A stretch of DNA of 64,000 bases from Candidatus Altimarinota bacterium (GTDB lineage: Bacteria > Patescibacteriota > Gracilibacteria > BD1-5 > UBA6164), in NCBI GenBank assembly GCA_013368515.1, contig JABWCI010000001.1:1-64000 (forward strand), written 5' to 3'. Below, piece after piece: positions 1-64,000 of the stretch (position 1 is the first letter of the stretch; every line of letters begins with the position of its first letter). Under the pieces are notes generated by a model. That model was not told where the DNA came from and searched no databases. It saw only the letters and a program-made list of their open reading frames with translations. The position numbers were made by a program, and so were the translations under genes.

Positions 1-1
1 A

Positions 2-688
2 TACATAGAAATAATAAAAAAAGATAATATAACTAATATGAATATTGCTTATAAATCTGTAGAAGATTTAAGATGAGAAAAGATATTTAATGTACATGAA
101 GTAGATATATTTTCAAAATTAAAAAATTACCAAGATAATATAAAGTCAGTTGATATGAAAATGATCTTGCCAAATACGTTAAAGATTGAAGTAGAATCAT
201 ACAAAGAAATTTTTAATATATCACTTAATAATAATAACTATATTCTAGTAGAAAATGGTACAATAATACCATCAAATCATTCAAAAAACTTAAAATTTTT
301 AAATATAATAAAAAAAATAGATAAAAATAAGTTTATAGAATACAAACAAATTTTCAATCCATTTTTTATAGAAAAAATAAATAACATTACTTCAAAATTA
401 GAAGAAAATGTATTAAATATAAAAATTAAAGAACTAGATTACTATGAAGTTGAAAGAGAGTTGCATGTAAAAATAGAAAATGATACTATAATTATATTCT
501 CTCTAGATGATGATTTAGATTATATGTCTCAAATTGAAAAACTAGTAATATTTAATAAAGAATACTCTTCTATAATAGATAGTAAAATTTATTATATTGA
601 TTTAAGAATAAAAAATAAAATATTTTATTGCAACTCTGATATGTCATATCAATGTAATGAAAATATAAAAAGTATCTATAATAAATAG
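2..688 (+). CDS. FtsQ/DivIB-like division protein, 5' partial
   Basis: The frame is open from the window edge, so the N-terminus (cytoplasmic tail and membrane anchor expected) is missing. The visible part looks like the extracytoplasmic portion of FtsQ: a POTRA-like stretch (VDIFSKLKNYQDNIKSVDMK, then LPNTLKIEVESY) and a later beta domain with YILVENG and YIDLRI. FtsQ links early and late divisome proteins. One UGA codon (LRGEK) lies upstream of the first internal ATG at 155, so that ATG is not the real start. The stop sits inside a terminator hairpin. The assignment rests on pattern rather than a signature motif. Confidence 0.65.
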
Positions 689-698
689 ATACTTTTTA
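668..698. terminator. hairpin terminator shared by convergent genes
   Basis: AAAAGTATCTA pairs with TAGATACTTTT around a short loop, with U-rich runs on both sides. It overlaps the stop codon of the plus gene and the last codons of the convergent minus gene, so it probably works in both directions. Confidence 0.7.
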
Positions 699-1217
699 TA
701 TTTTCATTTTTACTCAAACTATAAGTCCTCACAATTTAGAATTTTTAAAATAAAGTCTATCAACAAGTTTTACAATAATTAAAAATAGTCATCTTCATCT
801 AATAGAGTCATGATTAAAATATCATAGTTTTAATTTATGTGCTCTCATAGTCTCCATATCAAGAGCTTTCTTTGGGGCTCTTCAATTTCAATTATCCTCT
901 ACTTCTAAATTAAAATTCAATATTCAGTCTTCAAATTTAGATATGATTCTAAGAAAATTGAATCAACTCTTATCACTTCAATATTCAATAGCATTGTTAT
1001 TTAATTCATCTGCTATCAAAACTACTCTTGAAATAGTATTATCTGGAAATTTTAACAATCAACATATAATTTCTACAAAATCTCTTAAGTCTTTTGTATT
1101 TTGAAATTCAGATTTATAAATAAACTCAACTGATATATTTCAATCAATAATCAATGAATTTATAATATCTAATTTATTATGTCATTTAGATAATTTATCT
1201 ATATAAATTTTATCCAT
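696..1217 (-). CDS. RsbW/SpoIIAB-like ATP-binding protein
   Basis: A 173-residue single-domain GHKL ATPase of the anti-sigma kinase type. The N box is ADELNNNAIEYGS (about residues 82-94), the G1-like box VEDNGNGRAP, and the G2 box RGRGLFLIIVKLVD. Such proteins bind ATP and either sequester a sigma factor or phosphorylate an anti-sigma antagonist. No sigma factor or antagonist lies next to it, so the partner is unknown. Many glycines, including those of the ATP-binding boxes, are UGA. Confidence 0.75.
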
Positions 1218-1277
1218 AAATTAAACATAGTAATAATTATTTATATTATAACATTAATAATTAAAAAAAACAAAAAA

Positions 1278-1315
1278 AAATATATTTATTTTTACAAATA
1301 AATATATTTTTTTTG
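1278..1315 (-). terminator. terminator of the HU gene
   Basis: AAATATATTTATTT and AAATAAATATATTT form a long A/U stem with a four-base loop, followed by a U tract in the minus direction, directly after the HU stop codon. Confidence 0.65.
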
Positions 1316-1320
1316 AGATA

Positions 1321-1593
1321 TTATCTAATAGCTTCTTTAAGAGTTTTACCAGCTCTAAAAACAGGTGATTTCATAGCAGGAATTTTAATAGATTCTCTAG
1401 TTCTTGGATTAACACCATTTCTAGCAGCTCTAGATGAAACTTTAAAAGCACCAAAACCAGTAACATTAACTTCTCTACCTTTTTTTAATTCAGTAGTAAT
1501 AACATCAATCATAGATGCTAAAGCTTTAGAAACAGCATCTTGACTTAAACCAGCATCAGCAGCAACTGCTTTAATAAAATCTTGTTTTTTCAT
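1321..1593 (-). CDS. hup: HU-family DNA-binding protein
   Basis: A 90-residue nucleoid protein of standard HU length. It starts MKKQDFIKAVAADAGLSQDA, carries the turn GREVNVTGFGAF, and has the beta-arm signature NPRTRESIKIPA with the conserved proline. HU bends and compacts DNA as a dimer. All six glycines are GGT and none is UGA, unlike most neighbours, which fits avoidance of the reassigned codon in a highly expressed gene. It has its own downstream terminator and an intergenic region upstream, so it is probably monocistronic. Confidence 0.97.
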   Translation of the reverse strand: MKKQDFIKAVAADAGLSQDAVSKALASMIDVITTELKKGREVNVTGFGAFKVSSRAARNGVNPRTRESIKIPAMKSPVFRAGKTLKEAIR

Positions 1594-1692
1594 AGTAACA
1601 AAATGTTATAAATATAAACATTTGTATTTTAGCAAAGATTAGGGCAAATGCAAGTTTTTTTTAAAAAAAATAGCTATAAATCAAGATTAAAT

Positions 1693-1746
1693 TAGTAACT
1701 AATAATAAAAATGGCTTATATAAGCCATTTTTATTATTAGTTACTA
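1693..1746. repeat. 54-bp perfect palindrome, probable bidirectional terminator
   Basis: Two 26-base arms meet at a central TA, with GGCTTATATAAGCC at the tip and A/T-rich flanks. It overlaps the 3' end of the following minus-strand prepilin gene (stop 1737-1739) and most likely ends the pilus operon. Confidence 0.7.
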
Positions 1747-2537
1747 TATATAGAATATTTTAAAATATTTAAAAACTCAGTATTATCAACTACTGTATTC
1801 AAATTTTGTTTATAATCTCATATCTCTCATGATGAAATTATATTAAGCCTAGGTTTAGTAAAAAATTCTGTAGATGAGTTTGTATTAATTCTATAAATTA
1901 TATTGTCTGAATTTCAAGAATTAAATAAAACTAAATAATTAGTATCTGAATAATTTAAAAAGTCATCTATATCCTTAATATCTATTGAAAATCAAGATGA
2001 GTTTGATATTTTTTCATATCAAGATGAAATATCTCAAATTCAAGATATTCAACTATTATTTCAAATAATATTCCAAGACAGCTTAGAAGAATCTCAAGAA
2101 ATAATTGAAAAATCAAAATCTGTTATCTTCTTTTCTCAAATATCATCTATATAAAAAAGTGGAATAATATCGTAAGATAATGGTAATAAACCTCATTCAT
2201 AATTATTAACCTTTCAATCATTTAAATATGAAACTAATAAATCTTTTTTAGGGTGATAAAGTGATTTATTTAATGGATTTGTAGAAAGTAATACTGATTT
2301 ATCATTAACTGAGTTATAGATAAAACCATCATATCAATATCAAAACTTCTTTATATTAAGTAATGCTAATTCTTGAGAACTTTCTGCTCAAGCATAAGAC
2401 TTTAAATAGTCTCACATTGCTCTATTAATTTTCATTTCATTTAATATCAATCTTAGTATTCATATTGATAAAACCATTATAAATCCTATGAGTAATAATG
2501 AGACAATAACAGAATATCAATTTTTACTTTTAATCAT
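1737..2537 (-). CDS. PilX-like minor prepilin
   Basis: A 266-residue protein starting MIKSKNG then YSVIVSLLLIGFMVLSIGIL, a type III signal-like N-terminus: a short basic leader ending in Gly, then a hydrophobic helix. The usual Glu5 is absent, as in PilX-type proteins. The rest is Ser/Asn/Gly rich, with many UGA glycines and no recognised domain. It is the last gene of a four-gene prepilin run, separated from the next by about 20 bases. Likely role: minor pilin or pseudopilin in a type IV pilus tip or priming complex. Confidence 0.65.
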
Positions 2538-2557
2538 AACTTTTATATTTAAAAATA

Positions 2558-3130
2558 CTAAAAAGGTCTTTCACTTATAGTTGTTTGAAAAATTAATTTA
2601 TTTTGTTCTATTAAACTTGGTTTAACTCATGACTTTATAGTAGGCTGGAAAACTATATTTATAGTAATCTTTGGTACATATGAGTCTGATAAATAAAATC
2701 TTAATTCTTTTACAGTAACCATACTATTTGTTAATGGTTTACCATTTTTAACTATATAACATTGTGAATCTAAATTTTTACAATAATCTAAATCATCTAC
2801 TCTTATAAAAATTCACATCTCTTCTTTTGCAAGAATATATTCACCTCATGAAACACATAATTTATTTCAAAACTTATAACCTAAAGATAAAGAATCACAA
2901 GAATCTAATAAGTTCTGAGATACTCAAATAATACCATTTTTCATAACATTTTCAGAAATATCTGTGATAACACTTTTAACATTTTCATGCATAGCTCTAT
3001 TAATATCTGATTTTAATGAAGTTTCAGATGCTAATATATATATTGAAATCATAGTTATCATTATTACTGAAAATATAGAAACAGAAATAACTATTTCTAT
3101 AAGCGTAAATCATTTATTATTAAATTTCAT
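2558..3130 (-). CDS. type IV prepilin-like protein
   Basis: A 190-residue protein with a textbook prepilin N-terminus: MKFNNKG, cleavage expected after Gly (encoded UGA), then FTLIEIVISVSIFSVIM, which includes Glu5. The body is beta-rich with several cysteines (LDSCDSLS, DYCKNLDSQC) that could form a disulfide. It lies in a run of four prepilins of different sizes, resembling a PilW-type minor pilin. Spacing to the upstream prepilin is two bases, suggesting one operon. Confidence 0.75.
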
Positions 3131-3132
3131 AG

Positions 3133-3747
3133 TTAAAATCTTTTATAATCTGTAAAAATACTAACAATTTCAAATTCATGATATCATTTCATATACCATA
3201 TAACTTTAGATGTAACTTTAAATCAATCATCTATAGTTTTTAATCAAGATAAATCATTATACTGAATAGGATCAATTTTAATATATTTAAAAAAAATTGT
3301 TTTTTTATTAGATAATGAACAATCATGTACATATAAATTATCATTATTTAAACATAATTCATAATTCAACATTTTTCAATTAAGTTCGGAAACTCATTCT
3401 CAAAAATCCGTTATTTCATTTATTTTAACAGAAAATCAATTAGAATATGAAATATCATTCTCTATCTTATAATATTTTCATACTTCAAATACACTAGTAT
3501 GGTTTGATGTAGAAGGATTTAACTGATTATATACTTGTACCTTTTTATAATTACTATCTCTTATATTTCTAACAAGTTCAATCTGTTCACGAGCTAAAAA
3601 AGATGCTATTATATAGTTTTTATTATAGTCATTTAAATTTAGTGTTTTAATAATAACAGAGTAAACACTTACTACTCACATAGTAAAAATAAGCATTCAA
3701 ACCAATATCTCAACAATAGAAAAAGCACTCCTGTTAATTTTTATCAT
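3133..3747 (-). CDS. PilV-like minor prepilin
   Basis: A 204-residue protein starting MIKINRSA then FSIVEILVGMLIFTMGVVSV, the PilV/GspI-like pattern with Glu5 and Ala at the cleavage site. A following segment, FLAREQIELVRNIRDSNY, matches the post-helix region of PilV proteins. It is part of the four-prepilin set and almost touches the genes on both sides. Probable membrane-inserted minor pilin processed by a prepilin peptidase not present in this window. Confidence 0.75.
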
Positions 3748-3749
3748 AT

Positions 3750-4319
3750 TTATTTATAATCAATTATATTTGTATCTTTATAATAAATTAATTCTTTTCT
3801 TAAAGTCTCACTCATAGATTTTTTATATGAAAACTTTATAGAAATTTTATCTTTATTAACTATATTTTTTCAAGAAGATGTAAATGTATAAACACTTGAT
3901 TCTCAAGATATTGAATTAAAAAAGAAAAGTAAATTATCATATCAATCTAAATAATCAATATTTATATTGTCCTGTATTGTATTAGTCTTAATTATTTTTA
4001 CATCACTAGATTCAATATTGTTGATTAGATTGGTGTCAATGTTATGAGGATAACTAAAAAAGATTATTTTATCATCTGATCAATCTTGATTTGAAAAATA
4101 AAGTCAAATAGATCTATTTCAAGTTATATCTTTTATTCATGATACAGCCATATTTCTTGCTTCATAAAAACTTTGACTTATTTCACGAGAAACTAATTTT
4201 AATTTAGCTTTATTTTGATAATGACTATATGGAAGATAAACTACTATCATAAGAGTCATTATTATAGAAATAACAACTAGCAATTCAAAAAGTGTAAAAG
4301 CTTTATTTTTAAATTTCAT
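3750..4319 (-). CDS. GspH/FimT-like pseudopilin
   Basis: A 189-residue protein starting MKFKNKA then FTLFELLVVISIIMTLMIV, with Glu5, followed by a segment of the GspH/FimT kind (SREISQSFYEARNMAVS). An internal UGA right after MAVS makes standard-code calls stop there. It is the first of the four prepilins in transcription order and follows the terminator behind pilC, so it may have its own promoter. Confidence 0.75.
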
Positions 4320-4358
4320 AAAAAAAGTTTGAAATATATTTTAATTTATTATATAAAA

Positions 4359-4391
4359 AAAAACTAAAAATTGAAATTAATTTTTAGTTTT
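4359..4391 (-). terminator. terminator downstream of pilC
   Basis: ACTAAAAATT and AATTTTTAGT pair around a six-base loop with a long U tract in the minus direction, immediately after the pilC stop codon. Confidence 0.65.
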
Positions 4392-5480
4392 TTAAGATAC
4401 TGTTTGTGTAACTTTTAATATAGCTCAAAATATAGCAAAAGCAAACCATAAAACAAACATTCAAGCGAAAAGAATTGCTAAAGGTTCGATCCATTTTGTT
4501 AATCTAGCCAATGAGTAATCTACTTCCTTCTCATATTGTTTATTAATTTTAAGAGATATGCTCTCTAGATTTGCTGTTTTTTCTCATACAGAAAGCATTT
4601 GTAAATAATCAGATGTAAAATATTCTTTATTAATATCTACTTCTTCTATAGATTTTACTATTCATCATCATTTAGTTACTCTTAAGATTATCTCATCAAA
4701 TAACTCCATATAGATATAACTATTTGTAGATTTAGAAACTAAACTCAATGCTTTAACTATATTTATTCAAGATCAAATTAATGTAGCTAAATTAGAGGCA
4801 ATATTAGCTAATATATAATTTTTATATATTTTTCAAATTAATGGAGTACTAAATATAAAATGTTCAATAGCTATTTTTCATGATTTTGTATTCTTATATC
4901 AAACAAAAAATACAATTGTTGTAGCTAAAAATAAAAATATAAACCAAAAATCATTAATAATAAATTCTGATGTAGCTAATAATGATTTAGTTGCTAATGG
5001 TAATTCAATTCATGCATCATCAAAAAATGGCTTTATAGAAGGAATTACATAAGTTAAAACTATAAATAAAGCTAGAAATAAAAATAAAAATATTATAACT
5101 GGATAAGTTAATGCTGTTTTTATTTTATTTCTAAGTTCATGAACTTTTTTTAGATCTTCACTTAATTTCATAAGTGACTTAGATAATTGTCAAATCGACT
5201 CTCATGACTCTATAACTGAAACTTCTGAAGCACTAAATATACTAGGAATTTTTTTCATAGATTTAGAAAAAGAGTCCCCTGAAGATATATAAGTCACCAA
5301 TTCTTTTATTTTTTGTTTAAAATATGGACTTGATATTTTTGAATTTACAGAGTCTAATGAATCTGTAATTCAAACTCATCAATCAATCATAACAGAAATA
5401 TATTCATAAAAATTATATTTATCTATAATTGAAACTTTTTTTATTAAAATTATTTCATTACTTATATTATTATTTTCCAT
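4392..5480 (-). CDS. pilC: PilC/GspF inner-membrane platform protein
   Basis: A 362-residue protein with two GspF domains and about three transmembrane segments (LFLALFIVLTYVIP, FIFLFLATTIVFFV, and the C-terminal LFAGMFVLWFAFAI). The family anchors the pilus platform and couples the assembly ATPase to pilin extraction. The motif EKTANLESISLKIN precedes the last membrane segment as in known PilC proteins. The assembly ATPases (PilB/PilT) are not in the window. It sits between the prepilins and the PilN/PilO-like genes, all minus strand. Confidence 0.9.
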
Positions 5481-5482
5481 AT

Positions 5483-6034
5483 TTATTTATAAAAAATTTT
5501 TAAAGGTATTGTTATATTGTAACTAGAATCTATTGAACTAGAATTTTTAGGATAAGAAAATGAATCAATAAAAAATTTATATTTTGAATCTTCTTTTACG
5601 AAAAAATCAAGTAATTTATTCATTCTTTCTTCATTTGGAACTCTTATACTAAGTGTAACAAGTGATTCATAAAATCATAGCTCATTTATTTTTCATTCTT
5701 TTATATTTAAACTTCTAATTGTTGAAATTCAATCTGTATATTTTAAATTATCTTCTTCAACTTTAGAATAAATATAACTTAATAATTCATCTTCTTTAAT
5801 TGAGTTTATATAATTATCAATTCAACTATTTTTTTCTTCAACTTTAATTTTTATTTCATTTAATTTATCCAGTTCATTTCTTTTAGACAACAAAGAAACT
5901 TCTTTATTATTTTTTTCATCTAAATTTTCTTGCAAAGTATAAATTTGATTTCTAGTAAATAAAACTAGTATAAAAAGTGATAATAAAATTAATATATATC
6001 AATATAATTTATTATTTTTATTTGTTAAGTTCAT
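5483..6034 (-). CDS. PilO-like pilus alignment protein
   Basis: A 183-residue protein with one N-terminal membrane segment (LYGYILILLSLFILVLF), then a charged coiled-coil region and a C-terminal beta/alpha part. This matches PilO architecture and its position after a PilN-like gene. PilN/PilO form a periplasmic-side dimer linking PilM to the outer pilus machinery. The sequence is too diverged for a motif call, so this rests on layout and context. Confidence 0.55.
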
Positions 6035-6056
6035 CTTATAAATCTTATTAATTAAA

Positions 6057-6572
6057 TTATTTAATATCAAATTCTAAATTAAATTTTATTTGATCCATTC
6101 ATTCAAAATTTGTTATAAATTTTAAATCTAGCAAAGCAAATTCCTCTTTTCTATATTCACTTATAAATTTATTTATCTTTTTATAAGCAATTCATTTTTC
6201 AGAAGATTGAGTACTAGCTTGTAAAGAAACTTTACCATTAGTTATATCAAAGTTATCAAATGATATTTCATACTTTTTTGATATTGCATCAACATGTTTT
6301 AAATAATCTGTAATTTTTGATCTCTTTTCCATATTTTCTATTGTATTTCTATTTATATCAATAAGAGAATAAACTTGAACTTTAGGGTCATTTTTTAATA
6401 TAGAAATATCTGCTTCCCTTTGAGAAATTTTTGTATTTAAATCATCTATATCAGAAGATATTTTTAAATTAAACAAAAATAATCATAAAGATATTAAAAG
6501 TACTAATCATAAAAAGGCAATTGGAAATTTTAAATCCTTTTTCTTTTGAGTTATAAAATTTAAATCATTCAT
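6057..6572 (-). CDS. PilN-like pilus assembly protein
   Basis: A 171-residue protein: short cytoplasmic N-terminus (MNDLNFITQKKKDLKFPI), a single membrane segment, then a coiled coil (DIDDLNTKISQREADISILK) and a small C-terminal domain. The N-terminal NFI motif is typical of PilN, which uses it to bind PilM. A start two bases away on the other ATG would be out of frame; the chosen ATG at 6572 fits the reading frame. Confidence 0.6.
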
Positions 6573-6639
6573 ATTTTTATTAATTAATTATAATCAATAA
6601 AATATTATCATATAAGTTAAATTCTTACAATAAAAATAG

Positions 6640-6672
6640 ATTGACTTTTAAATAAAAATCAATCTACTCTAA
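6640..6672 (-). terminator. terminator after the VirB2-like gene
   Basis: TAGATTGA and TCAATCTA arms flank an A/T loop with a following U-rich run in the minus direction, just below the stop of the small membrane-protein gene. Confidence 0.5.
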
Positions 6673-6676
6673 TTTA

Positions 6677-7093
6677 TTAAGCTCAAGTTAAAACATCAAT
6701 AATAAGGTTAGTAATTGGTCAAGCTAAATATATTATCAATAATCAAATTATAGCAAAAACAATGATTGTCTTTGACTTTTTAGCTTTTTCTTCATCTCAT
6801 GCAGAAGTAAGCATATTAAATCAAGCATAAATTATCAATATAACTGCTACAAGTTTTAGAAATGTAAGAAAGTAAACAACTATTCTTTGTATATATGAAG
6901 AAGCAGTTCAATTAGTTACAAGTCCATCAACTCCCTGAGTATATTCAACTCACTGTTCTAAACCACAATCATTTCATGGACAATATGGAATAGTAGTTCT
7001 ATCTCAAGAAATTATATCTAAAGCACTAGTTTCAAATATAAATCAAAACAAAAATATAAAAGTTGCAATAAGAAAAAATAATATTTTTTTCAT
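6677..7093 (-). CDS. TrbC/VirB2-like small membrane protein
   Basis: A 138-residue protein with a signal-like N-terminus (MKKILFFLIATFIFLFGFIF), a short extracytoplasmic part with two cysteines (PYCPGNDCG), and two hydrophobic helices separated by a basic loop (SAGDEEKAKKSK). This two-helix layout is that of VirB2/TrbC pilins, and such proteins are common near pilus genes in candidate-phyla bacteria. No VirB4 or VirD4 ATPase is in the window, so a working type IV secretion system cannot be inferred. Confidence 0.55.
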
Positions 7094-7200
7094 AAAATTC
7101 TAATTAAATCTTAAGATTATAAAACTAGTATAAAAAAAATTTTATTAAAATCAAAAAATAAATAAACTATTGTTCTATATTAAAAAGATAAGATTATATA

Positions 7201-8208
7201 ATGAGAAAAAAAGATATATTTTCTATAATAATAGTTTGATTATTTGTTATAATAACTTTTTACCTAAACTCTATTATTGGAGTAATTAGTTTTCTAAATA
7301 GCATATGAATATATACTATAATTTTTTATAGTTCACATATAATTTGGAGAAGTATAATTAAAAAAGAAATAATAGATTCTTTTTTATATATAAAAGATTT
7401 TATTTTTAGAATAAGTATTTTTTTACTAATAATTACTAGTTTTTTCTCTATAGTAACATATTCATTAAATGAGGTTTATAAAGCAAAAATGCCTGAATAT
7501 ACTATAAGTAATTGAGATAAAATAGTAAAATTTCAAGCAATGGTTCATATATGAAGCAAAAATTTTTATGATAAGATTGAAAATAATATAAGAGAATTCA
7601 AAAAAGAATGATGAGTTTTATTTTTTGAGTGAGTAAAACCAGGAAGTGAAGAAAATATGAAAAAATTTAATCAAGCAATTTGAGTAGAGTTTGATGAAGA
7701 GTTATACAAAAATTTTTCAAAACTATATTGAGTTACTTTCCAAGATAATGAACAATTTTTATGAATAGAAAATGAACTAGATTTCAATGTAGATTTAAGT
7801 ATAGATGAGATAATGAGTCTTTACAAAGAAAAAAATATTGTAAATAATAAAGTAAAAACATACTCTCCTCCTATTGATGCAAATAAAGAGATAATAAAAA
7901 CCGTATCAAATTTAAATGAAAAAGAATTAAAAATACTTGTTTACATTAATAAAGCTATACTAAACATGATTATATGAAGTGATAGTATGCAATGATTTTT
8001 AAGTAATACATTTTCAAATAAAGAATTATTTGAAGTTATATTACATGAAAGAAATAAAATATTGGTAAAAGAAATAAATGAAAGTGAATATAAAAAAATT
8101 TATGTAACTTATTGATTATTACACTTTAAATGAGTATTACAAGAGTTACAAAAACTTGATCCAAATTGGAAAATAATAGAAACAAAATATTTATATCCTT
8201 TAGACTAA
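7201..8208 (+). CDS. TraB/PrgY/GumN-like membrane protein
   Basis: A 335-residue protein with three hydrophobic segments in the first 100 residues, then a soluble domain beginning MVHIGSKNFYDKI and ending IYVTYGLLHFKGVLQEL. The two GxxH-like elements (VHIGS and GLLHFKG) and the central LHERNKILVKEI (family DERD-like position) match the TraB/TIKI/GumN superfamily, some members of which are metal-dependent peptidases. It is placed alone between divergent and convergent neighbours. Confidence 0.6.
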
Positions 8209-8238
8209 AAAAGAGCTTTATAAAGCTCTTTTTTAGTC
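8203..8238. terminator. bidirectional terminator
   Basis: A perfect palindrome with GAGCTTTATAAAGCTC at the tip, six A/T pairs and GACT/AGTC ends. It overlaps the stop codons of two convergent genes (plus stop 8206-8208, minus stop 8233-8235). Confidence 0.85.
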
Positions 8239-9204
8239 TTCATAAAATAAACTACTTACATAAAGATATCATCATATAAAATATATAAATATAATAAAAA
8301 CAAATCAAAGTGTTAAAGCTACATCAAAAACAAGATGTAATAATATACTTACAAATATTCAAAATGAAAAAATCTTAAAATAAGGAAAGCTTAAATCTTT
8401 TCATCTATATAGTAAAAGAGCACGAGTGAAATAATATGCTATTATACTACTTGATAAAACATGCACCATAACTGAAAAAGCACTACGGAAAAAATATAAC
8501 TTTAATAACTCAGAAGAAATACCATAAGATAAATAATAATTATACAGATATAACATATTCTCAATAAAACTAAATCATAAAGCTATAAAAATAGAATATA
8601 AAACTCCGTCTTTAGTATTTTTTATATAAAAAATACTTGATTGTAAAAAATTGAAATGCTTAGATGCCTCTTCAACAAAAGCTACTATAACATAATAAAA
8701 TATTATAAGTTTTAAAGTATCAAAAACTATATTTCAAAAATTTATAGGGTTTTCAATAGTAAAATCAAAATTTGAAAATATATATCAAAATAAAAATAAA
8801 AATAAACTTAAAAATAATATAAAAATAAGGAATACAAAAGTATTTTTAATATAAATATTAAATATCTTTGATTTATTTTTAAAAAATCATCCAAGAAAAA
8901 AAGAAAGTATTATTATCAAAAATAAAAACAAACTTAAAGATATTCAAAATTCTAAACTTGAAAATAAATTTTTTATTCTTGTAGCAAAATAAAAAACATT
9001 TAGATATTCAAAATCCAAAAATCCCATAATTTTATCTATATACAAAATAGGTATAACTGATAAAATTCAAGCTAAAATTCAAGCTAAAAACCTTTTCTTA
9101 TTTAGAGGATTTTCATCTGTAAAAGAAAAAGCATAAGCCCAAATAACTATTGGAAAAAATGAAATAAAAAAAAGTAGCACATATATAATTATATCTCAAA
9201 ACAT
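8233..9204 (-). CDS. PrsW-family intramembrane protease
   Basis: A 323-residue protein with about eight predicted membrane helices. The family motifs are present in order: VAFVEEASKHF (EE..K, about residue 175), SFIENMLY (E-N), RSAFSVMVHVLSS (first His) and LLHLVFDVAL (second His). PrsW proteins are metal-dependent proteases that cleave anti-sigma factors within the membrane. A UGA glycine lies directly before the SFIEN motif. The substrate is unknown; the RsbW-like gene at 696-1217 is not a membrane protein and is not an obvious target. Confidence 0.8.
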
Positions 9205-9302
9205 AAAACAATATTTTAATTTTAATTTTTATGATTATACAATTTTTTTTAAAAATAAAAAGAGAGTTTTTGTTTCTTTTTTGTTTCCAAATTTATCTAC
9301 TA

Positions 9303-9335
9303 AAAAATAAAGGAAAATAATTTTCCTTTATTTTT
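9303..9335 (-). terminator. terminator of first TA-tract gene
   Basis: AAAAATAAAGGAAAA and TTTTCCTTTATTTTT form a strong stem with a U tract. A near-identical hairpin at 10019-10051 follows the second paralogue, so gene and terminator were duplicated as a unit. Confidence 0.75.
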
Positions 9336-9336
9336 G

Positions 9337-9808
9337 TTAATCTCTACATGGATTAGAAATAACATTTTCAAAAATTCTTCTAGTAGAATCTGGATTATAG
9401 TCATCTGGAAGTGGTTTTGTTGAAAATAATGGTCAAGCTAATTTAACCTGTAAATCATAATCTGGATAAGAGAAAAATTTTGTTTTATATATATATATAT
9501 ATATATGAATCTAATTTAAATCAAAAAATATAAGGATATTTTCAATTTTTAAAATTTACATAATAACAATTCTTAATTGGGATCAAATTTAAATTATAAT
9601 TTTCATTATATTCTCTTAATGTTGGATAATTTTTAACATCTTTTGATATAGAATCAAGTATTGGCTTAACTTTCTCCAGTTGTCTAAAATTATACATATC
9701 TACATATAAATTCTTTCAATCTATTAATAGATATATAAATATTGGTAATAATATAATTAATACAATAATTAATATCTTCTTTGTTTTATTTTTTATTACT
9801 TCTTTCAT
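9337..9808 (-). pseudogene. small TM protein, frameshifted at a TA tract (phase-off state)
   Basis: The frame starting at 9808 gives an N-terminal membrane anchor, then FGFKLDSYIYIYI and a stop at 9485-9487 inside the dinucleotide tract (107 residues). One frame over, reading resumes as FFSYPDYDLQVKLAG and ends FENVISNPCRD, homologous to the intact C-terminus of the paralogue at 10056-10496 (ITSNPCRE). Adding one TA unit would restore a protein of about 157 residues. The two states differ only in tract length, so this is a candidate phase-variable gene in its off state, although assembly or sequencing error in the tract is possible. Confidence 0.75.
9487..9506. repeat. TA dinucleotide tract inside coding sequence
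   Basis: Twenty bases of alternating A and T within the open frame. On the coding strand it encodes alternating Tyr and Ile. Its length leaves the downstream sequence out of frame by one TA unit. Confidence 0.9.
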
Positions 9809-9845
9809 AATTTATAAATTATTTTTTATTATTTTCATTATATTT

Positions 9846-10018
9846 CTATTCTCTAATTATAGTAAATACTCATGTCTGTCAATTTATACTAAATTCTATA
9901 ACTCTTGTTTGTCATATTGGTATTATCTCTGCTTCTATATTTGTTCCATATCTTACACTTCATGTATTACTTCTACTTCCATTACTTATTAATACTGTTG
10001 GATTTCATTCTCAATATA
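9846..10018 (-). pseudogene. remnant of a surface-protein C-terminus
   Basis: About 55 codons are open with typical UGA-rich codons (YGEGNPTVLISNGS, then GTNIEAEIIPIGQ and ending FTIIRE before TAG), but no start codon exists: the frame runs straight into the terminator of the upstream gene. It sits exactly where the C-terminus of the large surface protein sits relative to the second paralogue. This suggests tandem duplication of a unit made of surface-protein tail, small gene and terminator, with loss of the front of this copy. Confidence 0.5.
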
Positions 10019-10051
10019 TAAAAATAAAGGAAAAATTTTTTCCTTTATTTT
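10019..10051 (-). terminator. terminator of second TA-tract gene
   Basis: A stem of AAATAAAGGAAAAA and its complement with a U tract, a near duplicate of the hairpin at 9303-9335. Confidence 0.75.
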
Positions 10052-10055
10052 TGTT

Positions 10056-10496
10056 TTATTCTCTACATGGATTTGATGTAATTCTTTCAAATATATCTTT
10101 ATTTATATCATCAACACAAGGTCATCAACCGCAAAATTTACCTATAGGTAAACTATATTTAGGAAATGAAATATAGTTTTTTATATATATATATATATAT
10201 ATATAAGATTCTAATTTAAATCAAAATATATATTTTTCATTTCAGTTAGAATTACTTGTATAATAACAATTTTTAATTGGTTGTATATCAGCATTATATA
10301 TTTCATTAAATTTTTTTAAATTAGAAAAATCTTTTGTATTTTCATCTATTGATTCTAAATAAGGTTTAGCTTTATTTAATTGTCAGAAATTATACATATC
10401 CACATATATATTTTTATAATCTATTATTACATATGTTAATATTGGTAAAAATATTATTGATACTATAATTAACATTTTTTTTGTTTTATTTTTCAT
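10056..10496 (-). CDS. small TM-anchored protein with in-frame TA tract (phase-on paralogue)
   Basis: A 146-residue protein: MKNKTKKMLIIVSIIFLP forms an N-terminal membrane anchor, followed by an extracytoplasmic part with conserved Cys in IKNCYY, the (Tyr-Ile) run from the TA tract after FGFKLES, and a C-terminus with CGGGPC and SNPCRE. Here the tract keeps the frame. It lies just after the large surface protein with a gap of 11 bases, so both are probably co-transcribed. No family was recognised; the Cys pattern suggests a disulfide-bonded exported protein. Confidence 0.7.
10183..10205. repeat. TA dinucleotide tract, in-frame copy
   Basis: Twenty-three alternating A/T bases in the paralogous gene, at the homologous place, encoding alternating Tyr and Ile and preserving the frame. 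Confidence 0.9.
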
Positions 10497-10507
10497 TTTT
10501 TATAAGA

Positions 10508-13500
10508 TTATTTTTTATTATTTTTATTTCCATTTATTTTACTATTTTCAAAATTTAGATTAACTATATTTTGTCAATTATTTAGTTTAATAGTATATTT
10601 CTTATCAAGCGGTTTTATTATTTCCCAATTATTTCTTGTTTCTTGAATTATAGTATAATCTCATTTATCTAAATTATCAAATTTATAATTTCAAGTATTA
10701 TCTGTAACTATAAATGGTTCTATATTTTCTTCACATTTAGAGTTATTGTTTGAGTCTATACATACTTTATATCATGCATTACTTGGAGATGAGAAAACTT
10801 TTCATGATATACTTCAAGTCTCATTTTCACTTTTTGGCAGAGAATTGAAAGTACTTTCTATATCATAGATTCAATCATTATTTAAGTCTACACTATATGT
10901 TATAGAATCATTTTCATTATTTATTACTTTATTCCAATCTATACTTAGTTCTTGTTTTTCTTTTATTATTTCAAATTGATGTAGATATATACTTCAAGTA
11001 GAATTGTTTTGAAAATCATCTACTAATATATTATATGTTCAAGTTTTATTATCATCAAAATCTATTTTTTTATTTTCTCTTGATATATTAAAAATATCAG
11101 TTTGTCATGAACTTGTAGTTATTCATTCTAGTTTTGTGTAATAGTCTCATCATGCTATCATTAAGTCATAGTTTTCATCTGTTTTACCATTTATTTCTAT
11201 TGTTAGGTTTTCTAGTTTTTCTGGTAGGTATATTTGTTTAAAAGTATTTTCTACAGAATTTCAAAGTACATCAGTATCTAAGGGTATATCGACTAAAACT
11301 CAAGGTATTTCTTTGAATATTTCTCAATTTAAATATCAAGATTTTCTTCATATAGAATCAGTCAGAATTATATCTGAGCTTCATGATAAAGTATATAATG
11401 AATCATTTACAGCAAATCAAAATGGCTTTGACTTAATTCATCAATTATATAAATCTTCTATTTTCATTAGTGATAAATCTGTAAATTTTATCCATCATAA
11501 TTGAGAATATAGTTGAGAAATCCATGTTCAACTTCATGTTCAATTAATTTCAATATATTGATTATATGAATAATTTAAATCTTTTGGTAATAAAATATTA
11601 TTAGGATAAGCAACATTATTATCAACTATATATATTTTATTTCAATCAACTCTATATAGGAAAACAGTATGTCATTTAGTATTTCAGTTTTTATCTTCTC
11701 AATAAATACTTAATAAATATAATTTATTTTTATTATCTGGATTACTAAGTTTAGTTAATAACTCATTTGGAGTTATTTGAGACTCTAAAAGAATTCTTTT
11801 ATGTTGAGAACTTTGTTGTGTAAGATATAAAGTTAAAATAGTTTTTAAAGTTTCATTGTCTATATCCCAATTTTCATTTCAAAAAGTACTAGGTACTTCA
11901 ATACTATTATATAAATCTCAATTTTTTATTTTTTTAAAAAAATCAGGGAAATTTTGTTCTATATAATCTGGTTTGTATATATTTAAAAGAGAAAGGTATG
12001 CTAATCAATAACAATTTCATCATTTAAATACATTTCAATTAATTAATCAAACACTTTCAAATGCATCCATTAATTTTTTATCATTATTTACAAAGTCAGA
12101 AGTATCAAATGTTTTGTAAAATAAATCCCATAAATTTCATGGTTCTATTTTTCTTATATATTTTGATGTTATATTTTCTCAAAGTGATAAATAACTTATT
12201 CATCATTTAAGAGTTCACTCTACAGGTTCTCAATTATGAAACTTAAACCCATAAGGATAAGGCTCAAATCATTCAAAAATAGAAAAATCTGTATCTGTTC
12301 CATTATTTCCAAATTCTTTCCAATCACTAGTATTTCAATCTGTATCTTCTAGTCTCAATTTCCAAGTATAATCTCATTTACTTAATGGTATAGTAAAACT
12401 CTTTATTCATGATGAATTTATAATTCCACTTTTAAAAGTTCTTGTAGTTCAAGATAGTTTTTCATATAACTCTACTTCTATTTTTAATTCTTTTGATTCT
12501 GGATTATCTACTTCAAGTTCAAATATAACTCAACTTCCAGATTGAAATTTACCTATTTTACTTCATACTTGTATTTCTTCTTTTTCTAAAAGTGGTGATT
12601 GTATATATTGTTTTAAATTTGTTGGTGTTGGAATTTGTATTGGTTGTTCTTCTTCCCAAGGTAGTGAAATATTTACACATCAAGAAACATTTATACATCT
12701 ATTTTCTGACCAATCTGAATCAAAAATTAATCATTTTCATTTTACTTTCCAATATATATTAGTTCATATTTCTTTTATATTATCATTCAATAAATATTGA
12801 TTTGTATTCAATGTTATGTCTGAAAGGTCTGTAATATTTAAGGTATAATTTGTATAATCTTGTATATTATCCCATTTTATATATGTTTTTGATGGATAAA
12901 GTATATTTCCATTTATATTATCTATATTTCATTTAATATATAATCATCATGTTATATAATTTATACTTCATTTATTTAATAAATTTCAACTTACATTTAC
13001 ATATGTGTATCAAGCGTATGATAATCAATCTAGTATACCATAATTTATTAAATTTCAATTTATGGTCATTGATGTTGTATTTGATGAAAAATGTTTATAC
13101 AATCTTCAATTATCTCATATTATCACATTTCAATTATATATTACATCTGAACCATAGTAAACATCATTATTTATATATACATTTCTAGAATTTAACATTC
13201 AACCTATTCAAGTTGTAAATATCTCATTTATTTCTACAGTTTCAAAATTGCTTGTTATATTAAATGCAGGTCTTCAAATTATTATTTTTTCTCAATTTCA
13301 ATTTATACTTGTTTGAGAATTTATTTCTCATGGTCATACTAATAATTTAATATAACTATCTTTTGGAACTTTTAGTTTATATCATTTTAAATATATAGTA
13401 TTTGCAAAATCTAATTTTTTTGTTATCTCAACATCTTTTCATAGCATTAAAAATGAATTAAAGACTCCATTATTTTCAAAATCTCAGTATATATAAAAAT

Positions 13501-13903
13501 TTCATATATTATTTATTGTACCATTATTTACCGTTTTTCATTTTACATAAAAATACTCTATTCTTCATTTTATTTCTCAATTATTTACAAAGTCACTATT
13601 TATTGTTAAACTCTGTTGATTTAAAGTAGAGTCTTTTTTAATTACACCATTCTCATTTATAGTTAGACTTTTTATTGTTGAATATGTATCTAGTATAACT
13701 TCTCCTCTTATCGTTACATCATCATTTACTCATGGCATTACTCATCATATCCATGTTCATGTACTACTCCAATTTCATCAAATTGATGTTGATTCTATTG
13801 TTGCTGCACTAACATATCATAAAAAAGACCAAAATCACATCAAAAATATAACTATTTTTAAGGAAATTTTGGTCAAAGATTTTATATTATTCGTATTTAA
13901 CAT
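10508..13903 (-). CDS. large surface protein with papain-like domain
   Basis: An 1131-residue exported protein. A hydrophobic N-terminal segment (IVIFLMGFWSFLGYVSAA) is the signal. The first 400 residues are Asn/Gly-rich repetitive beta strands, as in parallel beta-helix adhesins. Next come an Ig/FN3-like part (IIFELEVDNPESKELK region) and a peptidase-like domain with GGNCYGLAYLSLLN (candidate catalytic Cys) and KGHTVFLYRVDG...VDNN (candidate His and Asn), the order of papain-fold enzymes. The C-terminus has a tandem Ig-like region. A conserved 7-4-7 promoter lies upstream. Attachment to host or neighbouring cells is a reasonable inference for an epibiont, not shown here. Confidence 0.75.
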
Positions 13904-14026
13904 AACTTAAGATTTTAAGAAAATAAAAAATATTAACAATAAAATAATAATTATTTTTTTATTTTTGTAAATACATTTTTGACATTTTTTCTTTAATTTA
14001 AGCCAAAAATAAGAATAAAGTATACT

Positions 14027-14062
14027 ATTATACTCATACCACATTAAAAAAGCATTAAATTG
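14027..14062 (-). promoter_or_regulatory. 7-4-7 direct-repeat promoter of surface-protein gene
   Basis: On the minus strand TTTAATG, four bases, TTTAATG (first T shared with the T run), nine bases, then -10 TATAAT. The same layout recurs at 38450-38484 (comM) and 48318-48353 (small RNA). The two repeats have an 11-bp period and overlap the -35 region, as for OmpR/PhoB-family boxes. Confidence 0.55.
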
Positions 14063-14070
14063 TTTTTTAA

Positions 14071-14101
14071 AAAAATAAAAAGAGAGTTTTTTAAACTCTC
14101 T
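14071..14101 (-). terminator. terminator of the DUF3096-like/murA unit
   Basis: AGAGAGTTT and AAACTCTCT pair around a three-base loop, followed by a U-rich run on the minus strand, overlapping the stop of the small membrane protein. Confidence 0.65.
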
Positions 14102-14288
14102 ATCTAAAAATCTTATAATCTCAAAATTTAACAAATGATTCTTTTGAAGCTTTTTTTAAAAATAAAGAAGCTAAAAACATATTTAAACCAATAAAAACAA
14201 GTAATCCTCAAATAAGATATGCAATTATATTTGGATTAAATATAACAATAATACCAAATATAAATAAAAATAATCAAAATAATCTCAT
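14100..14288 (-). CDS. small two-helix membrane protein
   Basis: A 62-residue protein made of two hydrophobic helices (MRLFGLFLFIFGIIVIF and AYLIGGLLVFIGLNMFLASL) joined at NPN, with a short basic tail. It resembles DUF3096-type small membrane proteins. It lies nine bases downstream of murA and is probably co-transcribed with it. Function unknown. Confidence 0.55.
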
Positions 14289-14297
14289 AATAAAATA

Positions 14298-15560
14298 TTA
14301 ATCATTAATTTCTTCTAAATCTGCTCATAAAACTTTTAATTTTGAAACAAAATCTTCATATCATCTATAAATATATTCGACATTTGTAATCTTTGTTTCT
14401 CATTCAGCTATAAGTCAAGCAATAACCATAGCAGCTCAAGCTCTTAAATCCCAAGAAGTTACTGTAACTCAACCCTTTAGTTTATTTGGACCAAAAATAA
14501 GTGCTTCATGTGGATTCATAACTGCAACATTTGCTCTCATTTTTTCTAATTCAACCAAGAAACTAAGTCTACCTTCAAAAAGTACTTCATGAATTTTACT
14601 TATTCACTCAGCTTGAGATTGCAATATAGCAAATGGTGATTGCAAATCAGTTGGAAATCATGGAAAAATATTAGTTTGAATTTGAACTGATTTTAGATTA
14701 GTTGCTTTAAAAACTCTAAGAGTATCATTTCATAAATCTTCTACTTTTACTCATGATTCTTTTAATTTTTCTATAAATATATACAAGTCATCAATTCTTG
14801 CATTTTCAATATCTATATATTCTTTTGAAGCCAAAGCTCAGATAATCATATAAGTTCATGATTCAATATAATCTGAAACTATTTCAAAATCAAAATCATT
14901 AACTAGTTTTTCTACTCAAGAAACTATTATCTCATGGTTATATCTTATTTTTATATCAGCTCAGGCAGTTCTTAAAAAACTTATCAAATTCATAACATGA
15001 GGCTCTATTGCTGCAGCTTTTATTATAGTAGTTCCTGGTCTTAAAACATTAGCAACTATAAGATTTTCAGTTGAACTTACTCAAAATCAAGCATTTAATA
15101 TCTTTTCTCATGATTGTAAATTTCAATCAAGAATAATCTCATCATTTTCATATTGATAATTATAACCTATAGCTTCTAATCAATTTAAGTGAGCATCTAT
15201 TGGTCTTTTCCCTATACTACATCATCATGGAAATGGTATTTTTATACTTCAGAAAAAATGAAGTAATGGTGAAAGTAAAAATATAGATGATCTAATTTTT
15301 TTGATTTTTTCAAAATTTAAATTTTGATTTGTTATGTTAGAAGAGTCAAAATTTAGAGTCGTTCATTCCCAATTATATTTAACTCAAATTCATTCTAAAA
15401 TATCCAAAAAAGTTTTAACATCTCAGATTTTTGGCATATTTGTTAATCTAACTTTTCAGTTTAACATCAAAGCAGCTCACAATATAGGCAAAGCAGCATT
15501 TTTTGAACCACTTATTTTAACTTTTCAAGAAAGTTCTTTTTTTCATCTTACTAATAACAC
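14298..15560 (-). CDS. murA: UDP-GlcNAc enolpyruvyl transferase MurA
   Basis: A 420-residue enzyme for the first committed step of peptidoglycan synthesis: transfer of enolpyruvate from PEP to UDP-GlcNAc. The N-terminus reads KVKISGSKNAALPILGAAL, the active-site loop PFPGGCSIGKRPIDAHL holds the catalytic Cys, and a C-terminal DLRAGAAMVIAGLIA is present. No ATG precedes the conserved start in frame; a GTG at 15560 gives LLVRGKKELSG, the expected length. The overlapping ATG at 15546 is out of frame. UGA encodes the two glycines before the catalytic Cys. Confidence 0.95.
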
Positions 15561-15622
15561 TTTTTTAAAGTTATAATATAATTTAGATTAATATTATATT
15601 AATAAAATTTTTTATTTCAATT

Positions 15623-17587
15623 TTGAAATTTAAAAGTTTTTTATATAATTTTTTAGAGGTTAAGATAATAATTTTTAATCAAAAAAAAATGTTTGATTTA
15701 AGTGTAAAAAAAATAGATTTTGAAAAACAAAATACAATAATAAAAAAGAATATAAATCTAGATAACAATTTAGATTGTTTTATATTACTTAGTTCAAGTA
15801 ATGAAAAATTAGCAGAAAATTTGATAAATAATACCCTAGAATATCTAATAGATAAAGTAAGTAAGGAAGATACCTATAATGACTTTATGATTGCTTTAGA
15901 ACATATAAATTCATATTTAAAAACTTGGAATCTAGATCAAGAAAATAAAGATGATATAGATATGATAATATGAATATTGAATGAAAATAGTTATATATTT
16001 TCAAATATATGAAAATCATCTGCGTGTTTAATAAATAAAAATTCTGAGGTTATTGAACTAACTGAAAAATGAGAAAATAAAAAAGAATTTTCTTATATAT
16101 CTGAATGAAAACTTTTAAGTTGAGAAATAATAATATCTTGAACTATTGAGATTCTTAACTATCTAACTAAAAGTGATTTAATAGATTGACTTATATTAGC
16201 CGAAGACATTAAAATATTTAATAAAAATATTAAAAATATACTAAAAAGTGAAATATTAGAATTAAATTGCTTAGTTAGTTCTCTTATATTTAAAAATAAA
16301 AAATATGAGAAAAATGAAATAAGTAAGTTTGATATAATAAATGATACTCTTATAAAAGTTATAGATAATAAATTTTCAAAAAAAATAATATGAAAGTTTT
16401 TAATTATCTTTGATAGATTAAAATCTAAATCAAAACTAATTAAAAATATATTACTTTTATGAGGTATTTCAATAGCCGTATTCTTTCTTTATTATTCTTT
16501 ATCAACTCTAGTTTCTATAACTACTCAAACTGAAAATAAAGAATTAGCAAAAAATAACATAATTGAAGTAAGAAATCTTGTAAGAATAGCTTCAGAAAAT
16601 ATTGCAAACCCTGATGTGTTTGATAAAAATATAAAAGATGCTGAAGTATTGATAACAAATATTAAAGAACAGGAATTATATTTATGAGATTTGGCAAAAA
16701 TAACTGATGACATTAACATATTAAAAAAACAATTTAATAAAATAGAAATTTTTGAATCAAATGATAATAATTTAATTCAAAAGATTGATTGAATAAACTG
16801 AGTTAAAATAGCAAAAAATAATCTTATTCCTTATATAATTCAAAAAAAATGAGTTATTTGACCTATACTAACTACTCAAGAACCTAAAACATATCCATTT
16901 GAAAATCTATGAAATAATGAAGAGTTTATTGATTGATTTTTTATAGATAATAACTTATTTTTACTAACAAATACTTCAAAAATAGTAAAATTTACAAAAA
17001 ATTGATATTTTAGCTTTGTAAATGTAGTTTGACAAACAAAATGGGAAGATATGAAAAAAATAAGTTGATATTCTACAAACTTATATTCTCTATGAATAGA
17101 TAATCAAATAAACAAACATTCTCAAACTTGAAATGATTTTAAATCAGCAGAAGCATATTTGAAAAAAGAAGATTTATCTCAAATATGAGAAGTATTATCT
17201 ATAGCAATTGATTGATGATTTTATATATTAAAAAAAGATTTAACAGTTGTAAAATTTTTCTCTAATCCTTATAGATTAGAATCTATTATACTTAATAAAT
17301 TGCCTAAAAATTATACTTTAGAAGAATGAAAAAAAGTTGATATAATAGCTAGATCAAATTTAAATTATGTTTATTTATTTTTAAATGAAAAAATATGGGT
17401 ATTTAAACCAAATACCACAAATTATAAAAATACTCAAAATTTAACATATATATGACAAATAGAATGAGCTACTAAAGCAATAAAAGATTTTTATGTTAAT
17501 TATGATTGAGAAATAATAGTTCTAAATGATGATTGAATATATAAACTAAATTTTGAAGTAAGTGATGACAAGTTAATTATTAGATAA
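15623..17587 (+). CDS. PP2C-like / transmembrane / beta-propeller protein
   Basis: A 654-residue protein in three parts. Residues 1-200 resemble a degenerate PP2C phosphatase (FILLSSSNEK, then NSYIFSNIGKSSACLINKN), without a clear metal-binding Asp set. A membrane helix (ILLLGGISIAVFFLYYSL) lies near residue 280. The C-terminal half has repeated beta segments (TKNGYFSFVNVVG, DGGFYILKKDLTVVKFF, YDGEIIVLNDDGIYKL) like a propeller outside the membrane. Proteins of this architecture occur widely in candidate-phyla bacteria, but I know of no assigned function. The gene is divergent from murA. Confidence 0.6.
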
Positions 17588-17739
17588 AATAGGGATTTTA
17601 TTAAAAAATTTTATAACAAAAAACATTTTTAAAACATAAAAAAACAATTTTTCAAAAAAGTTTTGCAAATTTTAGTTTTATGATTAGAATTTGCAGGCTT
17701 TTTATTTAAAACATTATTTATATATATCAAATCAAGACT

Positions 17740-18339
17740 ATGGAAAATTTAAATTTAAATGCTCAAGCTAGAAATACTGAGGAAAAATTAAAAGATATAA
17801 GAGCTGCTAAAATGATACCAGCTGTAGTTTATTGAAAAAATCAAGAACCTATTGCTATAAAAATGGATAATTCTGAATTTATTAAATTATTTAGAGTTTC
17901 TGGAGAATCTCATATAATTAACTTAAATATTGGAAAAAAATCTATTGAAGTTTTAGTTCATGATTTTCAAAAAGAACCTGTTAGAGGAGACTTTTTACAT
18001 GTTGATTTTTTCGCTATAACTAAAGGTGAAAAAGTTCATACAAAAATTCATTTAACTTTTGTTGGTACTTCAAAAGCTGTTAAAGAATGAGCTATATTAG
18101 AAGAACACTTAAAAGAAGTAGATGTAAAAGTTTTACCTAAAGATTTAGTAGATTCTTTTGAAGTAGATTTATCTAAATTAGAAAATATTGGTGATGTTAT
18201 AAGAGTTTCTGACCTAAAAATATCTTCAAAATTCGATGTTCTAACTAACTCTGATGACATAGTAGCCATTGCTTCTAAACCAGCTAAAGTTGAAACAGAA
18301 GAAGTTGCTGCAACTGAAACTACTGAAGCAACAAAATAA
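17740..18339 (+). CDS. rplY: ribosomal protein bL25 (CTC type)
   Basis: A 199-residue long-form L25. It starts MENLNLNAQARNTEEKLKDI, with an RNA-binding N-terminal domain (KMIPAVVYGKNQEPI), the middle KEPVRGDFLHVDFFAI, and the C-terminal CTC domain (EHLKEVDVKVLPKDL), then an acidic Ala/Glu/Thr tail. It binds 5S rRNA in the large subunit. Most glycines are GGN, only a few UGA. A terminator follows. Confidence 0.95.
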
Positions 18340-18356
18340 AAAAATAATTTTCAAAA

Positions 18357-18391
18357 AAAAGTATTTGATATATAATTCAAATACTTTTTTA
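18357..18391 (+). terminator. terminator of rplY
   Basis: AAAGTATTTGA and TTCAAATACTTT pair, followed by a U tract. Confidence 0.8.
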
Positions 18392-18413
18392 TTTAGATGA
18401 TAATTTTTATAAA

Positions 18414-18737
18414 ATGAAAGTAAAAATATATTGAAGTAATGAAAATACAAAAGAACTTAATACTAAAGTATTAAATGCTCTTGAAGAATTAGGATTATCT
18501 GACTTTATAACAATTGAAGTTACAAATGATGAAAATTTAAAAAATGAACTAAATATTAATAAAGAACCTGCTTTAATTGTAGAAGAAGAATCTATAGATT
18601 TTAGAGATACTATATTTGAATGAATTATACCTAGTTATGAAGAAATTAAATCAATGTTTATAAGTATAATTTGATGATGAGAAAGTTGATCTAGTTGTTG
18701 AACTTGAGGTTCTTGCTGAAGCGGATGTTCTTGTTAA
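18414..18737 (+). CDS. thioredoxin-fold protein with Gly/Cys tail
   Basis: A 107-residue protein. The first 80 residues look like a small thioredoxin/glutaredoxin-fold domain (MKVKIYGSNENTKELNTKVL, then NINKEPALIVEEESI with the cis-Pro-like KEPAL). The usual CxxC is replaced by GSNENT. The C-terminus is a flexible GSSCGTGGSCGSGCSC tail with four cysteines, its glycines mostly UGA. The tail may bind metal or replace the missing active-site cysteines. It is flanked by two terminators, so it is monocistronic. Confidence 0.6.
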
Positions 18738-18771
18738 TAAAAAAATACTTGATTTTATCAAGTATTTTTTT
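18738..18771. terminator. bidirectional terminator
   Basis: AAAAAATACTTGAT and ATCAAGTATTTTTT form a near-perfect stem between convergent genes, overlapping the stop codon of the FecR-domain gene. Confidence 0.85.
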
Positions 18772-20203
18772 ATTGAGAAACTGAATCTATAATATTTTCA
18801 GTATTTCATGTTTCTACTTCTATATTTTGTGTAGAAGGAGTATTTGATTTTTTAATTATTGTATAATAATTAGTATAAACTAGTTTACCTGAAGAAAAAT
18901 ATTTAACTTCATAAACATTTGTTCACTCAGCTAAGTTATTATAAGAAACATCAGCATGATACCTCCAAGTTTTTCAATTAAATGAACTTAATTTAAAGTC
19001 ATTTACAGTAATAGAATCAATACCTTCTGCTTTAACTTCTCATCTAATAGTTACAAAAGTCTCAGTTGTAGTATATGTATTTGAAGTTGTTGGTGAAGTA
19101 AATATAAACTTAGTTCAATCAACATCAAAATTATTAACTTTAAATCAAGAACTATTAGTAGTTGAAGTATTTCAAGAAGAACCTAGATTATAATAAACTG
19201 TATAAACAAATCTAGAAATTACATCGTTTGAATCATCATAAACTTTAAAAACTAAATCATTTTCTTTATTTGAGACATCAACATTTTCTATTTTAAAAGT
19301 CTTATTTGCTTTATCAATAATAGCTTTTTTACTATTAAGAATTATTGAAGATATATCTTCACTTGTAAATGCTCAAGATATATTAATTAATGGAGTTGAA
19401 ACATTTGATTCATCAACTAAATTTGAAAATGTTATTAATTGAGAAGAAGATAAATTTTCAACAGTAGATCATGTTTGGCTTAATTGTTCTTCTATTTCAG
19501 ATGTATCTTCTAAAACTATATAACTTGATCATTTATTTAATATAAACCAATCCGACTTTAAGAAAAATTGATCCAAATTTTCTTTCAATAATGTTAAATC
19601 AATATCTCATTTAGAAGCATCTCACCTAGAAATAGTTATTTTTTCTCAAGGAGCTAAAACAGTATTTTTTCAAACTAAATTTTCTATCTCAACAAATCAA
19701 GAAATAAGATAAACTGTTGATCACATTTCATTTTGAGAAACTGATAAATGAGAATTTTCATCTATTTTTAATTTTGCAAAATTTAAATCTAGATTAAAAC
19801 TAGATAATGAATCAATCCAAGCTTCTCATGAGGTTACAGAAAAATTTCAATTTTCTAGATATTTTAATTCTCATAATCTATTAATTCTAAAGTTTGCTAT
19901 AGAGTCTAATTTCAAAGAAACACTTCATTGCTTAACTAATATCTTCTCTCATTTATATATAGTTCAATCACCTTCTAAATCTTTTTTATAATCTCAAGGA
20001 TATATAACAGTAGCTTGAGAGCTTTCTGAATCTAATAAAACTGATATTCATGATTGATTTTCTGAGTTTATATTAGTATCAGAAGAATCTCATCAAGAAA
20101 AAACTGAGAATAAAAGAAATAAAATCAAAACTCATCATATAATTGGAACTATATAATCTTTTATATTTTTTTGAAATACTGTACTACCTCTTCTTCTTGT
20201 CAT
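18770..20203 (-). CDS. FecR-domain exported protein with Ig-like repeats
   Basis: A 477-residue protein with a cytoplasmic basic start (MTRRRGSTVFQKN), a membrane helix (IVPIIGGVLILFLLFSVF), and a FecR-like beta domain (KYLENGNFSVTSGEAWIDSL, then VYLISGFVEIENLVGKNT and VLAPGEKITI). Two Ig-like domains follow, each with a hydrophobic strand pattern (SGAFTSEDISSIILN; VKAEGIDSITVNDFKL). FecR domains occur in envelope sensors and surface proteins. There is no adjacent sigma factor, so a structural or surface role is as likely as signalling. Confidence 0.7.
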
Positions 20204-20412
20204 TATGATAAAATTACTATATAATAATGTCTATAATATAAGAGAAAATATAAAAAAAACAATATAAATTTATAAAAATTAAAATAAAAATTAATTATAC
20301 AATAATTCCATTAAGTGTAAATTCAAAATAACGAGAAAAAGAAAGAAAAAATTGATTATCTACAAATATATTTATAATGACAGCACTTTTATATATATAT
20401 AATACAATGCTT

Positions 20413-20697
20413 ATGAAAAAATTAATTGCATTATTAAGTGTTTTAGCTTTAACAGTTTTAGCATCTTGTGGTAAAACTGAAGTTGTAGAAGATACTACTT
20501 CTACTGGTACTACTGATATGGAAATAGTTGTTGAAAATAACGATGTTGTTGAAAATAACGATGTTGTTGAAAATAACGATGTTGTTGAAAATAACGATGT
20601 TGTTGAAATGACTGAAGATACTGAAATTATGGAAGAAAGTTCTTCTACTGAAGAAACTACTTCTACTGGAGAAACTACTTCTGTTGAAGTTATGTAA
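20413..20697 (+). CDS. lipoprotein with VVENND repeats
   Basis: A 94-residue precursor starting MKKLIALLSVLALTVLASCG: a lipoprotein signal with lipobox LASC. The mature part is acidic, Glu/Thr/Ser rich and low complexity, with four exact copies of VVENND (18-bp DNA repeats). Upstream in-frame starts at 20377 and 20407 exist, but the ATG at 20413 gives the standard signal peptide. No UGA is used. Likely an extended surface spacer or cell-envelope lipoprotein of unknown role. Confidence 0.7.
   Translation: MKKLIALLSVLALTVLASCGKTEVVEDTTSTGTTDMEIVVENNDVVENNDVVENNDVVENNDVVEMTEDTEIMEESSSTEETTSTGETTSVEVM
20527..20598 (+). repeat. four tandem 18-bp repeats
   Basis: Four identical copies of GTTGTTGAAAATAACGAT, each encoding VVENND, followed by a partial fifth. 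Identity at third positions suggests recent expansion and possible length variation. Confidence 0.95.
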
Positions 20698-20706
20698 TTT
20701 TATAAT

Positions 20707-20733
20707 AAAAAAAACCAATTATTGGTTTTTTTA
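20707..20733 (+). terminator. terminator of the repeat lipoprotein
   Basis: AAAAAACCAAT and ATTGGTTTTTT stem with a U run. Confidence 0.8.
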
Positions 20734-20745
20734 TTTGTTTAAAAA

Positions 20746-20787
20746 TAAAAAATAAATAAAATCTTGCAGATTTTATTTATTTTTTTT
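20746..20787 (+). terminator. second hairpin, immediately before ttcA
   Basis: AAATAAATAAAATC and GATTTTATTTATTT pair around TTGCA with an eight-base U run, ending a few bases before the ttcA start codon. It may be a second terminator or a leader attenuator for ttcA. Confidence 0.55.
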
Positions 20788-20791
20788 AATT

Positions 20792-21544
20792 ATGAGTGCG
20801 CTAGAAAAGAAACTACTAAAAAAATTAAGAAGTTGAATAATGGATTTTTGAATGATAAAACCTTGAGAAACTGTATTATTATGAGTATCTTGATGAAAAG
20901 ATTCAATGGTTTTATGATATTTATTAAATGAATATAGAAAACAAGTAAAAGATAAATTTGAAATAAGAGGTATTTATATATTTAAAGAATTTTTAATAGA
21001 TTGTGATATAAATTTTGAAGAAAAAAGAAAGTATTTTGAAGAAGTATTAAATATTCCTCTTGAAAAAGTAAATATAAATCTTCCTACTGATTCTAAACTT
21101 AATGATTGAGTTGGTCAAAGCTGTCAATGGTGTGCATATGCTAGGAGAATTGCAATGTTTAAACTATGCCAAAAATATAATGCAACCAAAATAGCATTCT
21201 GACACCATATGGATGATATAGTTGTAACAACTATGATGAATATGTTAGAATGAAGAAAATTAAAAATAATGCCTCCTGTTAATAAAATGAGCAAATGAGA
21301 TATAACTTTTATAAGACCAATGGTTTATATAAGAGAAAAAGAATTAGTTACTTTTGTTAAACAAAAAGAGATTCCTTATTCTCCTTGTAATTGTCCTGTT
21401 TGAGAAAATACAATGAGAAATAAAATAAAATATTGAATAATATGGGAAAATGAAAAAAACTTTCCTAAATATACAGAAAATATGTTTTGGGCTCTTATAA
21501 GAGACTTTAGAGAAAAATATGAAAAAGACTGATATACTATGTAA
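20792..21544 (+). CDS. TtcA-like tRNA thiolation PP-loop ATPase
   Basis: A 250-residue protein of the TtcA/TilS superfamily. The PP-loop is SGGKDS (about residue 36), with both glycines UGA. A CQWCAYARR motif gives the CxxC that holds an iron-sulfur cluster in TtcA, and a third Cys group is SPCNCPVG. HHMDDI corresponds to the GHHxDD motif. TtcA adenylates cytidine 32 of tRNA for thiolation. The start ATG directly follows a hairpin. Assignment to TtcA rather than another PP-loop thiolase is likely but not certain. Confidence 0.85.
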
Positions 21545-21605
21545 TTTGCTTAATAAATAAAAATATGTTAATATATTAAAGAATTTTAAATATTAACATT
21601 TTTTT

Positions 21606-21998
21606 ATGCCTGAAAGTATATATTCATTAAAGATTTTTCATTGATTTGATAAAGAAATAGTAGACTCTATTGTAAATAATTGTGAGCATAGAAAATATTC
21701 TATGTGAGAATTGATTATAGCAGAATGAGAAATGTCTAATTGAGAATGATATATCTTAAAAAAATGAAAAGTAACTATATCTATTTGAGGGAAAAAAGTT
21801 GCTGAACTTAACCCTGGAGATATTTTTTGAGAAATAGCATTATTAAATGAAGAAGAAAGAACTGCTACTGTAAAGTCAGCTACAGATATAGAAGTTATTG
21901 TATTAAACTTAGAAACATTAATAAAAATAATTAACAATGATACAAATAATATAAATAAATTAATTATTGAAAGAATAGAAGAAAATTTAAAATTATAA
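21606..21998 (+). CDS. cyclic nucleotide-binding domain protein
   Basis: A 130-residue single cNMP-binding domain: YSMGELIIAEGEMSNGEGYI, then LNPGDIFGEIALLNEEERTATV, which is the phosphate-binding cassette (GEIALL...RTATV). No HTH is attached, so it is not a CRP-type regulator by itself. It probably senses a nucleotide and acts through a partner. Many glycines are UGA, including that of FGEIA. Confidence 0.85.
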
Positions 21999-22022
21999 AA
22001 AGACCATAATGGTCTTTTTATT
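21999..22022. terminator. bidirectional terminator
   Basis: AAAAGACCAT and ATGGTCTTTT stem between two convergent genes; overlaps the tyrS stop codon. Confidence 0.8.
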
Positions 22023-23298
22023 TTGTTATTATTCTAAAAGCTTTTTTTCATTTTCTAAGTAATATAAATTTATCATTTATAAAACAAGTATTCAAATCTA
22101 AATTAAAATCAGTAACTTTTTCTTCATTTATAAATATAGATCATGCTTTTATTGCATTTCTAGCATTTGAATTTGATGATTCAAGTCCAGATTTTACAAT
22201 TGTTTCAAATAAATTTTCTCAAGAATAATTAAATCATCACATTGCAAATTGAAAAGTAGATAATTCATCTATTTTTAATGATTTTAATATCTCTAATTTT
22301 TCATTTTCACCAAACATAAAATCACTTATTTTTTGAGATAAATTAGCTTCATCCGTTCAATGAATAATTTCTACAACTTTATATGCAAGTAATTTTTGAG
22401 CTACTCTATCCTCTGGTTTTTTCATATGATTAGTAACTATTTCATCTATCTCCTCTGTTTCAATCAATGTAAGCATTTTTAAATACCTAGATAAATCTTC
22501 ATCACTAGTATTCATAAAATATTGATAGATAAAATATGGACTAGTTTTTTGTTTACTTAAAAACATTGCATTTCATTCACTTTTACCAAATTTTTTACCA
22601 GTAGAATCAGTTATAAGTGGCCAAGTTAAAGCATATGAATCAGCATCGTACTTTTTTCTTATAAGTTCAGTTCAAGTTACTAGGTTTCACCATTGATCAG
22701 AACCTCAAATTTGCAAAGTAACTCAAAAATCCTTGTAAAGCTTACAAAAATCATATCATTGTAAAAGCATATAAGAAAACTCAGTATAACTTATAGATTT
22801 TAGAGGATCTTCAATTCTTTTTTTAACAGTATCTTTACTCATCATAACATTAACTGTTATGTATTTCCCTACTTCTCTAAGAAAATCAAGATATCACATA
22901 CCAACATAAAAATCCTTATTATTTACAAAATCATAACTAAATTTCGTAAGATTATATTTTTCTAGATTTTTAATTATTGATGTTATTTGAGTTGATATCA
23001 TTTTTTGATTATTATCCAAAGCATCTTCTCATAAAAAAGTTCTTTCACTATCTTTTCATCCTGGATCTCAAATCATACCAGTTGCTCAACCAGTCAAAGC
23101 TATATATTTATTTCATCTTCTCATCAAATGAACTCAAACCATAAATCCTATGAAATTTCATAGATGCAAAGAATCAGCAGTTGGATCAAAACCACAATAA
23201 AAACTCCCTTTTCATTCATCAAAAGTTTTAAATAATTCTTCACTAGAAAATTGATATAATAGTCATCTGTCAGATAGTTCTTGTTTTAAACTCTTCAT
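22018..23298 (-). CDS. tyrS: tyrosyl-tRNA synthetase
   Basis: A 426-residue class I synthetase. The HIGH-like motif is DSLHLGNF, the KMSKS-like motif KFGKSEG, and an S4-like C-terminal RNA-binding region is present ([20 protein letters not shown]). It charges tRNA-Tyr. The start is an ATG at 23298; the gene is single and convergent with the CNBD gene. Confidence 0.95.
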
Positions 23299-23422
23299 CT
23301 TAAATTAATTACAAATAAATAATTTAAAATAATATATTTAAAAAGTGCTATAAATCAATAAAAATTTGATTTTTAGTCTATTTTAGTTAAATTAAGTTAA
23401 ATTAAAAAAAACTTATAAAAAT

Positions 23423-23845
23423 ATGATATTTTGGGATAGAAAAAAATATACTGACCAAAACCCATATCTTACAAAAGATATATGTCCTTTTTGTAAAATA
23501 GAAGAAGATGAAAAACCTCTTTTAGTACACAAAACAAAACACTGGGAAATAAGACATAACAAATATCCATATTATTGATATAAGCAAAATCTTTTAGTTT
23601 TTCCAATAGAGCACAAGATTCTTACAACAGAATTAAGCGATGATGAACTCATAGATTTTAAAAATATAGAGATATTTATGAAAGATTACTTTTGAGAAAA
23701 AAGTTATTTTTCATTTATCAGACAAACAACATCTTGAAGAAGTGCAGAACACTTACATTATCATTATCTAGAATGAATGTTTATACATTCAAAAGATGAT
23801 AACTTATTATTTACAGTAAAAAATGTTTCAAAATGAGAGAAATAG
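23423..23845 (+). CDS. HIT-family nucleotide-binding protein
   Basis: A 140-residue protein with an N-terminal CxxC (ICPFCKIEED) and the histidine triad HLHYHYLEGM near residue 113, as in HIT hydrolases or transferases. The end overlaps the start of the next gene by 13 bases, indicating translational coupling. Confidence 0.8.
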
Positions 23846-24441
23846 ATATATCTAAAATCTTTTGATCAAAATGTAGAACAAAACTACTAGAAAAATTTTT
23901 CCTAGAATATGAATCTGGGAACAATGAGTGATTTCACATGAGATGATTATCTCGTGATCTTGATGAGCAAATAAATTCAATAAAAAGAGAGTTAGATAGC
24001 TTAACTGAACTTTGAATACTTAAATATAAAGAAGAACTAAAAAAGAAAATATTTTATGTAAATCCTAGATTTTATTTGGTTGATGATTTTGTAAATATAT
24101 TTTTAAAATCATATAATCCAATAGATAAGATAAAAGAATTTTTCAAAAATAAAAATGATTTAGAACTAATAATAGTTAATGATTCAGTAAAAACAAAGCT
24201 TATGAATCCTGGAAAGTCTATACTTGATATTTTTTTGATATGAGAAATAGATAAAGAAGAACTTTGAGCATTTTTAAGTGAGATATTTTATGGTAGAAAA
24301 ATAAAATATGCTATTATTTCTACTCCTGATTTCTATAATAGACTAGAGTTCTGAGATAAACTTATAAAAAACATATTAACAGAGAATTGAAATATATACC
24401 TAAAAGATAATTTAAAAATAAAAGAAAAGCTAGAATGATAA
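23833..24441 (+). CDS. winged-helix DNA-binding protein
   Basis: A 202-residue protein. The first 65 residues form a winged helix: KCRTKLLEKFFLEYESGN, then the recognition region MRGLSRDLDEQINSIKREL and the wing LGILKYKEELKKKIFY. The C-terminal 130 residues (ILDIFLIGEIDKEELGAFL) are nucleotidyltransferase-like in pattern but lack clear catalytic residues. Similar proteins are common in candidate phyla and are probably transcription regulators. Confidence 0.65.
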
Positions 24442-24459
24442 ACATTCTAGCTTTTTTAT
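24426..24459 (+). terminator. terminator of HIT/winged-helix operon
   Basis: AAAAGCTAGAATG and CATTCTAGCTTTT pair around ATAAA, with a U tract. Confidence 0.9.
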
Positions 24460-24472
24460 GTAAAAAATTATT

Positions 24473-24579
24473 ATATGTTTTGCTAATTTTCTAAAATAAA
24501 CGAAAACTGTTTGAGTCCCAATTTACTATGTAAATTGGTCGAGTTTTTGAGTTTATAGAAGAATTTTAGCAAAACATAT
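24473..24579. ncRNA. structured element, copy A, downstream of tsaD
   Basis: Fourteen-base arms (ATATGTTTTGCTAA and its complement) enclose a second paired region and a central core that is shared with 61594-61705. On the plus strand the core reads AAACTGTTT, a short spacer, GTCCCAATTTA, loop, TAAATTGGTC, spacer, AGTTTTT. Arms differ between copies but remain complementary within each. In the minus direction it begins about 20 bases after the tsaD stop. Strand and function are not known; a complex terminator or a structured RNA are both possible. Confidence 0.5.
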
Positions 24580-24597
24580 TTTACTTAGTTAAATTAA

Positions 24598-25614
24598 CTA
24601 CATCTTTACAACTCAAATTTTTTGTTCAAATTGATTATATTTTATCTTATAATAAGTAAGGATTCATATCATAGCAGCATTATCCATACAATAAACAAGT
24701 TTTTTTGGATAGACAAACTTTAAATTGTGTTTTTTTGATAATCTATCTATCTCATCTCTAAGTTTTGTATTTGCACTAACTCACCCTGCAAGCATTACAG
24801 TTTTTAAGTTATTTTGTATAGCAGCATTTACAAGTTTCCAAGCCAATACTTCTGTTATTGCATTCTCAAATTCAAAACTTATTTGTCTTTTGTCATCCAA
24901 GCTCAATTCTCATTTTTCTAAAATCCTTTTATCTACTTCCCTTTTTACACTACTTTTTAAACCTGAAAAAGAAAATTCAAAATCTCTTTTTACAAGCCAA
25001 ACACGAGGAAATAAATCTATAGAAGTTCATCAATTTTCTTTATATTCTAAAGCTAGTTTAGAAATAATAGGTCAACCAGGATATCAAAGTCACATCATTT
25101 TAGCAACTTTATCAAAAACTTCTCAACCAGCATCATCTCAAGTTTGTCATAATTTCATAGTATTCCACATGTCATTCATAAGATATATTTCATTATGTCA
25201 TCATGAAACTGTTAAGCATGCAAGCGGAAAATTTATTTCATTTTCTTGTCTTTCTAAAAAATTTGAAAATATATGAGCTTGTATATGATTTATAGGAATA
25301 ATAGGTATATTTAAAACTTGAGAAATACTACTAGCAACTGTAGTTCAAGTTAAAAGAGAAGGTAATAATCAAGGAGTTATTGTTACTCAAATATAATCTA
25401 TTTCATTAAGTCAAATAGATGATTTTTCCAAAACATTATCCAAAACCTGAAAAATAGCATTTGCATGTTCTCTTGCAGCTACTTCAGGCACAACTCATCA
25501 AGTTGCAAGATGGATTTTTATTTGACTTGCTGTATCCATAGCAATCAAGTTATTATCTTCAAAAATTGCAACACTTGTATCATCACAACTTGTTTCAAAA
25601 GCCAAAATTTTCAT
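24598..25614 (-). CDS. tsaD: tRNA threonylcarbamoyladenosine transferase TsaD
   Basis: A 338-residue Kae1/TsaD protein starting MKILAFETSCDDTSVAI. The metal-binding histidines appear in NHIQAHIFSNF, and the ASKHA-fold glycines are present in LTVSGGHNEIYLM (both UGA). It transfers threonylcarbamoyl to A37 of ANN-decoding tRNAs. TsaB, TsaC and TsaE partners are not in this window. Confidence 0.95.
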
Positions 25615-25634
25615 CTATTTTTTTTAATAATTAA

Positions 25635-25670
25635 TTGATTTAATATTAATTAAAAAAAATATTAAATCAA
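25635..25670. terminator. hairpin between tsaD and the phosphatidyltransferase cassette
   Basis: TTGATTTAATATT and AATATTAAATCAA arms around a ten-base A-rich loop, in the region between divergent genes. It may mark the left edge of the foreign cassette or terminate stray transcription. Confidence 0.35.
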
Positions 25671-25686
25671 AAGTAATTTTTTAAAT

Positions 25687-25714
25687 TTGACTATATTAGT
25701 TTTTATTCTACAAT
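25687..25714 (+). promoter_or_regulatory. sigma-70-type promoter of the phosphatidyltransferase gene
   Basis: TTGACT, 16 bases, TACAAT, followed by an AAGGA Shine-Dalgarno motif before the ATG. The same -35 and spacing occur at the second foreign-looking cassette (50415-50442). Confidence 0.6.
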
Positions 25715-25751
25715 ATTAAACATCAAATTTTTTGAATAGAAAGGAACAAAA

Positions 25752-26498
25752 ATGTTTGATAAACTGGAAAAAGAGTTCCTGTTGCTTGTTTACCATTTGC
25801 ATGAAAACCAAATACTGCAAATGGAATTCCTGAGCAGCTTGATCGTTGTGATTACAGTTTTATATGTAGTTTACTTCGGTCTGAAAAAAAAGAAAATCAG
25901 AGAATGTTTTGCTGTTCACAAATACGAGAAAGAACCTGAAAATAACATTGAAAGGTTCAAACTCTATTTTGAAGCACCACTTCTCTCCGGCAATGGAATT
26001 GCAATGTGGCGAGTTTATGCCTCTATCCCACTGGCAATAATAACAGTTATCTTTTACAAAGAAACTGTTGTTAGCTCAATACTTCTGCAGTTTTATGTAT
26101 TTCTTTTCGTAACTGACGCACTTGATGGTGCAGTCGCTAGGAGTTTGAACAATGTTACACAAATAGGCAAAAGTTTGGATCCATTAGCAGACAAATTCCT
26201 TGACTTAATAATCTTGGGAATTGTTTGCTTGTTTTCAAATAACAACTTTTTTATTTTGGTTGCTTTCTTGATTTGCATCATAGACATAGCTGGCCAAAAT
26301 TTAAGAGCCAAAACAACCAATCCAGCAGCAAACTGGGTTGGAAAAACAAAGACGGTTTTCAAAGTTATTACTATATATGTAGTAAGCCTCAACAGGTTTG
26401 AGTTGTATCTCGACTACATCGGTGGAACTTTGTTAATTGTAAGTCTAGTCTTTACTTTTGGGTCTTTCTGGCTCAAGATTAAAGACAGAATTTTTTAA
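25752..26498 (+). CDS. CDP-alcohol phosphatidyltransferase, foreign-looking
   Basis: A 248-residue membrane enzyme. The family signature is intact: DALDGAVARSLNNVTQIGKS then LDPLADKFLD, giving D-G-x2-A-R-x8-G-x3-D-x3-D. It may make phosphatidylglycerol-phosphate or a related lipid. About six membrane helices are predicted. Codon use is unlike the neighbours: no UGA, glycines GGC/GGG/GGT/GGA, many CTG, CTC and ATC codons and clearly higher G+C. It has its own promoter, Shine-Dalgarno site and terminator. This suggests horizontal transfer from a standard-code donor or an assembly chimera. Confidence 0.85.
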   Translation: MFDKLEKEFLLLVYHLHENQILQMEFLSSLIVVITVLYVVYFGLKKKKIRECFAVHKYEKEPENNIERFKLYFEAPLLSGNGIAMWRVYASIPLAIITVIFYKETVVSSILLQFYVFLFVTDALDGAVARSLNNVTQIGKSLDPLADKFLDLIILGIVCLFSNNNFFILVAFLICIIDIAGQNLRAKTTNPAANWVGKTKTVFKVITIYVVSLNRFELYLDYIGGTLLIVSLVFTFGSFWLKIKDRIF

Positions 26499-26517
26499 AA
26501 AAAGGAGGAAAAAAGAA

Positions 26518-26545
26518 AACCAGAGCAACAATGCTCTGGTTTTTG
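26518..26545 (+). terminator. terminator of the foreign cassette
   Basis: AACCAGAGCA and TGCTCTGGTT stem with a T run. It is G+C-richer than other terminators in the window and abuts the stop of the convergent M3 peptidase gene. Confidence 0.85.
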
Positions 26546-26547
26546 CT

Positions 26548-28539
26548 TTATATTCAATATCTTTTCATAAAAGCTTTATTATCAACATCTCTTCACATAA
26601 AATCAAAAAATAATTCACTCGCTTTTTTTCTAGTTCATTGTCATATAATAGTTTTTAATAATTTTTCTCAAGTTTCTGGAGAAAACATTCACATTTCTTT
26701 TATTTTACTAAATACATCTGCTTCTATTATTTCTGCCCACATATATGAATAATATCCTGCGGCATATCAACCTCCAAATATATGATTGAAACTACAATAC
26801 ATCTTATAATCTTCTCATCTTTTAAAAATACTATATTTATTTACTATTTGTAATATTTTTTTATCAAGAGCATCTATATCTCACACAATATCACTTGAAT
26901 AAAGTGACATATCTAAAAGTGCAAACTCACATTGCCTTGCCAAAAACATACCAGTCATAAAATATTTCAAATTATCTATTTTTTCAATCATTTCATCACT
27001 TAATTTTTCTCAAGTTTCAACATGTTTTGACATATTTTTTAAACTTTCTTTATCACTTACCCAGTTTTCAAGTAATTGGCTTGGTAACTCTACAAAATCC
27101 CACTCTACTCAAAACCCTGAAAGTTCACTATATTTACTTTCTGAAAGTAACTCATGTAGAGCATGTCAAAATTCATGAAAAAGTGTTTCAACATCTCTTA
27201 AATATAGAGTTGTTTTTCCTGAACTAGCTTTTTGAAAATTACAAACATTCAATATTACTGGTACACTTTGAGTTGGAAGATATTCTTTTTCTCTTAAATT
27301 ATCTGCCCAAGCTCATGGTCTCTTTGTTTTTCTATAATATGGATCCAAAAAATAATAAGAAATAAGTTTATTTTCTTTATATATTTCATAAATTCTAACT
27401 TCACTATCATAAGTTTCAACTTTGATTTCTTTTATTTCTATAGAATAAAATTTTTCTATAAATCTATGTAAGTAAGATAAAACATCTTCAAATTCAAAAT
27501 ACTGTTTTATTATTTTTTCATCTACTTCATATTTTTCTTCTCTAAGTATCCTAGAATAATAAGCTAAATCATAAGTTTGTAAATCTTGTAGTCAAAAATA
27601 ATCTTTTAAATCTTGTAATTCTATTTTTGCTTTAGATACAGATTTTTCAGATATAGATTCAAGTAGTTCAAAAACTTGTTCTGGAGAATTTGCCATCTTG
27701 TCATTTAAACTAAGTTCAGCATAATTTTTATAACCCAATATTTTTGCCTTTGCATCTTTTAATTTTAGTATTTCTAAAACCAATTCCCTATTATCAAAGT
27801 TTCATTTTGATGAAGTAGTATTTCATGACAATTCAAAATCTTGTCTTATTTTTCTATCACTACAATATTTCATAATAGCTGAAAAGCTAGTTGGATCACT
27901 ATCAAAAAGATATCATCATTTTTGCTCTCAAGCTTTTTTTGCTATTTCTAAAACATCACTTGGCAAATTTTTTATAACTTCATAATCTGTTATCAGATAT
28001 TCAAAAGTTTTTTCGTCATCTACTATATTGTTTGTAAATTTATCACTTAATTCTCATAATCTTTTATTTATTTTTTTTATTTCTTCTTGTTTTTGAGATG
28101 GTAAATCTATTCATCTATCTTTGTATGCTTTTATTCTTTTTTCCATTATTCTTTTTTGTTCGCTATCCAAAGATGTATTTTCAAAAACATATTCTAGTTT
28201 TTCAAAATATGGTTTACTATATGCTAAATCATTTGAAAAATCTTGCAATTTTGGTCTAAAATCTTCTATTATTTCTCTCAATTTATCACTTGTGTCTACA
28301 TTTTCAAGGTGATTTAAAAGACTCCATAAATAGTATAAAACCCCGTCATCTTCAAAACTATCAAAAGTTAAAGAACTATTTTCTTGTTTTAAAAAATCCT
28401 CAAATTTAATTTTTTCATTTTCTAATTCGCTCTCCAATATATCTGTTACTATTTCTAAAACTTCACTACTAAATAAAAATTTTAAATCCGGAAAATTTTT
28501 ATTTTTTAGTTCACTTATTACTTTTTCTTTTAAATTCAT
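26548..28539 (-). CDS. M3-family zinc oligopeptidase
   Basis: A 663-residue metallopeptidase resembling oligopeptidase A/Dcp. The zinc motif [14 protein letters not shown] lies near residue 455 with the downstream Glu, and the C-terminal [19 protein letters not shown] is a family signature with its glycines UGA. It cleaves short peptides in the cytoplasm, which fits an organism that takes up peptides. No signal peptide is seen. The family length (about 680) is matched. Confidence 0.93.
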
Positions 28540-28610
28540 AATTAATATTTATTTTTATCTAATTTTAAGTAAAATCATTTTATAAAAAATAGTAAATAAT
28601 TCAAAAAATA

Positions 28611-29288
28611 ATGAAAATAAATGAAAATATAAGTCAAAAATGGTTAGAAATAATTCAAAAAGAAAAAAATAAAGAATATTTTAAAAATATTGAAAAGAAA
28701 ATAAATGAAGATATAAAATCTTGAATAACTATTTATCCTCCTATTGAAAATATATTTAATGCATTTGAAAAAACAGCTTTTGAAGATATAAAAGTAATTA
28801 TTTTATGACAAGATCCATATCATAGACCAGGACAAGCTCAATGATTTTGTTTTTCAGTTCCAGAGTGAATGAAACTTCCACCAAGTTTAAAAAATATTTA
28901 CAAAGAAATAAATAATTCATTGCAAATTGATAATAAAAATAATGGAGATTTGACTTCTTGGACCAAAGAGTGAGTTTTTCTTTTAAATGCAATTTTAACA
29001 GTACAAGCTTGAAATCCAGCAAGTCACTCAAAAATAGGTTGGGAAAAATTTAGTGATGAAATCATAAAAATAATTAGTTTAGAACATGAAAAAGTGATTT
29101 TTTTATTATGGTGAGCTTTTGCTATAAGTAAAAAATCTCTTATAGATACAAACAAACATATAGTTTTAGAAAGCCCTCATCCATCTCCTTTTTCTGCTCA
29201 TAGATGATTTTTGTGAAATAACCATTTCAAAAAAACAAATGAAATATTAAAAAGTTGGGGAAAAAAAGAAATAGATTGGAAAGTATAA
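28611..29288 (+). CDS. ung: uracil-DNA glycosylase
   Basis: A 225-residue family 1 [17 protein letters not shown] is the water-activating loop with catalytic Asp, and [14 protein letters not shown] is the minor-groove loop with catalytic His. It removes uracil from DNA. The gene is divergent from the peptidase and ends in a strong terminator. Confidence 0.95.
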
Positions 29289-29321
29289 AAAAATAAGACT
29301 TAAAAGTCTTATTTTTTTTTA
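29285..29321. terminator. bidirectional terminator
   Basis: AAAAATAAGACTT and AAGTCTTATTTTT stem between convergent ung and the Ogt-like gene. Confidence 0.85.
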
Positions 29322-29600
29322 TACAATAAATTTTTTATCAATTACTCAGTTTATTATTTCTACTCAATCTTTTTGTAATTTCTCTATTTTTTCCTCAACT
29401 CACCTCTTCAAATTATATCAACTTATTTTTCAATTAGCTGAAATTACTTTATAACAAGGATATATTTCTGGAAATTTATTGTATCTCATAGTTTGAGAAA
29501 CTTTTCTAGGGTGAACAGAAAATTTTAATCATATATTTTTATATGTAGTAACTTTTCACTTTGGTATAGTCAAAAGATAATCAAGTATAGCTTGTTTCAT
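29319..29600 (-). CDS. Ogt/ATL-like DNA alkyltransferase domain
   Basis: A 93-residue DNA-binding domain of the MGMT family: IPKGKVTTYKNIGLKFSVHP, then PCYKVISANGKISGY. The acceptor Cys is present in PCYKV (family PCHRV), so it could be an active methyltransferase. However, the usual N-terminal domain is missing, as in alkyltransferase-like proteins. It sits two bases from the end of the next gene. Confidence 0.8.
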
Positions 29601-29601
29601 A

Positions 29602-30627
29602 TTATTTTTTTAACTCATTTAAAACCTCATCTGTTTTTGTAGAATAACTAAGTCATATAAAAGGTATTTCATAAACATGGCTAAGAATTATAGAATGTAA
29701 TCTCATCGCAATACAAATATCTATTTCCTTATTTTTATAAGTTTCATAAACTTCATTCATATCTTGTTTTATAGAAACTCAAGTTTCTCAAACAAAATTT
29801 GTTAAAAATAAAAAATCATTTGCTAAATCATCACTATCATGAAAGCTATGAGGTAATAACACAACTTGAGCTCATTCTCAGACTAAATAATTTATTACTT
29901 CCCTAATTCTTCATTCCTCCATACGAGAAGATATATTTGATTTTTCTACAAAATATCAAGCTCTAATTGCTAAACCTATTTTTTTTCAAGATAAATCAAA
30001 ATCAGTAAATAAAGTTTTATCAAAAAAATAAGATGAAACTGTTCATATTATAGATTTCTTAGTAGTTAATTCTCATGAATCATAAAAAACTGGATCTTTT
30101 TCTATAGTAGAATTTATTCAAAGAGATTTTAATAACTCAAAACTATAATTATCTCTAACTTCTATTTTATATGAGTTTTTAAATATCTTTTTTACTTTTT
30201 TTGAGTTTATTTCATTTTTTATATTAATTCAAACCCTGAAAAAATGTACTTTTTTGAAAAATAATCTAAAAAATCTTCTTCTAAATATCCAAGAATCAAG
30301 TGGATTTTTAGTAGATTGAACTTCTTCATCATATATAATTCAACCTCATCAAATCACTATCAAATCTGCTCTAATAGTAGTAAATAAAAAAACAAAAAAA
30401 TTAACTAAATTTCTAAATATATTTCTTTTTTTTCTAATACCTATAGGAAAATATTCACTATAGACAACATTATCATCTAAAAAAAATGGATTTTTTTTAT
30501 CATATGTAAAAACTCTAAATCTAGTATCTTCTCAATGCTCTTTTTTCAAAAGTTTTATTTCATTTTTTAATATCAATTCATCTCAAAGGTTTTGTGCTCA
30601 AATCGAAGCAAAAATACTTATTTTCAT
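29602..30627 (-). CDS. polysaccharide pyruvyl transferase family protein
   Basis: A 341-residue protein of the CsaB/WcaK family. The N-terminal motif is IGAQNLGDELILKNEI, a glycine-rich loop is DLIVIGGGGIIYDEE, and the C-terminal half holds MRLHSIILSH, the family His motif. Such enzymes add pyruvyl groups to surface polysaccharides, often as anchors for surface-layer proteins. It is immediately upstream of the Ogt-like gene in transcription order. Confidence 0.8.
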
Positions 30628-30686
30628 CTTTTTAAATTAAATTTAATTTTTGGTGGTATTATAAAAAGATTTTTAGAAAATGCTAG

Positions 30687-31697
30687 TTAAATTAAAAATC
30701 AAGCTTTACCTAAAATGAATTTTATAGCATTATCATATTCGCAGTAAAGAAACTCTATAAATTGTTTATCTTCTAGTTTTTCTTTATCAGTCTCATGATG
30801 TCTTATAGCAAAATCATTATTCATAACTCTTTTTCAAAGATTATCATAAAAATCATATTTTAAGTATTCTTTCATCTTTTCTCTATCTGAACTATGAAAA
30901 AATCTTTTTATAATTTTGTCTACTCTTCAAGCATTATCAGTTCATCAATTTCACAAAATATCTAAAAGTTTAGAATAAGCATCCACTATTTTTTCTAGTC
31001 AAACTCTTTTTTCCTCAATATCTTTTAAAATAATCTTTTTTCTTGATTCATTAATCAATAAGATAAATTCTTTATATGGATTTTCTTGAAGTTCTCAATT
31101 AAATTTATTTTCATTAATTTCATAACTATGAATATCTGAAGTTTCTTTAAAAGATTTTTGTTTTTGAAATAATTCCCATAAAATTGGTTTTTCAGAAGAT
31201 GAAATATCTTCAAGTCATTCTTTTAAAATCCAATCAAAAAACTCTTTTAATAATTTATTTAATTTTGGTGATGATTTTTCTTCATTATCTAAAACTACAT
31301 TTAATACTAAATATAAAAAATCATCTCTTGAAATTATTGCATTATATTCTTCATCTAAGTGATTAATACTTGAAAAAACTTTATCTAATAACTTATCTAT
31401 TTTTGAATTTTCTATTCATAATTTTTCAACATATTTTATTAAAAGCTCAAATTTAGTATAAACTTTATCTCAAAAATTTCTTTTTGTATCATCTTTACAT
31501 GTTTTTAAATAATTTTCATATTTTACCTTACAAATTCTTGTTAATCATAAAGTTGAATCATTTTGATATAACGACTCTGCTTCATCATCTGGCATATTTA
31601 AAAGAACTTGTAAGGCCTCTTCTGAGGTTACAGGCTCATTTTTACCATTAAGTAAATAAAAAATATTTGCTTCTTGATTTTTATGTTCATTTATCAA
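30687..31697 (-). CDS. Abi/HEPN-like protein, last gene of defence operon
   Basis: About 336 residues if it starts at TTG 31697. The frame is open up to 31772, and the extra sequence (NFIIPFSFVIFDQRGENIG) looks coding, so the true start is unresolved. It may depend on a frameshift or re-initiation from the HARE-HTH gene it overlaps. The C-terminus has FAIRHHETDKEKLED followed by a helical segment, a HEPN-like R..H pattern. No family is recognised with confidence. It is the promoter-distal gene of the six-gene run from 36765. Confidence 0.5.
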
Positions 31698-31744
31698 TCA
31701 TATATTTTCTCATCTTTGATCAAAAATTACAAAAGAAAATGGTA

Positions 31745-32329
31745 TTATAAAATTATCTTTTTCGTTAAATCACTAAATCATAAACTTGTATTTATACTAT
31801 CAGATAAAGCTTTAATTTTATCTGCATCATTTTTAAGTATTTCAATTTTTTTCTTCAAATCCTCAGAAATTTTATTCTCCTCTTTTCTTAAATTTATAAC
31901 TATTCATCAATCAACTACATTAAAATCTTCAATTTTATTTTTATTTTTTAAAATTTTTAATAATGATAATAATTCTATATTTTCATCTGCTAGTATATTT
32001 CTTCAAAATATATCAAGTAAGTATTTTTCATCTTTATCATCAATTTGCCAAAAAGGGAATTTTTTTAATCTATATTTAAGATAAACAAGTAAATTATCTT
32101 CTTTTAATGGTCTTCTTAGTGCAAAAACTCAATCTCAGATTCTTATAAATGTAGATTTATTTCATTTCATTCTGATATCACTTCAAAGTCTTGAAGACAT
32201 AGTTAAAATAGGAGTTTTTCAATCAGTATGTAAGCTCCCATTTCAAAGTCATAATTCAACTATTTCTTTATAGTTGAGATATTCGTAATCTTTCAAGATT
32301 TTTCTTGCTGCATTAAAAAAGTTTGCCAT
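31745..32329 (-). CDS. HARE-HTH domain protein
   Basis: A 194-residue protein with an N-terminal HARE-HTH-type domain: ARKILKDYEYLNYKEIVEL, then TPILTMSSRLGSDIRMKGNK and the C-terminal IRIGDGVFALR. A helical tail follows. HARE-HTH domains are linked to restriction and DNA-modification systems, where they may read modified DNA. A shorter relative lies directly upstream (32347-32790). The 3' end overlaps an open frame continuing into the next gene. Confidence 0.65.
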
Positions 32330-32346
32330 TTACATCATATAAATAA

Positions 32347-32790
32347 TTAAAATCAAACAATTACTTGTTTTTCTGTTATTGGAGTAAAAGAAGCTATTTT
32401 TCCAGATTGTTTTAGTTTTTCAAGCATATTTAAAAGAGTGGTATTTTCACTAAACACATCTTTTCAAAAAAGTTCATTTGAATAATTTATATCATGATGA
32501 TTTATTTCCCAAAATATAAAAGTTGAAAGTCTGCATTTCAGAAAAGAATATAAATTTTCTAAATCACTTTCTTTTCTCAGTGCATATTGTTCTAGTCACA
32601 CTTTTATAAAAGTAGAAGAAGTTTTGTTTATTTTTATATCTTCTAGTATAAAATTATTCAAAAAGTCTTCATGATTTATAATACTTTTATCAAATCATCA
32701 TTCGTTTTTTACCAGTTGAGTAAGTGCATAAAGATGAAGATAATCATGATTATTTAGCACATTTTTAATTGTTTTTGTTAGGTTTTGCAT
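32347..32790 (-). CDS. second HARE-HTH-like protein
   Basis: A 147-residue protein with the same pattern as its neighbour: TIKNVLNNHDYLHLYALTQL at the start and STFIKVGLEQYALRKE at the end of the domain, and a matching C-terminal part (FGKDVFSENTTLLNMLEKLK beside FGRNILADENIELLSLLKIL). This indicates a diverged tandem duplication. The middle of the domain is shorter. Function is presumably tied to the restriction-modification genes upstream. Confidence 0.5.
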
Positions 32791-32806
32791 AATATATTTT
32801 TAGAAA

Positions 32807-33388
32807 TTAATTTGAAATTTTTTCTATTTTAGGATTAACAGATGTTAATATAAATTTTATTTCTTCTTCTGATTTTTGAGTTCAAAAATAAGAATCTAAA
32901 TCATACGGAGTATTCTTTTCTCTAGTAAAACAATCAAATATTTTAACAAGTACTTCTAATATTTTTTCAGCATCTTGAATTAGAATGGGATTTATTATTC
33001 ATCTTAATCTATCATTTGGAAAATTATTATTATGATTAGCTATATCTTGATGTCAGAATACTTGGTCTCTACAATCTTTTAATCTTTTAAATTCATCTAT
33101 TTTAATTAATCAATCAAGTATTGTTTTGTAAGAGTTATTTTCTACTAATTCTTTCCAATTAAAAAAACTAATAACTCTTTTATCCTTTTCATTTAATAAG
33201 TTACAAATTATTAAACAAGCTTCTATAAAACAAGTATTACAAATTTTCTTATAAAAATTAGATGGAATATCATTCAAAGAAAAAACATTTTCATTTCAAG
33301 GATATTCTATTATTTTTCTTGAGTATGATAATTGATTAACAGCTACTTTGATTAATTCTGCAAATTGATATTCATTTATTCTTTTCAT
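32807..33388 (-). CDS. HEPN-like protein
   Basis: A 193-residue all-helical protein. The motif KDCRDQVFGHQD gives the R-x4-6-H signature of HEPN nucleases or AbiU2-like proteins. HEPN proteins are often RNA-cleaving toxins in defence islands. There is no adjacent nucleotidyltransferase antitoxin. It is wedged between hsdS and the HARE-HTH genes with no spacing, so it belongs to the same operon. Confidence 0.55.
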
Positions 33389-33389
33389 C

Positions 33390-34715
33390 TTATAAATCCT
33401 TACCATCTAAAATCATCCCCTTTATCTTTTCATCCAAATCAACTTTCAATTTTTCAATTCTCTCCCCATTTAATTTACTTTTATTTTTTATATTATTGAT
33501 TCAATTAATAATATTTTTTTGAATATCTAAAGTAGGAATTGGAAATTCTAAATTTTCTAATGCTTTCTGTGTAATTGCTGGATATAATCATCAAGTCATA
33601 TTATCTTTTAAAATATCAACTCAATAGTTTGATTGCAATAAATATTTTAAAAAATCTAAATCATATTTATCTGAGTTTTCAATAATCGAAAATCATGAAG
33701 AACAAATTTTTCAATCATAATTATCATCTACTATAGCAAATTTTTTTAAATATGGTCTTGTTGTTGAAATCATTAAATCTCATGTTTTTACTATTTGTGT
33801 AGCTCTACTTGGAGCTTCTCTTATTTGTAATTCAGTATGTCAATTTAATCAAATTTCAGCATCAATATTTCAAATTTCTATATAGTGAAATTTTCAATCA
33901 TCAGAATTATTTTTATTCCATTTTCTTGATTTAAAATTATAAATATCTGAGAGCTTTTTATATTCATATTTATTAAAAGAATTTCTTTTATTTATAAAAT
34001 TTAAAACATCCCACCTTTCTAAATCCTCATACCCAACACAAAAAAACTTCTTTTTTGCTTTTTGCTCTATTTCTATTCCAAGCTCTTTCATTAAATAATT
34101 ATCAACTTCTTTTAGAAGATTTTGATTTTCATTTTCTAGTTCTGAAATTTCCGTTTTTATATCATTATAAGTTTTTACTATTTTTTCTTGAATTTTAACA
34201 TCTTCAGGAACTGGAATTTCTAAACTTGATAACAAATCAAAAGTAAGATTTTGTCTTACTGATCCAGAAGTATTTGCTCTGAGAGTTTCATTAAACCAAT
34301 TTGATGAAAGTATTAAATACAAATATTCAGTAAGTAAATATTTTTCATCAGCATAAAAAACTACATAAGCAGGACTTATATATTTTCATTTTAATCATGA
34401 TTTTACTATTCAGATAGATCCAACATTTACTCTATAAGGATTGTATGTGATATCATTAGTTTCAACGAGTTTATACGGTTGTTTAATATTTTTTCATAAC
34501 TCATCGTATGTATCAATAACCCCCTCTTTGTTTGTTACTCATAAAATTGAGAAAGTTTCATTTGGAGCATCTCAAAGTTTTACTTTTATACTTCTTTCTT
34601 TGATAAATTTTCCCAATTTTTGCATAGGAAAAATACTATCAAGTTTTCAAATATATCACTTGATATCCCATCTATCTTCTAACTTCTCATATGTTAATAA
34701 AAAAGTACTCAACAT
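33390..34715 (-). CDS. hsdS: type I-like specificity subunit HsdS
   Basis: A 441-residue protein with two target-recognition domains, each ending in a coiled-coil spacer: TSGSVRQNLTFDLLSSLEIP then VPEDVKIQEKIVKTYNDIK, and MTGGLYPAITQKALENLEF then PIPTLDIQKNIINGINNIKN. HsdS sets the DNA sequence recognised by the methylase/restriction complex. It starts four bases inside the end of the methylase gene. Confidence 0.9.
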
Positions 34716-34716
34716 A

Positions 34717-36765
34717 TTATTTTCCTTGATAATTAAATAATTCTTTTTCAAATTTCTTATATTCTTCTATCACAAGTGGTAATTCATTTCCCTCAAAATC
34801 CATAGCACCAGTTGAAGTGATTCAAGAATTTGTAACTTCGGCCATAAAAATAGGATAATTAAAAGCTTTTTTTACTTCTTTTTTTGCTTGTGAAACAAGT
34901 TCTTCTATAAGTCATTTTAATTCTGTTTTTAAAATCTTTTTTTCATCTTTATCAGCTTTTTTTAACTTTTCTTCAAAATCTTTTTCTACTTTTTTGATTT
35001 CTTCATTATATCTTCCGTAAATCTCATTTGAAAGTTTTTCGTAATTTGCTTTTTCTTCTTCACTAAATTTTTGTATAAAAATAATACTTGATTTTATACT
35101 GGCTTTTGATGATATAAAAGTCTCAACTGGAAGTGAAACAACTGCTAAAATTTTTGCTTTTCATTGAGTAAACTCTCTTACATATTGCAAACTTGGATTA
35201 TTTAAAATTCCTTCTGGCAATACTACTCACATTTTCCCTCAAGCAACGAGTAAATTTAAACATCTTTCTATAAAAAGAATTTCTGTTTTTTGGCTTGATT
35301 TTCATTCTGACAATTTATATTTTGGTAAAACTGGTACTTCTCAAACTTCATCAAAAACACTTGCTCAAAATGGAGGATTTGTGATAACAAGATCAAACAT
35401 ATTTTCTTCTATTTGAGCCACATTTAAAAGCCCATCATGATGATGAACTCATCAGTGCCCATCTCAGTGCATGATCATATTCATCTTGCTAGTTCTAGCC
35501 ATACGGCTGTTTTTATCAGTTCCATAAATACATTTTGTAGCAAGATGCCATTCTCTTTGTTCTAATTCTTTATTGAGAATAACAAATTCTTCATTGAGTT
35601 TTTTTGCTTTCTCTTCTTGAGTTAGATCCATTTTTTCTATTTCTTCTCTTTTTTCATCTTTCTTTTTTTGAATATCATCTTCAATTTGACCTAAAATATC
35701 TTGAAAAGCTTTTATCAAAAATCAACCTGACCCAGAAGCTGGATCAATGATTTTTTGTCATTCTTTTGGTTCCAAAAATTGCACGATAAAATCAACAACA
35801 CTTCTTGGAGTGAAAAATTGTCCGATTTCTCATCTAAAAGTTTGACCTAAAAATTTTTCAAAAGCGATTCATTTGATATCATCTCAAGTTTTTGAAAGAT
35901 TGTATTTTTCTAGTTTACTTACTATATCTTTAAAAGTGCTATCCTTTACCCTGATTCTTTCATTATCTTCAAAAAGTTTATCATCTCTAAAATTTTGCTT
36001 TGTGTTTTCAAACATGAATTGAATATAACTCATTCATCCAAATTTTACTGGGTCTCAAGCAACTAAACTTGGTTTAATAATTTTATCAAAATTTTCTTCT
36101 TGTTCTTCTATAAACTTTTTTGTAAATATTTTTCAGTATTTATCTTGTCTTTCAAAATTGATTTTTATAAAAAGTAATTTACTGATTTCATCAAAAGCAG
36201 AAGCAGGATCTAAAGCATCTCTATTTCTAATAGAATTATGACAATTTTTTAATAAGTTTGTAAATTCTTCTCTTGAAAATGCTTTTGTTTCTGTTAAAAG
36301 TTGATGAATTTCTTTTTCAGTTGCATCAAATGTTGGAATATTTAAAATTTCTTCTGGTAGGTTTGGTAAAACATCGTCTATAACTTGAAAAAATCTTGTT
36401 TCTTTTGAATTATGAGTAACAAAAAATTTAGCTCCAGCCCAAGAAGCATAATTCATACCTTGATAATAATCTTTTTCTCTAATAACTACATTATCAGATT
36501 TACACTCAACTACGATAAGTGGTTTTTTCCTTGCTTTTCTATCTTCTTCACTTCTCCAAACTAAAATATCCGCTCTTGCTCTTCCAGTTCATCTATCACT
36601 ATTAGTAAGAGAAAATTCTTGTTCCATTTGCTCAATTTTGTATCCATAATCTTGAATCAAAACTTGAATATATTTTTGTCTTACTTCTTCTTCTGGAGTC
36701 AAAATAAGCCAATCATTTTTTAATGGACAAAATATTTTATTATCTTTAATTTGAAATCAAGTCAT
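34717..36765 (-). CDS. fused PD-(D/E)xK endonuclease and HsdM-like N6-adenine methylase
   Basis: A 682-residue fusion. Residues 1-160 match the HSDR_N nuclease: RARADILVWRSEED then PLIVVECKSDN, the D...ExK site. The rest is HsdM-like: an N-terminal helical domain, DPASGSGGFLIKAF (SAM binding) and LVITNPPFGAS (catalytic NPPF). No HsdR helicase is present. One polypeptide that cuts and methylates, paired with a separate HsdS, recalls BcgI-type (type IIB) enzymes. It is the first gene of a six-gene operon. Confidence 0.85.
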
Positions 36766-36863
36766 ATTTTTAATTTAAATATAAATTACTTTTAAAATAT
36801 ATATAAAAATAACATTAAAGCAAAAAATAATATAATTTTTATATACAATATATATACTAATAA

Positions 36864-36885
36864 TTTTTCCAGCATCTTGGAAAAA
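36864..36885 (-). terminator. hairpin after comM
   Basis: TTTTTCCA and TGGAAAAA pair around GCATCT directly after the comM stop. The following U tract is weak. Confidence 0.45.
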
Positions 36886-38424
36886 CTATTTTTCCTCTCT
36901 CTTCCTAAAACTAAGAGCTTCTAAAATATGTTCTTTTTTTATATCTTCACATCACTCTAAATCAGCTATAGTTCTAGAAAGTTTTATTATCCTATAATAA
37001 CTTCTAGCCGATAAATTTAAACTAGAAATAGCTTGTTTTAATATATTTTCACACTCACTATCTAGTTTACAATATTTATTTATTTCTTTTGTAGACATCT
37101 CACTATTAAATGTAAGACGAGTATTTTTGAATCTATTTAATTGTATTTCACGAGATTTTTCAACTCTTTGTTTTATATATTTTGAAGAATTTTTTTCATC
37201 ATAATCATCACTTATTTTAAACTCACTAGTTTTTACTTTTGGTACTTCTATAAATATGTCTATCCTGTCAATCAATGGTCAAGAAAGTTTTGATTTATAA
37301 TTTTCTATCTGTTTAAAACTACAAATACATTCTTTGTCTGAATCAGTTAAATATCCACAAGGACAAGGATTCATAGCTCAAACAAGTATAAATTTAGCAG
37401 GATAAGTCAGGCTAGCATTTATCCTATTTACAGTTATTTCTCCGTCTTCTATTGGTTGTCTCAAAACTTCCAAAACACTTTTACTAAATTCTAAAACTTC
37501 ATCTAAAAAAAGTACTCATTTATGTGCTAGTGATATTTCTCATGGTTTTGCATTTCTTCATCAACCAATAATACTTACACTACTAGCTGTATGATGAATA
37601 ACTCTAAATGGCCTTTTTGAAATTATGGGATTTTCACTATCAAGTAGTCAAGAAATACTATAAATCTTTGAAACTTCTATTGCCTCTGAAATAGTTAAAT
37701 CAGGCAAAATAGATGCAAAAGCTTTACTAAGCATAGTTTTTCAAGAACCTGGAGGTCAATTCATAATTATATTATGTCCTCAACTTGCTGCTATTTCTAA
37801 AGCTCTCTTTGCATGATTTTGTCATAAAATATATTTAAAATCATTTTTATTTTCCAAAAAACCATCAGTTTTAATATTTTTAAAATCTAGTTTTTCTTGT
37901 ATATTTAAAGGTTTATTTTTATTTAACATAGAAATTAAATCACTAAGACAAGATACTCAAATTACATCTATATCTGGTACAATTGATGCTTCCAAGACAT
38001 TTTCAAGTGGCAAAAATATCCTCTTAAACTTTTTTTCCATAGCTCAAATAGTACTAGGCAAAGCACCTGAAATCTTTCTAAGTTTTCCATCAAGAGACAA
38101 TTCTCATACAAATATACTATCACTCAAATAATCATCATTTATAATTCATTCATGATTTAAAATACCAACGGCAATAGCTAAATCAAAATTTGCTCATGAT
38201 TTTTTTATATCTGCTGGAGCAAGATTTACAGTTATCCTTGCTGTTGGAAGCTTTGCTTGACTAGATTTAAGAGCACTTCTAAGTCTTTCTTTACTTTCTT
38301 GTACTCATTGATCAGGAAGTCAAACTATGGTAAAACTAGGTAATCCCGAATTTATATCTACTTCAACCTCTATCAAATCTGAAATAATTCAATTTACTGC
38401 AATAGAATTTATCTTACTTATCAT
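36886..38424 (-). CDS. comM: ComM/YifB Mg-chelatase-like AAA+ helicase
   Basis: A 512-residue protein with an N-terminal Lon-like domain ([18 protein letters not shown]), Walker [17 protein letters not shown], Walker [11 protein letters not shown] and a C-terminal zinc-like [17 protein letters not shown]. ComM is a branch-migration helicase that helps integrate transforming DNA. With the type IV pilus genes at 1.7-6.6 kb this points to natural competence. Its promoter carries the same 7-4-7 box as the surface-protein gene. A UGA near the end hides the last 22 residues in standard-code calls. Confidence 0.93.
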
Positions 38425-38452
38425 ACTATAATTTTAATTATAAAATTATAGT
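38425..38452. repeat. inverted repeat in comM leader
   Basis: ACTATAATTTTA and TAAAATTATAGT arms lie between the -10 element and the comM ATG and abut the start codon, so the start region of the mRNA may be paired. Confidence 0.45.
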
Positions 38453-38484
38453 ATACTTATAGCACATTAAATTTGCATTAAATT
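38450..38484 (-). promoter_or_regulatory. 7-4-7 direct-repeat promoter of comM
   Basis: On the minus strand TTTAATG, CAAA, TTTAATG, nine bases, then TATACT. Identical geometry to the boxes at 14027 and 48318, where the spacer is CTTT. Confidence 0.55.
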
Positions 38485-38585
38485 AAATCTATATTAAAAA
38501 AATAGATATATAAAATTAAATAATTTTATTGATTTTTGAAAAATTTATACTAAAATATAGATAATTAAATTTTAAACAAAAAATT

Positions 38586-38969
38586 ATGAAAAAAATTATA
38601 ATTTCAATGATACTGATATCTATTCTAAGTTCTTGTTCTTTATTTAAAAAAGATGAAGAAAAAGTAGAAATAACTTCTTCTTGAGAAATAAATATTGAAG
38701 ATGGTGAAAATAGTGTAAAAATAGATGAAAATTGAGTAAATATAAACTCTTCTTGAAGTACTGTAAGTATAGATGAAAATTGAAATGTAGTTATATGAAG
38801 TGAAAATATTAAAATAGATACTCAAACAGATGTAAGTGTTGAAAAAGACATAGAAAACATTATTGATACAAACACAGAAAATACAAAAGATAGTGTAACT
38901 GAAGAAGAAATATTAAACGACATAGATTCTTTAATAAATGATATAATTAAATCTGCAGAAAATGGATAA
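38586..38969 (+). CDS. small lipoprotein
   Basis: A 127-residue precursor. MKKIIISMILISILSSC is a lipoprotein signal with lipobox LSSC. The mature part is acidic with degenerate repeats (NSVKIDENGVNI, STVSIDENGNVV). Its end overlaps the start of holB by eight bases. Function unknown. Confidence 0.7.
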
Positions 38970-39651
38970 TATAATATCTAAAATAAAAGAAAAATTAAAT
39001 AAAGGAGAAGAAGTGTCTCCTTTTTTATTTATAGGTAAAAATCTAGAAATAGTTAATCAAAAAGTATTGTCGTTAGCAAAAGATTTATTAAAACAATACG
39101 ATATTCCAAATGTATATTTGTATACTTTGATTGATAACGGGGAAACTATAAAAGTAAAAGAAATAAAAGAATTTATGAATTATACAAATTCAAAACCTCC
39201 TTTTAGATTCCAGATTTTTTTTATAGAAAATATATCTAGATTAAACATAGCTTCTAGTAATAGTTTACTAAAAATATTTGAAGAACCTTGAGCACAAAAT
39301 ATCATTTTTACAAGCAATGCTTGAGAAAATAATATACTTGATACTATAATTTCAAGAGTTCAAATAATTCAAATAAATACAAATGATATTAAAAAAGAAG
39401 ATCAATTTTATCTAAGTCTTATAAAGTCATATACAAACAAAGAAAGTGATGAATTATTAAATTATTTTTTCAAGAATAAACTAGAAAAAATAGATTATAT
39501 TAATTTCTTAGAAAATCTAATTATTTATGCTAAAAAAAATCTAGTATTAATAGATTTTTTAGAAGAAATATTAGAAGATTTAAATTGAATAAAACAAAAT
39601 AATTTAAATGCTAAGTATATAATAGACAAATGGCTACTAAAAATAAAATAA
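38962..39651 (+). CDS. DNA polymerase III delta-prime-like subunit
   Basis: A 229-residue clamp-loader ATPase-like protein: SPFLFIGKNLEIVNQKVLSL at the (degenerate) P-loop position, KVKEIKEFMNYTNSKPP, then the SRC-like region NSLLKIFEEPGAQNIIFTSN and ISRVQIIQI. It matches HolB/DnaX family delta-prime, which lacks a working Walker A. The gene overlaps both neighbours, so the three-gene run 38586-41084 is one operon. Confidence 0.8.
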
Positions 39652-41084
39652 AAGCATTCTCTCTTGTAGAACTTATAGTTTGAATAACTATTTCTATGTT
39701 ACTTATGGTATCCATATGAGTTTTTGTAAACTCTGGAATGAAAAATATATTTTTACAACAAAAATCACTAGAATTTGCATCAAATATAAATGATTTTTCA
39801 AATACCCTATATGAAACTTTTTCAAATATACATAACTCTGGGAGCATAAATTTAACTTCTTCTTGAATAATATTTAAAAGTAAGATGGATTTTTCAAGAT
39901 GATGATTTACATATGTATGAAGTAGTATAATAAATAACTATTTTTGTGATGATATAAATAGTGAAAGTACAAACTCAAATCATATATTTATAAAAAACTT
40001 TATACCTTTTTTTGAAAATAGTGGTGATACGAATTATCTTACTTGAAGTGTTATTCATAATTGAATTACATATATTTCTCATCAAAAAGAACATAAAATA
40101 ACTGATTCAAGTTGAAATACAATTGTTTGAAAATGAGTTTTTTGAGACTTCTTTGAAAAATGACTAAGTTGAAATTCAGTATACTTAAATAATCCAACAT
40201 GAGTAGCTTCAGACTGAGAAGTACTATATATTAGTGATACATTAAATAATAGAGTTTTATATCTTTCTTGAAGTACTATACATAAACTACTTGATGAAAA
40301 TGATTGATTAAGAGAACCTACTTGATTATATTATGATTCTTGAAATAGTGCGCTTTATATTTCAAATAGTTGATTATGAGAAATTTGGAAAATAACAAGT
40401 GATAATAGTACAGCTCCATCTAAAACTCTTAGTTTTTCATGAATAACAGAAAACAATGTTAGTAATTTTAAAATTGAATTATATAAAAATAAAGTAAGCT
40501 ATGATATAACATGAATTGATACTTTAACTCCTTGATTTAACAATATAACTAATGATTTAAAAGCTTTTATATGAAATACATATACTCATACATTTATGAG
40601 TTGAAGTACTATAGAATATAAAGATTTTATATGAACTAACAACTATAATATAATAATTAATAACCCAAATATTATTTTAAGCAATTGAGTTTATACTTTA
40701 AAACTTATTATATGAAATAGTGAAAGAAATTTTTATTATTTTACATATTGAGATGAAAAAATATACACTATGGAAGATAATAAAATAGAAGTAGTTAGAA
40801 CATGACTTAGTTATCCAAATGGTATTTGGTGAAACCCTTGAACAAATTTATTTCCAAATAATTGAAATTTCAATATTTTTGATACTGGAACTATATCAAA
40901 TCTAGCTCCTGATTTAGAAAATGATATCATACTAAGAAATCCTATATATAATTTAGATATATCAATTGATGATTTAAATCTTTTAAATATAGTATTAAAA
41001 CATTATAAAAATTATAATTGTTATAATTTAGATGAGAACAAAGAAAAGATATGAACTTTTTTATTAAAAACAATATTAAAATAA
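39630..41084 (+). CDS. prepilin fused to an NHL-like beta-propeller
   Basis: A 484-residue protein. The N-terminus KIKAFSLVELIVGITISMLL is a type III prepilin signal (cleavage after Ala, Glu5). A propeller-like region follows, with repeats such as GVASDGEVLYISDTLNNRVL and GLYYDSGNSALYISNSGLGE. The C-terminal 150 residues are Asn/Ser/Gly-rich and beta. An oversized minor pilin carrying a binding domain, perhaps at a pilus tip, is the natural reading. Many UGA glycines; encoded in an operon with holB by 22-base overlap. Confidence 0.7.
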
Positions 41085-41112
41085 GATAGCTTAAGCTATC
41101 TTATTTTTTTTA
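41080..41112. terminator. bidirectional terminator
   Basis: AATAAGATAGCTT and AAGCTATCTTATT form a perfect stem with U runs, overlapping the stop codons of both convergent genes. Confidence 0.9.
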
Positions 41113-41836
41113 AAAAATTAAATAACAATTTAAATAATTTTTTTTCAAAATTTGCAAAGATATAACTCTCTATAATAAAACATTCTGTTGTATTATAGTC
41201 AATTATAGCAACTTTATTTCCATATATTATCTTTGTAATATTATCTTCAAAAATATCAAAATTTGCAGGAATAACAACTACTTCCTTATCTAGTTTTTTT
41301 TCTTTTAAATTATTTAAATAATCATTAGTAATAACCATTCTTTCTAGTTTTTTTTCATCTCTTATTTTTTTATACTTATCATATTCACTTCTATCAATAC
41401 TTGTTTTATTAACATTATTTCTAGAACTATATCTATAAAAAACATCTCACTTATTTAATGTGTTTCATATATCCAAAAAAATATTTCTAATTCATGCCTT
41501 TCATGATAAATGCTTAAAAATTGGCTTAGAAAAATTATTTGAAAATTGACTTTCAAGTACAGGAATATAATCCTCAAAATCTTTTTTTATATTATCCAAA
41601 TAAGTATTAAATATTTTTGGGTTTTCTGCAATAAAATAAATTCTCTTTCAGATTAAAACCTTTGAAATAAGTCATTGCTCTTGCATAGAAGGCAATATCT
41701 TATAAAGTTTTGGTCTATTTATAGATAGTTCTTTTGATAAATCTGTAAGAGTTTTTTTTGGGTTTGAAATTAAAAAAAGATATATTTTTGATTCCTCTTC
41801 ATTTAAACCTATTTTTTTCAATATTTGTTCACTCAT
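41096..41836 (-). CDS. TrmB-like transcriptional regulator
   Basis: A 246-residue protein with an N-terminal TrmB winged helix: LKKIGLNEEESKIYLFLISN, then LTDLSKELSINRPKLYKILP and the wing QGLISKVLIGKRIYF. The C-terminal part (phospholipase D-like fold expected) has KVAIIDYNTTECFIIES. TrmB proteins regulate sugar metabolism genes in archaea and some bacteria. Target unknown. Confidence 0.75.
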
Positions 41837-42003
41837 ATAAATATGTAAAAATATATTACACTTTTAATTATATAATTTTTTACTTTAAAATAAAGAAAAT
41901 ATTTACTTTTTAAAAAATAAAATTACATATAAGTATAAAATAAAATACATTTTTAAAAATATAAACATTATATATATGTATTTTATTTTTTAAATATAGA
42001 TAT

Positions 42004-42936
42004 ATGTTTGATCTACACTTTCATTCTATAGCTTCAGACTGAAAAAATTCAGGAGAAGAAATAATAAATAATGCTTATGTAAAAAAATTACAATTTATAG
42101 CATTAACAGATCACGATGTAATTTGTTCAAATGATTTCATAGATAATGCTAAAAAAATAGGAATAGAATCTTGCTATTCTACAGAAATATCAGCTAGAGA
42201 TTTAAAAAATAAAAAAAGTCTTCATTTAACTTGTTACTCAAGAAGTTTTTGAAAAAACATAAGAGATATTTTAGATAATACTGTTGAAAAAAAACAATTA
42301 CTTATAATAAAACAAATAGAAAAATTAAAAAACTTATGATTTAAAATAGAATTAAATGATTTTTTAAATTACTTTTTAAATATTTGAAAAAAATTAGAGA
42401 CTTTAAATAGATTTAATATATGACAATATTTATTTTTAAATAATGATAATATTATATTAGCTCAAAAAATAAGTTGAAAAATAGATATAAATCCTCAAAG
42501 TTTTTTTGAAATGTTTTTAAAAGAAGTCTGAGAATATTATCAAGTTTATTGATTAAAATATTGAATAGATGTACCAGAATATGAACCAAATATTGAAGTT
42601 TGTTCAAAACTTGCAAAAACAAATAATGCAATAATATCAATAGCCCACCCAAATTTAAGTTTCAAAAAAGAATGACTTGAATATTTTAAAAAAATATACC
42701 CATATTATGTAGAAAATTGAATAAATGGCATAGAAATAAACTCAAAAGCTAATATAGAATGGATTAAAGCAATATATGAATTTAAAGAAAAATATTCTAT
42801 AATAATAACTGCATGAAGCGATAACCATAATATTTGAGAAGTTGATAATAAACACTCAGATTTATGAGAATTAAACCCTCTATTATGAGAAAATGATAAA
42901 TTATTAATACTGAAAAATTTTAAAAATAAATTATAA
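42004..42936 (+). CDS. PHP-domain phosphoesterase
   Basis: A 310-residue PHP protein: MFDLHFHSIASDGKNSGEEI, ALTDHDVI, IAHPNLSF and GSDNHNIGEV give the metal-binding His/Asp set in order. Relatives include RNase AM/YciV and nucleoside 3',5'-bisphosphate phosphatases. It stands alone and is followed by a strong terminator. Confidence 0.85.
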
Positions 42937-42974
42937 AATAAAACTAGAAACCAAAGGTTTCTAGTTTTATTTTA
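42936..42974. terminator. bidirectional terminator
   Basis: AAAACTAGAAACC and GGTTTCTAGTTTT stem with A/T flanks between convergent genes. Confidence 0.9.
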
Positions 42975-44277
42975 AAGTAAATTTTCAAGGAAAATTTCCA
43001 ATTCATATATTTCCAAGACCTAAATTTCAAAATCAAAAATTAATTGAATTTAAATCAGAATCTTTCATAGTTTCATATTGAGGAGGGGTTAAATCTGTTC
43101 ATATAAATTTACTATCAGTTTTTGAAAGGTATAAAATTTGCATATCTTGCAAAAATGAAATTATTTCTTTCATTTCTATATACCAATTTACAAAAGTTTC
43201 TATATTACTAGAAATTTTTTTCCATGTATTAACCTCTAAATATCAACTTGATATATTCCATTTTACATAAAATACATTATCTCTAAATAAGAAATTATAC
43301 TTTCTTTTAGTTTTATTTGCTAATTTTACTAAACGATCCATAAATGCTGTTGTAATTATCATACGACTTTCAACTTGATCATTACCATGAACATCAAACA
43401 ATTTTTCAAATTCTAAATTTTCTAATATAATACGATTTCTTCAATTAAATTTATGATATAAAATATAAACTATTACAAAACCCAATATAAAAGAAACTAC
43501 TGCTATTGCAAAAATTTTAGTAATAGTCCAAGAAATCATTGCTATAAAAATAGAAACAATAATTGGAGTTATCATTTTATTTCACACATTATCACTTCTA
43601 TCATCTTTTATAAAAATATCATTTTTTATATTTATACGAGCACTTGGCAATCTTATTTTTAGTAAATAACAATGATTTGTAACTACTCTTCTTCTATTTT
43701 TTCAGCTTCATCTAACTTCTGAAGTTTGAATTTCATATCATTGAACAGAAGCATATTTTCAATCTTTATTTAATGTAAATGCAATTGAATCTTCTATTTT
43801 ATCTATTCTTTCGTATCAATTTAAAAAATTAGATGATCTCAATTCTCTAATTTCTCAAAATGCATATTTTCTTCAAGAATCATATTGTAAATTATCATAA
43901 ACTTTTTTAGATAACTTAGTTAATATTTTTTCTTTTATTGTTCACTCTATTTTTTTACGAAATATAAAAATAACTATAGCAGAATAAATCAATCCTATTG
44001 GAATTAAAAAAACTGAAGATGTCATAACTGTATCAAAAAAATTTGCTTCTCTTGTAACTCAATTTATAGTTACAACTTCTCAAAAAAACAAACTTCAAAA
44101 AAGAAAATATAAAGATATAATTCATCAAAATAACCAAATATATCTTTTTATACGATTTTTATCAACTTGTTCTAATATACTTTTTATTTCAAAATCATCA
44201 AAAAATGATTCTAATTTAGCAATTTCACTACCATCATCAAGTCATTTTTTAATTGCATATTCTCTTAATCAATTCAT
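42967..44277 (-). CDS. DUF3137-like membrane protein
   Basis: A 436-residue protein with two pairs of membrane helices (YIWLFGGIISLYFLFGSLFF; VFLIPIGLIYSAIVIFIF; IIVSIFIAMISWTITKI) and a soluble C-terminal domain, with a motif GNDQVESRMIITTAFMDRL typical of DUF3137 proteins. Such proteins are often found beside lemA, as here: lemA is 27 bases upstream in the same direction. Function unknown. Confidence 0.65.
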
Positions 44278-44304
44278 ATTTTATTTTTATTTTTATTTTT
44301 TATT

Positions 44305-44910
44305 TTATGAAAACATAGCTTTTGCATCCAATTTTTCAACTCTAGCAGAAGAATCAGCTTCAAACATTTTATAATCTTCAATTGTCATCATTGATGCAAC
44401 TATATTTGAAGGAAACATTTCTTTTTTATTATTTAATTCTTTAATTGATGCATTATATGCTCTACGAGCTCACTGTAATCTATCTTCTATTTCAGACCAA
44501 GATGTTTGTAATTCTAAAAAATTAGCACTTGCTTTTAAATCTGGATAATTTTCTGCAACAGCAAAAATAGATTTCAAACCAGCTTGTAATTCATTTTCTT
44601 GAGCAAATCTTTCAAGTGAACCCTTGTTTGAATTAGACATTAAACTAGCTCTAAGTTCGGTAACTTTAGAAATTACTCATGATTCATGTTGCATATATTG
44701 TTTTACAACTTCTACTAAATTTGGTATCAAATTATATCTATTTTGTAAAACTGTATCTATCGAAGAAAAAGTTTCTTTTACTGTATTTTTTAAATTTATT
44801 ATAGAGTTATATGTAGCAATAAAATAAATAACAGCAATTATAACTAAACCCCAAAATCAAAAAAATAAATTCAATCATTGACCAAATAGACCAAAAGTTT
44901 GTGTTTCCAT
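44305..44910 (-). CDS. lemA: LemA-family membrane protein
   Basis: A 201-residue protein with an N-terminal membrane helix (NLFFGFWGLVIIAVIYFI) and the LemA helical domain: YNLIPNLVEVVKQYMQHES, then ENYPDLKASANFLELQTSWS and EDRLQGARRAYNASIKEL. It forms an extracellular four-helix domain in known structures. Role unclear; paired with the DUF3137-like gene. Confidence 0.92.
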
Positions 44911-44962
44911 AAAAAATATTTAAATATTAAAATTATATTTATTGTAACATGTTTTAATAAAA

Positions 44963-46078
44963 TTATCAAATTTTTGAATTAATAAAATCAATCAAATCTT
45001 TCTTAAAATTTTTCTTATCAAATTTCATTGCATGTTCTCTTATACTTTTTGAATCAAACTCCATTTTTTCAAAATCATTTATAGATTTATTTAAAGAATT
45101 TATAGTTTGTTCTTCAAAAAATATACCTGTTTTTCATGAAACAACTGTTTCCAAAGCTCATCATCTACCATATGCTATAACTGGTGTTCCACTTGCCATT
45201 GCAGCGATTGGAACAAGTCAAAAGTCTTCTTCTGGTGGAAATAAAAATGCCTTTGCTTTTGAATGAAGCTTATTTATCAAATCTAGGTCATTTGTCAAAA
45301 TCCATTCAATATTAGAGTTTGATTTTTCTTTCAGTTCTCTATAAAACTTATTTTCAGTATTTGTAGCTATTTTTATTTTTTTACCATTTTCATTAAAAGC
45401 ATCAACTATTAAATCAAATTTTTTATATGGTATACATCTACCATTATAAAAATAATAATCTTCTTTTTCTTGACTAAAAGGTATATTTTCAATATCAAGA
45501 CAAGGATAGATAACTTCACTTTCCCTATTATAATATTTTTTGATTCTATTATATGTATTTATAGAGTTTGCTATAAAATAATCTGGTCTTTTACTTGCAA
45601 CAAAATCCCATATCCTAAGGCGGTGAACTATTTTTGGCATTAACCATTTTCAGATTGGATTTAAAAAACCAAATTCCATCATATTAATATATTCATGGTA
45701 ATGTGACCAAAAATACCTAGTTGGAGTATGGCAATAACAAATTTGAAGAGTTTCAGGTTTAGTTATAACTCATTTACTTTCAGCACTTGTAGAACTTATA
45801 ACTATATCATAAGAACTTAAATCAAAACTTTCAAAAGCAAGTGGCCTAAAAAACAAAGCTAGTTTATGTGATTTATTTAAAATTGGTATATTTTGAATAA
45901 AACTTGTTTTTATAATTCTATTCTTAAAAATAGGATTATTTTTTCCAAAAAAAATACTAGTAAAAATATCTGCATTAGGAAATATTTCAAGCATTTGCTC
46001 CAAAACTATCTCAGCACCTCACCAATCTTTTATCCAATCACAAACAATTGCTATCTTTTTTTCTTGTAAATTTTGCAT
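44963..46078 (-). CDS. GT4-family glycosyltransferase
   Basis: A 371-residue glycosyltransferase with a GT-B fold. Catalytic-side motifs include FLFPPEEDFGLVPIAAMASG (EX7E-type donor-binding region) and PVIAYGRGGALETVVSGKTG. The N-terminal acceptor domain includes VCDWIKDWGGAEIVLEQMLE. Likely acts in cell-surface polysaccharide synthesis with the divergent WecG-like gene. Cytoplasmic, membrane-associated. Confidence 0.88.
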
Positions 46079-46128
46079 TTTAACTTATTTATTTATACTT
46101 TATTAAATAATAAAATTAATTAAAATAT

Positions 46129-46941
46129 ATGCAAGTATTTTGAATAAAAATAGATAAATTAAAATACAATGAATTGTTTGAAAAAATAATAAAATTAGAA
46201 ACTCAAAATATAGTTTTTACACCAAATCCAGAAATACTTTTAAAAACTATAAAAGATAAAGAATTTGAAAATCTTATAAAACAAGCAAACTACAATACTT
46301 CTGATTGAATTGGTTTATATATAGCTTACCAAATTATAGACAATAATTATAATAAATTTATAAATATATTACTATTACCCTACTTTTTTTTCAACTTATT
46401 TTTTAGAAGAAAATTTCTTTATGAAAAATATGGTGAAAGAATTTGTTGAAGTGATTTAACAAAAGACTTAGTACAATATAGTGAAAAAAACAATATAAAA
46501 ATAACTATTATAGATTTATATAACCCTACAGATTCAAAAAAAGTAGAATCGCAAAAAATGTTTTCTAAATTATTAAAAGATAAATTTAAAAACTTAAATT
46601 TTGATTATTTTATTTATGAACCTAGTAAAAAAGGTGAAATAATAGAATACATCAAAAATAGTGATAGCAAGATTATATTTTCTACTCTTTGAATGAAAAG
46701 ACAAGAAGAATCTATTATTGAGATAATGCAAGCTTGTAAAAATATCAAAATATGACTTGGTATTGGTTCTAGTTTTGATTATTTTATATGATTTCAAAAA
46801 AGAGCTCCTAAAATTTGGAGAAGTTTATGAATTGAGTGGTTATATAGACTACTTACTTGACCAAGAAAAATAGATAGATTTAAAAGGCTTTACAATGCTA
46901 TATTTGTATTTATTTTTTATGTAATAAAATATAAAAAATAA
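46129..46941 (+). CDS. WecG/TagA/CpsF glycosyltransferase
   Basis: A 270-residue GT26 enzyme: VFTPNPEILLKTIKDKEF, SDGIGLYIAYQII, then ERICGSDLTKDLVQY and the C-terminal RAPKIWRSLGIEWLYRLLTG. The family transfers UDP-ManNAc(A) or similar sugars to a lipid-linked acceptor. A hydrophobic segment (NILLLPYFFFNLFF) is inserted after GIGLYIAYQI. Divergent from the GT4 gene with 50 bases between. Confidence 0.88.
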
Positions 46942-47004
46942 ATTTTTATTTGACATATTAAATAAAATAATTAAAAATATAAGTGTAAATTTTAACTAAA
47001 AAAA

Positions 47005-47085
47005 ATGAGAAATTTAAGACAAAATTATTTTTTCTTCTTCTTTTGAAATAAATTCTTCTTCAAAGGATGTTTTTTTAGTATATAA
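47005..47085 (+). CDS. phenylalanine-rich leader peptide of DAHP synthase gene
   Basis: A 26-codon ORF reading MRNLRQNYFFFFFGNKFFFK then GCFFSI, with ten Phe codons in two runs and one Tyr. It lies 82 bases before DAHP synthase, with a terminator between. CAAAGG at 47061-47066, inside the peptide ORF, is complementary to CCTTTG in the terminator's left arm, giving an alternative antiterminator pairing. This is the classic layout of amino-acid attenuation: low charged tRNA-Phe would stall ribosomes and allow read-through. Confidence 0.75.
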
Positions 47086-47110
47086 AATTTAAACCATTTT
47101 TATAAAAACT

Positions 47111-47138
47111 AAAGACCTTTGAAAAAAGGTCTTTTTTT
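47111..47138 (+). terminator. attenuator terminator before DAHP synthase
   Basis: AAAGACCTTT and AAAGGTCTTT stem with a seven-base U run, between the Phe leader peptide and the DAHP synthase start. Confidence 0.85.
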
Positions 47139-47167
47139 ATAAAATTTATTTTTTAAAATTTTTTTTT

Positions 47168-48214
47168 ATGAAGTTAACTTGAAAACTACCAGGTGAAGTA
47201 GAAGTTAAAGAAAGTCATCCTTTAACAGAAGAATCTAAAAAAACTATAAGAGATTCTAGACAAGAATTAAGTCAGATTTTAACTGGTAAATCTGATAAAA
47301 AAGTATTAATAATAGGACCATGTAGTGCTGATTATATAGAACCATTGAGTAAATATGCTGAAAAAATTTCTGAATTTAGAAAAAAATATTGAGATAAAAT
47401 AGAAATAATAATGCGTTTTTATACATGAAAGCCAAGAACTGTTTGATGATGGAAATGATTAAGTAATTCAACACCTGGAGGTGAAGCAAATATTTCTAAA
47501 TGAATAATGGAGTCTCGTGAGTTAGCTGTATATTTAATAGAAAAATACAAAATACCTTTGGCTGATGAAATGCTTCATCCTCAATTTGCAAATTTATTTA
47601 ATGATATTTATACATATTTGGCAATATGAGCAAGATCAACAGAAAATCAATATCATAGAGAAGTTGCTTCTTGATTAGAACCAATTGCTATTTGATTTAA
47701 AAATCCAACTTCTTGAGATATACAAACTATGGTAAATAGCATATTAGCTTGACAAAAAGCTAGTTCATTTACTATATGAGATTCTATTTATGATTCTTCA
47801 TGAAATAATTTATCACATTGAATTTTAAGATGATGAAGAATTAATGATATAAATATATCTAATTTTGATATAGAAAGTCTTAGAAAAACTCACTTAACAT
47901 TAATAGAAAAATGAGTAATTAATCCTTGATTTATAGTTGATACAAATCACGAAAATTCAAATAAAAGATATAAAGAACAAATTAATATAATGATAGCTGT
48001 TTTAGAATCAATATCAAAATTAAAAAATGAATGAATTAATATATCTGATACATTTAAATGATTTATGGTTGAAAGTTATTTATTTGATGGTAGACAAGAT
48101 TGGCCAAAAGACAATAACCCTAATAGTATAACAAAATGACTTTCTCTAACTGATCCATGCATATGAATAGATGAAACTGAAAGATTTATAGAAGAAATGT
48201 ATTGAAGACTATAA
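47168..48214 (+). CDS. aroG: DAHP synthase (class I)
   Basis: A 348-residue 3-deoxy-7-phosphoheptulonate synthase, first step of the shikimate pathway (PEP + erythrose-4-phosphate). Motifs: VLIIGPCSADYIEP, MRFYTGKPRTVGGWKGL, LADEMLHPQFANL, GARSTENQYHREVASGLEPI and the C-terminal SDTFKGFMVESYLFDGRQ. It resembles the AroF/G/H group. The Phe-rich leader implies control by phenylalanine supply. No other shikimate gene is in the window. Confidence 0.95.
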
Positions 48215-48227
48215 TTTTAAATACAAT

Positions 48228-48313
48228 AAAAAAGCCCTAGAATAGAAAATAATTGAGCTCTCCTAAATTCAATCATTTCTGTATCGACATACATTAAATT
48301 CTTCCTTGGGCAT
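48228..48313 (-). ncRNA. candidate 86-nt small RNA
   Basis: In the minus direction a TATAAT box is followed, five to seven bases on, by ATGCCC; about 80 bases later comes GGGC followed by six T. The ends therefore pair (GCCC with GGGC), with an inner hairpin TGTAT-GTCG-ATACA and flanking AATTTAA/TTGAATT pairing. The ORFs inside are short. It is not recognisable as SRP, 6S, RNase P or tmRNA. Expression is inferred from the fit between promoter, closing helix and terminator. Confidence 0.5.
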
Positions 48314-48317
48314 TTAT

Positions 48318-48353
48318 ATTATACTCATACCACATTAAAAAAGCATTAAATTG
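48318..48353 (-). promoter_or_regulatory. 7-4-7 direct-repeat promoter of the small RNA
   Basis: On the minus strand this 36-base stretch, CAATTTAATGC through GTATGAGTATAAT, is identical to the surface-protein promoter at 14027-14062. It overlaps the terminator of the upstream minus-strand gene. Confidence 0.55.
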
Positions 48354-48374
48354 TTTTGGTACAATTTAATGCTT
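48336..48374 (-). terminator. terminator of the minus gene at 48402
   Basis: AAGCATTAAATTG and CAATTTAATGCTT stem, loop TACCAAAA, then six T in the minus direction. The right arm doubles as part of the 7-4-7 box of the small RNA promoter. Confidence 0.7.
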
Positions 48375-48401
48375 AAAATAGCCATGTCTAAAAAAGTATT
48401 T

Positions 48402-48800
48402 TTAATCAAGTAAGATTTTTAATTCTTCTTTGTATTCTTTTTCTCTCTTTTTTAGATGAGATTCATCTATAAAATCAAAATCATGAACAAGTTTATTTCT
48501 AAGTTTATGAAGATCCCAAATCTTTTGTAAATCTCATATTTCATTTGGTTCTACTTTTAATATTTCTCAAAAAGTTCAATTATATCACATTTCAATTAAT
48601 ACTTTATGATAAAGCTTATCATAATCGATAATTTTTTCTTTTGAAGAATTTTTCAAAGAGATTTCCTTAAATAATTTATTTAAGGAAATTTTTTTATCCT
48701 TTGATAATTTTTTTCTTTTAGAAAATTTTAAAATAGTAAATAATGCAAAAGAAAATATTGATATAACAAATCAAATAATTAAATATATATATAATTCCAT
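48402..48800 (-). CDS. membrane-anchored hypothetical protein
   Basis: A 132-residue protein with an N-terminal membrane helix (YIYLIIGFVISIFSFALF), a basic linker (KFSKRKKLSKDKK) and a helical domain with WDLHKLRNKLVHDFDFID, a pattern seen in uncharacterised single-pass proteins of candidate phyla. One base separates its start from the hflX stop, so it is downstream in the hflX operon. Confidence 0.6.
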
Positions 48801-48801
48801 A

Positions 48802-50019
48802 TTATCATAGATTATAAATTATTTTAGACTTTAACTCGTCTAAATTTTCTTTATTTGAAGCTGATATAAAAATAGGATTTAAATTTGAGTATTTTATAGT
48901 TAAATACTCTTTTTTATTTTTATAAATTTTTTTCTCTCAATTTTCTTCTGTTTCAAATTCATCATTACTTAAAAAATCCATTTTATTAAAAACATAAATT
49001 CTTTTTTGATTAGCTTTTATTTTTTCAAGAATATCTTCAACTACTTGTATTTTATTTTCAAGTTTTGGGTCACTACAATCAATAACATGCAATAATAAAT
49101 CTGCCTCTATAGAATCTTCTAAAGTTGATTTAAAAGCGTCTATTAATTCTGGTGGTAATTCTCTTATAAATCAAATTGTATCGTTTATAAGGATTTCTTT
49201 TGGTGGTATATATGCTCAAGTATTTAAATCATAACTTGCTTCAACAAACATTTTTCAAACACTAGTTCAAAGAGTTGCAAAAAGCTTATCTTCAGCAAGT
49301 ACTCATTTTTTTGTTAAACTATTTGTAAGAGTTGATTTTCATGCATTTGTATATCCAACTACTCAAACTGTTTTTATTCATTTTCTATCTCTTGATTGTC
49401 TATGTTGTGCTCTAACTTTTTCAAAATGTGCAAGTTCTTCTTTGATATTTATAAGTCTTCTTTGAAGATGTCTTTTCATTATTTCTGTATTTGATTCTCA
49501 ACTACCTTTTCAAGCTTGTTTTCATAACTCCATTCACATATCAAAAATACGAGGTCACATATGTTTGATTGAAGCTAGTTCTATTTGCAACTTAGCTTCT
49601 TTACTTTTTGCATTTCTCTCAAATATTTTTAATATTAAATCTACCCTATCCCATGCTTTTGCTCAAATAGGTTTTAATTTTTCATTTATTGCATATATTT
49701 GTTTTGGTTTTAAAATATTTCATAATATCAAAATATTTCCATTTTCTCTTTGCATTTCCTCTATTATTTGATCAAGTCTACCTTCTCAAATAAATGTATT
49801 ATAATCAGGAACACTTTTATTTTGAATATGTTTAACAATAACAACTCAACCATAAGTATTTACCAAATTTTCAAGTTCTTTCATTCTATCTTCCATATTG
49901 TGTCTAATTTCTATATCTTCTGGAAGAATATCTGCTAAAAACACTCTAAGTTTTCACCCTGAATATTCAAGATTTTCCTGCAATTGTTCTAATTCTCTTT
50001 CACTAACTTTTCTATTCAT
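48802..50019 (-). CDS. hflX: GTPase HflX
   Basis: A 405-residue ribosome-associated GTPase. The N-terminal domain has TFIGEGRLDQIIEEM and the GTPase domain VVGYTNAGKSTLTNSLTKKG (G1), INDTIGFIRELPPEL (G3) and VFNKMDFL (G4). HflX rescues or splits stalled ribosomes. The P-loop glycine next to Lys is UGA. Confidence 0.93.
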
Positions 50020-50076
50020 ATATTTTATTAAATTTTATTTTTATTATTATAATGATTTTATAAATAAATAAAAGAA

Positions 50077-50101
50077 AAACCTCCTAAGAGGAGGTTTTCA
50101 A
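50077..50101 (-). terminator. terminator of second foreign cassette
   Basis: AAAACCTCC and GGAGGTTTT stem around TCTTA with a T run; the TAG stop of the gene lies in the loop. Confidence 0.8.
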
Positions 50102-50377
50102 AACGGGAAAAAAGCAAAAGATTAACCACAAGATATAACTCTTGATGGAAAACTTTTTCTTTTCTGTTTCTTGATTGTTGCAAACAAACAATTCTTGCTT
50201 TTCTTCTTCAATAGTAAATTCATTTGCAACAATTTTCACTTTCTTTTTTTTGCTTTTATAGTTAAGTGGAAAATATTCAGAATCAATTCGAGCCTGATCC
50301 CTCTCATACTTCATAAGCCAAAGTCTGCGATCTGTCTTCTTCTTACCTTTTCCAATCATAGGAGCAGGTTTGTTCAT
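50084..50377 (-). CDS. small foreign-looking protein of unknown function
   Basis: A 97-residue protein starting MNKPAPMIGKGKKKTDRRLW with a basic, charged body and a C-terminal hydrophobic segment (YILWLIFCFFPVL). No UGA is used; both glycines are GGN. A strong Shine-Dalgarno (AAAGGAG) precedes the ATG, which is rare in this window. Promoter, Fur-like palindrome and terminator are all within 400 bases, so the unit is self-contained like the cassette at 25687-26545. No family recognised. Confidence 0.65.
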   Translation of the reverse strand: MNKPAPMIGKGKKKTDRRLWLMKYERDQARIDSEYFPLNYKSKKKKVKIVANEFTIEEEKQELFVCNNQETEKKKFSIKSYILWLIFCFFPVLKTSS

Positions 50378-50414
50378 AACTCACTCCTTTCATAAAATGT
50401 TAAAAGTAACATAA

Positions 50415-50442
50415 ATATAAATAAAAAAAACTTAAAGTCAAT
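50415..50442 (-). promoter_or_regulatory. sigma-70-type promoter of the second cassette
   Basis: TTGACT, 16 bases, TATATT on the minus strand. Same -35 and spacer length as the promoter at 25687-25714. Confidence 0.55.
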
Positions 50443-50462
50443 TTGATTTTCTCTCTATATTA

Positions 50463-50479
50463 TGAGAATTATTCTCATT
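50463..50479. promoter_or_regulatory. Fur-box-like palindrome
   Basis: TGAGAATTATTCTCA, a 7-1-7 inverted repeat close to the Fur consensus TGATAATNATTATCA, placed about 20 bases upstream of the -35 of the second cassette and about 100 bases before trxB on the other side. Confidence 0.45.
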
Positions 50480-50577
50480 TTATATAAATTTACTTTACAA
50501 AGTATAGAAAGTAGATAAAATAAATGTGTAAATAATTCTTTTATAGAGTTATTTTTTAGATATTAAGATATTTTAAA

Positions 50578-51492
50578 ATGACTAATTTAGATTATGATTT
50601 AATTATTGTTTGAGCTGGTTCTGCATGATACCCTGCTTGAATGTATGCTAGTAGATATAAACTAAAAAACTTAATTATTTGAGCTCAACCTGGTTGAGCG
50701 CTAGCAACTTCTCATAGAGTTGAAAATTGGCCAGGAACTATTTCAGCTCCAGGAAAAGAAATAATGGACTCTTTTAGAGAACATGCAATACAATCATGAA
50801 GTGAAATAATAAATGAAATGGTATCAAGTGTAACAAAACATGATGAACATTTTCATATAAAAACTGATTCATGAAAAGAATTTAAATCAAAATATGTAAT
50901 TATAGCAACTTGAAATAATCATAGGCATCTTTGAGCTAAAGGTGAAAAAGAATTTTTATGAAAATGAGTAAGTTATTGTGCTACTTGTGATTGAATGTTT
51001 TTTAGAAATAGAGAAGTTATTATTGTTTGAGGATGAAATACTGCTGTAACTGAAGCTCTTTATTTATCAGACATATGTAAAAAAGTATACTTAGTTCATA
51101 GAAAAGATACTTTTAGAGCTGAAACTTCTTGGGTAGATAAAGCTATGAGTAAAGAAAATATAGAGATGGTTTTAAATGAAGAAGTTGAAGAAATAGTTTG
51201 AGATGCTCTAGGTATGACTTGAGTAAAACTAAAATCTGGTAAAGAATTAAAAGCAGATGGTATATTTGTAGCTGTATGAACTCTACCAAATACTTCAATT
51301 GTTGATAATTTATGATTAGAAAAAGATGAAGAAGGTTGTCTAGTAGTTGATGCAAGACAAGAAACAAGTGTAAAATGACTTTATGCTGCTTGAGATGTAA
51401 CAACAAACTCTAACAAATTTAAACAAACTATTATGAGTTCAGCAGAATGATGTCTTGCAGCAAATAGTGTACATGAAGATAATTTAAGATAG
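50578..51492 (+). CDS. trxB: thioredoxin reductase
   Basis: A 304-residue flavoprotein: FAD-binding IIVGAGSAGYPAGMYASRY, redox-active SYCATCDGMFFRN (CATC), NADPH-binding VIIVGGGNTAVTEALYL, and the C-terminal GLYAAGDVTTN. It reduces thioredoxin with NADPH. Nearly all glycines in these motifs are UGA, making it one of the clearest proofs of the code. The thioredoxin-like protein at 18414 lacks the usual CxxC. Confidence 0.95.
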
Positions 51493-51512
51493 CAATGCTA
51501 TCTTTTTTTTGT
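51486..51512 (+). terminator. terminator of trxB
   Basis: AAGATAGCAATGCTATCTT stem with a T run, overlapping the stop codon. Confidence 0.8.
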
Positions 51513-51565
51513 TAATTTCTAAAAAAAATGTTAAAATATAGTTAATAAAATATAATTTAAAAAAT

Positions 51566-51844
51566 ATGAATTTGAATATTTCTTGAAATAATTCAAAAAA
51601 TTGACATTTATGATATGAAAAATCAATTGAATTAGCTATAAATCAAACATTATTAGAAGTATATAAAACAACTGATATTTGATTAAATAGATTTAGATTA
51701 AATCATAAAAATATATTCGATAAAATTTGATGACTAAGTATCAAAACTCACAGATTATTAGCACAAGAAATTGTTAATTCAGAAAATGTAAATCAAAATG
51801 AATTAAAATTATTACTATCTGATTGAAATATAGACTCAATATAA
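51566..51844 (+). CDS. small hypothetical protein
   Basis: A 92-residue protein (MNLNISGNNSKNGHLGYEKS start), helical in its middle (IELAINQTLLEVYKTT) and ending NELKLLLSDGNIDSI. Several UGA glycines. It is two bases from the next small ORF, so the pair forms a short operon. No family recognised. Confidence 0.5.
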
Positions 51845-51846
51845 GA

Positions 51847-52124
51847 ATGGAACTTATACTAGCTTTATATTTAAAATGAAAAAAAATAGATAAAGAAACT
51901 TTTTTTCTATAAAAAGTAATTTAATAAATATATCTGAATTTGATGATAAAGTATTGAAAGCAAGTAGTAGTATATACTGACAAGATTTAATTATGTTTAA
52001 AAATTGAAAAATAATTAAATGATATTTAGAAAGTATTCAAAAAGATCCAAATTTAGAATGATGATTTATTTATAAAGTTTCAGGTTATAAAAAATATAAA
52101 TCTTCTTGAGAAATTATTCAATAA
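51847..52124 (+). pseudogene. small hypothetical gene frameshifted in a poly-T run
   Basis: The ATG frame reads MELILALYLKGKKIDKETFF and stops at once after a run of seven T (51900-51906). One more T would join it to a downstream frame that continues SIKSNLINISEFDDKV to the stop at 52124, giving about 92 residues. Both halves have native UGA-rich coding character. Either a phase-variable homopolymer, a decayed gene or a sequencing error. Confidence 0.5.
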
Positions 52125-52155
52125 AAAAACTGCCAAATGAACTGCCCCCTAAAAA

Positions 52156-52184
52156 GTAGAGCGAAATAAAAAACGCTCTACTCT
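52156..52184. terminator. bidirectional terminator next to avd
   Basis: AGTAGAGCG and CGCTCTACT stem with A/T loop and T runs on both strands, between the plus-strand small genes and the end of avd. Confidence 0.85.
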
Positions 52185-52191
52185 TTTAAAT

Positions 52192-52530
52192 TTAACTTAA
52201 TTTTCACCAAGCAAAAAGTTGTTTTGATACACTTTCTATCAAAATATTAACTTCAATATATTTATTTATATTTATAATTTTTAAATCTCTACTTAATCTA
52301 AAATAAAGCCTTAATAACTCTATTTTTTCTCTTGCAGTTGATATATTTTTAGATTTATCAATTTTACAATTAGCTTTATAAATATTTGATATTAAGTTTA
52401 TAACTTCTTTTTTCATAGTATCACCTAAACTATATTTATATTCTCTTGTAAATTCTTTTATTATCTGAAAAGTTAAAATAAGTAAATCATAACTAGTCTT
52501 GTATACTGGTAAGTTTTCATATGTAGCCAT
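52192..52530 (-). CDS. avd: DGR accessory variability determinant (Avd)
   Basis: A 112-residue four-helix-bundle protein of the Avd/S23 type: MATYENLPVYKTSYDLLIL, TREYKYSLGDTMKKEVINL, STAREKIELLRLYFRLSRD and YIEVNILIESVSKQLFAWG. Avd forms a pentamer that binds the reverse transcriptase and template RNA in diversity-generating retroelements. A UGA (Gly) near the end hides four residues. Its start overlaps the 3' end of the RT gene by 38 bases. Confidence 0.88.
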
Positions 52531-53234
52531 TTTTTATTTTTATTAAAGTATAATTATTTGATATATAAAAATAATTCCAAAAATAAGGTGAAACATTATT
52601 TAAAAGTATCTTTTTCCTCATTTTATATGATTTATAACTTTTAAACATTCATAAATAAGAGTTTATAATTGAAATAAAATCTAATTTTAACTTAATATCA
52701 ATTTTATTATTGTTTTCATTTAATCTATGATTTAATTCTTGTATTTTCTGATAAAAAAATCATATAGTCCTTTTTCTTAAATAAGTCCTATGTGGTTTTA
52801 TAAAAACTCATAAAATATCAAGATATATCAAGTTTTAAAATATAACAATCTTCTGTATAATTATTACTACAACTTCTAATTGCTTTATTTATTCTTTCTA
52901 TTCAAAAACTAGTTCATCTTCACTTTATACAACTATAACTATCATATATAAATTCATTTTCAAATATTGGCGATATATAATTATATAGTAAATGATGAAT
53001 TATTCTATCTCTAAAATTTCAAGCAAATATTTCCCTTTTTACAGGTGTTTTTTGTATAAAGTAAATGCTTTTTCAAACTATATACTTTCAGTTTATAAGT
53101 TCTTCATATAAACTTAATAAATTACTTTCCAAATTTATCTCAAACTCTAATTGAGTTTTTTTATTTCTTTTATTTTTTCTAGCATCATAATATGCTATAA
53201 ATAAATTTTGTAATAATTTTTCATTATTTCTCAT
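52493..53234 (-). pseudogene. DGR reverse transcriptase with internal deletion
   Basis: The N-terminal frame (53234 down to a TAG at 52788) has RT fingers: [40 protein letters not shown] and YILKLDISGYFMS. The C-terminal frame (about 52825 to 52493) has ILGVFIKPHRTYLRKRTIG and FISIINSYLGMFKSYKSYK, the thumb-side end of DGR RTs. The palm with YxDD is missing and the two parts are in different frames. Both frames share ATTTTATGAGT at the junction (52807-52817), pointing to a microhomology-mediated deletion, probably of somewhat over 100 codons by comparison with DGR RT layout. Catalytically dead as it stands. Confidence 0.85.
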
Positions 53235-53250
53235 AATTTTTAAATTTAAA

Positions 53251-53436
53251 TAATCCTTGACACCTAACAGACTCAAACCGTTAGACTTATTATTCCTATT
53301 ACGGAAAACTTTAGAATTACCTCTGTTGAATTCTATGTTAGAAGCAGTGTCTTTATCAATAGAGTCTCACCAAAAGTAAGCGTTATCTTCTACGTTTCAA
53401 AAGTCAATCCCATTAGTGTTCCTGTAACCAGGGAAA
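53251..53436 (-). repeat. DGR template repeat (TR)
   Basis: 186 bases, 87 percent identical to 54209-54394 without gaps. On the minus strand it reads like the target's last 61 codons but with AAC/AAT at variable sites (NTNGIDFGNVEDNAYFWGDS). It lies just upstream of the RT start. By hand count 22 of 60 coding-strand adenines are changed in the variable repeat, against 3 of 126 other bases. Confidence 0.95.
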
Positions 53437-53488
53437 AGTTAAGTAATCTCTTACTTTGTTTATATAATCAAAAATCATATAAATCTTT

Positions 53489-53516
53489 TAATACTAGTTT
53501 TTAAACCAGTGTATTA
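53489..53516 (-). ncRNA. hairpin in the TR RNA leader
   Basis: On the minus strand ACTGGTTT and AAACTAGT pair across AA, extended by TAAT/ATTA, about 50 bases upstream of the TR. It may be part of the template RNA structure recognised by RT/Avd. Confidence 0.4.
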
Positions 53517-53577
53517 CTAGGATTATAAGGCACTCTTTATATTCCAAATTAAAATATAAATGCTCGCCAAAATTTTT

Positions 53578-53997
53578 TTATTTATACTTTAAAATCAATT
53601 TTTCTAAATCATTTAGAAAATCTTTAAAATCATTTTTATCAATATTAATATTCTTATTTTCTAGTTTTTTATCAAGATAAACTAGATTATCAATATTGTA
53701 GTTTAATTTATTTCATCATTCATATTCCTCTTTCAACTTAAAGTCATTATTTTCACATTTCTCATATAAAATATATCAGATTCTTTCTTTTTTTAACTCA
53801 CTTAAGTATTTTGATAAAGCATTTTTAGGAAATCAAACTAATTCATATCATCAAGTTTGTTTTATTTTAAATCAAAATTTATAGCTTAAAAATCTTGAAT
53901 CAGAATCAAATGTTCTATAAAATGCTCAAGACAAAAAAAGTAGTATCTTCTCTTTATTAATAGCTTTTTGATTTTTCCAATAATCATAATTTTTCAT
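53578..53997 (-). CDS. MutS-like (MSL) DGR accessory protein
   Basis: A 139-residue protein resembling the first domain of MutS: LLFLSGAFYRTFDSDSRFLS, IKQTGGYELVGFPKNALSKY and KERIGYILYEK. A short MutS domain-I-like gene is a recurrent accessory of some DGRs. It lies between the target gene and the TR on the same strand, which supports that role. No ATPase or DNA-clamp domains. Confidence 0.65.
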
Positions 53998-54129
53998 AAC
54001 ATAAATTTAATATATAAAAATTTATTTTTTCCTTACGTCAAAAATAAAAAACCTTCTAAACTAGATTTTACTAATTTAAAAGATTTTTTTTAATCAAAAA
54101 TTGTCAAATTAACGAATGGTCGAATGCAA

Positions 54130-54157
54130 TTTTATTCCAAAATGGAATAAAATTTTT
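54130..54157. terminator. terminator-like hairpin below the target gene
   Basis: TTTTATTCC and GGAATAAAA stem around AAAAT with a T run on the plus strand; in the minus direction the U run is weaker. It follows the VR cruciform. Confidence 0.55.
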
Positions 54158-54166
54158 AGCTCTGCA

Positions 54167-54210
54167 TAAGTAATAGTAACCAATCACTATCGTTCTTGGA
54201 CTATTACTTA
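54167..54210. repeat. cruciform inverted repeat at the VR end
   Basis: TAAGTAATAGT (54167-54177) and ACTATTACTTA (54200-54210) are a perfect 11-bp inverted repeat, with inner CCAA/TTGG pairing. On the coding strand it begins at the stop codon of the target gene, immediately after the VR. Known DGRs carry such a hairpin beside the initiation of mutagenic homing; the TR lacks it. Confidence 0.75.
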
Positions 54211-55119
54211 ATCCTTGACACCTAACAGACACAAACCGTGAGACCTATTACCCCTATAACGGAAACCTTTAGAATAACCGCTGTAGAATACTACGTAAGA
54301 AGCAGTGACTTTATCATCAGAGCCTCACCAAAAGAAAGCGTAATCTTCTACGCGACAAAAGCCATTCCCATTAGTGCTCCTGTAACCAGGGAAATTTTTT
54401 CTATCGTTTCATAGTTTTACAAATATATATCTACTAAGTTCTGGGCTATCCATTTCTTCATCAGTAAGTGATCTCATTCCAAGTTCTTTTAATCTATTAT
54501 CAGATGCAGTATGTCAAAAATGATAATGTCATCTTATATTTTTTGTTATTAATTCAGGATTATTTGTAATTTCACTTTCTGGAAAATTTGATTTTGCTCA
54601 ATTTGATAATTCGTGTGTTAACATACTATCATCCGCTTCTAAAAATAATTTTACATAGATTTTTTTTCATCCTAATGAGTTTAAAACTATTTCATCCATT
54701 CATTCATAAGTATTTAAAGTCAGTTTAGCTATATCTGCTACTTCTCATACATAATTTAAAACTTTATTATATCAATCTTCTGTAAATATAGATTTTAATA
54801 AATCTGAAAAAGTTCATAATTCATTTAAATTACTTGTTTTTACATTTACTGAAACATTTGATAGTTTTGATAATAATTCTTGTCATAATTTTGAAAATTT
54901 ATCATCTGTTACAAATTTAGTAAGGTCTTCTTTTTCTTCACTACTCAAAACTTCATCATTTTGAAGTTTTGTAAATAAAAATACTATATATTCTCTATTA
55001 AAAGTTTTTGCTTTTGATAGTATAACATCTAATCATCTCATAAAATCAGCAGATTTTACAAGTTGTTCTGCAGTAGTACATACTGTTGATATCTCTTCTA
55101 ATTCTAAATTATTTATCAT
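54208..55119 (-). CDS. DGR target protein with C-type-lectin-like variable domain
   Basis: A 303-residue protein without a signal peptide or membrane helix, so probably cytoplasmic. The N-terminal 130 residues are helical. A C-type-lectin-like domain follows (DEIVLNSLGGKKIYVKLFLE, RGHYHFGHTASDNRL, SPELSRYIFVKLGNDR), ending in the variable repeat: FPGYRSTNGNGF through YSKGFRYRGNRSH and LLGVKD. Variable sites relative to TR include N to S, R, Y or H, D to G or V, G to C and S to C. First gene of the DGR cluster. Confidence 0.88.
54209..54394 (-). repeat. DGR variable repeat (VR)
   Basis: The 3'-terminal 186 bases of the target gene, same length as the TR at 53251-53436. Of 25 differences, 22 fall on TR adenines (10 to T, 9 to G, 3 to C on the coding strand) and 3 on TR thymines. 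Confidence 0.95.
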
Positions 55120-55233
55120 AATTTTTATTGTTAAATTATAATTACATTTATATTATAAACATAAATATATTAAAGTCAAATTTTTGATCGACTTTTATAA
55201 AATATTTTTCATATTAATTTTAAAGAACAACAA

Positions 55234-55283
55234 AAAGCAAGTACTTATATTTTTGAAAAAAAATATAAATACTTGCTTTTTAG
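55234..55283. terminator. long hairpin between nrdB and the DGR target
   Basis: AAAAAGCAAGTA and TACTTGCTTTTT with a second A/T-paired segment and a central loop; U runs on both strands. Likely terminator for nrdB, upstream of the target gene. Confidence 0.7.
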
Positions 55284-55310
55284 CAAATTTTTTATAGATA
55301 TTAAATCATT

Positions 55311-55409
55311 GTTTGTTGTTTGTTGTTTGTTGTTTATTGTTTGTTGTTTATTGTTTGTTGTTTATTGTTTGTTGTTTGTTGTTTGTTGTTTGTTGTTTGT
55401 TGTTTGTTC
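55311..55409. repeat. fourteen tandem heptamers, TTTGTTG type
   Basis: About 99 bases with a period of seven (TTTGTTG, with three TTTATTG variants). Between the terminator hairpin and the nrdB stop codon. No coding role is visible on either strand. The 396-base interval 55120-55515 holds this tract, the hairpin at 55234 and the target-gene promoter region. Confidence 0.9.
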
Positions 55410-55515
55410 ATATTTATATATAAAATTGTAAATATTATTTTTAAAACTATATTTGTCAAAATATTTTTATCTATATTTTATCAAGATTTATTTTTCAGTT
55501 TGTTTTTTTATTTAT

Positions 55516-56559
55516 CTAGAAATCCCAACTTCATTTCATAGCACTTGATTGTGCATAATTTGTAACTGTTGATTCAAAGAAATTTCATTTTTCACTATTA
55601 TTATCTTGTAATCTATCAAGATGTTTGTATGGATTTTTAATTACATCTGGATAAAGTGGTTTTATACCAAGCATATTTAATCTTTCATTTGCTAGCCACT
55701 TAGTATAGTTTTCTATATTTTCATGACCCATACCTATGATTTTTTCTCAAAGAATATGTTTAGACCATTTTATTTCTTGTTTTACAGCTACATCCATCAT
55801 ATCAAGTATAAGTTTTTCATTATACATTAGAGGAAATTCTTTTTTAATCTCTTTTATCAAATTAGCAAAAATAGTAACATGAGTTAATTCATCTCTTCTG
55901 ATATAATTTATCATTCTATCTGTTGCTACCATTTTACCAGCATCAGCAAGAGTATCAAAAAATGCAAATCAATTATAAAAATAAATACTTTCAAGCAAGA
56001 AATTTCAAATTATTCAAGCAAAGAAATTTTCATCATTTGGGTTATCTATGAATTTTTGATAAATACCTCAAATAAATTCATTTCTTTCAAGTAAATGTTT
56101 GTCATTTCTCCAAAAATAATAAATTTCTTCTCTATCTTTACTATCAACAACTGTTTCTAAAATTGTAGCATAAGATTGACTGTGAATTGCTTCTTGATAT
56201 GCTTGTATAGCAAGTATAAGATTAACTTCTGGAGCTGTTATATATTCGTTAAAGTTTGGTAGATTTACAGTTTGTATACTATCCAAAAATATTAAAAACG
56301 ATAAGATTCATTTATAAGCTCTAGCTTCATCTGTTGTTAATTCTTTTTTAAATTGAACTGCGTCTTCTCAAAGTCATTTTACTTTTTCTGGTAACCAAAA
56401 ATTTCAAACCATTACTTGATAAAGACTTTTTGCCCAATTATATTTAACTGCATTCAATTGAAATAAACCTGTTGTATTTCATTTTATTATTGTTCTATGT
56501 GCAACATCATCATTTCATTTTGGATTGAAAATTGGATTTGCTTGCATTATTTGTGTCAT
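55516..56559 (-). CDS. nrdB: ribonucleotide reductase R2 subunit
   Basis: A 347-residue ferritin-like radical subunit. Iron ligands and context: AIQAYQEAIHSQSYATIL (ExxH) and TDRMINYIRRDELTHVTIFA (E and H). Together with R1 (not in the window) it makes dNTPs aerobically. It is followed by nrdR upstream, so both are probably NrdR controlled. Native UGA codons throughout. Confidence 0.93.
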
Positions 56560-56587
56560 CTTAAAACCTATATTAAAAAATATACTA

Positions 56588-56627
56588 AATAAATTTAATG
56601 ATTTTCATGAAAAAATCATATTTATTT
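56588..56627 (-). terminator. hairpin between nrdR and nrdB
   Basis: AAATAAATTTAATGATTTT and AAAAATCATATTTATTT pair around CATG with small bulges, after the nrdR stop. Confidence 0.5.
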
Positions 56628-56659
56628 AAAAAATGGTGTTAATTTCTTGTTAAAAACAA

Positions 56660-57106
56660 TTAACTAAATTTTTTATTATTTATAAAATTGATAAAATCAT
56701 CGGCATTTTCAAAATTTAAGTGAACTGAAGCATATCTAATATATGCAACTTCATCTAAACTATGAAGTGCTTCTAAAACATCTTTTCAAATTTCTTTTGA
56801 AGTTATTTCATTTATAGTTCACCATTTAAATTCTAGCTTTCTAATCAAATCATTTATAGTACTTATACTAATATTTCTTTTATTAATAGCCTTTAATATA
56901 CTATCTTCTAATTTATCTCTGTCATATCTCTGTTTTCTATTTCATGATTTTTCTACGATAAGATCTGTTGTTTCTATTTTTTCAAAAGTAGTAAATCTAT
57001 TATGACAATTTTCACACTCTCTTCTTCTTCTTATTGCTTTTCAATCATCTGAAGTTCTTGAGTCAATTACTCTAGTATTATCATGTCAACAATTTATACA
57101 ATACAT
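56660..57106 (-). CDS. nrdR: transcriptional repressor NrdR
   Basis: A 148-residue repressor: an N-terminal zinc ribbon (MYCINCGHDNTRV and [13 protein letters not shown]) and an ATP-cone domain ([20 protein letters not shown]). It senses ATP/dATP and represses ribonucleotide reductase genes. It neighbours nrdB and shares the window with nrdD/nrdG, so all three are likely targets. Confidence 0.95.
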
Positions 57107-57117
57107 ATTTTTAAAAT

Positions 57118-57139
57118 TACAATATATAGTTATAATATG
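57118..57139. promoter_or_regulatory. NrdR-box-like site upstream of nrdR
   Basis: ACAATATATAGTTATAATATGT lies a dozen bases upstream of nrdR; ACAATATATAGT resembles the known NrdR box core. Suggests autoregulation. Confidence 0.4.
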
Positions 57140-57177
57140 TTATTTTATTATACTAAATATTGGATTTTTGCAATAAA

Positions 57178-57210
57178 AAAACTAAAAAATAATTTCTTAT
57201 TTTTTAGTTT
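57178..57210 (-). terminator. terminator of the radical SAM gene
   Basis: AAACTAAAAAATAA and TTATTTTTTAGTTT stem around TTTC, overlapping the stop codon. Confidence 0.75.
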
Positions 57211-58100
57211 AATATTGGTTTAAATTCTTCCCATCAATATATAATAGGATACTCCTTCCAAGGTCATTCGCATATAAGATTTTTACTACATTTATTACAA
57301 TTTGGTCATTTTGCTTTTCCCTCATTCCATCTATAATCAGAGTAACTATCAGTTCTCATTTCTGCATCATTTATAGATGTTTCTGGCATTACATTTTCAG
57401 AAATAGCCCATTCGTATCATTGCATTAAACAATATGGAATTGCTTCTGTATAAGCAGGAACTCAATATTTTTTTGACAAATCTAAAGCTTTATATATATA
57501 TGGCATTACTTTTGACTTTTGAGGAACAACACTATCTTTATTTTTGTCAGCACTTCACAAAATATGAACAAAGGCAAATTGAAACTGTGTAACTTTTAAA
57601 TCAATTAATAATTTAGCAAGAAGTGGAATCTCTTTATAATTATCTTTTGTAATAACTGAGTTGATTATTACTAAACAATTTAAATTTCTAAGATTTATTA
57701 ATCATTTAACAACCCTATTCCAAGCTCAAGGCGTTCATACTTGTTTATCATGAGTTTCCTTTTTAAATCAATGTATAGATGGACTAAATTCTGTAGCTCA
57801 AGCATTTATTAATTTCTTTACATAATCAATATCATCAAAATTTGTTCAATTAGATTGTATCTGAATATGTAAAAATCAAATAAATTTAGCATATGATATA
57901 GCTTCAACTAAATCTGGATGAACAGTTGGTTCTCATCATGTAAATACTAAAGCTCTAGCTCATAAAGTGTATTCATTAAAGACAATTTTTTTTATTTCAT
58001 CTAAAGTTCTAGGTTTATATTTATATCTTTTATCTCACTGAACACAAAAAGTACAATGATTATTACATGCGAAACCTACTTTTATATCTGCTCTCTTCAT
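57204..58100 (-). CDS. radical SAM protein
   Basis: A 298-residue radical SAM enzyme: GFACNNHCTFCVQGDKR holds the CxxxCxxC cluster site, ALVFTGGEPTVHPDLVEAI the GGEP motif, and a C-terminal CNKCSKNLICEGPW the extra cysteines of a SPASM/twitch-like region. Substrate unknown. It is the last gene after the ABC ATPase and GTPase genes, 20 bases away, suggesting a joint function. Confidence 0.8.
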
Positions 58101-58119
58101 AAAATATAATTATATTATA

Positions 58120-59145
58120 TTATAATAGTTTTTCTCAATTTCTAAGTTTTTCTCTATAAAATAGAATTGTTTTATCTAATTCTTGTAATTTTCAAAGTAT
58201 TTCCTTTTCTTGTTCACTTGAAATAATTATATCAAAAATACCTCAATCCTTTATAACTATTCTTTTATTTCAAAGTAATGCCAATATTGGATCATGTGTT
58301 GCTATCAATATTATTTTATCTTCTTTTACCAATAAGTCTAAAGCTTTTTTTCTATCAACTCAAGCATTCTCAATTTCATCAATTAAAACTATAGGAGATT
58401 TACTTAAAATTGCAACATCAGCTATCATTAAGGCTCTAGATTGTCCTCAACTAAGAGATGTTATTGGAGTACTTCAATCAAAATTTTCTCAAGCTAAACT
58501 ATTAGCTTCTTGTATAACTTTTTCTGCAATATCAATAGAATCTTTTATACCTCTGCTTTCAGCATGCAATTTTATAAAATCTAAAACTGTTAAATCCATT
58601 ATAAAGTTCATATTTTGACTTAATTGAGCTACCAATTTAAAGTCACTTGAATATCTAAGAGTTTTTGGTGGATTAACTCAATTCACAAGGATTTCTCTAT
58701 TTGTTGGAGTATCTTTAGAAGCCATCCACTCTATATCAGCGAGTAATCTAGATTTTCATGATCATGTAGGTCATACAATAGATATAATTTCTCCTCTTTT
58801 AATATTTAAAAAAGAAAAATTTTCTTTTTTATTATATTTATTATTTCAAGCAATTATAGTTATTTCCTGAACATCCAATAAATTATCTTGATTTTCTTGT
58901 TTTAAAATAGATATATAAAAATCATAAAAACTTTTTGAGAGAATTTGTTTAGTTGTAGCTTTTTCTATATAAAAATTTTCTCAAAAATTATTAAAAAAGT
59001 CTTTTATTTTTAAATTGGTATTAAGGTTATAAATTAATCAATTATTATTTAAAAACTCCTCCAACTTTGGTTTTTTAGATAAAATATCTCTTAATTGTAT
59101 ATCTAAAAACTCTAAATAATTCAACATAATAATATCATTAATCAT
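58120..59145 (-). CDS. stand-alone ABC-type ATPase
   Basis: A 341-residue protein with an unusual N-terminal extension of about 120 residues, then one ABC domain: Walker A SIVGPTGSGKSRLLADIE, signature TSLSGGQSRALMIADVA, Walker B IVLIDEIENAGVD and H-loop LIATHDP. No permease is adjacent. It overlaps the GTPase gene by eight bases, indicating tight coupling, so it may act in cofactor or metal-centre assembly rather than transport. Confidence 0.8.
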
Positions 59146-59845
59146 CTAAATTTACTTTTTTCACATTTCACATTTGAAATCTTTTTCATATGCGTGTTTC
59201 TCATAAACAATAAGAACAAACAGCTGTTGGCATAGAAAATCTCAAATACATCCCCTCCAAAGTTTCATAAAATTGTTTATCTTCTAATAATAAATTTGAG
59301 AGTTCATAAGATCATTGTCCATTTAATCAATTAACATGCATAACTACAGCTTTGGGGTTAACAGTTTTTATTCTAGAGACAAAAACTTCTCTTTCAGCTT
59401 GAGAAACTATATCTCATTTTGTAACAATAACTATGTCTGCTAACTTTAACATAGGTCCTATTTTTTTTGGAGTATTTATTCAACTTAAATTATCTATAAC
59501 ACAAACTGCTTTTATATCTTTTATATATGGACTACATCTATTACAAAGACCTGCACTCTCAGTTATAAGTATTTCTAAATCTTGTTTTTTCCCCCAATCA
59601 AATATTTCTTCTATATTACTTACAAAAAAATGATCTGGACATATATTTGCCGAAAGAGCTTTTTTAACAGGAATTCATAATTCAGCATATAATTTATCAT
59701 CATCTGTCATAAGACAATCCATTTTTACAACTCAAATTTTTATATTTTTTTGTAAAAAATCTTTTATTATTTTTATAATAACAGAGGTTTTTCAAGATGA
59801 AGGAGGTCATGAAAATGTTATTAAGTTTAGTTTTTTTTCTGACAT
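59138..59845 (-). CDS. HypB/UreG/CobW-like GTPase
   Basis: A 235-residue SIMIBI-class NTPase: P-loop ITFSGPPSSGKTSVIIKIIK, switch-like TESAGLCNRCSPYI with a CxxC, VIVTKGDIVSQAERE (NKxD-like TKGD) and a C-terminal CSYCLGETRIGKRF with another CxxC. This pattern fits metal- or cofactor-insertion GTPases. Its partner is likely the overlapping ABC ATPase. Which metalloenzyme it serves is unknown; NrdD/NrdG and RIC are neighbours. Confidence 0.65.
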
Positions 59846-59854
59846 AAATTTATA

Positions 59855-60598
59855 TTAAAAATCACATTTATTATTTCAAGATAGTTTATTTTCCATTTCA
59901 ATTGCTTTTGGGTGTAGTACAAAATTTTCTAAATTTGTATGTCTCATTAGATCTTCCTCTAGTTTTTGTAAATTTGCATACAATGCTTGATAACTCCTAC
60001 AAGCCCCATCTGGTAAAATATAATTATTTGTTAAGTTTCTTAATTCTAAAAGCATATCACCATAATTGTCATGTTCAAACTCCATTTGTCTTATAGGATT
60101 TTTTATACTTCAACAATGAAGTGACAAAGAATCATTACTTTTATCATAACTTTCTTGTAATTCTTTTAACATAGGATGTAATATTTGTCCTTCTTTATCA
60201 AAATGCATTTCCAATACTGGAACTAATCATTCTACTATTTCTTTAATTTTTACAAGTTCAGTATGAGATGAACCATGAACCATAGCTACTTTTTTTGCTA
60301 AAACTTCAGTTGGATATAAAAGTTCTCTTATAGGGTTATGAAAATTGTTTTTTATATATTCTGAAATTTCTATTAGAGATTTTGATGATAAATCTATATC
60401 TTCAGAATTATTAAAATTAATTAAAGTATTAATTTCTTCTAAAACTACATCTAAATTAAAATTATCTCTTTTAGAAGATTCTTCTAAAGAAATATTTCAT
60501 TTACAACAAAATTCAATTCCATGTTTTAAAAATACAGAAACAGTTATTGGATATTTTGAAGCTATTTCTCATATAATATCAGTTTTTTTTATATTCAT
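59855..60598 (-). CDS. RIC-type iron-sulfur cluster repair protein
   Basis: A 247-residue YtfE/ScdA family protein. The N-terminal DUF542 motif is FLKHGIEFCCKGNISLEE (Cys-Cys), and the hemerythrin-like domain has VHGSSHTELVKIKEIV, LEMHFDKEGQILHPML, MEFEHDNYGDMLLELR and DLMRHTNLENFVLHPK, giving the di-iron His/Glu set. Such proteins repair Fe-S clusters after oxidative or nitrosative damage, which suits a cluster with the oxygen-sensitive NrdD/NrdG system. Confidence 0.9.
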
Positions 60599-60659
60599 AT
60601 GTACATTTATAGTTAATATTTAAATTTAATTATACAAAATATTGTAATTTTGCAATAAA

Positions 60660-60693
60660 GAAACTAAAAAATAAAAATTTATTTTTTAGTTTC
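60660..60693 (-). terminator. terminator of the nrdD-nrdG unit
   Basis: GAAACTAAAAAATAAA and TTTATTTTTTAGTTTC form a near-perfect stem overlapping the nrdG stop codon. Confidence 0.8.
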
Positions 60694-61387
60694 TAATTTT
60701 TACATTTTTTATGTATTTATCTGCTATATTTTTAAATTTTTCCAATTCTAATCTAGTAAAACTTTTTCAAGAAAAATTTGGATCAAGAGTATTTCAAGCT
60801 CTATAATTTTGTAAATAATAAGCTTTTGCTCCAGAAATATATTTTGAAATATTTTCTATTATTTTTTCATCATGAATTCATTTTATAATAGTGGTTCTAA
60901 ATTCATAATCTATATTACTATTTTTCAATATATTTATACTTTCTAAATATGGTTTTTCATCTATTTTTACTCATACGATTTTATCAAAACTTCATATTTC
61001 ATGTTTTATATCCATAGCAATATAATCAAGCAAATTATTTTCTAAAAGCTTTTTTAAAATTCCAGGATCTCTTCCGTTTGTATCCAATTTCACCTTATAT
61101 CATAGAGATTTAATTTTAAAACAAAAATCAAATAAATCTTTTTGCAAAGTAGGTTCTCAGCCACAAATGGAAACTCAAGTCAAAAGTCATTTTCTTATTT
61201 CTAAAAAATTGAAAAATGCTTTTTCAAGTATCAAATTTTTATATATATTTTTTAGCTTTTCTTTCAAAACAAACTCACTATTATGACAATAACCACATCT
61301 AAAATTACAACCTGGTGTAAATATTATAGCTGAAACTTCTCATGGAAACTCTATCAAAGAAAATTTATTTATGGCTGAGATTTGCAT
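60686..61387 (-). CDS. nrdG: anaerobic RNR activase NrdG
   Basis: A 233-residue radical SAM activase: TPGCNFRCGYCHNSEF is the CxxxCxxC site, followed by LTGVSICGGEPTLQ. It generates the glycyl radical of NrdD. It starts two bases after the stop of the separate glycyl-radical peptide, its likely substrate. Confidence 0.92.
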
Positions 61388-61389
61388 AA

Positions 61390-61557
61390 TTAACAATATT
61401 TATTAATAAAATCTAGATTTTCATTTTTTTCTTTAAAATAATTTCTAGAATAAAATTCACTTTTTTTACCAATATTAAAACTACTAACTGGTCTATGATA
61501 TCACATAACTCTTGTATATATTTGACAAGGAGTTCTTTGTAAAACTATATTTTCCAT
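61390..61557 (-). CDS. separate glycyl-radical domain of NrdD
   Basis: A 55-residue protein: MENIVLQRTPCQIYTRVMGY then HRPVSSFNIGKKSEFYSRNY. This is the C-terminal glycyl-radical segment of anaerobic ribonucleotide reductase (RVxGY...RPV..(W/F)N.GK..EF..R), encoded alone. The main NrdD gene (61713-63917) lacks it. The radical glycine codon (in RVMGY) is UGA. Probably assembles non-covalently with NrdD, as YfiD does for pyruvate formate-lyase. Structured element B lies between the two genes. Confidence 0.85.
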
Positions 61558-61593
61558 AAATTTAAAATTACAATATAAATAAAATAATTTTGA

Positions 61594-61705
61594 AAATAAA
61601 GTTAAATGTTTTTATTTATGAATGAGAAACTGTTTCCTGTCTCAATTTATAAAATAAATTGGTCCTAGTTTTTCGAATGATTAAATAAATTATTTAACTT
61701 TATTT
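61594..61705. ncRNA. structured element, copy B, between nrdD and glycyl-radical gene
   Basis: Outer arms AAATAAAGTTAAAT and ATTTAACTTTATTT, a second stem, and a core matching copy A at 24473-24579: on the plus strand AAACTGTTT, spacer, GTCTCAATTTA, loop, TAAATTGGTC, spacer, AGTTTTT. It begins eight bases after the nrdD stop codon in the minus direction. Arms have different sequence from copy A but keep pairing. Confidence 0.55.
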
Positions 61706-61712
61706 ATACATA

Positions 61713-63917
61713 CTAAACCTTTGTTTCTTTCAAATGTTGAATTTTTTTATCATCATCTGTATAAACAACTCTTGTATCAATATCAAACTTTGTTCAAGTA
61801 TAACCTATTTCTTCATCACACTTTGGACAAAAATCATGCTCTCAAACTATATAACCATGTTTTGGACAAATTGAAAATGTCGGTGAAATAGTTATATAAG
61901 GCAATTGATAATTTGAGATAACAGTTTTAACAAAATTTTTACAACTTTTACTATCTGTTAATCTTTCTCACATATAAAGATGTAAAACTGTTCCTCATGT
62001 ATATTTACATTGAATATCATTTTGATAATCAAGTGCTTCAAATGGATCAGAAGTAAATCAAACTGGTAATTGTGTTGAATTTGTATAGTAAGGAGCTTCA
62101 TTTGTTCAAGCCTGTATTATATTTGGTATTTGTTTTTTATCTTCTTTTGCAAATCTATATGTTGTTCATTCTGCTGGAGTTGCTTCTAGATTATACAAAT
62201 TTCCTGTTTCTTCTTGATATTCTTTTAATTTATCTCTCATAAACTCAATCATTTCCATAGCAAATTCTTTTCAAAAATCACTTGAAACATCTTCTTTTCA
62301 TGAAGTAAAATTTAATATAGCTTCATTCATTCAATTCAGTCAGATAGTAGAAAAATGATTTCTAAAACTTCTTAAATATCTATAAGTATATGGATATAAA
62401 CCTGATTCTAACCAATGAGTTATTGTTTTTCTTTTTAATTCAAGAGATATTTTTGCTTGTTCCATAAGATAATTAACTCTTTTTTTAAATTCATCTTTAT
62501 TTCATTTGCAATTATATCAAATTCTTGCCATATTTATAGTAACTACTCCGATACTTCATGTCATTTCTGCACTTCAAAATAATCAGTTTCATCTTTTTTC
62601 AAGTTGAGTTAAATCAAGTTGTAATCTACAACACATAGATCTAACAGCACCTGGAGTATAAGCATCTGGATTTTTTACTGTTTCATAATTACCTTCATTA
62701 TTTTTAACTCTTTTAAATTGACTTCAAACAAAATTTTGAAAATATGGTAATCAATATTTTGCGGTCATTTCAAATAAATCATCTACCAAAGGTTCATCCC
62801 AAGGAAAATCAGGAGTTATATTGTAAGTTGGAATAGGAAATGTAAAAACTCTTCATTTATGATCTCAAGCAACATAAACATCAATTAATGCTTTATTTAT
62901 TATCTTCATTTCAGCTTCTAATTCACCATATTTTTTCTTATAATAACCTCTATCAATTCATCATAAAAATAATGCTTTTTCTTTTAAATCATCTGGACAA
63001 GTCCAATCAAGAGTTATATTTGTAAAAGGAGTTTGAGTTCACCATCTACTAGGTACATTTAAACCAAAAACAAAATTTTGCATTTGTTGATATACATATT
63101 TATATGTTTTATCATATATATATTTTTCTTTTTTATCTTGTGATTCAAAATTAACTCAAAGCTCTAATAATTCTTTTTCAAGTTCTTCTTTATATTTATG
63201 TACAAATGGAGCTAGATAAGTATCAAAACTAGAAAATGCTTGTGCTCAAGCCCATTCATTTTGCAGTGTTCATAAAAAATTTATCATTTGATTTACTGCT
63301 GCTTGCAAATTTCTTGCTGGTGCTGAATCTATTCTATTATCACTTCAATTAAATCATTCTTCAAGTAATTGTCTCAGACTCCAACCAGCACAATAACCTG
63401 AAAACATATCTAGATCATGTATATGAAAATCAGCATTTCTATGTAAATTTCAAATCTCATTTGGATAAATATGACTAAGCCAATAATTTGCTGTAACTTT
63501 TCAAGAAATATTTAAAATCATACCTCATAAAGAATATCATGAATTTGCATTTGCATTTACTCTCCAATCTGATTTTTGTAAATATTCCTCCATAGAAGTT
63601 CAAACTTCAATAACAACTTTTTTATCAATTCTTTCTACTTTTCTTTTTTCTCTGTATAAAATAAATGATTTTGCAATACTATCATGTCATTCTTTAATAA
63701 GTATTTCTTCTATAGTATCTTGTATATTTTCAACACTAGGTATATTATTTCATACTTTTTTTTCTACTAAATCAATAACCAAATTTGTCATAGCACTTAC
63801 ATGAGAAAAATCATTTCAATCACAAGATTTTATAGCAGAAATTATTGCTTTTTCTATTTTTTCTCTATCAAAGCTAACTATAGCTCAATTTCTCTTAACA
63901 ATTTTATATATAGCCAT
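61713..63917 (-). CDS. nrdD: anaerobic ribonucleotide reductase NrdD, lacking the glycyl-radical end
   Basis: A 734-residue class III RNR catalytic chain. N-terminal ATP cone (VKRNGAIVSFDREKIEKAII), active-site region with DFHIHDLDMFSGYCAGWSLR and RSMCCRLQLDLTQ, and a C-terminal zinc site (CPKHGYIVGEHDFCPKCDEE). It ends at HLKETKV before the usual glycyl-radical motif, which is supplied by the 55-residue gene downstream. Makes dNTPs without oxygen. A palindrome resembling paired NrdR sites lies upstream. Confidence 0.92.
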
Positions 63918-63940
63918 ATTTTATACCATTTAAAACAATT

Positions 63941-63993
63941 AAAAACTACATATTGTATATAGTTAAAATCACTATATACAATATGTAGTTTTT
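63941..63993. promoter_or_regulatory. long palindrome upstream of nrdD, NrdR-like sites
   Basis: Two 23-bp arms containing ACTACATATTGTATATAGT and its complement around TAAAATC. Each arm resembles an AT-rich NrdR box. It could also act as a bidirectional terminator for a gene beyond the window. Confidence 0.45.
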
Positions 63994-64000
63994 TCAAAGA

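Follow-up and report, generated by a model that had tools for sequence, protein, structure and literature searches.

The stretch at positions 52192–55119 of the window, by which we mean the whole 64,000-nucleotide segment analyzed (positions 1 to 64,000 of contig JABWCI010000001.1 in the Candidatus Altimarinota bacterium assembly GCA_013368515.1), raises the question of whether it encodes a diversity-generating retroelement (DGR) and, if so, whether that element can still rewrite its target gene. The source is a 28-contig draft genome with a completeness of 94.8% (∼5% missing), and the flanks of the cassette are chromosomal, encoding a pyridine nucleotide-disulphide oxidoreductase, the small chain of ribonucleotide reductase, NrdR, an HflX-like GTPase, and DAHP synthase. 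The initial annotation, made from the sequence alone, had assigned the locus to a genome that reads UGA as glycine. This reassignment was confirmed for the small-genome host bacterium, and is sound because TGA stands at P-loop, dinucleotide-fold, and other conserved glycines of the neighboring housekeeping genes.

The template repeat (TR, 53251–53436) and the variable repeat (VR, 54209–54394) aligned without gaps over 186 bp and differed at 25 positions, 22 of them at a template A, three at a template T, and none at a template C or G. With 60 A and 126 other bases in the TR, substitutions thus fell on 22 of 60 adenines vs. three of 126 other bases (Fisher p = 7.4e-10), in agreement with the hand count and the adenine specificity originally proposed. 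The VR forms the final 61 codons of the target gene and ends exactly at its stop codon. A search with the N-terminal part of the reverse transcriptase (RT) recovered relatives in 17 of the 77 genomes of the order, and an RT alignment matched 82 of 353 class genomes, although some of these matches may be to RTs of another kind. The DGR loci of these relatives yielded 28 further TR/VR pairs; in a pool of 26 (one dubious pair and one divergent locus were dropped), 457 of 475 differences lay at A. A chance repeat is ruled out by the A bias together with these homologous loci. That the repeats represent an ordinary duplication, with an A bias arising by chance or from mutational bias, is exceedingly improbable given the strength of the bias (p = 7e-10), the same A pattern in the active-looking homologous loci of relatives, and the presence of an accessory variability determinant (Avd) and RT remnants next to the repeats.

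The three differences outside template adenines all fall on a T, each time the second base of its TR codon (ATT, ATT, and GTT), where the VR reads AAT, GAT, and GGT and an orphan VR from another genus (G031) reads CGT, AGT, and GCT. Judged from these two VRs, the three sites fit adenines lost from the TR, whose codons may once have been AAT, AAT, and GAT, so that all 25 differences would be readable as adenine sites. Compared with active-looking DGRs, the surplus of non-A differences is marginal (p 0.06–0.08).

The gene calls and repeats all lie on the minus strand, as first described, in the order target/VR, MutS-like gene, TR, RT remnant, and Avd; in the sister species G052, the order on one strand is target, MutS-like gene, TR, Avd, and RT. 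The locus is a genuine DGR, combining a TR/VR pair with adenine-confined differences, an Avd, and a target of predicted lectin fold that carries the VR at its 3′ end. We classify it as an inactivated DGR because the RT motifs (I/V/L)GxxxSQ and YxDD have both been deleted. Profile searches bore out both accessory proteins of the initial annotation. The intact Avd (52192–52530, 112 aa) scored 55 bits against Pfam bAvd (cut-off 40) and matched the NCBIfam model for DGR Avd (DivGenRetAVD) at E 7e-16, although under the cut-off of that model. The MutS-domain-I-like protein (53578–53997, 139 aa) scored 33.2 bits against Pfam MutS_I (PF01624; cut-off 20.6) and has a homolog, 58% identical, at the same place in a sister locus (L035); comparison with the sequences of solved structures gave nothing useful. 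A MutS-like accessory gene is reportedly listed in the Wu 2018 survey, and among the relatives examined both this gene and the target type of the window are rare. Two other loci, L025 (1426–3372) and L031 (377–2119), encode DGR-type RTs with a MutS-domain-I-like region fused C-terminally, which suggests that the RT and the MutS-like protein work together.

The RT is preserved in two pieces. The N-terminal piece (52788–53234) runs up to domain 3 (LDISGYFM), is 68% identical to residues 3–156 of the intact G052 RT, and gives a weak RVT_1 match; the C-terminal piece (52493–52822, LGVFIKPHRTYLRKRT...) lies in another frame and is 58% identical to residues 295–404 of the same protein. Intact RTs of ∼400 aa with IGNLTSQ and GRYVDDF occur in the sister species G052 and G053, and motifs of the IGNLTSQ/YVDD type are present in the sister loci L012, L014, and L013; in the window both are deleted. 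Searches of a phage collection with the G052 RT returned phage DGR RTs. The gene had been described as broken, which holds, but the damage goes beyond the reading frame, since domains 4–5 with YVDD (∼470 bp) are also gone. At the junction (52806–52815) a single copy of TTTTATGAGT is left, whereas both sisters carry the 12-mer TTTTATGAGTAT twice, 470 bp apart, at the two edges of the segment that the window lacks. Since 470 bp does not divide evenly into codons, the lost active site and the frameshift are both accounted for by one repeat-mediated deletion, and from this comparison a single deletion between short direct repeats appears to have removed ∼470 bp of the RT (domains 4–5, YVDD) and shifted its frame. 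A split or frameshifted RT that still works is ruled out: the counterpart of sister residues 157–294, which include YVDD, was not found in the genome of the window, and a second RT of that genome stops before YVDD. The short RT frames in a first table of relatives had suggested systematic truncation across the group, which full translation ruled out.

This second DGR remnant lies on another contig (C23:44794–45936; loci L001 and L045), where the RT is cut off at domain 4. The adjacent target, with a Fib_succ_major domain, runs off the contig end; the remnant has no RNA leader, and no TR for the VR-like end of its target was found anywhere in the genome.

An assembly error or a minority variant, with most cells retaining an intact RT and an active DGR, would also produce a truncated gene, and the draft state of the 28-contig genome and the intact appearance of the rest of the cassette speak for it. 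The junction, however, sits on a 10–12 bp repeat, both copies of which are kept by the two sisters at a spacing of 470 bp. Natural deletions mediated by repeats leave this pattern, and a repeat of that length is too short to collapse a normal assembly; with the second RT of the same genome truncated as well, we consider this explanation unlikely. Alternatively, the RT may be lost and the cassette served in trans by an RT whose gene lies on a phage, on a plasmid, or in the portion of the genome absent from the assembly. Diversification in trans has been reported for degenerate DGR loci of Thiohalocapsa (PMC10907252), and at 94.8% completeness the genome leaves some room for such a gene; against this, no RT with a YVDD region was found in the genome and the TR itself seems to have lost adenines, making service in trans very unlikely. 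No intact RT was found in this 95%-complete genome, and the cassette is therefore probably inactive.

The target (54208–55119, 303 aa, translation table 25) consists of an N-terminal helical module (residues ∼1–125) and, at the C-terminus, a C-type-lectin-like domain whose last part is the VR. A search of 288 genomes of the class found one relative of the C-terminal 173 residues, at 60% identity in G031, and a marginal partial match in a third genome; no relatives were found in the viral and genome collections, and comparison with solved-structure sequences was uninformative. The relative in G031 is the orphan target introduced above (L057:1303–2004, contig C14), with a strongly conserved framework, a divergent VR part, and no TR in its genome. 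The lectin-like character originally suggested for the target found no Pfam lectin match. AlphaFold models of the target were poor (mean pLDDT 52–53; C-terminal part 52), and plain Foldseek returned no match; VIA-align of the C-terminal model, in support of that suggestion, nevertheless placed C-type lectins or lectin-like proteins in nearly all of its top 14 entries (Z 6.3–8.2; next Z 2.8). With low confidence, given the quality of the model, the C-terminus may therefore adopt a C-type lectin fold.

The N-terminal module (window 54748–55119; loci L067–L088) occurs in 18 of the 77 genomes of the order, has no Pfam family, and is lineage-specific. Judged by eye, it is mostly carried by proteins with repeat-rich, WG-like C-termini, and a copy in G037 carries another lectin-like tail. 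The DGR targets of the sister species are pilin-like, and in several relatives such pilin-like targets have an N-methylation signal and a Fib_succ_major domain; the target of the window is of another type, in which no signal peptide, membrane, or hydrophobic segment was seen. The intracellular location proposed as probable in the initial annotation agrees with the lack of these segments; the location itself remains a deduction, set against the pilin-like targets of the sisters, and from its sequence the target is plausibly a cytoplasmic binding protein. A long TTGTTGTTTG microsatellite lies upstream of the target gene (55305–55410).

Two hairpins accompany the cassette. Directly downstream of the VR, and absent after the TR, is an imperfect 42-nt hairpin (54168–54209; fold of 54090–54215, z = −4.1) with a GATA loop closed by 2 bp inside. 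Its core, CGATAGTGATT, is common to the sister species G053, where the hairpin (L036) has the same shape and the core CGATAGYGATT; in the relative L040 the stem is a clean 6 bp with a GATA loop. A downstream hairpin or cruciform with a GRNA loop was sought by the criteria established for phage BPP-1, in which a hairpin behind the VR is required for efficient retrohoming (PMC3240598). At the 3′ end of the cassette, a terminator-like hairpin (52144–52190) carries the motif GCCNCCTAAAAAGTAGA, which occurs only twice in the genome (52144–52160 and C23:44794–44810), in both cases at the 3′ end of one of its two DGR loci; the two cassettes may therefore share an origin or a boundary.

Immediately 5′ of the TR lies a structured RNA leader (53438–53568) of five helices, of which one long-range helix closes next to the TR; the structure is based on covariation across 15 and 25 loci. 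Aligned by sequence, the 15 loci show pairing in 92% of cells and compensatory changes at 24 of 27 pairs, and the covariation score is 0.760 vs. 0.251 for shuffles and ≤0.161 for slid partners. The leader of the window keeps nearly all pairs and scores 88.8 bits, a match unique in the 64 kb; the leader is found again at 24 further class DGR loci, and the model picks up ten loci of the class that had no part in its construction. Among 84 phage and viral DGR-RT loci, 29 matched at E < 0.005, and in nearly all of these the match sits upstream of the RT by a few hundred bases; BPP-1 gave no match to the model. At loci with a known TR, the leader usually stops beside it; in L039 the match lies ∼370 bases away. 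An additional hairpin of ∼50 bases stands between leader and TR at L035:4720–4771 and L040:5095–5147, the former with the CGATAGYGATT core seen elsewhere behind the VR.

Regarding the leader as a wholly new RNA was abandoned, as Rfam RT-7 (RF03028) covers a relative: it describes a structured RNA that hits the viral DGR contig L181 at the coordinates of the leader model. The leader of one relative reached 44 bits vs. the RT-7 gathering score of 116.8, whereas the window leader and most relatives tested had no RT-7 match; across Rfam, no family matched the window leader at E up to 1, and the hits at E 4–5 are of chance level. We take the leader as an uncurated subfamily of known RT-associated RNAs; its likely functions are to bind the RT and Avd and to delimit the template on the 5′ side. 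The two RT pieces, Avd, the MutS-like protein, and the target contain no further stops, and with these frames still open and the leader at 88.8 bits, the loss of the RT looks recent.

The altered genetic code bears on the template as well. In genomes with UGA=Gly, the glycine codons of TRs are GGN and not UGA: across 11 TRs whose target genes write glycine mostly as UGA, TGA accounts for 4 of 54 glycine codons in the TR vs. 305 of 393 upstream in the same genes. A clean, UGA-specific avoidance was not upheld. Synonymous codons ending in A are depleted as well (OR 0.12, vs. 0.023 for TGA), AGA is likewise rarer (OR 0.033), and the p-values of these counts are too strong because the TRs are homologous to each other; TRs avoid A in general and UGA and AGA most, so that the UGA effect is partly a general avoidance of A. 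Fib_succ_major paralogs without an adjacent TR gave no clean contrast as a control, as many resemble former or remote VRs. Fib_succ_major paralogs such as L154 and L144 (G051) are pilin-like lectin proteins of genomes in which no RT was detected, and their last 60 codons are still UGA-poor for glycine, possibly a fossil of past DGR targeting. The TR of the window carries two TGA (Gly) codons in frame; at one of them the VR has TGT (Cys). A UGA codon in such a TR could vary to Cys or Trp, and a TR in the standard code could not carry UGA in frame. One joint reading, tentative and somewhat short of an even chance, would assign the RNA immediately before the TR to a conserved subfamily, so far uncurated, of structured DGR template leaders, with its long-range helix fixing the 5′ limit of the template that is copied. 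In UGA=Gly bacteria, on this reading, UGA glycine codons have also been purged from the TR, because mutation would strike their adenine, and are kept only where it is useful to vary among Gly, Cys, and Trp. If true, a recoded genetic code would leave a readable imprint on a mutagenesis template.

We consider it very probable, from these comparisons, that the locus is a formerly working DGR that diversified its target by mutagenic retrohoming, subsequently lost ∼470 bp of its RT via direct repeats, and is now inactive with a fixed VR. The RT, with Avd, would have copied the RNA spanning leader and TR into cDNA, inserting random bases wherever the template has an adenine; with the identical 3′ end and the post-VR hairpin as guides, this cDNA would have taken the place of the VR with which the lectin-like target ends. 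A single deletion between short direct repeats would then have removed domains 4–5 with YVDD and shifted the frame, leaving the VR in its last written state. The repeat signature, the intact relatives, the deletion with its repeats, and the covarying RNA are direct observations; past activity, present inactivity, and a binding role of the target are deduced. So read, the locus offers a snapshot of DGR death by a single repeat-mediated deletion with everything else still intact, a strongly covarying template RNA structure whose part in priming or in defining the TR boundary can be tested, and a naturally occurring encounter of an altered genetic code with adenine-specific mutagenesis.

Among the closest known systems are the degenerate loci of Thiohalocapsa PB-PSB1, in which missing or pseudogenized DGR machinery occurs beside homologous intact loci (PMC10907252); that case involves mobile elements and service in trans, whereas the window has a short-repeat deletion and no intact RT was found. 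With the BPP-1 DGR (mtd-avd-TR-brt) the locus shares an A-specific TR/VR, an Avd-family protein, a lectin-like target, a hairpin behind the VR, and RT homology, the intact RT of G052 being 29% identical over 358 aa to Brt. It differs from BPP-1 in gene order, in its RNA leader, which was not found there, in an Avd without a BLAST match to BPP-1 Avd, and in the form of the post-VR hairpin, which in BPP-1 is GC-rich with a 7–10 bp stem and a 4-nt loop (PMC3240598). DGRs are well documented in candidate-phyla bacteria (PMC8144416; PMC10221324), and the cassette itself is thus no surprise in this lineage. Apart from its RT inactivated by deletion, it resembles, as a putative member, the Candidate Phyla Radiation DGRs of clade 2 of Roux et al. 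2021 (PMC8144416), which likewise are cell-encoded cassettes with Avd, TR, and RT and whose targets often carry no recognizable membrane or other known domains.
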